Of a DNA stretch of 64,000 nucleotides, positions 1 through 64,000 are shown piece by piece. Source of the stretch: Thelephora terrestris (taxonomy: Eukaryota; Basidiomycota; Agaricomycetes; Thelephorales; Thelephoraceae). Within the stretch, counting starts at the first letter, position 1; each line of letters begins with the position of its first letter. The notes below the pieces were generated by a model that did no database searches, was not told the origin of the DNA, and saw only the letters and a program-made list of their open reading frames with translations. The DNA is taken from positions 2,170,001-2,234,000 of the forward strand of contig WIUZ02000002.1 of NCBI GenBank assembly GCA_015956445.1. The letters are read 5' to 3'. The translations under genes and the position numbers were made by a program.

Positions 1-584
1 GTGTGTTGTGACACATCCACATGGGTTATGGATGGAAAGGCATCTTCGAGTAGCACAGATCCCCCCCTTCACCTCGTCCCATATCACACATTCACATTAG
101 ACACGTATATAATTCCTGTATTACACATGAGAATGCAGTTTCGGTTTCCCCCCCTTCGTCGAGTCGAGTCGAGTCAAGTCAAGTCAGTTTAAGTCTCAAG
201 TCCAGCGGTTTCCACACTCAGTTCTCACTCTCAATAGTCGCTCGTCCCTACGGCAAAGTCATTGACACGCCCTCAGAACTCTCGCATTTCGAGCCGGTCC
301 TCTGCCTACCCTTTTCCCCACTCCCCCGATACCGGCTCTTCAGTGTATGCACAGAAGATTTCTAACATCTCAACCTAGAGCACTATGAAAGGTAACAGCA
401 ACTGGGCAAGGGCATGCCAAATGTCCACAGTGACTTTCTGAGGGACAGGACCACACTCAGTTGTTGGATGTGGATCTGGAGGAGGTTCAACAGGAGGGCT
501 GGAGGATTAAGGAGCTGTTGTGAGAATTCAGGAGTTGATCCAGAGCATGCACCAGGGGCTTGAATGGATGGTTCTTGTCATTAA
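1..584. other. Non-coding flank, nothing recognised
   Basis: I see no convincing reading frame here. A short 5-bp tandem tract (gagtc/aagtc units) lies around 158-190. The remainder is unique-looking sequence ending where copy B of the divergent two-frame element begins. The 63-codon open frame at the left edge has no recognisable features. Confidence 0.4.
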
Positions 585-1199
585 CATGTGACACGTTGAA
601 AAAGATCACTCAAGTCATACAAGAAATTTGCTCCATTTGCAGTAATAACACAAAACAAGCACGCACTTCACATGAACAACACTGTGTCATCAGACAACAA
701 TGAGCAAAATGGAAAGGATTATACACACTCTGAGAACATAAACACCTTCTCAATGTTGGATTTACCCAGCAGTCCTCACATCCCAAGCCATCCTGAAACA
801 CCCCTTCATGCATCTCTGTCACCACCTCACTCAACCCTTCACTCATTAAGTCAAACCATACTTCTCCTGGAGTTTCCCTACTTCCAGCTTCAACCTCGTC
901 CTTACTTGACGCACCTTGTTTGACGAATGACACCACTGTCAAGAAAGACTCATTGGACTCTTGCAGCTCTTTTTCAAAGTCTTCTCCATCTTAGGAATTG
1001 GAACTGGATGATAAAATGTGCAATCACTAAGCATGTAGAGGATTGGGTATATAAGGAGGAGGGATGAATGGCTCTCTTCTTTTGACCACCACTTCCCCCT
1101 CCGGCACCTAATTTGTTTGTCCCACCAGACACAAACACCATCGACTATTTTGAATGAATCGTTATCAGACCTCTTCAAATAAACCTCAGTAATCTAGAG

Positions 1200-2235
1200 C
1201 TAGCTTTTCAACATGTAGATGAGGAAGATGACCCAATCCAAAAACAATCCAGACAACACTACTACACCTCCCACATCCTTGAAATTTTCAATGACGATTC
1301 TTCCCAATCCATTTGGCCCATCCTTTACCCCTCCTCCAGATTTGAAGAAAATCTCCTCAGACGACTCCAATCTGTTTAAACAGGAGTAGAGAACCTCAAC
1401 ACCAACAACAGCCCTACCATACCACAACCTTCCTCCCAACCTGCCTCAGATGTCATTCCGATGTTGGTGGCAATGGAGGCAAACATTACAGATCTACAAG
1501 TGGAGACTCCAGCCTCCCTTTAAAGCCATGCTGACACCACTAAAGTGTCTGCTCCCATAACCCCCCCCCTCCCCCACCCCCTCCATCAAAGCTCCCACAG
1601 CCAATACCTCCCCTGAAAGGAACCTCCTTCCAAAAGCAGTGATTTCAACTAAAGGCAACACAGATCCCAAGAGCCTCCCCTCCTTTGTTGACCTGTTCAC
1701 CACCCTTAACAAATCCCTCCACAAACATCCCAAACACTTGCACGTCCGTGTGGTTGGTGTGAAGTGGACTGCAGCATCAAACCTGGTGGTTTGCGCCCAG
1801 ACACCCTCCCCCTCTGCCCTCGTTAATGCCCTCAAGGCTGTTCAGGCATCAATTACATCCAATCTACTGTATATCAAGAACATCATCCCCAACACAAGAT
1901 GGTCCTGTGTGACCCTGTCACACAAGTTCACCAGCAAGGAACCCTTAACCCAAATATACTTCGCTCATCATCAGACAGTACCCCTCATGGATGAGAAACC
2001 CCAAGAACTTCAAAAATGACCAAACATCCTCAATCTCCATTGCCTTCAAAGACCCAGATGGAACACACACCCAATGTTTCATCAGGACCTCTCTCACTGC
2101 TTTTGGCAACCTCAGGTGCACTCTCAAAGCCTGGGTCTCACCAAATAAAACAACACAGAAGCCGTAGCAAGCCTCTGCAGCAGATGTTTTAGACAAGTAA
2201 TCTGCACGCCAAGTCTCTACATACATTTGGTATCC
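1200..2235 (+). mobile_element. Fragment of a LINE (non-LTR retrotransposon) first ORF
   Basis: Plus-strand translation gives a stretch resembling the N-terminal region found ahead of the endonuclease in basidiomycete LINEs: a VKWTAASNLVV segment, then SALVNALKAVQASI, then IPNTRWSCVTLSHKFT at about 1760-1935. After a frame change, FKDPDGTHTQCFIRTSLTA and FGNLRCTLKAWVSP follow at about 2047-2135. The frame is interrupted by several stops and shifts, and no endonuclease or reverse transcriptase domain follows, so this is a 5' fragment. It lies inside copy B, between the promoter-like block and the GADHQ frame, and is also CpG-poor, so the insertion is old. Family assignment rests on remembered similarity; confirmation would need a profile search. 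Confidence 0.55.
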
Positions 2236-2986
2236 TCCCGCACCTTCCCTACATAGATTAGTGTCCTCGTGCTACACTGATATTTCCCTCATTGGTCCAG
2301 GACTCCTGCGCCTTGATACCATAACTACCCTGTGCGTGAGGTACACCTTGTATTCCTATTTCCCTTTACCCCCGCTTTTATGTTCAATTGAGTTTGTAAT
2401 TCACCAAAGATGCAAGTCAAGTAGGCCATATGGTAGCAAAGTGTCAGCACTATGAACTGGCATTAAAAAAAAAATGGGGGGGAGGGATCGCACTTTTCTT
2501 TTTCCATTCTAAATCTCTTCTGTGCTCATCTACCCCTTGCTCAATACACAAAGTAAGCCAAAGAATCCTCCTTGTGTCTTACTCTTACTGACTTATTCAA
2601 GCAAGTATTATTTTGCAAGTGTATTTCATACTCCCAATCCCTTCCCCTCTACCAATCCCACTGCTCTACCTGTTGTGCGAGATGTTCAAACTTCTATCTG
2701 AAAATGCAAGATAGTTAGAACTCTCCAACAGAACAAGACAGCAGGGCTATTATTGCATCACCCCTATTACTGTTCCCTTGTGGCACTTGATCCAGGAGTA
2801 ACTGCTCCTCCCTTCTTAGAAGGAGCAGATCATCAACTATTCCTGTGGACATCTTTGTCCCACCCAGAGACCTTAGCTTCTGTTCTGTTTAGCATCAGCA
2901 CCACTTATTAGTTGCCTCACCCTAGGGTGCTGTCAACAACTTGTGTTCACACCCACTCTCCTGCCCTTATTGTAATTTGGTTGGTG

Positions 2987-3951
2987 AACTGCTACTATCC
3001 GGGTGGAGTTGGGACACGACCTGAATAACAGGAGTGAAGGTGAGGGTTCACCAGTTGTGCAGGGGTCGGAAAGAGGGGAGAAGCTGGATAGAGGAGAGGG
3101 AATCACGGTAGGTCGTGATGTCGTCGGAATGAGAGGAGAACTCTGTACTAGCGAACTCCTTGCTAGACGATGACGATGGGCTAGGGGGCTAGGGGGCTAT
3201 TGGAACTTTGGGGCTATTGGGATCGATGTCAGAGCAAGGAACTGGGGTTTGCAATGATCAGGTTGTTCAGGCAGAAGGGAAAAGAGGTGTGAAGAGGCCC
3301 AGGGGGTTTCTTGTTCATTCAACTAGCTAGTACAGAGTATCTATAGGTAGAGATAGTGCGATCTACATGAAAGAGATGGGAAAGTCGTGAACAAATGGAA
3401 AAACGGTGGGAGAATAAGAACAGGTAAATAGAAGGGGGTAAATGAGAGTCCGACACAGGGTAGGAGAACAGGTGGGATATTGGGAAGTCAGAATGATGCT
3501 GGGACAGGCATTACCGAGAGGATGGAGCAATTGTGTGAAAAAAAGCCAAAAGGGGAAATCTACAAGCTCGAGATCAGAAGATCGTAAACGGGCAGGAGAT
3601 TGGGAACAGTTGAAGGTGATTGGCAAGCAAGGGGACAGGTTGACACATGCCTAGATGGAAGGGAACCAGACCAGAGGAGGGGACATGTCATCAGGACAAG
3701 ATGAGGGACCGGGAGACATCAGCCGATTGCAACTTCATGTGCCGTTCAGGGAAGACAGCCACAGAGGCAGAGATAGCGCAGGGTGATGTCCGTCGATGGG
3801 ATCACGGGAACAGTTCGGTGATCAGGATGTCAAGTGGGTGTGACACTCCTGTGACAGATTGAGGGGCCGTCAGTTTGCGTAGGTGGGGGTTAGTGAGGTA
3901 GAAGGAGTAGGAACTGAGACTGGTGCTTGAGTCGAAGGTCGCGCAAATAGA
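2987..3951. mobile_element. 965-bp younger insertion inside copy B
   Basis: The plus-strand frame of copy B aligns with copy A up to about 2985 and again from about 3960. The intervening 965 bp has no counterpart in copy A and is bounded by the 5-bp direct repeat TGGTG (2982-2986 and 3952-3956). CpG dinucleotides are retained here whereas the surrounding element has almost none, which fits a later arrival. Short open frames on both strands show no recognisable domain. It could be a solo terminal repeat or a non-autonomous element; the ends show no clear inverted repeat. Confidence 0.45.
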
Positions 3952-4270
3952 TGGTGGGTTATCAGACATCAAAAATGACCTACCTTGGGATATTATAGAA
4001 TACCTCCATCACTTTGAAGTGTGTAGTTGTCAAGACCTTGAACTGTTTGTTCAGCAACTACAAAAAACCAGGATGTCTTGGAGATCACTCATCCAAGGGT
4101 CCAAGGTTGACCAGTGTTCCTCTGGAGGGGAAATATAACTTGGCAAGGGAGAAGACAGCACAAAACTTCCAGTCTGCACAACCGACTGGTAGGAGGTTTC
4201 ACCAGACCTGCCTCTGACTCAATGGGCACAAGCTGCTCCTTCCTTAACCTGTCTGCACAGCTATAAGGCC

Positions 4271-5845
4271 CATGTCTATCCTTCCCATAGCAAGCACACT
4301 GTCCTGTATGAGTAGGACCTGCTGAAAGCGACCTCCATCATTGGACAAGGCTGTGAAGAACAAACTGGAGGTCCCACCACATTCAAGGTAGACTCCACAA
4401 TGGTCACCCTGCTCAACAGCTGGTTGATGGTCCTCTTCAAGTCTCAACATCCCTGATGGGTCTTCATCTCTTCTTCCATCTCCTAAAGCAGTCCTTGCAA
4501 CTGCTGGTTCTCCCCATTCAGCACATTGTTATAATCAAAGAACATCACTCTCATAAAGACCATGTCAGGCAACCACAAGTCGGCTTGGTGATCTATACAG
4601 TCCAACACCTGGCCCCTAACATGCTTTTCCTCAGGGTGGAGCTCATCCAAGTACTGAGGAGCACAAAGACAAGCATATATGTTGTTTTTTCTGCAGGAGA
4701 TCTTGGCAAAGGAGAAATGTGAAATGTGGAAGAAGTCCTTCTGGTAAACTGCAATAGGCTCAATTGGCCTGCACTCATCAGAGCATATCAAGTGCAGGTT
4801 GCAGGTGCCAGACTCCAGCAGATAAATGTTGTGGGTCTGTTCCATAGTCAACACATTGGAGTATTTAAATGCCAACTACAACTTGTTGATGATAGCAGTG
4901 CTAGATGGGTTTGGACTTGGGAACTTAGACCAGTATATGCTATGTGGGTGCAATGCAATGAAAGATGCTTGCATGTAACACAGCTAGTGTTTCCCTTCAC
5001 AACAGTAGAGTTGGCGCAAAGAAGGTTTGGTCTAGGAGGAGCTGGTGACACAAGAGAAAAGGAGTGAAGTTTGGTAGCGAGGAGATTTGATGAAGAAGCA
5101 AGCCTCTGCTCCCCAACAGCTATTGTGGTTGGTGGAAGCCTTGAGTTGCTGCTGAAGCTGCCACCATTTTGACAGTATCTAAAGTACTGTATTTCCTTCT
5201 GTACAGAACAGGCTTACTATTGCAGGTTAACCTCTCTGCCTGAGTGTGTTGCGAGTGACCTTGAGGCCAAGCAAGAGGCTATTCTGTAAGACATCAGAGA
5301 GAAGCCTAACCTCTCTTTTCTGTGTTGTACAAGGATACTAGACCAGATATCTATTGGGGGACAATCTGGTTAGTTCAATATATTTGTCCTTGTAGATTGT
5401 TTGGGCAGAGATAGTGTAGCACTTCCTCGTAGCCTTTTGGGTATACCTGAATTGTAGAGAGTTGCTCAGCTGTAGCTGAAGCAAGAATGGCCTTGGCAGG
5501 AATATGAGAAACCTGGCCAGGCCCATGAATCTTTGGGAATGTTGGAAGATACTGAGAGAAAGTCAAGAGCTCAGTCCATGCAAGCTGCATGAAGCAACAG
5601 CCATGTCAAGGCAAAATGAAAACAAGCATACAAGGGCTCCTGAGTCAGCAGGAGGACTGTCAGGTGTGTGAGTAGAAACTGCCTGGCCTAGTTTCAGGGG
5701 GTGAGATTTGATCAACAACGTAAAACCCAGGGCCAGTGATTGTTGCTTTTTCTTGTATATGGTTTATGTCATCTTGAATTTTGAGCAAGTGATGTTGTTT
5801 TTTACCTTGCATGGAAACTGGATGGTGGGAATCTCAATTCTTCCT
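4271..5845 (-). other. CpG-poor degenerate region, probable old transposon; origin unrecognised
   Basis: The longest open stretches are on the minus strand: 4483-4875 (130 codons) and 5375-5590 (71 codons). The second has a protein-like look (PKIHGPGQVSHIPAKAI), but I could not place either in a known transposase, helicase or reverse transcriptase family. CpG dinucleotides are almost absent over more than 1.5 kb, as in copy B, suggesting a methylated and mutated repeat. No start, splice pattern or terminal repeat could be defended, so I do not call a gene. Confidence 0.35.
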
Positions 5846-6055
5846 CATGATGAACAGTGCTTGGCCAAGCACTGATCAGCTTCATTAAGCACTGATCAGC
5901 ATTGTTAAGCACTGACCAGCATCAGTAAGCACAAAATAGAAATTTTGAAGATGATGCTGAACAAAAGGGCTCTATGCTTTTCATGTTGATGCTTAACATG
6001 CTGATCTGTGCTAATTTATGCTAATTCATGCTAATTCATGCTGAGTTCAGCACAA
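5846..6055. repeat. Clustered short repeats, direct and inverted (AAGCACTGATCAGCA type)
   Basis: Three roughly 20-bp tandem units beginning AAGCACTGA(T/C)CAGC lie at about 5858-5932. About 60 bp further on are related motifs in the opposite orientation (TGATGCTTAACATGCTGATC) and a 10-bp tandem ATGCTAATTC tract ending at about 6050. Such opposed clusters are common in subterminal regions of DNA transposons, where they bind transposase. This may be one end of the unrecognised element to the left, but no transposase is identified. Confidence 0.5.
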
Positions 6056-6429
6056 TCAGCAGATTTGTAAATTTTCTGATGATGTGGGGTGTAGACTTGA
6101 AATCTTCTACCCTCACTGTGGGAAGTGAGGGTACTGACAAAAAATACCCTCGTTCAGGTGCCGCAAACACTGATCAGATCAGTGCACCCGCGCACTGCAA
6201 TCGGTGTCGCCGAGATAAGTGACAAAAGGAAACTTCTCAGTACCTCCAGTGAGTATGGAGGTCACTGACTGTTATATGTCGCGGGTACTCAAGTTGAAAA
6301 TAAATCATTGGACGGGTTCATGACCTTATATACTTTTTAATAAGTATCATTTTCACTTGACCCCGGGTACTGGTAAAAAAAATCATTTCATTCCATATTG
6401 CAGTATCCAGTACAATAAAATATACACCC

Positions 6430-7241
6430 TCAATCATCGATGTCAGAGACGATTACATCGTCCTCATTCTCTTCCTCGTCCTCATTGCCGAGTGCACTGT
6501 CACCGCCCTCATTGCCGTCATTGTCGCCACGTTCGTTGAGATCGGGGGCAACCGTCACCGCAGCAGCGCCTACTCCAGTGGCAGCTGCCACGGCTCGCTG
6601 GTGGTTGCGGCGGTTGTTCTGGAACTGGCGCATGAGAAGGATGACTGGCCATGCGTTTTGGTACTTCGCAATGAAAGGAAATTGCTCTCGGACCTAGTGG
6701 AAGGGTAAATAACAGTGATCTAATGAAATCTATGACATACCGTAGCAATCACTCTTACGACCTCCACGGTTTCTTGATCTTTGATCGGCAATCCCATGTC
6801 GATGTTGGATGCCTTGACGGCGAAGTGAATATAATTCTGTTACCGAGGTCAGCGAGATTCAGTAGGCAGGACCCCAGTCAACTCACAATCAAACTATTGT
6901 ACGTTTCTTTACTGACTTCAACCTTGCCTTTGTATCACATTTCTTCAAGTATGTTGAAGTCGCGGGATCGGCGGCCAGACGGCTTTGGGATCAGCTCGGC
7001 GTTGGCACTCTGGGCGTTGGTCGTTGCCTTGTTGCTGCGGATAATGGACTTGGCCTTCTCTAACGAGTTTGTCAGTGAGGGTACATTGATTGGCTGGGGG
7101 AACTGCAATTTTGCACCATATTTCTTGCCTTGCAAGGGTGTACGACCCCTGAAGAGCGGTGAGGTTCTCGATCAGTGCTTTTTTGTTTAGCTTGGAGAGG
7201 TCATGGGGGGTAAGGCCGGACGGATTGAGCTCGGAGGGCAT
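6430..7241 (-). pseudogene. Small basidiomycete gene of unknown function, probably frame-broken
   Basis: The minus strand reads as a multi-exon gene starting at 7241 (MPSELNPSGLTPHDLSKLNK). A second exon encodes QFPQPINVPSLTNSLEKAKS and a C-terminal NAELIPKPSGRR stretch, with an intron at about 6934-6839. A third is QNYIHFAVKASNIDMGLPIK followed by a GTATGT intron at about 6741-6697. The last begins VREQFPFIAKYQNAWPVILL and ends in an acidic tail (EDEEENEDDVIVSDIDD, stop near 6430). Between the first two segments the frame changes by one base without room for a normal intron, so it is either a pseudogene or contains a sequence error. The YxNAWPV segment recurs in short basidiomycete proteins often found near transposons, from memory. 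No enzymatic motif is visible. Confidence 0.5.
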
Positions 7242-7841
7242 TGTTGAGGTGAGATGGTGAGAGAAAGAGAGAAAGAAAGTTGACGTGTGGGGCTCCTCAC
7301 AGACAAGACTATATAAAATTGGGACATACCCCTATGCCGTGCACGGTCCACTGTGAGGACAGATGCAGCCCCCGGATAAGTTCCTCGTGCTTGACAGCTC
7401 TGTCGGTGACAGCGTTGATGACAGGAATGTATGTCGACGAACATGTAGGTGAGTTCGCGCAGTGCAACGCGTCTTGTCCCGGTCCTCAGGCCGAGGTTTT
7501 GTGGGTGTGGACGTGGGAAATTTTGTTGGCGCCAGGAGTGGTCACAATATTTACACCGGTGAGGTATCCCCGCTCTTCGCAGTGTCCTTCGGTCGTCAAG
7601 TGGCCAGCAAACTCACGCCACACGGGACCCGCACAACCCGCAGATTTCCAGCAAGACGAGACGGTCGAACCGGGAGAAACGCAGGGTCGTTCGGGAGGAT
7701 GATGAAGCTGGGGACGACGAAGATCCCAGCGAGTCCATGCGAATCCGAGTCCATTGGTTTGCTCGACCAGCCCTGCTCGGTAGCATCAGACAGAAGAGGG
7801 ATGCTTTACCTGTGAGCTCGTTGTCTCTCCGATATTAACAA

Positions 7842-8350
7842 TTGACTAAATTCAATGAAGGCTATCCCGAGGAAGTAGAATTCGAGCCGGAGCCTTCGGG
7901 GTCTTCCTCCCCTTCAAGATCCTTCGCTCATTCAACGGACGCTTCCGACTCAGATTCCGATGCCGCCGTAGAACGAGAGGGCTCTGACTTTGACCTCAGC
8001 GATGGCGTCCCGAAGCCACCGTCAAAATGAAAACAAAGAGGCGGCTGAATACGACAGGGACTTCCTGGAGAAGTACCATGACAACCTCAACACTGCGTCG
8101 ATATCCGTGAGTCAGCCACGAGTAGCACTAATCCTCGTTCCTGAACGCAATCTAGGCTGGTCTCTTCTCTGCTGCGACAGCAACCTTCATTGTTGGGATC
8201 CAACCCCAGCTGAGCCCTGACTACAGACAAAATGAGTTCCACGGTCCTCACAATGGTTCTCAACGCCACCTCGAAGGACCCCATCAATGAAACTGTCCCA
8301 TATGGACCGGCCCTGATCCCTCCATTGTTCAAGCCTGACCGAAGGTTAGT
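7842..8350 (+). pseudogene. DUF6535-like gene fragment, frame-broken
   Basis: An acidic, Ser-rich N-terminal stretch (YPEEVEFEPEPSGSSSPSRS; DASDSDSDAAVE) leads to EYDRDFLEKYHDNLNTASIS, a GT-AG intron at about 8107-8155, and then AGLFSAATATFIVGIQPQLS. That is the first transmembrane helix and xxLQPxLSPD motif typical of the basidiomycete DUF6535 family. The following TTDKMSSTVLTMVLNATSKD and PALIPPLFKPDRR segments also fit the family but lie in a different frame, and the expected downstream helices are not found. The fragment fades out before the palindrome at 8655. Family members are membrane proteins of unknown function. The upstream stretch 7620-7800 may belong to the same gene in another frame. 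Confidence 0.55.
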
Positions 8351-9007
8351 CCTTATCTGCTCTTGTCGCTCGTGATTTTACTGCATGATGAACGGGTCCG
8401 TACTCTTCGGAACCCTCATGGGTCTTGTCAACGATGAAAACCGCCTGTGTAAACATGCAAGACTCGTGATGAAAGGCATCTATTCGCTGAATAAGGGTAT
8501 ACCGGGGAAGCTGCCAGAGCATCAGGGTTAGTCTCACGGATCCCGGGAGGTTCTGTTGGACCGCGCCCGACCCTCACCAAAACACCAGGGACGTGCTCAT
8601 TTGTCGTCTCCTCGCCAGCGTTCGTGCGACCGTGATTACAGGCGCGAGGCAGCTGTGGTAGTTACATTACTGAGTAAAGTGTGATAACTGGTCAGATTTC
8701 ACCCTCAAAGTTATCATGATAACTTTGAGTACTGCTCAACCCATACTCACCCACTGTTTTGGGTTGATGGGAGAGGTCCCAATTAGGCAGGTGCCGAGGG
8801 TGTGGATTGCCTGGGAGTCTGGGTGGGTTTCCTTTTTGGGAATATCCCAGAAAGGAAATATTGATGGCTTATGTAAGCAATGATGGGAAACAGAATAGAT
8901 GGAATGTCTATAAAAAAAATACTATAAAAGGAAATACCATAAGAGGAAATTTGATGGATTACATAATGGGATCATGTGACTTCCTGAAAAGGAAATTTTA
9001 CCTGGTA

Positions 9008-9105
9008 TGTTATTTTTACCAAATATGTTATTTTTACCAAATATGTTATTTTTACCAAATATGTTATTTTTACCAAATATGTTATTTTTACCAAATATTC
9101 TATTT
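9008..9105 (+). repeat. 18-bp tandem repeat, left arm (about 5 copies)
   Basis: The unit TGTTATTTTTACCAAATA is repeated five times, with a degenerate sixth (TTCTATTTTTTACCAG). All frames stay open through such a unit, which produces spurious repetitive peptides. The same tract in the right palindrome arm has roughly twelve copies. Confidence 0.9.
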
Positions 9106-9479
9106 TTTACCAGATTTGTTATTTTCTAACTACAGCAATTTCTAAGTATGAGAACTTCTAAATAGCATAATTTTCAAGGATAGTGACCTTTCAATAAGTT
9201 GATTTTCCAACATTACAATTGGAAGGTCTTCATTTCAATGAGATTTATGTAAACTTTTCTTTGCCTTTTCTACCATATGATAGAATATGGTTCTGTTTGT
9301 AGTCATGACCTAACCTAACCTAAACCGACCCTAACTCAACTTGATTTTGTTTTATCTTATCTCACCTAACCCCTAATCTAATCTAATCTACAAGTGTTTC
9401 ATCTAATCTACCCAAAATAGTCCACCTGACCTAACCTAACCTACAGTAAATCCAACCCACTGTAAATGTAATCTACCAT

Positions 9480-9640
9480 AAACATAATCTACGGCAAACA
9501 TAGTCTACGGCAAACATAGTCTACGGCAAACGTAGTCTACGGCAAACGTAGTCTACGGCAAACGTAGTCTACGGTAAACTTAATCTACAGTAAATGTACT
9601 CTACCGTAAACGTACTCTACCGTAAACATAATCTACCTTA
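9480..9640. repeat. 16-bp tandem repeat GTCTACGGCAAACGTA with variants
   Basis: Around ten head-to-tail units of ATCTACXGXAAACXTA type, the five central ones nearly identical. The mirror copy lies at about 11010-11190 in the other arm with the same order of variants, so this tract, unlike the AT-rich one, has stayed in register between arms. Confidence 0.85.
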
Positions 9641-9900
9641 AACTTAACCTAAACCTAACCTAACCTAAACCTAACCTAACCTAAACCTAACCTAACCTAA
9701 ACCTAACCTAACCTAAACCTAACCTAACCTAACCTAACCTACCGTCAACGTAAACCTAACCTGACCTAACCTACCCTAAACCTAACCTACCCTAAACCTA
9801 ACCTACTCTACACCTAACCTACCCTAAACCTAACCTGTCCCAAACCTAAACCTAACCTACCCTAAACCCCACCCTACAGTAGTCCACCTAACCTTACCTG
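9640..9900. repeat. Telomere-like degenerate CCTAA/CCTAAA repeats
   Basis: Runs of AACCTAACCTAAACCTAACC type repeats, more than ten in a row, degenerating outward into ACCTACCCTAA variants. The mirror tract is at about 10760-11010. The unit is TTAGG/TTTAGG on the other strand, close to but not the canonical TTAGGG telomere repeat. Confidence 0.85.
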
Positions 9901-11562
9901 ACCCTGTTCTAAAGTAGCCTTACCCAACCCAATATGGTCTACTCGACCTAACCTAACTAAATCTATCTGGCCCTGACCTGACCTAACCTGATCTAACCCA
10001 GCCTAGCATAACCTAACCTGATCTGCAAAAATGTGAACCTAGCTCAACCTATCCTCACCCAGCCCATTAGTATGTAACTTGGTTTATGGGAACACAGGAT
10101 GAACCACACACTTCCCAACTACAAGCTGACAATTGCTCAAGTGCATCTACTTTGCTGGACCTACAAGCCAGTGGACCATAAGCCTATATGCCCACAAACC
10201 CATGGGGACCTATACTCAGTACATGTGACAAGCCATATTCTGTTCCAGACTGCAACCTGGCTGCAACCCAAGCCCTTTCACCCTGCAGGCTAATGGACTC
10301 ATCAACTCAAACCCTTACAGATCTGTAGGCCCATAATACACCAACTGGCTAATAGGTCCAGCTAGGTGGACAAGTTTGGGTTGCAGTCAGGTTGCAGTCT
10401 GGAACAGAATATGGCTTGTCACATGTACTGAGTATAGGTCCCCATGGGTTTGTGGGCATATAGGCTTATGGTCCACTGGCTTGTAGGTCCAGCAAAGTAG
10501 ATGCACTTGAGCAATTGTCAGCTTGTAGTTGGGAAGTGTGTGGTTCATCCTGTGTTCCCATAAACCAAGTTACATACTAATGGGCTGGGTGAGGATAGGT
10601 TGAGCTAGGTTCACATTTTTGCAGATCAGGTTAGGTTATGCTAGGCTGGGTTAGATCAGGTTAGGTCAGGTCAGGGCCAGATAGATTTAGTTAGGTTAGG
10701 TCGAGTAGACCATATTGGGTTGGGTAAGGCTACTTTAGAACAGGGTCAGGTAAGGTTAGGTGGACTACTGTAGGGTGGGGTTTAGGGTAGGTTAGGTTTA
10801 GGTTTGGGACAGGTTAGGTTTAGGGTAGGTTAGGTGTAGAGTAGGTTAGGTTTAGGGTAGGTTAGGTTTAGGGTAGGTTAGGTCAGGTTAGGTTTACGTT
10901 GACGGTAGGTTAGGTTAGGTTAGGTTTAGGTTAGGTTAGGTTTAGGTTAGGTTAGGTTTAGGTTAGGTTAGGTTTAGGTTAGGTTAGGTTTAGGTTAGGT
11001 TAGGTTTAGGTTAAGTTTAAGGTAGATTATGTTTACGGTAGAGTACGTTTACGGTAGAGTACATTTACTGTAGATTAAGTTTACCGTAGACTACGTTTGC
11101 CGTAGACTACGTTTGCCGTAGACTACGTTTGCCGTAGACTATGTTTGCCGTAGACTATGTTTGCCGTAGATTATGTTTATGGTAGATTACATTTACAGTG
11201 GGTTGGATTTACTGTAGGTTAGGTTAGGTCAGGTGGACTATTTTGGGTAGATTAGATGAAACACTTGTAGATTAGATTAGATTAGGGGTTAGGTGAGATA
11301 AGATAAAACAAAATCAAGTTGAGTTAGGGTCGGTTTAGGTTAGGTTAGGTCATGACTACAAACAGAACCATATTCTATCATATGGTAGAAAAGGCAAAGA
11401 AAAGTTTACATAAATCTCATTGAAATGAAGACCTTCCAATTGTAATGTTGGAAAATCAACTTATTGAAAGGTCACTATCCTTGAAAATTATGCTATTTAG
11501 AAGTTCTCATACTTAGAAATTGCTGTAGTTAGAAAAATAACAAATCTGGTAAAAAATAGAAT

Positions 11563-11782
11563 ATTTGGTAAAAATAGCATACTTGGTAAAAATAACATAT
11601 TTGGTAAAAATAACATATTTGGTAAAAATAACATATTTGGTAAAAATAACATATTTGGTAAAAATAACATATTTGGTAAAAATAACATATTTGGTAAAAA
11701 TAACATATTTGGTAAAAATAACATATTTGGTAAAAATAACATATTTGGTAAAAATAACATATTTGGTAAAAATAACATACCA
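11563..11782 (-). repeat. 18-bp tandem repeat, right arm (about 12 copies)
   Basis: This is the reverse complement of the left-arm tract, unit TATTTGGTAAAAATAACA, in about twelve copies including degenerate ones at the spacer-proximal end. The extra copies account for most of the length difference between the palindrome arms. Confidence 0.9.
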
Positions 11783-14700
11783 GGTAAAATTTCCTTTTCA
11801 GGAAGTCACATGATCCCATTATGTAATCCATCAAATTTCCTCTTATGGTATTTCCTTTTATAGTATTTTTTTTTATAGACATTCCATCTATTCTGTTTCC
11901 CATCATTGCTTACATAAGCCATCAATATTTCCTTTCTGGGATATTCCCAAAAAGGAAACCCACCCAGACTCCCAGGCAATCCACACCCTCGGCACCTGCC
12001 TAATTGGGACCTCTCCCATCAACCCAAAACAGTGGGTGAGTATGGGTTGAGCAGTACTCAAAGTTATCATGATAACTTTGAGGGTGAAATCTGACCAGTT
12101 ATCACACTTTACTCAGTAAAAGTTAACTACCACTAGTGCAAGGATTTTGCCGTGTTTTTGACCCACTATGGTGTTGCGGGACGTACTGAAGGTACCTGTG
12201 TTCTCATGTCGGGGACCAAAGTATGGGTTGAAGTTGATGCCAGTGTATGTTGTTTCACCTCTTCATGGAATCTTTCTTGTTCACCTTTCTTTGACAGGAA
12301 GCTTTAGGTGGTGCCCACAGGATTAGGTTAGGGATTCCACCTGAGACCGTCTTGACGAGGGACTGGCTTGTAGGCAATTTAGATGAATGTGCTGTACATC
12401 TGTATCCCATACCATCACCGTGACGGGACCGATCGCTTATTCACTGACCTCAAATACCACCTCCACTCATCCCACACTTTCTGTTTTCTGCATCTCAACT
12501 TTCGCCGCCATTTACCGATGCCCAACACAAAGCTCACCCCAAAACAAAAATCTAAGAAACACCGTACCCCTTGTCTATGTGGCTGTGGGTCAACATGCCT
12601 GAAGACCATCGCCACTCACCAAAAACTGCTTTCGAAGAGAGCAAACGTCAATTCCTTGAGCCTCGCCCGCTCGGTTGCCGGCCTCACTCGTGTTCCCCGC
12701 TTGATCCCTACAAAGCAGCCCTCTCGCCGGAAGCCAAAGCAGTCTACAAGCCCCCCTGAAGACCTGATGCAGGTTGACGACACGCTCACTCATGGGTCCA
12801 ACTTCACAGGACCCTCAACCTCAGCCCATGCAAGCCCCCCTCCGTATCTGGCTGTTGACCGCGCGGGCCAGCAAGGACGTGAAGATGAAGATTTGGTTTC
12901 CGAGCCTGGCTCACCTGTACCATCTGAGGATGAAGATGATACTGGAGATAGGTCGCTGGACCATGATGAGCCCAAGTTTGTGAGCGATGATGAAGGCCCA
13001 CCTGCTCATGTGGAGATCCCAGCGAGCAAACAGCTTACGGCTGATTTCCAGCTGCGTGCAGCAAAAGCTGGTACGTTTGCCATCATGACTGCATTCACCA
13101 AACATGTGTTTGATTTTGTCTCCAGCACAGGAGCATTTGGATCCAGATGACCTTGACACCATCTGTGCGTTCAATTACCACATAACAAAGTCAACGACGA
13201 GAGACGCATTCGAAAGTTTACGACACGCTTTCCCGACCCGGGTGCAAAACGTGAAATCGTTGTACCAAACTCAACGGAGGATTGCCGAGCTCTCTGGATT
13301 GAAGCCCGAATACTCGGACTGCTGCGCAAAGAGCTGCTGCTGTTTTACGGGCCCGTACGAAAATCTCGATCGGTGCCCGTTCCCCGACTGTCAGGAACCA
13401 CGGTACGATAGTTCTGGCAAACCACGGATGCGGTTTCAACACCTCCCCGTTGGACCCCGACTCGAGGCAATGTTCCTTAACCAAAACATAATCGAGTTGC
13501 TGGACTACCGAACAACCCGCACCTCTGGTGAACATTCAGAAAGAGTGTCTGACGTCTTCGATGGGAAGCTCTACCGCAATCTCTGTGACAAGTTTGTTCG
13601 AGTGGGCGACCAGACCTTCAATCACAAATACTTTCAGGACAGGCGCGATATCGCTCTGGGCTTATCTCTCGATGGCTTCCCCATTTTCAATAAAAGGAAC
13701 CTTTCTGCATGGCCAGTCATTCTCATAAACTTCAGCCTTCCTCCCGACATCCGAACCCACCTCCTCCATCTGCTGTGTTATGCAGTGATCCCATCACCAA
13801 AAGCTGTCAAAGACATGGATTCGTTCCTCTACCCACTCTATCGTGAACTTGAAAAGCTCGCAAAAGGCATTTCAAGTTTGGATCTCCGTTCCAAGGAATT
13901 GTTTCTCCTACGCGCCTTTCTCATCCTTATTTTTGGAGACATGCCAGCCGTCGCCAAGGTTATGCGAATGAAAGGACACAATGGCTTCTGCCCCTGCCGC
14001 TTCTGTGAAATTTGTGGAGTCCGTTACCCTGCGGGAAGCGTTTACTATGTCCCACTAGCACGTTTCAATGGAGAAGAGTCGTACAATGCGATGGCCCTCA
14101 AAAAACGTACCCACCAGCGATTCCTTGACCAGGCAGAGAAGGTCATCACAGCCCCAACTGGTGCCGAAGAAGACAGGCTTTCGATGAAATACGGGATCAA
14201 GGGGGTTCCACTCTTCTCATTTTTTGGTTCACTCACTCTTCCGTTGTCTTTCCCCCTCGACTTCATGCACCTCATCTTTGAGAATCTTGTCCCAAATCTT
14301 GTGGCCCACTATACTGGAAATTTCAAGGGTCTTGACGACGGTGCTGAAGAATACATCCTCCCACCACATACCTGGTCCGAAATTTGTTTGATTGCTTCCG
14401 CATCAGGCGACACTATCCCATCACAGTTTGGAGCCCGAGTGCCAAATCTTGAGAAGGAACGCTCTCACATGACGGCAGAAGCGTGGTCTTTCTGGGTTCT
14501 CTACATTGCCCCAATCATCCTCTGAAACCGTTTCACAAAACTTCGCTACTACAGACACTTCATGAAACTTGTTCACCTCATCCACCTTTGCCTTTCCTAT
14601 GACATGAAGGCAAGCGACATTGATACAATCCGAGTTGGCTTTCAGGAATGGGTTGTAGAATATGAAAAGTGAGTGTCACTATTTCCATCGCACAAATCTC

Positions 14701-15328
14701 ATATGTTTGCACTGTAGGATATTTTATCAATGTGACCCTGAAAGGATATCCACCTGCCCAGTGACAGTCCACTCACTGCTTCATGTTGCCAATGGGATTG
14801 AGACTGCTGGTCCGGTTTGGGCCTATTGGTCATTTGTCATGGAGCGATACTGTGGATTCCTCAAACGCGATGGTGTCCGAAATCGGCGAAAACCCTATGC
14901 GAGCCTCGACAACCGTGTTCGACATGTTGCGCAACTCAACACAACAAAGATCAGGTATCATCTAGTTGACCTCCTATCGCTTAAGGCACCTGATAATGAG
15001 GGGGAAGTTTTTCCAGAACGTATGTGCTAGTATTCTCCAATCACTACTGTGTACAGCAACTGATTGCTTTCTGCTTTTAGATCCTCGCCGGATATTTATG
15101 CGGCCACGGAAAACGCTCAAGCTGGAAGAAGATGTTCGCACAGTTCTCGTCAAGGCTCTCATCACCAGATATTCACCCCTCCAAGGTCGAAAAATCTCAG
15201 CGTTCGATGCCAGGAAGTGCATCCCAACAGAAGCGGTCCTTCAATGGGGACGTGTTCAGATTCCTGAAGGTGGTGACAGGATGTGCTGCCATAAGATGAT
15301 TAAGCCGGTGTCAGGGTTGTAGGCCTGC

Positions 15329-15952
15329 TTACTGTCTGTGGGGCGCTAGAGGATTAGCGGATGGGTGAGGGGTGTCGGGTCTGGTTCTGAAGGGGGTTCC
15401 GGGTGTGGAGACGAGGGGAGGAGGGATATCGAGAGAGAGGGGTGACTCGGTCTGATAAGGGTGAACGGGTGAGTGGTAGTCTTGGCAGAACTGGTTGAGT
15501 TGCTGCACAAACGGCTCGAAGTCTTGGTCGCTAAGACGTTCGAAGTTGACGAGATATTCTATGACAGAATAAGGTAGTTCAGTTGGGATTTCCCACCAAA
15601 GAACGATAATAGCAGGGGAGTGGGTGTGGATGTTAGTCGTAAGATGAACACGTGGAGAGGGAAAGTAAAAGGCTGGACTAATACTGAAGTAGACGGTCGC
15701 AAGGACGCTCTCAGTAAGATCTGAATTCCAAAGGAATTGATGATCTGCTCCTAGTAGGAAGGGGGGAGTGGTGACTCCGGCGTCGAGAGCTGCAAAGGGT
15801 CGGTAGTAAGGGAAATGAGTAAGTAAACCGGCGGTTCGGTTTACTTGAAGACTTCTGATGAGCTTATACTCCCAGATAGATCTTCTAGCGTCAGGGACGA
15901 CGGGTCGCTGGACTGGACTGGTGGAGGGGAATGGGTTAGGGGCACTGAACAT
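15329..15952 (-). CDS. Leftward ORF of the divergent element, unknown function
   Basis: An uninterrupted 207-codon frame starting MFSAPNPFPSTSPVQRPVVP. It has a hydrophobic/aromatic middle (LLGADHQFLWNSDL; YFSISPAFYFPSPRVHL; HTHSPAIIVLWWEIP), an amphipathic stretch (LPYSVIEYLVNFERLSDQDF), and a Pro-rich tail ending HPSANPLAPHRQ. The part from VTTPPF to LFVQQL is conserved in copy B, which indicates past selection on the protein. I recognise no domain; the pattern does not match transposase, gag, protease or integrase motifs I know. It ends only about 15 bp from the left edge of the element. Confidence 0.5.
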   Translation of the reverse strand: MFSAPNPFPSTSPVQRPVVPDARRSIWEYKLIRSLQVNRTAGLLTHFPYYRPFAALDAGVTTPPFLLGADHQFLWNSDLTESVLATVYFSISPAFYFPSPRVHLTTNIHTHSPAIIVLWWEIPTELPYSVIEYLVNFERLSDQDFEPFVQQLNQFCQDYHSPVHPYQTESPLSLDIPPPLVSTPGTPFRTRPDTPHPSANPLAPHRQ

Positions 15953-16583
15953 ACACTAGCAGGAGGATTCCTGCTGAAATGAGTCAGAAGAGGTAAGACG
16001 TGAGAAGAATTTCTCAGCTTACTTTTATTCGAGTTATGGGTAGAGGAGTACAGAAGAGATTGAGAATGGGGAAAAGAAGGAGCGAACGCTCTTCCTTATA
16101 TACCCAATCCTCTACAGGAGTCATTATTCTACAACGAGTCAAACAAGAGTCAACATGGTCTGTGCGTAGTTTAGGGTAGGGTAAATGAGTCAGAATGAGG
16201 GGACTTAGGACGACCGATAGTAATTACTCATACGGGAACAATAGGGGCGCGGGTCAATGGAAGTATTCAGGGATTTCTCGTGTTTCGTGGTAGCAATAGA
16301 AGCGTGATGGGGATTTCTCTGGATCCATGGCAGCAATAGAAGCGTGGTGGGGATTTCCCATGATCGATGGGGATTTCTCTGAATTGATGGGATCTCGATC
16401 GGGGTTGAGGGTTCGTTTGTCCTAATTGGGACTTTAATGGATAATAGGTTATTGTTTTCCCCTTTCGGTTCCCTTTTGAGTCAGGGCGTATTTAAGTCAG
16501 GGGGATTAATGATCGTTCCCCTCATCGTCTCTTTTCCACTCCCACCAAACACCAATACCACCTCTCAAATATTCAGTACTACT

Positions 16584-17487
16584 ATGTCTTCCTTCGTTGC
16601 CAACAACGTCGTGCTCAACGCTGCCGCCACCCCCTTCACCCCGTCCTTCGAGACGGGTGCTCCCTACAACGTGGAGCAACACTTGTACGATACTCCCGCC
16701 AACATCGCTCACGACAATCAGGTCGCCGTCGACTTCCTCACCGCCCATAACGCTCCTGCCGAGTTCTGGGAACAGGCCGGTTACGAAGATCCCAGACTCT
16801 CTGGTCCTGTGGTCCGGGCTCTACACCCTGGAGCCGTTCAGTTATTGGACGTCATGGAGAGGGATAGGGAGGATAGGATCGCGAAATTGGAGAAGCGGGT
16901 GGACCTCATGTACGTCATCATGAATAGCTTGAATGATGACTTCTCTCATTTTGCTTTGGAACATTGGGGACCTTTCCAGGCATCTCTCTTCCGATATTTC
17001 GGACACCAATGTCACGGGACTTATTGCACCGACCCCCCTTGCAAGTCCCCAGTCGTCCCTTCGCCACCGCCAGGATCAGGGTGTTCCTCTCCCTCCATCC
17101 CCTCCCTGGAGTCCTGCCCCAGTTCGCCAGATGGTGGAGAGGTCCCAGAGGAAGAAGACCCGCAAGAGTCCGATGACTCGTTCTGGTCAACGTTGTCGTC
17201 CCTCCGACAAGTCACGTCAGGTGAGGATGAAGTTGAAGGTGGAGGTGGCGGGTCTCCAAGACCGCTATGGGTTCTCCTTAGTGAGCGGGGCCTTAGCGGA
17301 CGTGCGACGAGAGATGTATGATAGTTTATCTCATGATGTGTTGGGGTGTAGGGAGTGTTGGCAGGATCCGGCGACGCGAGAGTGGTCGTACTGTCCTGAG
17401 AGTATTCATAACCCTCACCACTTCGCTCATCGTTGCCCTCTTCCCCAGAACTGTTCATGTGATGTTGACCCGTTCGTTCTTGTCTGA
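16584..17487 (+). CDS. Rightward gene of the divergent element with a Cys/His-rich C-terminus; broken
   Basis: The frame opens at a Met (MSSFVANNVVLNAAATPF) just after a CT-rich leader. It contains a polar N-terminal domain (VEQHLYDTPANIAHDNQVAV; LTAHNAPAEFWEQAGYEDPR), a probable coiled-coil around MERDREDRIAKLEKRVDLMY, and a CHGTYCTDPPC cluster. A Pro/Ser/acidic linker leads to the C-terminal block GCRECW...SIHNPHHFAHRCPLPQNC. That block is shared with copy B, where all the Cys and His positions are kept, suggesting a metal-binding fold. The arrangement (helical N-terminus, acidic linker, Cys-rich tail) is reminiscent of nucleic-acid-binding proteins of mobile elements, but this is inference. 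The gene does not read through intact as it stands. Confidence 0.45.
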
Positions 17488-18048
17488 GTTTGTAGTTCTT
17501 TTTAGCTCTTTTTGTACTATTATTACTGCGAATAAGACCAATGTCTTGAATCACTTGTGAGATCTTGGCTACTATGTCACGCGTTCGTGACAGCCGGGAT
17601 CATTTAGCCGTGATTGCACATATGTTCGGGTGTGTCTCACGATAATTGTTTCTCACTCACCATCTGATTCCATGTCACTTGTTTGTAGTACGAAGCCACA
17701 GTCGACCGCAACGCGAGAGTGAAGAGTAAACGGCCAGATATGGTACTTGGAACATTCTTTGGACAACTCCAACGAATCATCAAGATTGATGTGCCTGCAA
17801 CTTTGATATCATACCTCAACCTCAAGGAACCGGTGACATTATTTTATGGAATTGTCAAGCAGTGTAATGCAAGACAGAGCAGGGAGGGGTTTTGGGAGTA
17901 TGCTGAACTTGGTGGACTTGAGGCGGTCGACATCGGGCTTGTGCAGTGTGTTGTTGGCAGGATTTTCGACCGAGGGAAATGGGTAATGATTGATAGGAGC
18001 GGAGAACGAGCACATGCGGACATTGAAACTGATGAGCTGGATCTATAA

Positions 18049-19640
18049 AATAGGGCATTTGTAGCATCTGTAACAGACAACATAATGGCAAAAAATGGCA
18101 ATGACTCGAAGGATGCCCGAACGATCTAACGACCGCTCGTTCATGACAACTGCTGGTGGTAACCTGGCCTTGACTCACGTCCAGAAGATTGGCTACCGAT
18201 CCCGATCGTGGAACCACACGGAGAGATACTTCCAATGGTGCAGGGTTCGAGCGGCCAAGGCCAATGCACACTCAAAGGAAGAGGCGATACTTTCAATCGG
18301 GACCCGCCACCCCTGCTCGATCTAGAACTTGAACGACCTCTGTCTGAGAAGACAGGGTTCCTGGTCAACGCCCTACCCCGAGATTCTGTCCCTGAATCTA
18401 AAGATCTGGTGTGGGATGTAGAAAGGCTTGTCGTCGAGCCATTGACCGAAACGAGACACGGTATTGGTGCTGGCAACGATGGCGAGGGTGCCATCAGAGA
18501 GGAAATCTGCCAATTGGCCGTCATAAACCCGGACATGATTTGAGTTAGATAAATACAACGAATATAAATGGGATGAGCGGCGCACACTCACATGGCGACG
18601 GTACGGGCCCTTGGTGATCGACCCGTGATTCAGATGTTCGCCGGCCACGTTGCAGCCAAGCGACGTCCTCACTACGGAGTCGATGGACCTAGACGATGTC
18701 CTTGAGGTGGTGTTCCTTGCTTTGGACTCCTCTACCTCAGATATTGATCTTTCCTCTCATACTGAACAGGCAGGTGACAGGACGGGTGTGGTAGGAATGA
18801 GCCCACGCAATCGAGGACCTGAGGAGGCCGGTGTTCCAACGGACGCGAGAGTCTCAAGGCAACATCTCGAGAGCGTCATTATGCCATGATGATACCAAGT
18901 GCACCGGAGATGTGACCGGGGAATCTAGGAGATTATACTGGAGGCGTGGAAGTGAGCACAAGGGACGGAGCAGGAGGATGAGGGAGACAGGCCTACGTGA
19001 TAACATTGTTGGCTATTAAGGCATCTTCCTTTGATTGATCCTTGGTACATTAGGCATTGGCAAGGGCTTAGAATTGATGAGGGGAGTCGGGTACCCAGCG
19101 TTGCGGTAACTAGATTTGATGGTCTCCTCCGAAGCTGGGTTCCGGCTTTCGAACTCAATGATGACTGGGAACTAGACCCGCATGGATCAAACGAGTCATT
19201 CTGACGTTCACAGACGTCTGGAGTACCCGACAGGCTATTGGCCCGAAGGTAGGGGCTGTAATTGGGCGCCCTTATTGGTGGGATGCAGACGAGTTTGACA
19301 CCGAGAAACTGAGTGATAGGTCAAGCGGGTCGAAGTGAATTCGAATGTTGCTGGTTTTCAGGACGGTGGGGGGGGGGTGTAAGCAATTGACCGGTTATTG
19401 TTGTCGTAGAGGGTTGAATTTCAGAATGGAGAAGGGAAATGGGTGGTAGGAGCGAACATTGAAGGATCAGGGCATGGGTGTGATGATGACCTTGGTCGGC
19501 ACATGCCGTAAGTACCCTCAGTCACTTTGACACTGACCGGGGTCATGGGTCATGATCATCTCAAGGTTGACGATCGGCCCTTCAGTAGTTTTTTCAGTGA
19601 CCCAAAACTCATGCGCCCAATTTTCCGATAAGAACCACGG
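18049..19640. other. Mostly non-coding; one unplaced minus-strand frame
   Basis: Downstream of the transposase the minus strand between about 18672 and 18373 contains a protein-like segment (VYDGQLADFLSDGTLAIVAS; FGQWLDDKPFYIPHQIFRFR) preceded by a possible intron donor GTGAGTGTG. It may be the remnant of a host or transposon gene; no family is recognised and flanking exons cannot be assigned. A G-homopolymer (19369-19377) lies in the remaining unremarkable sequence. Confidence 0.3.
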
Positions 19641-19684
19641 ACTCATGATGGGTACTGATCATGAGGTGGCGCGACTTCCCACAG

Positions 19685-19722
19685 TGCCTGTGAGGGCGTA
19701 GGTTCGAATCCTACAGGTGCCA
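19685..19722 (+). repeat. tRNA-like 3' half (B-box hairpin), possible SINE or tRNA relic
   Basis: A T-arm with a perfect 5-bp stem (GTAGGTTCGAATCCTAC, containing the pol III B box GGTTCGAATCC) is followed by AGGTGCCA, which looks like an acceptor 3' strand and discriminator base. A CACAG/CTGTG mini-hairpin precedes it. No matching 5' acceptor strand (GGCACCT) occurs upstream at tRNA distance, so it is not a complete tRNA gene. Confidence 0.4.
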
Positions 19723-19739
19723 TTTTTGGCCACCTTCTC

Positions 19740-20354
19740 CCACATCTTCCACTCTTGATGATAAATCTCAGGCACTGAGGTTCCTCATGGTGGTCATATG
19801 ATCATGTATTGAAGTACTGATACCCACACACAAATTGCTCACCTGTCAATAGAGCTGTGTGTTCAGACATTTCTAAGGTAACATTCCTTTGTTGAACCTT
19901 TTTATTCTTCCACACTCTTTCTATCTTTCCATTTATCCCAGAATCAACCACCTGCTGCAAACTTTCCAGGGTTTTCACCCATAGCAAGAATACTCTTACT
20001 ACTCCACATTCATCACACAAGCACAAGTCTGTTCCTCTTTTGATGCAACCAACCATCTCACTTTGGGCCCATATCACTTCAAGTTCATGCAAGGACATTT
20101 GATTCAATGTACCTGGAAAAAACCCACCCATTACGTTGTAAATGGACCCACAGTTGTCCTGGACAATATTCCATCCACAGCTGACAAGTGTGTGTATGTC
20201 AATGGACTCCTTGCATTGTTTACCTCTTGCATGATATTTGAACGCACTGATCTGAGGATATGGCCAGAATGTCTTTAAAATTACACTTGTTTGTCATCTT
20301 GATTGACTGCTACACATTGCTTGAAATAATCCCCAAAATCTCATTCTACCCTAA
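19740..20354. other. AT-rich, CpG-poor tract without an assignable gene
   Basis: Open frames exist on both strands (19802-20131 minus, 20063-20278 plus), but neither has a recognisable domain or splice structure. CpG is nearly absent, as in the transposon remnants on the left, so this is probably another decayed repeat. Confidence 0.35.
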
Positions 20355-20770
20355 ATCCAGTGATTATCACCTTGTCTCTTGTGCATCCAGACACACCAGT
20401 GCATATGGAGGAGAAAATGATTTTTGGGTGCATAAGGACTGTAGGGTGACAGGGAGATAGACAAAGAACTTTGGGATGGAATTCAACAATGTTCTACAGG
20501 CTAGCTGGTAATGGTGGGGCCACTTACTTTGTAGTGCTGATTGTCTTTGGTTGATCTGATAGCAAGTTTCCCAGTGGAGATGAGATGGGCACCAAGACAC
20601 AAGGCCTTAAGAAATCATGCAATGGAACATCTATCTCCTGCAACTGGGAACTTAGGTTTTACAGACCAATTGTGAAAGTGACTTCTATAATAATTGTAGA
20701 CCAGGATAAAAACAATCACTGTTTTTAGATCATTGATGATTTTGTGCTCATTTATGAGCATCAAATGTAC
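20355..20770. repeat. CpG-decayed duplicate of 22895-23330
   Basis: It aligns along its length with the sequence at about 22895-23330 (shared blocks include GGACTGTAG, GAGTTTCCCAGTG/CAAGTTTCCCAGTG, ATCTCCTGCAACTGGGAAC). Most differences are CG in the other copy against TG or CA here. Both copies lie just 3' of a seven-helix gene, so they are probably the 3' flank of the tandem duplication unit. Confidence 0.7.
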
Positions 20771-21338
20771 AGATTGTTGGTCTATTAACAACCATTGGTA
20801 AGATAATTCTCTGATAGAGATTTAAGCGCTAAACTCCAAAAACTTTGGCATGTATCTACCAATGAGTCACAGGTGAAGCGTTCACCTAATCTACCTTTGC
20901 AGCACATGGTGTCCATTCCTCACTCCTCCAACCTGCTTCATTGTGTCCATTTGTTACCCATACACTGGGACTAAGGTATAAGATGCTCTGTCCATCTTGT
21001 CCTGAATGAAACCAGGAGGACTATAGAACTTGGTGTTATCAGATTCAGAGCCACCATCAGCAGTACAATGTCCACATTGAGTTCTGATGTTTCTGATGTA
21101 TTATGTTCATCTCCCCAAGAAGCTCCAGATAACATATGGATTGAATGACACAAGAATCAAGTGTAATGAAAAAGCAATGCACATCTGCAGGCACAGGCCA
21201 AAGATGGGTCAGAGCTGGGAGGCACCAAGATGCTCAAAGTTGTTGTCTGCTTTCAGAACTAAGCAGCAATCAAAAAAGAGGAACAGCGACGCACAGGAGG
21301 TTGGAAGGCATCCCACCAATGGCCAGGACATCCAGGTT
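20771..21338. other. Spacer between duplicated flank and 7TM gene A
   Basis: No gene is seen. The sequence is CpG-poor up to about 21200 and contains short frames only. It is not present at the corresponding position downstream of gene B, where the duplicated flank lies about 136 bp after the stop, so it may be an insertion. Confidence 0.35.
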
Positions 21339-22679
21339 TCATACGTCATGCTGGCCCTGCTGCAATGAAACTTTGCAAAGAGGATCCTTACCCTCAAAAT
21401 CTGGTGTCTCGCCACCCACCACTGTGCCCAAGCCTGTATGACTTCCTTCAAAGAAGCTCCCATTTCCACCCACTGATTCCCCTCGACTCCCAAACTGAAT
21501 TGAACCGAGGTCTCCGGAAACAATCGCCTCCGTTGTCAGTGCTCTCCGCTTGGCTACTCGTAGAATTATGAGAAATGGAGCGATGACCTGTTTATCACCA
21601 CGGTTAGACGACACTGTCAGATCTCGAAATTGCAGTGCACCAGAATGACGAGACAGTGGCACAAACCTGAGTCTCAGCAAGTACTAGGCTGAAGATATTC
21701 ATAAAGGAATTACCAACACCGAACAACGCGATAAGTAGCAGATAGTTCACGGCGTAAATGGCGAACGACTCGACGAGCATGGTGATGATAGCCTTATGCA
21801 ACTGTGTGAGTGCATTTCGAGTCCCCATGGCACCGTTAATCCTCCTGATGAATCGGAAAAGTTGTACAACGATCATAAGTGTCAGGAGGACATTGAGCGA
21901 GAAGGAAATAACAAAGTATGAAACATAGATGTTTCTTAAGGGGGCGCTCAAGTGAAGAGTGTTTGGTTCTGTAGCCACGACGTGAACCCATGCACTACCC
22001 ATTGCTGTACCGGTAACGTCAACTGGGTGTCTCGCTTTCGCCGGGCTTGTAGAAGATTTGAGTACGCACCCAACGTGGCAAGGTATATCATGCAGGGGAA
22101 GGCAACGACCGAATATTCCATGGCATTGATAACACAACAACGGTAGAGCTGGAGGAGCGGCCACATTAGAAACTCCAGCGATTGAGTCGAACACGAAACT
22201 TACGACAAGCCCATCGGCCAGCCATTGGTTCAAGGTGAACATAAGAGCGGGAATGAAGTTGGCCTTGGCGTGGATGAAGAACAAGTATGCGTGAGGCCCA
22301 GGAGGTAGCTTGCCGTCGATACCAGGGAATTCTCGGTTATTGACGTAACAAACGGATTGAGTGTTGAGGTTCATCGCCGTATATATCGTCACGAACGTGA
22401 ACATGACCACAGTGTGGGTCATGAGTCCCCACTTGACCGCCCCTCTTGTGCGATTTATAGGGTCGAGTAACGCAGCCACGCATTGAAAGAACAGAGCAAC
22501 GACGATCCCTGAAATATTATATCAAACGGATAAGCTGGGTGCGGATAAACAGAAGCGTGCGTCACCGTACCATAGAACACCGTCATGACGAAAACTCCGG
22601 CGAGGTCAACTTTCTCTTCGGTGTACCACCAGTGAGGTATCGTTGAAGCGGTGGGATTGTCTAACAAGGATAAGGACAT
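21339..22679 (-). CDS. Seven-helix membrane protein, tandem copy A
   Basis: Five exons, 22571-22679, 22204-22508, 22070-22148, 21667-22004 and 21339-21587, all with GT-AG introns, give 359 residues. The order of hydrophobic segments (VFVMTVFYG/IVVALFFQCVAALL; KWGLMTHTVVMFTFVTIYTA; ALMFTLNQWLADGLV; SVVAFPCMIYLATLG; YVSYFVISFSLNVLLTLMIV; IITMLVESFAIYAVNYLLL; VIAPFLIILRVAKRRAL) matches a large basidiomycete family of plasma-membrane-like proteins with seven helices. Family marks are a YxNNREFPG loop after helix 2, NxWxADGL at the end of helix 3, LVESxAxYAV in helix 6 and RVAxxRA after helix 7. Function is unknown; the topology resembles a GPCR but no ligand or G-protein evidence exists here. The last exon's tail is Gly/Ser-rich and unlike the other copies. 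Confidence 0.85.
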
Positions 22680-22894
22680 TTTCGTGAGGTTGGGCAGGGC
22701 TTGGCAGTCGTGTAAAAGTGGGAAAGAGAAAACATCTGGCTACAAGTTGCTAGGCGTCTTATACTGTAGGAGGTTGATGTCAGGGCATAACTGGAACTTG
22801 TTTGGCGATCAGTCAATCCGCCAGGACACTGCGATCACTCCACTGAGGACGAAGTTTGGGATGTTGTGGATGAGAAGAAGCTGTCGAAGAAAAT

Positions 22895-23330
22895 TCGGTT
22901 GGCACCTTTTCCCTTGTGTAACCAGAGACACAAACGCTTCTGGAGGACATAAGCGTTTTGGATGGATAAGGACTGTAGAGTGACCTGGAGAAATAGGCCA
23001 AAGTGCCAGCGAAAGGGGTCGTGATGTAGGTGGCTGGTGATGGTGACTTGCTACGTAACTTACTCGGAGTCGATCTGATTGCGAGTTTCCCAGTGCTGAG
23101 TGTGCGAGACGAGGTGGGTTAGGCGTAGCGGAGATGGACCCACACCAAGACGCGAAATCGGAGAGGCCGCTGGAAACCACGCGAAGGAAGATATATCTCC
23201 TGCAACTGGGAACCTAAGATTTACAGACCAATACAGTAGTTATAATAGTAATCGAAAACAGAATAAAGATAACCACCGTTCTCGTTGATCATTAGTAGTT
23301 TCGTGCTCATCCGTCATCCGCGGATACAAG
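22895..23330. repeat. 3'-flank duplicate, CpG-intact copy
   Basis: Partner of 20355-20770. It sits between gene B's stop (23466) and gene A's start (22679), with normal CpG content. Minus-strand frames here (22809-23180) are not recognisably coding and are probably UTR or promoter sequence. Confidence 0.65.
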
Positions 23331-23465
23331 TATGTGTACAAGCTTGAGAGAGCGAAAACCGAGCGAGAATGGTTATTTAAAGAAACGAAACGAATGGAAA
23401 CGCCGGGGTGAGGAGTGGGAAGATGATCCCGACCGCAGCGAGGTATCGAGGTACTCGAGGACACT

Positions 23466-24765
23466 TCAAACCTCGTTAGAATGAGAGTAGAAAACTATTT
23501 GGCTCAGAACGCCTTGAGCCCGCCCATTCGTATCCGTCGGCCTCACGGGGTCCGAACCCGGAAGGGTCCCGCTGCTGGTCGACTTCTCTTGACTCAAGTG
23601 GAGGGAACCGATATCACCGGAGACAATAGTGTTGCCCACCAATGCCCTCTGCTTGGCGACTCGTAGAACGATGAGAAACTGAGCGATGACCTGTTCGTCC
23701 CCATGATTAGATAACCGTACCCCAAGACTGCGGCGCATCGGGAAAATGTAGCACAAACCTGCACCTGAGAAAGGATCGGGAAGAAGATAAACTGGAGGCT
23801 GCTGCCGGCGCCCCACGGTGCGATATACAACAGAAATACGACAGCGTATAGGGCAGAAGACTCGACGAAGATGGTGACGATCGCCCCATACAACCGCTTC
23901 GGTCTGACCAGCGAACCTATAGCATCTCGAACGTCCCTGCTATGCCGGACGATTCGAATAACGATCATGAGAGTGAGGATGAGGTTGAGTCCAAGAGAAA
24001 TTGAAAAGTATGGAATGCCGAAGTCAATGGGGTTAGCATTGACCGCTTGCGAGGCCTGGCGGTAGACGACCACGGACCCGGTCACTGGACAAGTCACATT
24101 AGCAGAAGACATTGCTGCTTGCTTGCGCAGGGCTCGGGCACACACCAACAGTGGCAAGGTACATCAGGCACGGGAAGGCGATCGCCCAGTAGTTCTTGGC
24201 AAAGATAACGTAGCAACGATACAGCTAGAAAAGCGCCACAGTATAACAAAGATTGTGGCTGAGTTCTACGCCGAACTCACCAAAAGACCATCTGCTATCC
24301 ATTGGTTAAAAGGAAATGTAGCAGTAGTGACAACGCTGATTGCCTCGGAGTAGATGTAGAACTGATATCCAAAGGGTCCCGGCAGCCCGCCGTCGACACC
24401 CGGGAACTCACGGTTATCGATGTAAGAAATCGATTGGATGTGGAGGTTTATTGCGTTGTAAACCGTCACCAGTGAGAACATGGTCACCGTGTGTGCCACC
24501 AGCCACCACTTGATGCCTCTCGTGCGGCTGATGGGATTGATCAACGCGGACATACACCGGAAGAACAAGACGATGACAGCCCCTGAATTACATCGACAAC
24601 ACAAGGCGGTGAGTTCAGGTAGACAGATGAATTGGTCGACGCACCGTAGAGTATCGCACCGATGACAGTTCCTGCGAAATTATACTTCTCCGCGAGGTAA
24701 AGGGGGCGTGAGATCCGCGGAGCGTTAGGGTTCTTGGACCAGTAGTTTCCCGAAGGGTTAGACAT
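23466..24765 (-). CDS. Seven-helix membrane protein, tandem copy B
   Basis: Exons at 24645-24765, 24281-24582, 24146-24224, 23765-24084 and 23466-23690 join in frame to 348 residues. Start is MSNPSGNYWSKNPNAPRISR. Helices include VIVLFFRCMSALINP, WLVAHTVTMFSLVTVYNAIN, TFPFNQWIADGLL, IDFGIPYFSISLGLNLILTL, TIFVESSALYAVVFLLYIAP and VIAQFLIVLRVAKQRAL. The intron positions and the 79-nt third exon are identical to those of the other copies, showing tandem gene duplication. The hydrophilic C-terminal tail is Ser-rich. Nothing in the sequence suggests an enzymatic activity; a receptor or transporter-like role is only a guess from topology. The upstream region 24766-24940 contains a purine-rich stretch and no clear TATA. 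Confidence 0.87.
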
Positions 24766-24939
24766 TAGTCAGACGTGTACAACCGGGAGAAAGGGCTTGG
24801 GCTGGGGGGGTTCGGGAGAAAGGAGAAGGCCTTAGAGGTCGGTGAGAGGAAGTGGGGGTGGAGGGGGTCGGCGGATCATCAGTACGCGGGGGGTTGAGTT
24901 TATATACATATCCGCAATAGAGGAAATCAAGAATCTGGC

Positions 24940-26090
24940 TAGGGGAGCGGAACATCGACCTTTTCGTCGTCATGATTGGATGATCGCGTCCTGAGGTCTA
25001 GGCGGGCAACAATTGTGGAGGACAGCACGAGCCCGAGTCTAGGTGAGGGTTTGAACAAGATCTGTTGAACGTCATCGTGTCTATTACCCCACGGTTTTGC
25101 AAATAGCAGAGTCCGCAAAGAAGTGGTCAAAAGCTCGAGGCTATGGCCTTGAGAAACTTGCCATGACTGGAGATTCCCGCCCACAAAACCCCATCCGGTG
25201 ACCTTCTATAGAGTTGGGCAGCTGGAATGATATAAAGTCTGTAACTGACCCTCACCCGGTACCAATCACGGGAGAAAAGATCGATGAGGAGATACTGGGT
25301 GGTCAATTCAAACGTTTCCAGATACTTGGCAGTTTTGAATCAGAGTTCGATCGAAGGTTTTTGGCAAACTGTGCCTGGGGCCCGCAGCTCTTCCTCCGGA
25401 GAAACTCTTGAATAAGACTCCCCTCCCTTTCCGTCATCTCTTCTTCGCTCATAGCAGGTTGGCCGGGGAATATCAGTTGGTTTGAGTACCGCCAATGCCG
25501 TAGATATCGCGTCAGTAGGAGAAAAGTTGAGGCCAAGGAATGTGGGGAACTGGTGATAGCGGAGGGTGGCGAATGTGCTGGTCTAGTGACTACGGGTCGC
25601 CAACACTAAGCGCTTAAAGAGTCCGATCAACATTGATCGCATCAGCTGGAGGCCGCGACAGGATCGAGCGCTGCGCCCGTGCATCATGACACACCAAATA
25701 AGCCATTCCTGTATGATACACCGCATAAACAAGGTTGAGTTATGTATGCGATGGGACGCCCACGTCTGTACTATGGATTATTGCGCAGGGGGGGGGTTTC
25801 CGGCGAAATTCTCTTCCTCCAAATACGCGCACAGTAGAGGGGAGGCGTTGATATGTAAAGGGAATCAAATAATCAGCGGAATAGGCCTCGGATAGACTCA
25901 ACCATGTGGCCAACACGTGGGAATCTAACTTACATGGATGCAAGCAGAACAGCTAGAACAGGCGTGGAACAAAGTTTTAGCGGGGGTGAATGACGGGTTG
26001 GAGAGATGTTACTAAGAGGAGCTGCAAAAAGTAAAAGCGGACGAGAATGGTGACCAGACACTTGCAAGAGACTCCGATGGCCCTAACCGC
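24940..26090. other. Intergenic region between 7TM copies, no assignable gene
   Basis: A minus-strand frame at 25303-25536 (MSEEEMTEREGSLIQEFLRR onward) could be a short gene or exon but has no partner exons or family. A G-homopolymer occurs at 25789-25796. Otherwise I see nothing. Confidence 0.35.
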
Positions 26091-26450
26091 ATGAAGCAAG
26101 CAACTAGTTTCAAGGACCCTTTACTTAGATCTCAACATTACGGGCGTCGATCTTCATCTAAGTGGGCCCGCCAGGAGTCTCCTCATTCGAATCGGTCGAG
26201 CTTGTTGAATGCCCATCTGGTATGGTTTCACCACCGGTATATTCCCCTTGGCTCGCAAAATGGAGCGACCCGAAATGCTAGTGGTGTTGTGGGCAAAGAA
26301 CTCCGGTTTCACGGTCTGGGAGATGTGCAGGATCCCCATCGCTGTCAAATCACGGATGCGAGTACGTGCCTACAATGGCGAGGTATGTTAGGCATGGGAA
26401 GAGGGTTACCCAATTACGGATCGTACAAATGTCAGGTGAATTAGAGCGAA
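26091..26450 (-). pseudogene. Gutted seven-helix gene relic (copy C)
   Basis: On the minus strand an exon-3-like segment (RNWVTLFPCLTYLAIVG, about 26440-26380) is followed by an exon-4 start (MGILHISQTVKPEFFAHNTT). It then passes directly into sequence matching the last-exon tail of copy E (GRSILRAKGNIPVVKPYQMG in the same alternative frame as copy E's GRSISRAKGKRSVMKPCMTN). Helices 5-7 are therefore deleted, as are exons 1 and 2. It lies between copies B and D and shares most similarity with copy E, so it is a deletion derivative left by unequal recombination. It cannot make a functional membrane protein. Confidence 0.7.
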
Positions 26451-26584
26451 GGTGGACAAACAGGTTGGGTGCTACCACGCGAAAGATTTGAACGGTATAC
26501 CAGCAAGCGAGACAGACGGCTTTCCCAAGAGAGAGAGATAAACTAAGTCCCAATCGCAGAGAGGCGTCGAGTTTCAAGGGTACC

Positions 26585-27873
26585 CTAGATATCGCTAGGA
26601 CGCGAGTCGATGGTGGCCGCTGCAAACCTCATACTAGAGTTCTCCCAACCCAGCTCATCTGTTCCATCACTCTCCGGCTTCTCCTGGCTCAAATTGACCA
26701 CATCAACATCCCAGGAGTCAACAGTAGCGCTCGTTAACGCTCTGTGTTTGGCAGCTCGCAGGATGATGAGCAGCGGGGAAATCACCTATCCGTCGCCATG
26801 AGTTAGAGAACCGCCAAGGTTGCAATGCATCAGAGATTTTCGAAAACAGTACGAACCTGAATCTGGGCGAGAATTGGGAAGAATAGGAACTGAGCGCCAT
26901 CGCCAGCACCCCACGGCCCAATAAACAATATAAAGGTGACGGCGTAAAGGGCGGAAGATTCAACAAGGATGATGACGATGGCCTTGTACAATCTATTTGA
27001 CTTGACCAAAGGGCCCAAGGCACCACGGATGTCCCTGCTATGTCGGACGAGTCGTATGACGATCATGAACGTAAGGAAGACATTGAGCAGAAGGGAAATC
27101 AAAAAGTATGGAATGCCAAAGTCGATTTTCTTATCGAATGGTTCCGCCGCCTGATGATAGGTGATCACGATTCCCATCGCTGAAGGAGTCAATTCTAGTC
27201 AATTGAGCCGTAATTAACGCCGATGAGTTGCAGGGTGCTCGAGCACGCACCCATGGAGGCGAAATATATCAGGCATGGGAGGGCGATGGCCCAGAGGTCC
27301 TTGGAATAAATTACATAGCACCGATAGAGCTGATTGAATGGGCCACGTTAGACACTAGGCTGCTTGGTTGGACGCCAAACTTACCAGCAAGCCGTCAGCA
27401 AGCCATTGATTCAAGGGAAACATAGCATTTGGGGCAACGCTAATTGGCTTGGAGATGATCGATGACTGGTATCTAAGAGGTCCAGACATCCCGCCGTCGA
27501 TACCGGGGTACTCGCGGTGATCGATATATGAAGTGGAATGAATGTCGAGGCCTATTGCGGTGTAGACCGTCAAGGACGCGAACATGGCCGTGGTTTGAGC
27601 GACGAGTCCCCATTTAACCTTCCTCGTGCGGTCAGCAGGATTGAGCAGCGCGCCCATGCATTGAAAGAAGAGAACGATGACAACCCCTAGATAATAGAAC
27701 AGGTAACTGGGTGAGTGGACCATACTGGCGTACACCGTACATGCCAGCGTACCATATAATATTGCGCCGATGAGGTTTCCCGCGAAATTCTCCTTTTCCC
27801 CAATGAACAAAGCGTATGAGATCCGTGGGGCGTAAGGATTATCTGACCATGACTCTTTCGAAGAGTTTGACAT
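26585..27873 (-). CDS. Seven-helix membrane protein, tandem copy D
   Basis: Exons 27753-27873, 27385-27686, 27251-27329, 26857-27179 and 26585-26785 join to 341 residues beginning MSNSSKESWSDNPYAPRISY. Family features are present: VIVLFFQCMGALLNPADRTR, TSYIDHREYPGIDGG, PLNQWLADGLL, IDFGIPYFLISLLLNVFLTF, IILVESSALYAVTFILFIGP, VISPLLIILRAAKHRAL. It is the closest relative of copies B and E by eye. The fifth-exon acceptor is GATAG/G, shorter-spaced than in the other copies but in frame. The C-terminal tail is acidic and Ser-rich. Function unknown; probably a surface or internal membrane protein with seven helices. Confidence 0.87.
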
Positions 27874-28200
27874 AGGTGAGATGCATGCGACGGGGTAAGG
27901 TGTTTCCGTGGAAGGGGGACCAAAGGATGGCTGAATAGACTCACATGGAGTGCGTTATGTAGCGAACACGTGGGGATCCAACTTTGGTACACACGCATAG
28001 ATACAGGCTGATACAGGAGCGGAACAAGTGTTTTAACGAGAGTTAATGATGTATTGAAGAGATGTTAACGTTGTGGACAGGGGCTGTAAAACGTAGAAGC
28101 GAATTAGAATAGAGATCAGACCGAATGAAATAGGCTGGGTTCCGACCATGCGAAGTGAGCAATAGGATTTCGATGACCCTTTGGCTTGAGTCCTTAGGCC

Positions 28201-29516
28201 CTAGGTCTCATCGATATCGAGGTGGAAGTCGATCGTCGTCTCAACCCCAGAACTCTGCCCACCAGAAGTCTCCCTATTGTAATCCATTTGATCCGTAGGA
28301 TATTCGTCATGCAGGGTTTCATCACCGATCGTTTTCCCTTGGCTCTTGAAATGGAGCGACCCGAGATGCCCAGATACGACGGTCTCGTTCGTTGATGTTC
28401 TTTGGTTGGCCACTCGTAGGGTGATGAGAAACGGGCCAATAACCTGCCCGTCACCACGATTAGAGCACAATGTCCCAAGGTTTCAGCGTATCAGCAAAAC
28501 GTAGCAATAGCACACACCTGAGTACCTGCGAGGATCGGGAAGAAGATAAACTCAGACCCAAGCTTGAAACTCCACGGCACAATATACGAAAGGAAAGTGA
28601 CAGCGTAAAGGGCAGAAGATTCGATGAGCATGGCGATGATAGCGTCGTACAATCCGCTAGCTCTAGCATGGGACCCCGCTGAATTTCGAGCGTTCCTTCG
28701 GTGCAGGACTAGACGTGCGACTATCATGACCGTGAGAAGCACATTGAGTGAGAATGATATTGTATAATATGAAACGCCGGCGTCAATACCACCGGTGTCG
28801 TGGTAGGTAAAGAACGCTGGTTTCGCGGTCTGTATGGTGAACAGGATTCCCATCGCTACACCAGTGAGGTTAGTCGAATGGGTCACTTTTCCCTCTCGGA
28901 CTCGGGTACGTACCCACAGTAGCAATGTACATTAGGCACGGGAAGGCGATGACCCAGTAGTTCATGAAATAAACAACATGGCAGCGGTACAGCTGCACGA
29001 GTGCACTGCGTTAGACACTGGGTGACTGAATTCGGCTACAAGCTCACCAAAAGTCCATCGGCTAGCCAGTTGTTCAAGAGGAACATGATATTAGGAAGGA
29101 AGCTGATCGCTGTGGTGGTGATAGAAAGCTGGTATAAGAGCGGTCCACCGGGAAATCCTCGGTTATCAATGTAGGAAATGGACTGATTGTAAAGGCTCGT
29201 TGCGTTGTATACCGTCACAACCAAGAACATGGTTACTGTGTGGGCCACGAGTCCCCACTTGACAGCTCTACTCCGAAGGCTGACGGGGCCGAGCAACGCA
29301 CCCATACATTGGAAGAATAGGGCGATGATGATTCCTAAAATGATAAACCGACAGAGAAGGTTAGCATGGGTCGACAAATTGGTATGTCAGCATGCCGTAT
29401 AATATTGCCCCAATGAGAATTCCTGCGAAATTCTCCTTTTCCCCAAGGTACACCAAGTGGGTGACCTGTGGAGCGTTAGGATTATTGGACCATGGATTGT
29501 CCGTAGAGTTAGACAT
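28201..29516 (-). CDS. Seven-helix membrane protein, tandem copy E
   Basis: Exons 29396-29516, 29048-29334, 28914-28992, 28518-28855 and 28201-28443 join in frame to 355 residues. Start MSNSTDNPWSNNPNAPQVTH. Exon 2 is 15 nt shorter than in the siblings, within the loop after helix 2 (ISYIDNRGFPGGPLL). The first intron begins GCATGC where the siblings have GTACG or GTGCG, so it would be a GC-AG intron if spliced at the conserved position. Helix 6 retains LIESSALYAVTFLSYIVP. The tail ends TIDFHLDIDET. Without splicing of intron 1 the protein would be truncated, so expression data are needed to know whether this copy is functional. Confidence 0.82.
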
Positions 29517-29676
29517 GGTTTAAATGTGTTCGGGGAAGAGCTTCCGGCAGAAAGAGGGGGAGGGAGGGAGTAAAGGGGAACAGCGGGTCATAATCTATAA
29601 ACACCTACCTAAGAATCTTATTGGAAGGAGGCACCGCGCACACGAAACGGACGACAAGAGGGCTCGCATCTCGTCT

Positions 29677-30038
29677 CACAGTGGGCAATGGGGTGCAATC
29701 CGATCCGGATTATCCCCTGTTTATTTTCCGATTAGGATAAATATTACTTACATTTTCTGTATTAGTTTAGTACTGGAAAATTTCTGGTAATATTACTAAG
29801 AAAATGTTGGGAAACTTGTAAAATATTCTAGCACGGAATATTGTAATTGGAGCCAGCTGATTGGCTGGCACAGCGGAAAATTTTAGATAATCCGAAAAAT
29901 ATTCAAAAAATAATCCTTGTTGGATTATTCTCGGATTTTTAGGTATATACTAGTTTAGAAAATACACTGAATATTTATCCTAATCGGGACATAAACAGGG
30001 GAAAATCCGGATTGGATTGCACCCCATTGCCCACTGTG
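29677..30038. mobile_element. 362-bp MITE with about 70-bp terminal inverted repeats and TCT duplication
   Basis: The left terminus CACAGTGGGCAATGGGGTGC is the inverse of the right terminus ending CCATTGCCCACTGTG, and the inverted repeats continue for about 70 bp through CCCCTGTTTATTTTCC-like sequence with a few mismatches. TCT flanks both sides (29674-29676 and 30039-30041). The interior is AT-rich and non-coding. A 3-bp duplication and CAC...GTG ends point to the CACTA superfamily, making this a non-autonomous derivative; the mobilising transposase is not identified in this window. Confidence 0.88.
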
Positions 30039-30059
30039 TCTTACAAAGTCTGCACAGAC

Positions 30060-30990
30060 TGCAGGGTCGTGAGGTCGCTCCGTGATATCACCCCATGAAT
30101 CGTCCGCACTATCCGCGGCGAGAGAAGAAAATGGCGGGAGATTCAGCTTCCGCTGTTACCTCAGAGCTCGGGCATGCCTTCGCTGGCGAGGTCGCCGAAA
30201 GTCTCCTTGGGATACGATGGAATGAATTCTGTCACGGAGAGCAACCGCGCGGGAGGATCCACTGGTGACTGAAGAGGAACTCAAGCTACTCAAGATTCAT
30301 CACGATCAACGATTTTGGCGGCGATGCGGAGCTTCTCCAAGGGTTCGGCCAAAAAATACCCTTCGGCCGCTCGGTGAATGCCCCAAGGGCAGCGCTCGCT
30401 GTGGGGGACAGCCTGGGCGTTACCCTCCGCGTCGGCCCGGTAATCTCTAATCAGGGTTCAGACTCCTCGAAAAGGGGAGAGAAGGGCGCTGGATCTGCTG
30501 TGATGTGTCGTCAATATCATATTCCAGATCCTGGTGGCGGGTAACAGTGTTGTTGATTAAATAATTCGTACTTAACAGTCATGCGTGCCAGCGAGCCTGA
30601 AGTAGGTACAATACCGTGCGGTTGTGGGAGGGAGTGAACACCACGACGAACAAGAAAGGAAATCCCGATGAGATGCGATGCCGAAAAAAGGCGATAAAAA
30701 GATAGACCAAGAGGGAGGAAGGAAGGAGAACGAGGAAGAATGAGCGGCAGGCGATCATTTCGACCATAGATCGAAACTAGGCGAATGCACCGAGACGGAC
30801 CGTGCGTGGCCGACGCGGTGGGACTGAATGAGGGGAACGGCGAAAACCAATGTGAGCGAGGTCGTGAAACAATCATTAACATGAATGATAATGAGCAGAT
30901 GCCGATAATTAACATGAACAATGAGTGAGGGAGAGGAACAGCATAGTGCCATAGGTGGGATAAGGGGAGAGGAGGGTGCATAGTGGGTCC
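30060..30990. other. Intergenic region downstream of casein kinase gene
   Basis: A plus-strand stretch at about 30130-30440 has codon-like periodicity (MAGDSASAVTSELGHAFAGE; INDFGGDAELLQGFGQKIPF) but is interrupted by a stop and has no recognisable family, so I do not call a gene. The remainder up to 30994 is probably the 3' UTR and terminator of the kinase gene on the minus strand. Confidence 0.35.
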
Positions 30991-30994
30991 TGGT

Positions 30995-33102
30995 TCACGC
31001 TCTGCAACAGAAGGTAGCCCAGAATCCCCGTCGCTTTCCGCCATGTCCATCATCGACATCACCCCGCTTGATTTGGTTGTCGTATATTCCCATTCCCCGT
31101 GTGCTGGAGATAGGACCAGCTGCGCTCCCCGTTCCATCAGCGCCAGTGTTCTTGTTTTGCTGCCCATACAAGAACGAGTCCGAGGGCATGATTGCTGGGT
31201 TCGACCCATTGGCGCCATTCTGCCCCACTGGAGTGTGGCGCCCGTATCCGTTCTCCCTGTACGCACCCGGTGTGGAAGTGTTTGCGTATGGGTGCGGTGT
31301 GGTGAGGCTACCATCTCGAGCCGGTTGTGGTGGAGGTAGGTGCTGGCTCTGCCTTCGGCTAGAGATCAATGGTTGTACGCTAGCGTTCCTATCGGTGGGC
31401 CTGGACGGCTCCTGGGTAGTTCTCCTGCTGGGCTTGATCTGAACTGGTGTAGGACCCATGACAAGAGGTGTGCCAGGCGATGAATTCTCGTTGAGAGGTC
31501 GTGACCCACGACGGTGATTGGGATCGCGGTGGCGGTGCTCGCGATGAGGAGTATGTGGATTGGAAGACGAACTCTGAGGTGCAGGTCAGTACCCACGGAA
31601 TAGCTAGGCGGAGAAGATAATCGACCTTGGCGCGCTGACTGGCTTCCCATCCCTTGCCACCGTTCAACAACATCCAATCAAAGACGCCGTCATCAGGTTC
31701 ACCGAGAGTTTTCAACACCTTCGTGAAGAGCTCCCTCAAGAAATCGTAATCAGGAACCTCTTCGAAACCAAGTTTCCGGACGTAGTTCATGTAGATCGCA
31801 AACTCTTCTACGGAAGCATGTTAACTGAGCGCCAAAAAAATCGCTCATTGTGCGCTCTGACCTGGGAATCCTTCGCAGAGCTCCTCGATCGGGGTGGTCT
31901 GCTTCTTCTCACCGATCTTCTCGTATTTCTGTTTGTTGGTTGCGGCCCTTAGCCCCTGCCATGGCAACCCTCCTCGTAAAAAGTACATGAACACATGGCC
32001 CAACGACTCGAGGTCGTCCCGCCGGGATTGTTCACGTCCCAGGTGGGTATTGATGGACATGTAACGGGCGGTCCCAGAGAGCGACTTGCGCTCGCGGTAA
32101 GGAATGTGTACTTTCGTTTTAGGATCACGGTAGTGCTTGGCCATACCAAAATCTGCATGCAACAAACGGATTCTACGTTAGCACCGCGTGACGATCTTGG
32201 GAAGAAACTGGCATCCTCACCAATTATATGGATCGTGTTTGCGTTTTTGTGCCCAGGGACACCAATCAAGAAGTTGTCGGGCTTGATATCACGATAGATC
32301 AAGGATTTGTCGTGGATCGATTGAACACGAGTAATCTATTCGATAGGATGACAGTCAGCATCGCAAGCTTAGATGGAATATTGCCTGGTGGGCGCCAGAA
32401 CAACAATGGTACCCAAGCGAATAATCGGGCGCCAAAGTGTTAGAGAGATCAGAGGCCGAAAAAAACTAACCATTTGTTTAGCGGCCATGCATACGGTCTT
32501 GATGCTGAACTTGCGGCTGCAAAGATCGAAAAGGTCCTCCAGGTTGGGGCCTAAAAGGTCGATGACGAGAACGTTGTGGAGACCCTCTTGTCCGAAATGG
32601 TGGACCTGAGGAACGCCGACTTAGCAGCGCAAAGAAAAGGAATATGCGTGAGCGTTGCGTCGGTGTAAGAACGACAAGAACAGCGGGGCCACGTACGAGT
32701 GCCATTCAAGGTCCGGTATGATCGATATTCATCTCGAAGTTGAGGGGCTTCGGACTTCCGAGGTTCCTGTGAAAACGCACGAGTCAGTTGTAGTTATGGC
32801 ACATGTATCAATGGATCCCAGCTGGATTGAAAAGCGTTGAAAACGTACAAACTTGATTGCCACAGGAGTATTGGTGAGAACATTGACGCCTGAAGGAGAA
32901 AAAGACAAGGGCGGAGGGGTTAAGCATACAAAAAACGGATTTCATAGGGCGCAACGGAGGGCAACGTACCTTCAAAGACGACACCAAAGGAGCCTTCGCC
33001 AATCTTCTTCCCAACTCGATAATGTGTTCCTACCATGCCGTTGGATGCGGTAGACGTTGAATGGTGTCCTGAGGAGGACGCAATTACATGCGGTGTAGTC
33101 AT
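30995..33102 (-). CDS. Casein kinase I, Yck1/Yck2-type membrane-anchored isoform
   Basis: A Ser/Thr protein kinase of the CK1 family, encoded in about eight exons. Visible in order: the glycine loop [15 protein letters not shown] (exon 1, 33102-32970), the ATP-binding lysine in [28 protein letters not shown] with NLEDLFDLC, the catalytic loop [27 protein letters not shown], the CK1 signature [16 protein letters not shown], and [16 protein letters not shown]. The C-terminal region is Ser/Pro/Asn-rich and ends FWATFCCRA. Yeast Yck1/2 carry a C-terminal Cys pair that is palmitoylated for plasma-membrane attachment, so this protein probably sits at the membrane and acts in nutrient signalling, endocytosis and morphogenesis. 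The start is the first Met ahead of the glycine loop. Exon borders other than the first are approximate. Confidence 0.95.
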
Positions 33103-33980
33103 TTCAGGTTAGAAGGAAAATGGGCGACGGCTCTACGCCAGTTCTAAGACAGATTGAAGGATATTCTGGAGAGGAGGACGGAGGGGGCGGGTTAGGGCAG
33201 AAGCGGGGGGAAGGAGAAGACCTGGCAGCACGAAGGGCGGGGTTTAAAATCCTTCGGCCAATACCCGAAACGCCAAAGCGGATGCCTGGCTGCGACTGAC
33301 TGTATCGTCTGTAATCTTAACCATCCACCTTATTTTCATATTTCACCCATTCATAAACATCGCGGTCTGATAAACCGTGATCAAACTGCGCGATGTGAGA
33401 TGTCCTCTCCTGCACCCAGCCCAGTATTACGAACGAATTCTGATCGATAACACTTGACACCCAGCGCCCGTTTTGTGACCCTACCGAAATAGCCAGGGGA
33501 AGCTGAAGGTACGTTCTACGTTTTCACTAGCATATAGGGCTTATTGTTTCTGGGGGCGTTCGCAAGAGCGTTTTCGGTGCTATACCATCGCGCGGACCCT
33601 CCGAATCTATGACAGTTCGACACCCTACCGCTAGCCTAGTTCAGTCAACAACCCGGCGGTTGGACGAGCTCAGGAGCTCCGAGAGCCCACACTCTGTTCC
33701 CGAGCATATTTAACTCACGGCGTGCCGTCTCTGCGTTTCAAGTATCCGTCACCCGCTTCGAGAATACCATCCCGTGCATGAATTGCAAGCATACATTGAC
33801 CCACTGATAGTGAAATGTTCATTTCAACCGCGTTTCCGCTTCGCGCGACAGATTTGGTTCTCGCAACTTCATCTCCTACGACTTCGCATCACGACTCAAG
33901 GAACGGCCGGACCCCTCAGTGCCCATCACTGAGTAAGTACCGAAACCCTTGCTTCAGTGTTCCGCAATGAAGCCTGCTGC
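33103..33980. other. Upstream region of casein kinase gene
   Basis: About 880 bp without a convincing open frame. It is expected to hold the promoter and 5' UTR of the casein kinase gene; no TATA box or recognisable operator stands out. Confidence 0.35.
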
Positions 33981-33989
33981 GGTCGACGA

Positions 33990-34872
33990 TCGGTCAAAGA
34001 GGTGAAAGAACGTGATAGTACATGATGAATGCTGCGTGAAATCTACCAGAGCGTTCCCTGCGCCCTACTGCCCCGTGCTCTCCCGGCTCCATCGTCTCCT
34101 CAGCCCCGGTGGGTGGTGGTGGCCTAACCGGAACGTAAGTTGTTTTCGCGGAATGGTGGTATGGAGTTCCTTGTCCTCCTTTGAACGTTTTGGAACGGCG
34201 TTTTGCACCGCACCCAGGAGAACGTGCCCCCATCCCCGTCGTTTCGCCGTCGTCGAGATGTTAGAACTACCCGCGCTCTCAGCGTCACAGAATTGGGGAG
34301 TTTCTGGATCCGGGAACCCTTGGCCCTCGCATAGAAAGTTATTCTCATCTTCGGTGTATCGATACTCCCTCACGACTAGAACTCCGTCAGTAAGCGCGAC
34401 GTACGGAAAGTCGCCACCAGCTCAAGCGTACGGGGTGAAGGTCCATTTCGCTTCGGCAAGGTCCTCGACCGTTTGGGGCAGTACCTCCTCCCCGTTTTCG
34501 GTTGCACCTTCTTGAGGTGCTCAGGCCTGAGGAGGAACCTTTGAGGTCTTGACACCCGGCTTCAAAAGCGTGGAATGCTCACCAAACGTGGATGGGTATA
34601 TAGCGCAACGGGCGGTCCGGGTTCATGAGTTTCAGTTGCGGTCGCCGGGGAACCACACCCGTCTGCTGAACGTCGGGCATACCGCGACAGTCGATCCCTG
34701 AGTTAGGTTCCTTCCTCGCGCCCGACGGTCGACGTTGATCAACCAGGTCAAGTTTTGTGGTGGTAACCATCCCACGGGGGTCCTCCGAAGCAGAAGCTTG
34801 CACTGGCACCCCAACCAGCCCCACACTCTCCGTCCTCATCAAATTTCCCGGCCCACCTTGAGTCGTCGTCAT
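33990..34872 (-). CDS. Hypothetical protein gene, weak support
   Basis: Two open stretches on the minus strand may form one gene. The first is 34872-34579 (MTTTQGGPGNLMRTESVGLV; RRPQLKLMNPDRPLRYIPIH). The second is from about 34510 downward: EEVLPQTVEDLAEAKWTFTP, then, after a stop codon or small intron, VVREYRYTEDENNFLCEGQG and AKRRGWGHVLLGAVQNAVPK to a basic tail. A possible 56-nt GT-AG intron at about 34436-34381 does not restore the better-looking frame. No family is recognised. It could be a lineage-specific gene, a decayed gene, or chance coding on the complement of the plus-strand frame at 34012-34515. Confidence 0.3.
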
Positions 34873-36119
34873 GGCGCACGGTGTCCAACGGGGTCACCGT
34901 AATACAAAAAGTTGAATTGGAGGATTGGCAAAAGGTCGGAAGATGGCCGTCGTCTTTAGAGAGCAAACGCTCGGGGTTATGTTTGGTAATTGGGAAAGAA
35001 GGTGTCAATCGTTTGGTGTAAGCGAACGGCTTCCTCCGTTGGCGAGCGTTCGTGCTCCACACAACGTGAAAAAAAGGGCGTCGGGGCCGTTCTCTAGAGT
35101 GGGTTAGAAGATAAAACCTCAGTCAGCCTTTCCCTTTTGTTATGTACATATCGCCGGGATCAGCGACCCCCGACCCACAGCCTCCCCAGCCATGGAGGCC
35201 GTGATCCCTGTCGAATATTGATGGAGAAGGGGTCGCCGCGCCACAACAGCGCGGGAGGGTATGCACCGGAGTCGGGCGCTGCATCCTCACGGGAGGATCT
35301 AGAGTGCAGCCAATCACACCCAGTGAATCCTAAGAGTCAGGCGTTAGTAACGTCAGATTTTATTCCGTTCGTGTGGTTGTTCTGGGGCATACGTACCGCT
35401 CGACACGCCGATCACAGCCATTTGCCGGACCGATACATGGTTTTTCTCAGGTTGGAGATCGTGATCATCCCTCCCTCATGATCATCACCTTCGCCGCTCA
35501 GCGCTCGGGAATGTCATGTCATGGGACGAACCGAGGATCCTGTGACGCTGCCCACAATACGGAGGGAACACACATGGGGCGATGAAAAATGGTCTTTGAT
35601 ATTCGGCTGCGAGGATAGCCTAAACTCAAATAGTCTTCGGAAGCTGGAGGTAACCAAACTCGTTGTCCTTGCGCCCTGCTCCAGATGAAACCAACTCTGA
35701 GCAGAGCCGCAATAGGGGGCAGGAAACGAGCGTAACAGAATAAGCAATAAATTGAGTGATTATTACGACGAGCAACTCTGAGATACACAACATCCATCTC
35801 ATCACGAGAGAACTACGAGAGAACCGGCCCCAAAACTGAGGATCTACGAAATACAAGTAAATTACACCGACTAGGAAAGCGAGGAGATGATAAGCAGGAC
35901 GACAAGAGGGTTATGAGGAGAGTATTGGTAAGTGAACAAAGGGTTGGAGATGACGACCAGGAGAATACACAGAATTTGATACAAGTTTGACAAGCCGCTG
36001 GAATCTAAGGCACCAGAACCAATTAGGACGAGTTTCGAGGTAAAGAAAAATTAATCGGGGCGTTCGGTTTGCTGTTCGCAGATCGATGTTTGTTGTCGTT
36101 GATGCAAGTTTTCGAATTC
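34873..36119. other. Intergenic or unassigned sequence with a membrane-like frame
   Basis: On the minus strand at about 35900-35626 a frame contains two hydrophobic stretches (AYHLLAFLVGVIYLYFVDPQ; MLCISELLVVIITQFIAYSV) and ends LQLPKTI. It could be the 3' exon of the hypothetical gene upstream or an independent small membrane-protein remnant. Nothing else in this 1.2-kb stretch is convincing. Confidence 0.3.
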
Positions 36120-37044
36120 TCACCCGAAGGTGACGGTCACCCTAGAGACACGAAAGGTCAGCACAATGGCAAATGTGTACTGTGGCGGACGAGCTGAGAT
36201 AGGAACTCGCGGCACATACAATGACAGTTCAAGGCTTTGATGATACGGAGAAGTGTCCTCGTTGGGAGATATTGCGTGGGAAGCTGCGGTTGGCTTGGAA
36301 TTACGACTGAACACCATCGGGAATCCCTGGGAGATCCGCTGGGAGGGGGTGATCCACATAACCGGCACGGAGCACTGGATCTCGATGACCCGAAGATGTA
36401 GCTCAGCCAAGAGCTCTCGTTTGCGAATATCTTCGTATGTCGCATCCACACATTGCTTCACCATAGACCAAGATCTGACAGAAAGGCACCGTTAGCGTGG
36501 GGAACCTTGACATCATCGGATTAAGAAGCCAGGGACGCAAGATAGTAACTGATGGATGAAATTTGATAGGTGATGAAATCCAAACTTACCCCGCAACGTA
36601 ATTTGCCAATACGTTCCAGGCGTCCGCAAGTACCTGGTCCCGCTCCGTTTTCACTACCGCCCTCAAATTTTCGAGGAGTGGTGGCGGGTGCGCAACCGAC
36701 CGTTTCAACGATTCCGGCAAGACATCCCATGCTCTATAGAGGGCCACCTTTTGCTCGAGTTTACCCAGCTGTTGTCTCCATTCGATGAAGTACCTGTTGA
36801 TACTGGGATAACGCCGTTAAACGGAATGTCGATAACAAAGAGAAAAAAGGGCAACGAACTCTACCAGAGTTAGGTACTGTCTCTCGAGGCCCTCTAAGTT
36901 GGCCTTGAGAGCGTGGTGACCGTTTATCGCGCCATTGAATTGGCAAACGCCCTTTGATGCTGGGGAGTTGAACCCAACCGCTTTGTGAGCGATGGTGGGG
37001 TGAGAGACAATGAGACGGCAGTTGAAGGTGGCGTTCATGACCAT
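36120..37044 (-). CDS. Hypothetical protein, three or more exons
   Basis: Three coding-like segments follow each other on the minus strand with plausible splice sites. First 37044 to about 36880 (MVMNATFNCRLIVSHPTIAH; FNGAINGHHALKANLEGLER). Second about 36820-36592 (YFIEWRQQLGKLEQKVALYR; AHPPPLLENLRAVVKTERDQ; ADAWNVLANYVAG), ending in a GTAAGT donor. Third about 36470-36120 (SWSMVKQCVDATYEDIRKRE; RVIEIQCSVPVMWITPSQRI). The middle segment is amphipathic and helical. I do not recognise the family. The second segment's clean frame and donor make a real gene likely, although the start and 3' end are uncertain. It is upstream of, and on the same strand as, the unassigned membrane-like frame at 35900-35626. 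Confidence 0.5.
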
Positions 37045-37319
37045 GATGAAAGGGACAGAAGATGTGAGCTACGAGGGGAGGCTGGATTTGAAGGATGGAG
37101 GACAACAAGAAAGGCCCATCAGCCCAGCTGTGCGGATTTTATAAACTCCAAAAAGACGTTCGTTCCGTCAAGCGAGAGCCAGCGAGAAGATGGCGGGAAA
37201 CTTTGAATGCCGCACACGTGACCTGGGGGTAACCGGCGCTCGGGTCGTGCTCGCTTTCGCCGAAATGGCCAATCGAGCACAAGGAGCCATTCAAGTACAG
37301 TATAGCCCTCCCGGCCAAT

Positions 37320-38906
37320 TCACAGTTTGCTCATTTTAGCTCCCAGCGCTCCCTCTGCAACAAGTTCCGCTCTCTCGCTCGCCACGATCCCAAACTCATC
37401 CAAAATCTCCTCCGTGTGCTCGCCGGTTGGGAGCGGCGGGCGGGCGAGCGCCTCGGCAAACTTCCGTGGATACGTTCTCGATAGACTTGGGTGGGGAAGC
37501 GGCGCTTCTTCCGACAACAGATCCGCCGCTTCGGAGGGGGACAGAACGGGGACAGCGCACGAATCGGTCTCTTTATTTTCAATCAGTCACGAGCCTGTCT
37601 GGCCGTATCCATGATCGGCTGCTCACCGTGGAAGATCTTCACCCAATGTTCTCGTGTGTTCGAACGGAAGCCGTCGGCCAGGAACTTACGTAGTTTTGGC
37701 CATTCTTCCGGATTCCCATGCATCTCCGGAGAAGGCCGCCACTCTAACGGAAGGTCAGGGCCAAGCCCTTTGACGAAATGGTCGATAAACGTCTTGAAAA
37801 ACTGCGGCTCGAGGCATCCGACCGACATCCAACGGCCGTCGGAGCAGGTGTAGACATCATAAAACGGTGCGCCACCATCGAGTATGTTTTCACCACGAGG
37901 TCGGGAAAACAATTGGGAGCCAGAAGCCTGATTCGCATGTACGAGAGAGAATAACGAAATGTACCGAGTTCCGGAGACCTGTTGACCCTGGTATCAGCGC
38001 CAAACCCGGGAACGTAAACGGGCATGTTCCATCTACCATGTTGACATCGACCACTTGACCTTTGCCGCTCTTCGTTGTACGTTCGAAAAGCGCAAGGAGG
38101 ATCCCGAGCACACACATGATTCCTCCGCCGGCGAAGTCCGCCACGATATTGAGGGGAAATGAAGGTTTTTCTGATGAACCTGGTAGCATCTAGAATCACG
38201 GACCTAGTGAGATTGACATTAAAATCTCAAGGCTCGGCGCGGACCGACAGCACGCCGCTGAGGGCTAGGTAATTAATATCATGACCTGAAAACTTTGAGA
38301 GGTGTGACCTCATTGAGATACTCCGGTGCAACTCACCAGCCATGTCCTTGTGTGGACCTTCATCCAATGAAATCAAAAGTTAAACGAACGCAGCTTCGAG
38401 CATACCTTTGCGGGGAAACCTACACGCGGCGCACGCATGTCTGAAAACGCCAAAAAGTAACGAAGGACACACACGCGGCACGCACCCTGATAGACGAGCG
38501 TAAATGAGACCGTCGCTCAGCCCATCTTTACCCAAGAAAACATCAGGCCCGAGCCCTAGCCGTTCCATGACACCTGGCCGAAACGGGTCGATCAAAACGT
38601 CGCTCGTTTGGATCATCTTCTTGAGCAACTTCAGGCCGCTGGGGACCTTTGGGTTGATCGCGATGGAACGCTTTCCTCTCGCGAGCAGATCTTTGGCGGG
38701 GTTTGCGCCAACCCGGTCAACACGTATCACCCTTGCGCCCCAGTCTTGCAACACTTGACCTGCATATGGGCCGGGCGCCAATCCTGCGAACTACCTCGGA
38801 TAAACGTTTGTTAGACGTTAAAGTACGGTGTAACACCGGACGGAATGGACGTCCCCCGCTTACTTACCTCGATTACAGTCACCCCAGCCAACGGAAGTGT
38901 GGACAT
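37320..38906 (-). CDS. Class III CoA-transferase, alpha-methylacyl-CoA racemase-like
   Basis: CaiB/BaiF family. Exon 1 gives [13 protein letters not shown], then a GTAAGT intron (about 38868-38793) and [20 protein letters not shown] with VIRVDR, the conserved CoA-binding start. Further marks are [51 protein letters not shown] with the family Asp in [18 protein letters not shown], and [20 protein letters not shown]. The last exon reads [20 protein letters not shown]...[12 protein letters not shown] and stops at 37320. In fungi and animals these enzymes interconvert (R)- and (S)-2-methylacyl-CoA esters for beta-oxidation in peroxisomes or mitochondria. The C-terminal AKMSKL is close to, but not exactly, a plain peroxisomal SKL-type signal. 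Because it ends in SKL it may be functional as PTS1. About six exons. Confidence 0.9.
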
Positions 38907-39777
38907 GAGGAAGGTCTCAATCAAATTTCCCACACTCCTTGTGTCCTTATCATCATTATTCTAGCAGCCGCAAGGGTTCGATGCAAACACCTTTGCCGGA
39001 ACTCCCGCAGCACCCTGAGGGAAAATCGATATTTGCGCTGGGAAAGGAGCCGTATCACTTCCGAAGGCCGGACATGCGCGCATACTCGACAACGCCCCAT
39101 CTCGACCGTTGGTGAAGATGAGTATATTGTTGCCCTCCGATCTTATTGCTGGATTCTAGCCTGGCCTCTACGTCACCCCTTCCTTGTATTGCAAGGATCT
39201 GCGACACGCCATTATCGCCTCAAACGATGGCAGAAATTTTCGTCTTAGTCACTCGAACAATTGTATGCAAAAATTTCGGTATGATCGTGAACCCCTTTTC
39301 CCAAACGTGTCGCTCTTTTAGAGCCTCTTCATGACCTCATTCTCACGTCCACAGGTCATTTCCCGAGATGTTGAACATGACACATCCTTCTGCTGCTGTG
39401 ATGTGGTCCTTATGAACTCATAACGGCGGAAATATCACTCATCAACAGTTTCATTTCGTCCCTCTCAGATACCGCGCCTCGTGCCAATGGGTGGAGCTAG
39501 ACAATTCAAACCTGGTGCCTACCGACGGTATTTATGTAGTGCGACCATATGTTTGTCCTGTAACTCTACGTGCTTAGAATATTGAAGGGTTTGCATCTTG
39601 TGACCCAGGGGTGACGGCGTCGAACTCCGGATGAAGTCAGCACACGTACGATCAATGATCTCATCCGGGCAACCCCGCTCCGCGCAGTGACCGGCCAAGG
39701 AGCGTACAAACCGCTCTTTCCGCCCTCATTGAATGAGGAGATTCGTTCAAACCCACAATCGCCAACGTTTACGAACA
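38907..39777. promoter_or_regulatory. Divergent intergenic region between racemase-like and SelO genes
   Basis: This 871-bp interval separates two genes transcribed away from each other and must hold both promoters. Open frames on either strand are short and featureless. No TATA box is obvious. Confidence 0.4.
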
Positions 39778-42428
<2,651 letters not shown>

Positions 42429-43995
42429 GCTTGTGGGACTCATGCATTCGAGCTCACATGCAGTCGCGAGAGCCATCCGCAGCAGACGTTCTTCGGGGTC
42501 TTTATCAGAGTCGCTGATTCCGTGGGACTACGTGAACCGCGATTGCGGGGTGCCTTTTTGAGCTCGAATAGAACATTACCTCACTAGTAGCTTTTTTACA
42601 ATGGAGAAAATTCATACGAATTGGTGAGAGGCCCTCATGGTGGAGGAAAATTCTTCCGCCTTTTCTATTTTATTTTTCGTATCTATCACGCCCACCCTCT
42701 TTCCATCTAGGCATCTACCAACGACGACCCCCCGCTGGCTCAGCGCCTGTACAGTCGTAACTGGTATTTGTGTCCAAGCCACTTTAGTGCAGATTCCCTT
42801 CGTCACAGGCATCTACTCCATTCACACCGGGAGAAAGGGGGGATTTTCCTGTTGAGAAGTTGCTGAGGTTTCAGCCAGTCTCCATTGGCTAAAGTAGGTG
42901 AAGCAAATCGTTGTGCTCGCCAATGAGAACCGTTTCTATTCATTGTACTTAGCCCCGCGAATTTCCATTTTCTCGAAATAGGTTGATTCGAGGCTCCACC
43001 GTAAAGCTGTTAGCCATTCTTTCAACGGAAAGCAAACAGCCCAGCCTCATTCAGCGCACTGTCGGGGTTCCGCTCAGCGCGCTTCCTCTTGGTGGCGTAC
43101 CTGGCCAGATCTACAATGCGTTTCCTGTTGCTCTCGTGTCTAATGAGAAAATAGGAACATGATTACAGTCACGGAGAAACTTAGGGCGTTGCGGGATATC
43201 ATCGCAAATTTGAGGCCTTGTCGGAGGCTCTGAGAGCATCATGAGGTCTCGGCGATGCAAAATTTTGCCAGCATATGTCATCGATTCTGTTCAGTGCATC
43301 AGCAAACCGCGAAAAGTCTGGCAATTGATTCCCACTTCGTGAGAAATAGCTCACGGCGTTATAATGCTTTGTCATCCGTTTATACAGGTGGGCGCTAATG
43401 ATCACATAGACAAGGAGTTATAACAGTCTGGGAAACACCCTCGATCCCCAGACTTTCCACAATTTGCCGATGACCGGGGGTTGGCTCGAAGGCCCTGCCT
43501 TGCACCCTAGCTAGCTTCGAGCTAGCGAGGCTAATTGCGACATATTCGCACAACGAGAGCATCAACAAACATCGATGAGCTGAATGCAATTCTCATTCGC
43601 CCGACATCTCCGGGCCGGATACCCGAGAATGACTACAAAGCTCGTCCTGATACGTCCTTGCATTTGTAGCGTTTGCTGCGAAACCAAAAATCCTAATGCG
43701 TGTCGTTGTGTCGTTCCGCCGCCTACTATACCATCAAATCCACGGATAAAATATCGGAAAAAGCGGTTGAACCTTTTAAGGCCGTCACAAATCGGGGTCG
43801 CGTGGCTGGGTCGGAACCATAACTTCATTCTACACATTGAGCCCACATTTCCGCACAGGAGAATAGGATCGATCGGCCCTGGATTTCAGAAACTCCGATT
43901 CAGTGAATTTCTTCCGCGCCCAAACACGATATAAATCGTCAAGGGTCGAACCTTGAGGTGCTTTCCCCGCACCCTGAACTCCTTCGTCTTGCAAA
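42429..43995. other. Intergenic region, no gene seen
   Basis: About 1.6 kb between SelO and the monooxygenase gene. Short frames on both strands show no family features or splice logic. The last 150 bp before 43996 are the likely promoter and leader of the monooxygenase. Confidence 0.4.
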
Positions 43996-45642
43996 ATGTC
44001 TCCCTCCCAATCCCTCCCTAGCTCACAGATGCGCCACGATCAGGATGAGCGACAACCTATGGCTCCGGCTCCAGCAGCTAGAGGTTTAAACGCCCTCGAC
44101 GTTGCAAGGGGGCCGCTATCAATTTACGGGTCCCAGAAGGCCTCCCTCGCCCTCGATGTCATCGTGGTTGGGTGCGGCATTGGTGGTTTGGCTGTTGCGT
44201 TTTGTCTGGCGCAAGCCGGCCACCGTGTGACCATCATCGAGTCTTCTCCTCTGATAGGGGAGATTGGCGCGGGCATGCAACTCAGTCCCAATACAACCAG
44301 GTTGCTTCAGAAGTGGGGCCTGGGAAAACATCTGGATGAGATCGCAGTCAGGCCGGAGGGCGTTGCTTACAGGAGGTATAGCACGGGCGAGCGAATAGGA
44401 TTTACGAAGTGGGGAGAGGATCTGGAGAAAGAATACGGTGCGCCGTATTACCACATCCACCGCGCCGATTTGCACAAGCTCTTGCACGACCTCGCTTTCC
44501 CTCACGTCACCATGCTGCTGGGTTCAGCCGTCGTCGATTGTAATCCGGACGCGGCATCACCTTCGGTCACCCTCAAGTCTGGAGAGGTGTTGATGGCAGA
44601 TTTGATCATCGGCGCTGATGGCGTGAAAAGCTACATCCAGGAAGTAGTGTTGGGGAAACCGAACGCAGTGGAGTTGACGGGAGACGCGGTCTACCGGACG
44701 ACAATACCTACCTCTTTAATGATGAAAGATCCAGAATTACGCGAGTTTGTTGAGCATCCGCAGATGACTGCATGGATTGGACCTCGCAAGTGCCTTGTAG
44801 CATATCCAATTGTACGTTTATATCCTTGCTTTTCCGGGGTCGACTCTAATACGCTGACCACGTGAGTTTTTATAGAGGAGGAAGGAGAGATATAACATCA
44901 TCGGTTTGCACCCAGATGATGGGTCAGTAGAAGCCTGGAAGTCACAGGGCAGCGTAGAAAAAATGAGGCGCAACTTCGATGACTTCGAACCAAGGTGAGG
45001 GGAAACCTCCTTTCTCCTCGGTGCGTCACCCAAATGACCCGAGTAGAGCTCGCAGGTTGCTCGAGTTCGTCCAGTCAGCCGTGAAATGGCGCTTGACGGA
45101 TCGAAAGTCTCTGGATAAATGGGTTCACGAGTCTGGACGTGTAGTCCTGTTAGGAGATGCCTGTCACCCGATATTGGTGAGACCTTTGGAATCCACCCTT
45201 GGCCCTCTTGGTTAACATTCCTACGTAGCCATACCGAGCGCAGGGTGCTGCCATGGCGATCGAAGATGCAGCCGTGATCGCAAACCTCCTTTCGAGGATT
45301 TCCCATCTTTCTCAATTGAAACCGCTTCTTAATGCATACCAGGATCTCCGACATTCCCGTACCTCGGTGGCACAGGCATCCTCGCGCCTCAACCGGAAGA
45401 CTTATAACCTTCCAGATGGACCAGAGCAAAGAGAGCGAGATGAGAATATGCGGAGAGCGATGGCCCTGGAACTCTCCGGCAGTTTGGAAGTGTTCCAGCG
45501 TGATTCAGTTGCGGATCTGGAAGATTCTGAGGAGAGCAAGAAGAGTGATGCTATGTTTGGATACGATGCGGATGCTGAGGTAGAGAAATGGTGGTCAGCG
45601 CATGGGAGGGAGTTAGAGCTGCGTGTGAGATGTATGTTGTAG
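43996..45642 (+). CDS. FAD-dependent monooxygenase, salicylate-hydroxylase-like
   Basis: Four exons (43996-44811, 44876-44994, 45056-45176, 45229-45642) give 489 residues. This is a class A flavoprotein hydroxylase: the dinucleotide-binding motif VIVVGCGIGGLAVAFCLAQA near residue 54, the conserved IGAGMQLSPNTTRLL segment, the DG motif ADLIIGADGVKS, and the GD motif VVLLGDACHPILPYRAQGAA with AMAIEDAAVIANLL. Such enzymes use NADPH and O2 to hydroxylate, often decarboxylatively, an aromatic acid. The substrate cannot be deduced here, although the PNTTRLLxxWGL segment is typical of the salicylate/6-hydroxynicotinate group. A Pro/Gln-rich N-terminal extension of about 45 residues precedes the Rossmann fold. 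No neighbouring pathway genes for aromatic degradation are present. Confidence 0.92.
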
Positions 45643-45664
45643 AGTTTACGAGGGCTGTTACATA

Positions 45665-46161
45665 TTAACTGCCGGCACAGTCAATACCGATGGTTTTGTG
45701 TACTGTCGACCCCCCTCCCCGCTCAGAATCCAATGGTCTGGAAGGAATGATTGTTGCGAGATTCTGGCCATGTTTTGTGTTGGCAAGAGAACTCGAAGTG
45801 ACTAGGATTGCGGTGGGTCTCGCAGTAGATTTCATCCCGACAAGAGCTGTCGTGATACCTAGGAAGCTAGAGATCACGTAAGCCTGGGAGACGAGACTTT
45901 CGGGCAGATACTTACCATTTTGAAACAGCGTTCCAGCGGATCCGTGGGCGGCCTCATGGGTGTTTGAGAGGGGCTAGCGGGGGCGACCTCGCGTTCCAAG
46001 TTGGCGTCCACTTCATCTGTAATGCCATAATCGGGGCCAAGCACTGCCGCTGGGCTGCAGGGTAAGTCGGCTTTGGAACCTACTTCTGAATAGAGATAAG
46101 CACTCCGCTTCGAGAAGCACTGCATGCACAGGTTAGATGCCCCGGGGTGACACCCCATCAA
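45665..46161 (-). CDS. Possible small two-exon gene, unknown
   Basis: Minus-strand exon 46161-45918 encodes a Pro-rich acidic segment (GSKADLPCSPAAVLGPDYGI; ASPSQTPMRPPTDPLERCFK). It runs into a GTAAGT donor, and an acceptor CTTCCTAG precedes ITTALVGMKSTARPTAILVT, ending at 45665. The gene would be convergent with the monooxygenase and end 23 bp from its stop. No family is recognised and no upstream exon is secure, so this is tentative. Confidence 0.3.
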
Positions 46162-46866
46162 TGGCTATCTAGAATCTCGGGTGATGCTCGAACAGCAGCC
46201 CGTGGGAACAATGAAGTGAATGCTGGCGCTGCGCAGATGGACGCCTTCAGGTGTGCAACCACCGGGACCATGTCACCGGCGGAAATCTGAATAGCGCAAT
46301 TGTTTGTGTGGCCGTTTTCCAAAAATTCGAACCGCCGTCGAAGCTATGGTCCTGTGAACTTGCCACGGAGTCTACATGGTGTCGGAGCGGAGTTTTGCTT
46401 GAGTTAGGGTCAGCGAGGCTGTTTGGTGTTTGATATTTCTTCAAAACACAGCCAATTCGAGGATAGGGCTCTTGACGGGAGTTGACGGAAAGTGGCCGAG
46501 AGAAACCAAAGCCTGATCGTGATCGAAGATTCACCTCTACTGCCAATTACCACGACGCGCGCGTGGAAAATGGTCCGCGAGGCACCGCCAAATCGGCGCA
46601 GCTGTAGGGTAAGAGGCTTGCAAGTATGTCCAGTGAGTCACGACTCCTACCTGCACTGCCCGAAACCTCATTACAAACGAACTGCAGATGTCGGCGGAGT
46701 AGCCCACCCCGAAAGGTGTCTTTGAACCCAGTCAATGGACATATATCTTTTGCCGCCTCCCTGCGAGGGCTATAAGCGGAAGGTACATTTCCCCTGGCCA
46801 CCACACTGGCGGCCGGACGCACTCTGCAATGGTCTATCCCCATGGCCATGAACATCCTCTCATAAA

Positions 46867-47843
46867 ATTACGTATGTGGCTACCACCGTCCTCGCCACCA
46901 AAGTCACCGGCCGTTCTACCCGCGCGGTCCAACCATCGACAAGACATATAGATCACGCCAACGCTAACGAGAGGAAGCCTGCCCCGATCTTTGACTACGC
47001 CAGGGTGTTCCGAATTTGGTCACAGCACGCTGAGCATATACAAAGGCTCTGCGGGCACGCAGCCGCCAATGCTGAACAGAGTATCCCCGTCCGGCGAGGA
47101 GCTTAATCTATCACAGCCCGAGGCGCAGTTACTTTCGATTTTCCACCCCCTTCACACACCCCTCACCCGAACCTTCCACCACAGTTCTCCTGATGGGAGG
47201 GGTCCATGCGGTATTGATTCGTTCGTGCAGAGGCGAGGTCCGAACGGGTCGCCAAAGTACGACGAAGAAACGCTATCCGCGGGACTTTGGACGGTGCCGA
47301 GAAACCTGTGTTCGCGAGGGGTGCGTTTCGGCGCGTGGTTTTCGCGACCATCCTCGCCCTCGGTCTTCAGTGGGGAACAACTGGCGCCTCCATCCTCATT
47401 CATCTTAAGACACCACCAAAGGGAATGGGTTGTCGCGCCTTGACCTTCATTCTCTCGCTGGAACGGTCGCATTTTGGCTCCTCCTCTTCTCGGGTATGTT
47501 GGCCCATCTCGCCCGTCATCAAAGCGTCCGCGAGGAGCGTTCAGGCATGAAAAGAATCACCGCTTACATTGCCGCTTGCACCAGGTGGCTGGGAAAGTTC
47601 ATCGCCATCCTGAACGGTCTCGGAATCTTGGTCTCGTGTATTTTGCAGTTCAGTGGTATCTACGACAACTGTTTTTGCTCCTCCGCTATCTTTGGTGGAG
47701 ATCCAAGCGGATCGGTCTCGTCCACTCCAGCTCATATTTGGGAAAGTGAAGTGTATTGGTATTGGATTGGTGGGACAGTTATGGCTTTTGGAGTGAGTGG
47801 ACTCAATAGCGTTGCGATTTACATCGCTGCGCCGATGGGATAG
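46867..47843 (+). pseudogene. Truncated, frame-broken paralogue of the membrane protein at 54012
   Basis: It aligns with the C-terminal half of the intact gene at 54012-55982. PIFDYARVFRIWSQHAEHIQ corresponds to PVFNYARTFIWSLHAQLILS; VVFATILALGLQWGTTGASI to VALAVLFALGLQWGTVGSAI; GMGCRALTFIL to GLGCRSLSFLL; FIAILNGLGILVSCILQFSG and IYDNCFC to FASGIGIMIICSFQSSG and VYDNCYC; YWIGGTVMAFGVSGLNSVAI to WIGGLVFAFSTAVLFGFSLY. The N-terminal half is missing. A stop follows VRRGA near 47105, and a frame change occurs around 47455 between FILSLE and AGTVAFWLLL. It is therefore a pseudogene; the last ORF (47430-47843) remains open through three helices. Confidence 0.75.
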
Positions 47844-48809
47844 ATACTTAGACTACTTGAGTAGGTTCCTGTATTCCTCTAGGTTCTCTTAATGATCTTC
47901 AAGGAAGCGTCCCCGTACATGAATTCATCCGATGTACTGCCTCATAGTATTCGCTGCACCACATTGAACATTTTCAAACGGTTATGGTCCAGTTCAAATT
48001 TTGTGGCTATGAGACCACAAGCCTCTCCGACCCCCATTGATTCAGGCGGACGGTCCGATTGAAAGGCCCAATAAGGATTAGGGCAGTGCGGTCGGGATGC
48101 AGAATGTAAGGGACCAAACACTCAGTGAAATGAACTGGGGGGCGTCTTTGTCATTTCCGGAAGAGCCGTTAGGTACATTGGGGGTTGGTGAACTTCAATA
48201 TTTTAGTCCTGAATAGGTATGGCCTACGCTCGGGAGCGCTTCAATAGTGATGCATGATTAGGGAAGTCAATTGCGATGGGCCAGTGACTGCACCACCAGC
48301 AAATAGTGCAAAGTCCAGCGATCGAAAAGACCATGGCCATCTCGAACGGGTTCGGGATCCGTGCGACATGCAGTTTGTGGAAGCCGATTTTGAAGGAAGC
48401 GAGGTGTACGGGTGTTGGATCGGTGGGATTATCGTAGCCTTTGGAGTGAGTGCGCTTCGTGCTATGGCGATTTACGGCGCTACTCCAATGAGATAAAACT
48501 TGATAGGTTCGTTTCGTATTTGCACATCGTTATGCACTTCCTTCGTGGGTTTTCAAGCGTGACTTAGATTTAAGTCCATGCTGTAGGAGTCGATCGGGCC
48601 CTGGCGACCGGGATACAAATATCAGGGCTCAATTCTCAAGAGCATGTTCGGGGTGTTCATCTACAAACGATGTAAATTGTCTGAACAAAGTAGAGCTACA
48701 ACAGGGTTTGAATTTACGCCATCCAGGCGAGTTTTGTGGTCAATGCTGCATCGCGTCTGAACTCAATTTCGTTTTTTCGAGTTCCGCCCTGGAAGGCGGC
48801 GAGACAGAT
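47844..48809. other. Intergenic sequence around the C-terminal fragment
   Basis: Apart from the fragment at 48365-48496 I see no coding features. The last part (48500-48809) is probably the 3' region of SEM1 on the minus strand. Confidence 0.35.
48365..48496 (+). pseudogene. Tiny C-terminal fragment of the same membrane-protein family
   Basis: SEVYGCWIGGIIVAFGVSAL...MAIYGATPMR matches the end of the 46867-47843 copy (SEVYWYWIGGTVMAFGVSGL...VAIYIAAPMG), including the position of the stop. Only the last helix remains. It was probably duplicated from the neighbouring pseudogene, to which it is more similar than to the intact gene. Confidence 0.7.
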
Positions 48810-49163
48810 TTAGACATCCTCTACAAGCAGGTTGAGCAGGACAGACCTTAGTTGGGTGCTAAACTCTTCCTCGATGTCATCGTCGTCCCAGTTATCCTCC
48901 CACAACTTATCACCTCCAGCTGCTGATCCGGCAGTCCCAGTGCTCGCAAGATTAGCGAGATCTGTCTGCGAATCGTCCCAGTCTAGAGTTTTTGACATGG
49001 AAGGAACGAACAGATTGAGTTATGAGGGACGCGTAAGACTCGCATTAGCGTGCTTGCCTTGGACGGGGAATTCTTCAAACTCATCGTCCTCTTCGAGAAC
49101 GCCAAGACCTGGTATGGTGTCCTCCTTCGTTGGTTGGTTCGTCGAGCTTTCCGCTTTGGACAT
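48810..49163 (-). CDS. SEM1: SEM1/DSS1, 26S proteasome lid and TREX-2 subunit
   Basis: Two exons (49163-49058 and 48982-48810) encode a 92-residue, extremely acidic protein. Exon 1 ends LGVLEEDDEFEEFPVQ, the first acidic aromatic motif. Exon 2 starts DWDDSQTDLANL and contains KLWEDNWDDDDIEEEFSTQL, the second motif and start of the C-terminal helix. This is the diagnostic layout of DSS1/SEM1, an intrinsically disordered chaperone-like subunit of the proteasome lid, also found in TREX-2 and BRCA2-type complexes. The intron joins G/AC to make the Asp codon and starts with GC (GCAAGC) rather than GT, ending CTCTAG, a GC-AG intron. The residues after TQL differ from the usual basic helix end, so a further 3' exon may be missed. 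The gene is head-to-head with the sirtuin gene 223 bp away. Confidence 0.93.
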
Positions 49164-49385
49164 CGCGAGACGGGATGGCGGGATGGTGATGAATGTGGAT
49201 GAATGACGCGGGAGGAGGGGCGGGGTTCGGCGAAATCCGAGATCATCGAAGCATTTGTTTGCCACAAACACCTTCCTGTTTTCACCAACCGCCCCTCAAG
49301 ACTTCTTGCCGTCCACCCGCCCACCGCCCGACCACTTTTTCATCAGCGGAGGACTGTGGTCAAGTCGAGGGCCACCGCGTTTGCC
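49164..49385. promoter_or_regulatory. Short divergent promoter shared by SEM1 and the sirtuin gene
   Basis: Only 222 bp separate the two start codons, which point away from each other. The interval is GC-rich with no TATA box evident. An upstream in-frame ATG for the sirtuin at 49203 would lie inside it, but the downstream ATG at 49386 is preferred because the added residues look like translated leader. Confidence 0.5.
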
Positions 49386-51240
49386 ATGACAGTCTTTCTG
49401 CCACTCGGGGAAGGCACTGCGACCCCACCGTCCCCCACGTTTTTATGCCCAGCTCCCGAGCCAACAGACTACTGGAAGAGAGTAATCAAGGCCATCCTCA
49501 AAGCCAAACACATTGCAGTCGTGTGTGGTGAGCATCTCGGAATCACGTAGCGTTCTATGCTGCGTAGCCAGGTGGAATGCTCATGCCTCACCTTCGTGGC
49601 GCGATTCAGGGGCCGGGATCTCTGTAAAAGCTGGCATTCCAGATTTTCGCTCGTCCAACGGCCTTTTCCAGTCTCTAAAGAAGGACAATCCCTCTCTGTC
49701 TTCCGGAAGAGATCTTTTTGATGCTTCTGTCTTCAAGGTGAGCATAGGAGTCCTTTGGTGGGCAACAGCAATTCATCGCCACCGGTGTTATCCCGGCATA
49801 TCTCCTCATCCCCACTTCTCGTGTTTTGTGCATGGAAGCTAATGCATGCACTTGGATATCCAGGCGGAAGATACCACTGCTCTATTCTACCAGATGATCG
49901 CCCAATTGGCCAGAATGTCCGAATCGGCTGAGCCAACCCCATTCCATCAACTCCTCCGCGTCCTCGACGACCGAGGGAAACTGCTGCGAGTCTACACGCA
50001 GAACATCGACGCTCTCGAGTTAAAATCCGGTCTCACCTTTGGCGTGCCGGATGTTGGTGTTCCTCGAGGGAAGCCAAAATCCAAGGCTGGACCTTCGGCT
50101 TCTCAGGACATGCCCGGTCGCCTTCCTTCTCCTCCCCCGGAAATCCCCAGATGTATCCCTCTCCATGGAACGTTGGACACAATGCACTGTGTATCTTGCA
50201 CGCACGTTTTCCCACTTCGTGATCACCTAGAACACCTCAACTCTGGTATTCCGCCGGGTTGCCCTGAATGTACGACCCTCGAGAAGGTTCGTCAAATGTC
50301 AGGCAAGCGATCTCGTGGCGTCGGCAAACTCCGACCCTCTGTGGTTCTTTATAACGAAGACCACAAGGATGGAGAACACGTGGGCGAAGTTGTGAGGAAG
50401 GATTTGACGGGGATTTCTCCTCGAGCGGATCTCTTGTTGGTCGTTGGGACCAGTCTGAGGGTTCCAGGGACCAAACGGATTGTCAGGGAGTTTTCCAAGG
50501 CAGTGCGACTACGAGCCACGAAAGCCAATGCAAATACCAATAATACCGGCGGTGAATGTGATCCACAAACGACCTCCCCTCGACGGACTCCTGTGTCCAA
50601 CGAGGGGCCGATCACCAGCATGTACCTCAACCTCGACTTCCCCGTACCGACAAGGGACTGGGAGGGAGTTTTCGATGTGTGGTTGAAGGGTGACGCCCAG
50701 GAATTTGCGAAGGCAATACGGGCTGAATTTGAGAAGGCCGATGCTGTGAAGGAGGCTGCACTGGAGAGGAAGCGGAAGAGGGAGGAAGCGGCTGCTACGT
50801 TGGCTGCGCTCGGCGAGATTCAGACCGAACCACAGCTCAAGAAACAGAAAGTTTCGAAGAAAAAACTTTCGAAGTCATCATCCCTTTTGGCTCCCACCCC
50901 AACTCCTACTGATTCACGCCTCAATTTGAAGTCGAGGACGACTCCCATATCAGCCAACCTCACACGGATCGACAGGTTGCCAAGTCCTGACGAGGAGAGA
51001 GAATCTTCTCAGCAGAAGAAGTTCTTTCTCAGGATCCCTGCTTCGAGATCTCGGTCCCAGAAGCGTGCTTCTCCTGTGCCACCGTTACCGCCTCATCGGC
51101 TAGAGGTCGTACTTGAGCAGCGACCGCTGCTTGTGTACGTGGATCCCAGCGGTCACGGTCAAGCGTCGGTCCAACCCCAGGCGAATCTGAAAGACGTCTT
51201 TCCTGTGACAAAGGGTAAACCTACAGCGAAGCTAAAGTGA
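49386..51240 (+). CDS. Sirtuin, NAD+-dependent protein deacylase (Hst3/Hst4-like)
   Basis: Exons 49386-49527, 49610-49737 and 49864-51240 give 548 residues. The sirtuin core is complete: AVVCGAGISVKAGIPDFRSS, VYTQNIDALE, catalytic His in IPLHGTLDTMHCVSCTHVFP, zinc ligands CVSC and GCPEC, LRPSVVLYNEDH, LLLVVGTSLRVPGTKRIVRE. Between NIDALE and the catalytic His lies an insert of about 45 residues rich in Lys, Ser and Pro (KPKSKAGPSASQDM region). The C-terminal 190 residues are a basic, Ser/Pro-rich tail (KKQKVSKKKLSKSSSLL), probably nuclear-localising. The YNEDH motif and NAD-site wording fit the Hst3/Hst4 class, which deacetylates histone H3 Lys56 after replication. Assignment between Hst3 and Hst4 is not possible by eye. 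Confidence 0.93.
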
Positions 51241-54011
51241 GAAGACGAGGGCTTCTATTCGGTGGCAACTGATCGTCTTCCTATTTTTTGATTATTTTCC
51301 CCAAGGACTTTCTCCCTTCCCTTTATCCCCCCGCCGTCCTCCCACATCGACTGAGTCGGAACAATCCTCTGATCATACAGTAGTGTAAAACGAAGTAGTT
51401 CCCCGATTTTCTTGAAATCGCCCTCCCTCGTTTCTCTCTCTACATCACCTCTTTCCCTTTATCTCTCCCATTCGTTTGGCGCAGTCAGTGTAGAAATTCG
51501 ATCAGCGGAAACTCATGGCCCAGCCACTTCGTACCGTGGGAACATGTTACGTAACGCAGGCGGGCGCGCTCAACGAGCGGACTTGCTCTTGCGGAACGCG
51601 ACGAAGGCACCTCCTCTTCCCGTTCGCGAGCCCACCAGCTCTGGGAATCGAAACCAATGAAAACGCTGATGCAATTGACGCATATACGAGCATATTCGGA
51701 GCTAAACTCTGGGCCGCCATCACCAACAGGAGAACGAACCTCGCATATCCTCCGAGCACTGCCCTCTGGCTTGAGGCTGGGTTCCGACCTGCATCCGCCA
51801 GGGCCACTGTATTCTTTATTTTTGAATCACCTTACGGCCTCTGTCATGACGGGTATGACATTGGATATGCGGTTTGGATTTACAAGTGAGGAGCACTATT
51901 CGGAGAGTTCCAGCTTGTGTTGACTGGGCACACGTGTAGCCAAACTGTTACACACAAGGTCCACTCTCCCAGCAGTGCTTCGAGGGTTGAATCCGCATCA
52001 ACTCCCAGAGCCCCAGTGGTTTTGAATTCACTTACCTTTGAAAAGGCCAGACCACCCCTTTTCACAGCTGCTGGCACCTCGTGCGATGTGGTACTTATTT
52101 GCCACACCGAATCTGCCCACTCGGAGTGCCTTTGCACAAAGGCATCAGAGTCCGCATAGAGATGGGACTCACCCCATCAACCTGATATTGCATAGGACGG
52201 TACTGGGTCTTGAGCAAGGAGATGAAGTTACACGGTGCAGTGTCATTGTGGTGAAGGTGAAGAGGAGATAGATGGCGGAGTGTCATGTCGGCGCCCAATC
52301 TTCTTGATCCACAGGCAATGATTGTCCGCTGACCTGGACTCGGGCAGGGATCAAAGCACGAGGTGATAACGGGTCGTTATGATAAATTGTACTTTTTGCT
52401 CATCCCTTTCGCAGGCCGGCGCAAAATGGTGGGCGCGTACCACTCACCACGCACTTCCTGCTGTAGAAGCGGTGAAAGGAATCGAGTCACATGTGCTCGG
52501 GCCTTTGCCGCCTGATTCAAATACAAAGCATGGTGCGAGCAGTTGCGCAGATGCCAGCATTTTGACAGCATGTTTTGGGTAGTGCTCATATGTATGGGTT
52601 GCAGGTTGCATGGACTCCCTTGCGAATTTTCAAGCCATCGCCTGCATTGATCAGGCTGTGCCCTTCGGACTGGGACCCGATGCGGCAATTGATGTATATC
52701 ACGAACAGTGAGACTTTAATCAGAATTCGATTGTGGTCTTCTCAGCCACCTCTCTCAATTCCCCACGGCGAAACGGTGGGTGCGCACCCGTTACCACCCA
52801 CTTTCTGCTATACAAGCGGTGATAGGTCTCCGGCTGGCATCGCAAGCAACGGTTCGAACCCGTGCGATTGAACTTTGAACCAACCACACTGTGGCAGTGC
52901 GCTTCAGGTTTCTAAGGGTCACATTTTGAATGCCATTTGGCGGTGCACCAGTTATAATGGGCTCCGTTCCTCGTCTTCGGGAGGCTCAGTAGACGCGTCG
53001 AATGGTCAATCAACCTCAAAATTCCATTCTGTCTAGGGGAGGTCGACGCCGGTCAGGCATTATTCGCTATTCTCCCCACGCTCGGGCGGATAAAATCCAC
53101 AAGGACGGTGAGTATGATACGTACTTCGGCCCTCGAAATCACGCTGTTGATCCATCGCTTCTGCGCGGGTGCATTAAACCTGGACACGCGCCCGACTTAG
53201 TCTATCAGCAAAGCAGCACAGCCGGGTCATGACCTGTCATGACTTCGGTAAAATCGCCCTAGTGCTCAAAAACATCCACAGCCACCGCGCCGATATGCAC
53301 TAGGCCAAATCAAAGACTCTCCCACGTCGATCTCGAACTTGGGAAAAACGCTTATTCAACCTACCGGGGTCCACGCTGGTCCACGGTGACATCGGACCAA
53401 AGCTGATCTTTACAATACATAGTATGCCACGTCGAGGCCATCAAAGCCTCGTCATTTGTTTTGTTCATACCTCCCAATCAAATCTGGTCGTTTACACCGC
53501 AGCTGCATCTACAGTCGCTGCGATGTCTAGCATCCAAAACACTGATCCCACACGATTTTCGCGCCCAGTGGATGGGGGCTTCGATGTGGTATGGGCACGA
53601 CGGTCTTCCTACGTATACGCTTTGAAGGTACAATTGATCAATAGTAGGTTCGCCAAGCAGATTGTGGTCATGTGTTCAAAGCTTGTCCCTGATTTTGCTG
53701 CCATTCCCACGGCCTCAGCGGAGATTGAGTGGGATTCTCCAAAACCCACCTGTCAATCTCCGCGCCATGTCCCACGATGTTGGGCGTGCTCTTGGTGACA
53801 CAAGACAATGATGCCGTAGCACGGCAACTTGTTTGGAAAGGGGGGTCGAAGATGGCGTACCGATCTGCGCCAAGCCTAAGTACCTGGCTTGCAGGCAATA
53901 GTCACCCCTGGTGAGGCTATGTCCTGCTATGTCATTCGCGACCCTCGACTATAAAGGGGCCAGGTGCGAGTTCACCCTACCTCATAGGCTGCCTCTCAAG
54001 CTTGCACTGTT
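51241..54011. other. Large intergenic region with repeats, no gene seen
   Basis: 2.8 kb downstream of the sirtuin. A related pair of 55-bp motifs lies at about 52418-52483 and 52775-52835 (shared GGTGGG(C/T)GCG and AAGCGGTGA(A/T)AGG). Downstream of the second is a hairpin with a B-box-like ACGGTTCGAACCCGT (about 52851-52865). These could be remnants of a tRNA-derived SINE. Open frames (51515-51889, 53424-53798) have no family features. Confidence 0.4.
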
Positions 54012-55982
54012 ATGGGGAATCGACTCTGTACTCGCTTAGGTTTGTCTCCATCGGTATTGGAGCCGAAAATTCTGGTTGTTAACAGAAATTATACGACAGC
54101 TCGCGTTCCGCTTATCTCTGTTCTCGCGTTGATGGTGTGCTTCGATGGCGTCAACGCCGTAAACCTCCAAAAGTGCGGTGCGAGGCTGCAAGCTGCACAA
54201 GGAGGCGCCTTGAATACCACAAGTAATACAAGTCCCGCCCCGGTTCTCCGCCTATCGTACGAGGAGTGCATCGTTAAGTGCGGAGGAGGCGTTGGGGATG
54301 TCAGTTGGCAAGCGTTCTCACAGAGCTTTGGAACGTGGTTTCTTCCATGGATCGCCCTGGCGTTCCAAATCCCATTTGGAGCGGAATGTACGTGATGTCA
54401 GTATGGCTTTCTACCCTCCATAAAATTCACATGACACCCCTTAGATCCGCTGGAGGACGTCCTCAACTTCTTCATGACGATTGGATCACCCGCTCTCGCA
54501 GCTTACTCGCTTCAGATCACGAATCTGAACGCAGGTTGGCTCAGCAAGGCTTTCGTGGACCTCAAGTACCCCAACTCTGGAGCAATTTCTGCCGTTATCT
54601 CCGCATTCCAACATGTACCAATACACATCTCATCCGCAGGGGGCTTACTCCCCTCTCTCATTGTTCTCCCGCAGAACGATGCCTACTGGAAACTCCTTCT
54701 CAATGGAGTTAAGAAGACCAGGCGATGGTCAATCCCACTGGTTGCGGGTTTCGTATGGGTCGTGGTCGCTACGCTTTTGACCATCATCGATTCGTTCTAC
54801 TCCCCTCCAACAGACGACGTCGGATACTCGATTGTCGCTACCTGGACATACCTCCTCCCAATCATCTTGGGGTGGTTGTACGTTGGCTCCCAACCCGAGC
54901 CCAACCACCTTAGGGAATGCTTAGAAAGCGCGAATGGTATCGCTTGGGTAGCTACGGATCAAAAATACAGGCCCGTTCGAGCCAAAGACATTGCTGGCCG
55001 TCACACTCAAGCCATCGAACTAATGAAGGCCGCCAATGTAGACCGCGCGAGGATGGATGAACTCAAGACAATCCCGGTTTTTAACTACGCCAGAACATTC
55101 ATATGGTCTCTGCACGCCCAACTCATCTTATCGTATGCGAGGAATGCTGCTGACAAGGTGGAGTGGCGGATTCCTGTCGACAACCACGGACCGGGACGAG
55201 GTGCGGAGTGGGTTAAGGGCGATAGTGGGGATGTGGAAGCCGAAAATCGACTTGGATCGGAGGAGCAGGTCATCAGGTACTGCACGGAGACCTTTACCCC
55301 TTTCGAGAAGGTGTTTGGAGTACCGAGCCCCATAATCTCACCAAGCCCCGTGTCCTACGGTGGTCATACTCCCAACTTACCGGTTGCCCTATTGCCATTT
55401 TACAACCCAGGACACGATAGTAGGGGACAGTCAAGATGGGCCGTGGGAATCTGGGGACGAGTGGCGCTAGCTGTGTTGTTCGCGCTCGGGCTGCAGTGGG
55501 GTACCGTCGGATCCGCAATAGCCATCCACTACTGGAAGTCTCCGGTCGGTCTCGGTTGTCGTTCGCTGTCCTTCCTCCTCTACGGAGTGGTCGCCACGGC
55601 TTCCATGTTTTTCTGCCTCGCGTCGAGCGTCCTCGCTCACATTTCTCGGCCGCTACATGGTCCAGTGCACCAGACCTCCTTGCGGCAGATGTATTTGGAT
55701 GGTGGGGCGGTACTTTGTGGATATCTAGGCAAAACTCTCGCTTTCGCCTCCGGAATCGGGATCATGATCATATGTTCCTTTCAGTCCTCCGGGGTGTACG
55801 ACAACTGTTATTGCGCTTCCACGACTTTCGACAGAGGAGTTCACGATGTCGTTCTCCTCGCGATTAACTACACGATTGGGCCGGGCACTATTAGGGCATG
55901 GATTGGTGGGCTGGTTTTTGCATTTTCAACGGCGGTCTTGTTTGGGTTTTCTCTATACCTGGGCACACCACCCCGCAGATGA
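54012..55982 (+). CDS. Multi-pass membrane protein, basidiomycete-specific, unknown function
   Basis: Two exons (54012-54387 and 54445-55982) encode 637 residues. The N-terminal region has a hydrophobic stretch (VPLISVLALMVCFDGVNAV) that may be a signal anchor, then an extracytoplasmic-type segment with spaced Cys (KCGARL; ECIVKCGG). After the intron come hydrophobic stretches WFLPWIALAFQIPFG, LNFFMTIGSPALAAYSL, WSIPLVAGFVWVVVATLLTI, WTYLLPIILGWLYV, VALAVLFALGLQWGTVGSAI, LSFLLYGVVATASMFFCLAS, LAFASGIGIMIICSFQSSG and WIGGLVFAFSTAVLFGF, about seven or eight helices. A soluble loop of about 200 residues lies between helices 4 and 5. No known transporter motif is visible. Two partial paralogues lie upstream at 46867 and 48365, so the locus has expanded locally. 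Confidence 0.8.
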
Positions 55983-56458
55983 ACGTAACATTGAACTATT
56001 TCGAGACCATTACTACCTTCTGCACTTGTTCAATGTATGTATATGTGGCTTTTCAGCACCTTAGTAACCAAGGGTGTCTCCTGAAAATGCCCGAAGAATG
56101 GTCAAGAAAATCTCGGGGTTATCACACTCCCATCGGGCAACCCGGTGATCAATTGATCGATCACCCGGCCGGGAGTTGAGCCGGCACGGAGCAAGTGCAC
56201 ACGGCATCTCCCGCAACACCCGATCCATGACCTGGGCCAACCGCCACACTTCACACTACCCATCCCTATCGCGGTGTCGTGGTTAACGTTTGGCACCGAA
56301 AGAATGGCTCGGGGTCTGCGAAGAAGCGTCTAGGCCTCAGATATCTGCACGTCATTTCCGCTCTCTTCGGCACGTTCTCTAGCCGTGAAATGTGTGGCCC
56401 TTGGGCATTACATAAATAGACCCGTAGCCAAAGTGTATCACCCCAACTTCCTGCAAAT

Positions 56459-58766
56459 ATGGCCGCTACTTCTGCCCTTCGCCAGGCTTTAAACCAAGGA
56501 ATCTCCTGTGGAAACCTCATTGACACCAAAATCATCCTGTACTCGCACAGGGATTCTTCTGGTCGCATCTGTCGGCCAAAGGCGTTATATTCCAATAGTC
56601 GCATCTTGAAGACGGTCCCGTACTTTGAGGACCGTGAGTACATTGCCACACTTAACACTCTACAGGGGCCTCATCATCAACCGATAATGCCGCTCTCAAA
56701 GTGCTCTTCGGGAACTTTGCAGAGTCCCAATCAAAAGACTTCAAAGAGGCAATTGACGAAGTGGAATTTGGGGAAGACTATGGGTATTTATCTGACAGCG
56801 ACCTCGAGGACGATGAGGACGAGAAATCACTTCCGACTCTTGGCAAGGACAAGCTTTTCTGCGAGAAAGACGAGGAACCCGTTGAGAAAGGGAAGGTGGT
56901 CAAAATCCCGGACATAGCGTTTGTGACGTGAGTGAAAACCAGTTGTCTTTCAACATCTCCTCGATACTGTTACAGGTTTCAAGCGTTTTTGATGTACCTG
57001 TACACGAATGCGATAGAGTTTGCACAGTTCGGATCGGAAGTCAACCGTAGATCGCGAAGTGCAGAAATCGTTGATCCCTCGCATAACAAGGTCCCTCGAC
57101 CGTCACCGAAGTCGATCTACCGACTTGCGGATAAAGTTTGTACCCATTCTTCTCAACTTACTTGGTGCTGACTGAACTTCGCAGTATGATATCCCCGCGC
57201 TGAAGACGCTGGCACTGGATCACATCCGCAGCGGACTCAGGAGATGTGACATCGTTGGCGAATCATTCAGCGTGTTTGCATCCCGGTAAGGGAGACATAC
57301 AACGGATAATAGCCATCTGCTTATAGCAAGGTGCAGGTACGCCGAGGTCAGAAGCCTATATGCCGACCAACTCGCGTGCATCTGGAAGTTGGACCCGGCG
57401 ATTCGTGTTAGGGTCGGGGAAAAGATCGATAGTTTCGTCGAAGGGGACCTTGATCACGCTACTGAAATACTCTCCGCATTGTGGAAGACCGCAAACGAAG
57501 ATGGAACGACCCCAGTTCCTTGGGGACCCTCGCCGGATGTTAGTTCGTTCTTTGTTTACCTTCCTCCTCGTGCTACGCGGGGTGCTGACTCCATATAATC
57601 AGGCCACGCAGGTCACGAGCTCCACCCACTGGCCCGCTGTCAACACGGCACTCATCAAGTCGATCCGCACTGGGGTCTTCTTTGACAGCAAGTATTGGGC
57701 AAGGCACTTGAGGAACGGGAATACCTTGAAGCCTGTTTATTTCTCAAGTATGATCATGGAAGATGCGGCACACCAACTCGGCAGGCGTAAGTTGAAATTT
57801 AGTCGTGAATTCGGTGGAGAGCTGAGGATTTCTAGTAATAAAATACCTTAAGGGCCAGAACACCACTGTCAGCGATCTCGAGGGAGACGCCAATGTCGAG
57901 AGCGATTGTGAAGGGGACTCGCCCGGGGCCAGGGAGGGATCACCAACGGAAAAAGAAGAAGAAACCTGTGTGGTTCTCATCACCGGGTCGTTCGCAGCGT
58001 ATGCCATCTTTTCAACCCTGTCCTTTCATTCGAGAAAATGACGAGTTTCCAAGCTGGAAGTCTCTCTTCTTCTACCTTTGCACGGACACGATCTCGTTCG
58101 CTCTCCTCAAATCGCAAGGTGTAGAGTCTCGCTTGAATTACATCCGCGAAAAGACAGTGGCTACGGCACCGGCCCCTTGCTCGCCGAAGAGCATCTACCT
58201 TCTGGCCACCTTGGTAGGGGGACCTTCAATTCAATATATACATAACATTAACGCACCAAAAAAAGCTCGAAAACCAGCCTCTCTGTGACAGTGCCTTGGC
58301 GGACATCAAATGCAAAATGAAAGAGAGCAACGTCAGCGAGTTTCTCTTGTGGGTAACTACTATGTAAGGGATCCATAGGAATTTCAAACTCCAGTGACAA
58401 CACTGCGCTAACGATTTATTCAGTCACGAGAAATTCACAGCCATGGGGTGCGAGCTTCTTATCTCAAACATACAAAATGCGAAGACGACGGATCTAGTGA
58501 ACGAGAACATCGGACACACTTCTGCTAGCGCGCTGAATTATGGACTGAAGAGAGCTTTTGAAAAACGGCCTCCCCTCGCAAGGTTCCGTTGCATCAATCG
58601 CGGCTGCGAAATGCACTCAAACCCTCCCTCATACTCATCTATTGCATTGCATGGTTATCGCTGTCAGATGTGCCATAATCAATTCGAGTTCGAGTGTGGT
58701 GGTTGTGGGTCACGCGCGCATGGCAGTACTAGATGCCAGCTCTGTGGATGGAGATTCATAACATAG
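56459..58766 (+). CDS. BTB-domain protein with two tandem BTB-like units and a Cys-rich tail
   Basis: A multi-exon gene whose translation repeats one unit twice. Unit 1: an acidic strand region (EFGEDYGYLSDSDLEDDEDE), FQAFLMYLYTNAIEFAQFGS, SPKSIYRLADK, YDIPALKTLALDHIRSGLRR, YAEVRSLYADQLACIW. Unit 2, from about 57602: WPAVNTALIKSIRTGVFFDS, EFPSWKSLFFYLCTDTISFA, CSPKSIYLLATLV, SALADIKCKMKESNVSEFLL. The FxxFLxYLYT...SPKSxYxLAD...LxxLALxxI layout is the basidiomycete BTB/POZ family; these proteins act in protein-protein contacts, often in Cul3 ligases. The end RCQMCHNQFEFECGGCGSRA...CQLCGWRF looks metal-binding. A clean intron joins the units after WGPSPD. Unit 2's exon joins near 57785 and 57980 are unclear, so a second, partly decayed gene is an alternative reading. 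Confidence 0.6.
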
Positions 58767-59273
58767 TGAATGCGGGAGTAGTCCTTGTGACATGCCAAGT
58801 GATGTGACTGTAAAGCAATAAAATGTGCGCATGAATCCCTATGCCCTTGTCAGGATTCTGACCGCTCTATCGAGTTGTGGGTATTGCCCCAGAGCTCATC
58901 GTCTGGATACGCTGCCTCGTAGGTGGGCTCTGAACTATTTTGATATCATTACTACGTTCTGTGCTTCTTTGTTGCACGTGCATGTAGCCAGTCGGCGCCT
59001 CAGTCTCAGTAACCAGGAATTTCAATTGCGATTCGCGAAAGGCGGAAGGGTCGAGATGATCGACAAACCCTGTCCCGTGTCCGGAATCCGGATCCGTTCT
59101 GGAAGGTGACCGGATCAGGGTGACGTCCGGTATACTGGTCACGCCCCCGCTGAGAAAACGCGACGCCATCCCGAAAATCACCCATTCAGCGTTCAAACGT
59201 TCACACTTCACTCCTACCACCTGCCACCACACCAATAAACACCCCTCTCACCCGTCGAGGGACTGGTTTTGCA

Positions 59274-62083
59274 ATGGCTCGAAGCCAAGCCACGCTCATC
59301 TTCGCAGCCGCCCTAGTGGTCAACGTCCTCCTCCTCTCGCAATCGGAGCTAACGAACATAGCCGTACAACACCACGATGGTCAAGATTTCAAGGCGGGAA
59401 TGTCTCTCTTGAGGAGGGGGTTGTTTGCCACGGAGTCGGAAGGGTCTGGAGAGAACGTGCGTCCGCATCCGTTGATCTAACTTCTACGAAATCTGTCGTT
59501 TACTGAACATTTGGATTGTTCTCGCCCGCCCGGCTTTCCTCCAAACGCTGAACTCGTTGAGATCATCAGTGTAGGCCCACCATGTTGCCGCTTGAAGACC
59601 AATGTACACATGTCAAGAAAGAATGTCCAGGACCGGAATCCTTCCTCTCGATCCCTTATGTCGAGCAATACTTTTGCGCTAGACCAGAAGTCCGACCATG
59701 GACTTTCGCAGGCTTCGTTGTCTGGCTTGTATTCCTTTTCTCGACGATCGGCATCAGTGCTTCCGATTTCTTCTGCCCGAATCTCGCCACAGTCGCTCAA
59801 ACTCTTGGCTTGGACGAGAACGTTGCCGGAGTAACTTTTCTTGCATTCGGAAACGGCAGTCCTGATGTGTTCTCCACTTTTTCCGCCATGCGGAGTAACA
59901 CTGGGAGTTTGGCGGTCGGAGAGCTGTTTGGAGCTGCTTCCTTTATCGTGAGTTGCGTGGTGGGCTCGATGTGCATTATCAGGCCCTTCAAAGTAAAGAA
60001 ATACCCGTTCTTGAGGGATGTCGGGTTCTTCTTCATTGCCGTTTCCCTGGTCATCGCTGTCCTTTGGGACGGTAGACTTCTTTTGTGGGAGACTTTGCTT
60101 CTCGTAGGGCTCTATTTCATCTATGTGTGCGTGGTTATCGTTGGTAGTTGGTGGGAAAGGAGACAGGAAGCAAGGAGCGCACACGAAGCCTTGATTAGGA
60201 ACGAATACAGCGCGGAGGGATTGCCTGAAATTGCTTACCGTGATGAAGAGCCCTACCGGGATGAACTGGATGATGATGAAGGTAAGCTGCCAATTGTTAC
60301 CTAGTCACTCATTCGGGACTCAGCATAGTTCCAGCCTCCATTGTACCCACGCCCGAGGAGTTCGACTTTTCGCAATCACTAATGCCAACCGCGACTCCCA
60401 TGGACGAGACATCGTTCGCTCGGCCTCGAGCTCACTCACAACCCGGTCCACCCCGCATACAAACAGATTTCCCAAGACGTCATTACAGCACTGTTCGCGA
60501 ACACCACCCGGGAACTGGTTCTACCTCACCCACACTGAATCATTCAACCTACCGCCGGCCCCGCGCTACTTCCCACCAGATGCCGTCGTTTTCGTTGATT
60601 GGTGCCCTAGAGTTCCGACAGGTGGTGGCTTCTTTGGCGAGTCAAGCTGCTGGCGACCCTCTCAATTTACACATCTATCAGGAAAGTCCCCTGACTCCAT
60701 ACGTCAGGGGGCATTATCCCCACCATCATCATCATCCATCAGTATCGCAACCTCGAACACCAGATCAAGAGGTTCTATGGGCTGGCGCCACAGGGAGCGT
60801 TCAACTACATGAGCGTTCGCCAAACATGTCCCCCGCCGCCAATGTAGGGAGGCTTGAACAAATGATCTTCCCGTCAAATACCCCTTCAGAAGCTGACACA
60901 GCATCACAGCAGTTCACACCTCCCTCGAAACGCCAAAGGGTGAAATACGCTTTATACCGGACGTGGCATATACTCTTCCCTACTCTCCACCACTTCTGGG
61001 ACAAGCCCTTTTTGGGGAAGATCGTTGCCTTGTTTGCTGCCCCTGCAGTTATGGCCCTTACAATCACCTTGCCCGTCGTAGTGACACCGTTTTTGGCCGA
61101 AAAACCGTCGGAAAAGCCGCCTACTATCGCGGCAGGATCTCCGGACTCTAGGCTGATTGATTTTGAAGAGGAGGGAATGGAAGTGGAGAGAGCGTTGACT
61201 GCAGAGGAAGAGACTGTGGAACAAATGCACGAGCTCAAGTATAATAAATGGTTGATGGCCGCTCAGTGCATCTTTGGGCCTCTCTGGTGCGTCTCAGTGC
61301 TGTTCGGTGAGTCCTTATCTGCGGTGTGTAAATTTCCACTGATTTCCGGGACCCTGGGCATAGATGGAATGAAGCACGAAGCATGGCTGTTGCTTGCCAT
61401 TGCGATCATCGGCAGCGCAGCTGCGATTCTTGTTCTCATATTTTCAGATTCTGGGGAACACCCAACCATGCGCATCTTGCGTTGTATGATGGGCTTCTTT
61501 GTTGCAATCGTTTGGATCATGGCTATCGCTGATGAGGTTGTTGGAGTTCTCCGTGTTAGCCGCTTCTTCCGAAAATGTACCTCGCGAGTCTCGGGTTTGA
61601 CCTTTCGTGTTTTTTTAGGCTTTCGGATTCATATTCGGACTATCGGATGCACTAATCGGCCTCACCATCTTCGCTGTCGGAAACTCACTTGCGGACTTGG
61701 TCGCAAACATGAGCGTTGCGGTAAGTGGATTCATCGAACCGTCTCTGTGGGCTGCATTCACGTACCCTTCGCAGGTCTTTGCCCCAATCATGGGTTTCTC
61801 CGCTTGCTTCGGTGGTCCCATGCTTAACATTCTGCTCGGAGTGGGCATCTCGGGCTCCTACATCATTTCCAAGTCTTCCAAACCGTACGACCTTCCTCTC
61901 TCACGAACGCTCCTCGTCAACGGCTTCGGTCTGCTGGCGATCTTGATCATGACCGTTGTGGTCGTACCGTGGAACGGGTTCTTTTTGACGAGGGCGTGGG
62001 GTATCCTCCTGATTTGCTGTTATGCGGTGTTGTTGACCGTCACCGTCTTCGTCGAGTTGAAAGGGGACAGCTTGGCGTTTTGA
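59274..62083 (+). CDS. Cation/Ca2+ exchanger of the CCX/NCLX type
   Basis: Exons about 59274-59456 (signal-anchor-like ATLIFAAALVVNVLLLS), 59570-60281, 60329-61306, 61364 to about 61552, about 61620-61720 and about 61776-62083. Both sodium/calcium exchanger alpha repeats are visible: alpha-1 VAGVTFLAFGNGSPDVFSTF and alpha-2 LIGLTIFAVGNSLADLVANM, with SACFGGPMLNILLGVGISGS after it. A long hydrophilic loop of about 300 residues (Pro/Ser/His-rich, HHHHHPSVSQPRTPDQ) separates the halves, followed by WLLLAIAIIGSAAAILVLIF. Family members exchange Na+, K+ or H+ for Ca2+ across mitochondrial or endomembranes. The N-terminal DQCTHVKKECPG after the signal resembles the lumenal Cys pair of the group. 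The alpha-2 Asp follows Ala (GNSLAD). The boundary of the fourth exon is not fully resolved. Confidence 0.9.
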
Positions 62084-62280
62084 TCACCGGAAAATATCTC
62101 AATCCTCGCTTCCCTTTCTCAACCGCGCTCCACCATCATCTTCCTCTTTGTCGGCTATCGTGGCTACTGTCCTATGCACACACACATACACGTATATCCC
62201 ACATACTCATGCATTCTAGTTGCGTTGTCTCGTACTTTCGCTGTCTGTTGATATCGTCCGGTAACCAGCATCTGTTCCTG

Positions 62281-62296
62281 CTCTCTCTCCTTCTCT

Positions 62297-62331
<35 letters not shown>

Positions 62332-62340
62332 TCTCTCTTG
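62281..62340 (+). repeat. (TC)n microsatellite in convergent 3' region
   Basis: About 50 bp of nearly pure TC dinucleotides between the stop codons of the exchanger (62083) and the ligase on the other strand (62431), a shared 3' UTR region. Confidence 0.9.
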
Positions 62341-62430
62341 GATTCATGTCGTGTAGCTTAGTTAGGGTCGTTTCTTTCAATCGGGTAATCTCCATCTGTC
62401 ATCGCGTCCGGGTATTTGTTTGGGTATAAT

Positions 62431-64000
62431 TTACAACCTGGGTTTCAGAATATATTCCGTCTTGGCCAGATCACGCAATTGCCTTCTCAAGATCTTCCCC
62501 GCGGCGCTCTTTGGGACCTGGTCGATGATGACCACACCCCCTCTGAGAAACTTGTGTTTGGCAACACGTTCCCGAACCCATTCTTGTATCTCCTTGGATA
62601 ATGTCGCGGATTCTGCGCCTGGAGCCGGTTTCACCTTGGGAACGACGTATGCCCTGAACGAAGAAATGGGAGAAATGAGGGTTAGGGCAAGTGCATACAC
62701 TCCGACTTGAATTGCGTATCATGTGAAAGCAGACCTTGGTAACTCAGTGGCCTCTTCCTCGGAATACACCCCGATGACGGCCGCGTCGACGATCTTAGGG
62801 TGTTGCAGTAACAGGGCCTCCATCTCTGCCGGGGGAACTAGAAACGAGTGATGGTGGCGGGGTCAGGATCTGCCCGTTCTCTCTGTCTCGGAACCTGTGA
62901 TAGTACCTTGAAAACCCTAAGCGGAACAAAAGTTGGCGTCAGAAAACTCGGATCGCTGGATTGGAGATTGGAGTCGAGAAGGCGCGCGTACCTTGTACTT
63001 TATCAGTTCCTTGATACGGTCCACGATGTGATAGAATCCGTCTGCATCGCGGGTACAGACGTCACCGGTCTTGTACCACCCATCAGCGGTAATCGATTCT
63101 TTGGTCGCAGTGGGATTGTTCAGGTAGCCCTACCCACGCAACGTAATCAGAACCGCTCGACTACGAGCCACGGGGGAGATGGGTGTCTTACCTTCATAAC
63201 CGTGGGACCGCGTAGCCACAGCTCGCCAGGTTCTCCCGGTTTCACATCGACACCATCAATCCCAACCAGCCTCGCTTCGAGGTTTGGAATGAGAAGGCCG
63301 GCAGATCCGACCTTTGACAAAAACTGATCGTGAGGAAGAAGGTGGGAGACGGGAGACATCTCGGTCAAACCGTAGCCTGTATAGGGAAGATCAGTTATCG
63401 ACCGTTCAAAGGCGGGGTGATTTGTGGTGGCTGACCTTGCGGAATAACTGTGTTAGCCCCGACAGACTTTAGCTTATTATGCACGGCGCTGATGAGTGAA
63501 GCTCCAAGCGGCGCAGCGCCTGCCACGGTTGTCAGAGTGGACTCGTTGCCCCACAGAAGGAGAGAAAATGCGTACCTGACATGATGAATCGCAAGGTTTT
63601 CAGGTTGTATTTATTTGTCGCTGGAAGTGAAAAATGAAACGTTCGTCAGGAGAACCCTGCGCTGGTCGCATCCCGTACCAGGGTGATGGATGATCGCAAG
63701 GCACACAGGTGGGACGATGAGAGACATCGACACCTTGTACTTTTCGATGTTTTGACAGAAAGCTTCAGGTTCAAATTGCGGCATGATCACGACCGGAGAC
63801 CCGACCAAAAGCATAAAAGGAAGGAGCAATACAGCTCCTGTAATCACTGTTATCAACATTTTCCTGCGGAGAGAAGAAACTACAAAACACACCGTAGATG
63901 TGATAGAACGGCAGGAACCCAAGCATCACGTCCATTCCCATCTGCATCGGAGGGAACAAGGGCTGGACCATGAGGCACACGGAGACGATGTTCTTGTGCG
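62431..64000 (-). CDS. 4-coumarate-CoA-ligase-like AMP-forming acyl-CoA synthetase (3' part)
   Basis: The gene runs off the right edge, so its 5' part including the P-loop-like STGPKG motif is missing. Read on the minus strand: [55 protein letters not shown], the adenylation motif [29 protein letters not shown], the conserved WYKTGDV and [40 protein letters not shown], and the C-terminal catalytic lysine in [16 protein letters not shown]. These are the hallmarks of ANL-superfamily enzymes that activate carboxylic acids as acyl-AMP and then thioesters. 4CL-like members in fungi act on phenylpropanoid or fatty acids, often in peroxisomes. The end KPRL is not a clear PTS1, although xRL resembles one. 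At least eight exons; substrate unknown. Confidence 0.93.

Follow-up and report, generated by a model that had tools for sequence, protein, structure and literature searches.

A compact gene-bearing mobile element of Thelephora terrestris with TG...CA ends and no recognised transposase

The window, a stretch of 64,000 nucleotides of the Thelephora terrestris genome, contains a 2.3-kb element, here called family I, which had been described from its letters as an unrecognised compact bidirectional mobile element; this description holds, with hundreds of copies sharing the same ends, genes under selection and no credible relatives in the libraries searched. It is probably, though far from certainly, a lone-unit mobile element with ends of the integrase or transposase type, served by an enzyme acting in trans, and not one LTR of a longer element. 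The features of the window copy and its insertion site are as follows.

13104..14525, plus strand: frame of the host gene, a tnp2-type (CACTA) transposase, which the element interrupts further downstream
15304..15308, no strand: left-hand GCCGG of the 5-bp target duplication, from flank reading and empty sites
15309..17592, plus strand: whole element, 2,284 bp, TGTCAGGG...GTTCGTGACA; 30 full-length copies read
15309..15331, plus strand: conserved 5' end, with three variants in the 29 copies
15329..15952, minus strand: gene A, 207 aa, stop included
15974..16022, minus strand: candidate leader intron of gene A, GTAAGC...TTTCAG, putative, by eye
16096..16102, minus strand: TATA box of gene A, TATATAAG
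16270..16357, no strand: tandem repeat of a 40-bp unit (2.2 copies), central region
16489..16495, plus strand: TATA-like box of gene B, TATTTAA
16584..17321, plus strand: frame B1 of gene B, 245 aa, stop included
16933..17487, plus strand: frame B2 of gene B, +1 relative to B1, stop included, a constrained frame
17575..17592, plus strand: palindromic 3' end, TGTCACGCGTTCGTGACA
17593..17597, no strand: right-hand GCCGG of the target duplication, from flank reading

The window copy begins with TGTCAGGGTTGTAGGCC and ends with GTCACGCGTTCGTGACA, and GCCGG lies on either side. The sequence-only reading had placed an exact insertion at 15314-17574 with TGTCA as the flanking repeat; the insertion is exact, but the true coordinates are 15309-17592, since TGTCA belongs to the element's own ends (TGTCA...TGACA) and is thereby ruled out as the target duplication, which is GCCGG. 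A hAT reading based on CAGGG ends was also ruled out by flank reasoning, as an 8-bp duplication does not fit. Only TGTCA/TGACA is inverted at the ends and no long terminal repeat was found, in agreement with the reported lack of terminal inverted repeats. The interrupted gene is, as had been proposed, a transposase gene, of the tnp2 type (PF02992, E 3.6e-18), with a further match to DUF4218 below the Pfam cut-off. When the joined flanks (351 bases) were used as the query in a search for empty sites, two uninterrupted paralogues of this gene were found, at C12:837500 (99%, 351/351 bases) and C5:867980 (94%, 351/351), the remaining matches being the window's own two flanks and one at 72%. Each paralogue has a single target pentamer, GCCAG or GCTGG, one base off GCCGG. 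Compared by eye, the host copy and the first paralogue differ at only 4 of the 351 sites, which makes the insertion recent by comparison with their divergence.

Further copies with the same ends, the lack of which had been set beforehand as one refutation test, number in the hundreds. In the 40.6 Mb genome the 3'-end pattern has 351 matches with at most 2 mismatches (3 for the reversed-pattern control) and the 5'-end pattern 328 with at most 3 (control 5). Exact 5-bp duplications flank 29 of the 30 full-length copies, defined among the fetched loci as having ends 2,100-2,450 bp apart; the only copy without identical flanks (L014) adjoins a second family I fragment. The median pairwise identity of these copies, a non-random set chosen in most cases for resemblance to the window copy, is 88%; the highest identity between independent copies is 99.3%, in a pair whose duplications differ. 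Among 40 of 399 candidates scored, the window copy has its best DNA relative at 94% identity, and within the sample few copies have near-identical siblings; in so far as this partial sample is representative, both would fit rapid turnover or conservative movement. One locus (L015, C13:552900-558600) has two identical inverted copies, both with a GCTAC duplication and identical flanks, which is an inverted segmental duplication around one insertion. The window itself also holds an old, decayed relative of family I on the minus strand at 576-4087, with A-like pieces at 2621-2980 and 3965-4087 (58% and 46% amino acid identity, internal stops), B-like pieces at 664-1077 and, at 576, a 3' end that carries a comparable palindrome; no 5' end was found for it there.

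Gene A is under strong purifying selection. Over 29 copies pN is 0.031 and pS 0.40, giving a dN/dS of 0.057, compared with 0.68-0.87 for non-coding control frames. None of the 29 has an in-frame stop in the window-aligned codons; one (L022) has a 1-base insertion in the gene, and a stop is found in a further, interrupted copy (L033). Four additional copies of gene A, picked by protein similarity, differ from the window copy at 42-58 of 621 sites, 38-54 of these being third positions. In the best 150 matches for each frame, lists that are biased toward intact copies and in which frameshifts are not counted, gene A is stop-free in 141 (413 candidates) and B1 in 132 (391 candidates).

The two long frames originally described do point outward, but the right-hand one consists of two overlapping constrained frames. 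Constraint is seen in B1 up to about 17000 (dN/dS 0.137 before the overlap) and in B2 after about 17180, with little variation at any codon position in between. Stops within 16933-17315 occur in B1 of one of the 29 copies, in B2 of none and in the third frame of all 29, while length differences in gene B, present in six of the 29, are always multiples of three. Both frames remain long in divergent copies with 65-76% protein identity, and two copies in one locus (L042) have one stop each, in B1 of one and in B2 of the other. The ATG of B2 is not conserved among divergent copies, so that splicing or a frameshift probably links B2 to B1. The C-terminal end of B2 is a Cys/His-rich stretch that is conserved across 20 aligned copies. 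Omega-like values are higher for changes private to one copy than for shared changes in all frames (A, 0.35 vs 0.09, constraint thus being weaker on private changes; B1, 0.79 vs 0.23; B2, 0.29 vs 0.17), which we read as a long functional history of the genes and then, once a copy has inserted, a brief and almost neutral existence. The TATA boxes of the two genes are conserved in 29/29 copies for A and in at least 25/29 for B, marking two divergent promoter-like regions within the shared central region noted earlier.

The frames had been said to resemble no known transposase, integrase, reverse transcriptase or recombinase, and no credible match emerged from Pfam, PHROGs or PDB sequences. In Pfam nothing scored above the cut-off for A, B1 or B2; the weak matches of B2 to RAB3GAP2_C, in 12 of 20 members with a best E of 0.0034, and to DUF7500, in 14 of 20 with a best E of 0.021, were taken as chance. 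PHROGs gave no match below E 0.4 and PDB sequences none below E 0.03; weak PDB profile matches of B1 (four, E 0.035-0.55) and of A (one, E 0.77) were likewise attributed to chance. Three pattern matches to gene A relatives in IMG/VR contigs yielded none that was confirmed. Structure models of A and B1, with mean pLDDT of 39.4 and 40.7, are unusable. Among the papers listed in literature searches, no such element was recognised.

Two other families with similar ends and other genes were encountered. Family II consists of lone units of 3.3 kb, TGTCAGGGCCAC...GTTCCTGACA, seen at L010:1093-4382 and in nine other fetched loci, often inside family I; seven of the 10 copies read have an exact 5-bp duplication. 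It has a codon-constrained gene spread over several exons (9 copies), and for two of its frames Pfam gave no match. Half of its listed matches (30 of 60, from 40 of 634 candidates scored) cover the whole unit. Over its first ~720 bases, which hold no long frame, there is little variation at any position. The lone unit of family III, TGTCAGGCCGACG...ATCATCACA, measures 2,417 bp and has the duplication ATCAT (L039:2121-4537); a TATA box and an apparent intron-containing gene reading as coiled-coil can be made out in it by eye, and six other loci contain pieces of it (L025, L027, L029, L040, L042, L048). The main gene is directed toward the same end in all three families, which supports a class, although LTR orientation would look alike. 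Tentatively, the families may belong to an undescribed superfamily of lone 2.3-3.3 kb units with TGTCAGG...CA ends, 5-bp duplications and different selected genes, without a known transposase, that would either use a new recombinase or be co-mobilised segments sharing one trans integrase. Units starting TGTCAGGGAG (L039, L043) were rejected as members, having no matching end with a 5-bp duplication and lying in inverted repeats.

As a lone unit, the element would insert as a single 2.3-kb DNA segment with TGTCA...TGACA ends and a 5-bp target duplication, presumably through DDE-type strand transfer at the TG/CA ends; judging by these ends and the duplication, the unit behaves as if inserted by integrase-type chemistry. 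The catalytic enzyme, not recognisable within the element, would most likely be supplied in trans, and each copy would need its A and B factors in order to spread itself, for example in end-binding, targeting, assembly or anti-silencing. Since the other two families combine similar ends with other genes, the class may share one mobilising machinery. Insertion as a lone unit is supported by the exact duplication that each of 29 of the 30 copies has for itself together with the empty site, by the constrained, mostly stop-free genes and by families II and III also reading as single units. Against it, no enzyme was recognised in the element, and the genes of a trans-mobilised element would not be expected to be so conserved unless they were cis-acting. 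At L056 (C34:2452300-2454300) lies a gene with introns and an integrase core (PF24764, two frames with E 1.2e-22 and 7.4e-21), which was reached from four short rve matches among the 144 integrase matches of the genome; as regards a candidate trans enzyme, no TGTCA...TGACA unit was noticed in the 3 kb read around this gene and no link is claimed.

The main rival, rather unlikely in our view, is that the units are solo LTRs: long, gene-bearing LTRs of a retrotransposon whose internal regions have nearly all been removed by LTR-LTR recombination. Solo LTRs of Ty3/Gypsy-type retrotransposons have TG...CA ends, a 5-bp duplication, no terminal inverted repeats and an internal promoter-like region. 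Family I has each of these, with the fixed short duplication, 5 bp, in 29 of 30 copies, and together with the shared orientation of the main genes they are what solo LTRs would lead one to expect, which weighs against the lone unit; the genome also has many LTR-type integrase genes (the 144 matches). What family I does not have, in the sample, is a two-LTR partner, a primer site or an internal region, and its unit is filled by selected genes of unrecognised type. The earlier statement that it lacks LTRs should be qualified, since the whole unit has the ends and the 5-bp duplication of a single LTR.

The flanks and spacing of the ends bear on this rival most directly. Pairing 73 of 100 listed 3' ends with 99 of 100 listed 5' ends gave 56 neighbouring same-strand pairs, of which 38 span 2,225-2,375 bp. 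The longer spans that were read (L029-L033, L035, L036, L039) are each interrupted by other insertions; five of ~5.3-5.7 kb (L029-L033), considered as a longer autonomous version, are all family I interrupted by family II. The 18 same-strand 3'-to-5' gaps of less than 25 kb have no recurrent size, and hence no recurrent LTR-to-LTR spacing, and by eye none holds a same-strand integrase from among the 144 genome matches, one gap (C11) holding an opposite-strand match. TGG, as in a primer site, occurs within 6 nt of the 3' end at 31 ends with 29 different spacers; the spacer G precedes it three times, and two of these flanks differ when read further. Primer sites without the initial TGG were covered by comparing 143 3' flanks, drawn from 300 of 454 rows with some chance matches (1, 8 and 30 rows in reversed-pattern controls): 142 are distinct, the single repeat being the inverted duplication in L015. 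Among the sampled ends, no two copies were seen to enclose a common internal region in direct orientation, and no primer site or internal flank is common to the ends read. The distinct flanks, the 29 spacers at 31 ends and the lack of a recurrent gap size all support lone units, although, with flanks read for all but ~200 of the ~350 3' ends, a few full-length elements may have been missed. The same genome contains an ordinary gypsy-type element (L049, C60:938500-948400) with a 1,638-aa frame, the 5-bp duplication ACCTT and two 355-bp LTRs, TGTTGA...TCAACA, that are 99.4% identical; that both its LTRs are readily seen is a contrast in favour of family I being lone units. The copies of family I moreover look young, so that loss of every internal region would need great speed. 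If they are solo LTRs after all, the full-length retrotransposon form is absent or very rare.

It is more doubtful still that family I is a self-moving DNA transposon that encodes, in its own protein A or B, a transposase or recombinase of a new kind. Conservation of the genes in most copies, as if each copy needs its own product, and of the Cys/His-rich end of B2 would suit this, but known recombinases are unmatched by A or B, and the proteins are short, with structure models (pLDDT 39 and 41) that are no help. That family I is not mobile but an ordinary pair of host genes multiplied by segmental duplication, for which the strong selection and the one inverted duplication (L015) might speak, is highly improbable. 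The target duplications, exact at 5 bp in 29 of 30 copies, refute it as the main explanation, and the empty site and the nested insertions also count against it. A MITE or other non-autonomous derivative was also rejected, the genes being coding and under selection and the loci read containing no autonomous partner with the same ends.

Among described DNA transposons, Ginger1 and Ginger2/TDD come closest in their ends: the sections of PMC2836005 drawn on here give TGTNR ends, shared with Ty3/Gypsy-type LTRs, and 4- or 5-bp duplications, as compared with the TGTNR termini and 5-bp duplication of family I. Ginger elements, according to the same sections, have terminal inverted repeats of ~40-300 bp and a gypsy-type integrase as transposase, whereas family I has no inverted repeats of at least 40 bp, and none of A, B1 and B2 matches an integrase. 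IS481EU and some GingerRoot elements share TG...CA-type ends with family I; as portrayed in the relevant part of PMC10045372, IS481EU, IS3EU and GingerRoot differ in having terminal inverted repeats and a DDE transposase, with duplications of ~4, 15 and 25 bp for IS481EU and 6 bp for IS3EU and GingerRoot. PlavakaA of Agaricomycotina, in the portion of PMC12730594 concerned with it, has similar TGT..ACA termini but 2-bp duplications and an EnSpm-related transposase.

Repeat annotation would probably class units of this kind as solo LTRs and discard them. Should the lone-unit explanation be true, some fungal 'solo LTRs' would be a separate class of gene-bearing transposon without a visible transposase, and a search for the mobilising enzyme would be a concrete experiment. 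Elsewhere in the window, at 9469-11017, there are two long AACCT/TTAGG-like arrays in opposite orientation that resemble telomere repeats, with other tandem repeats nearby.
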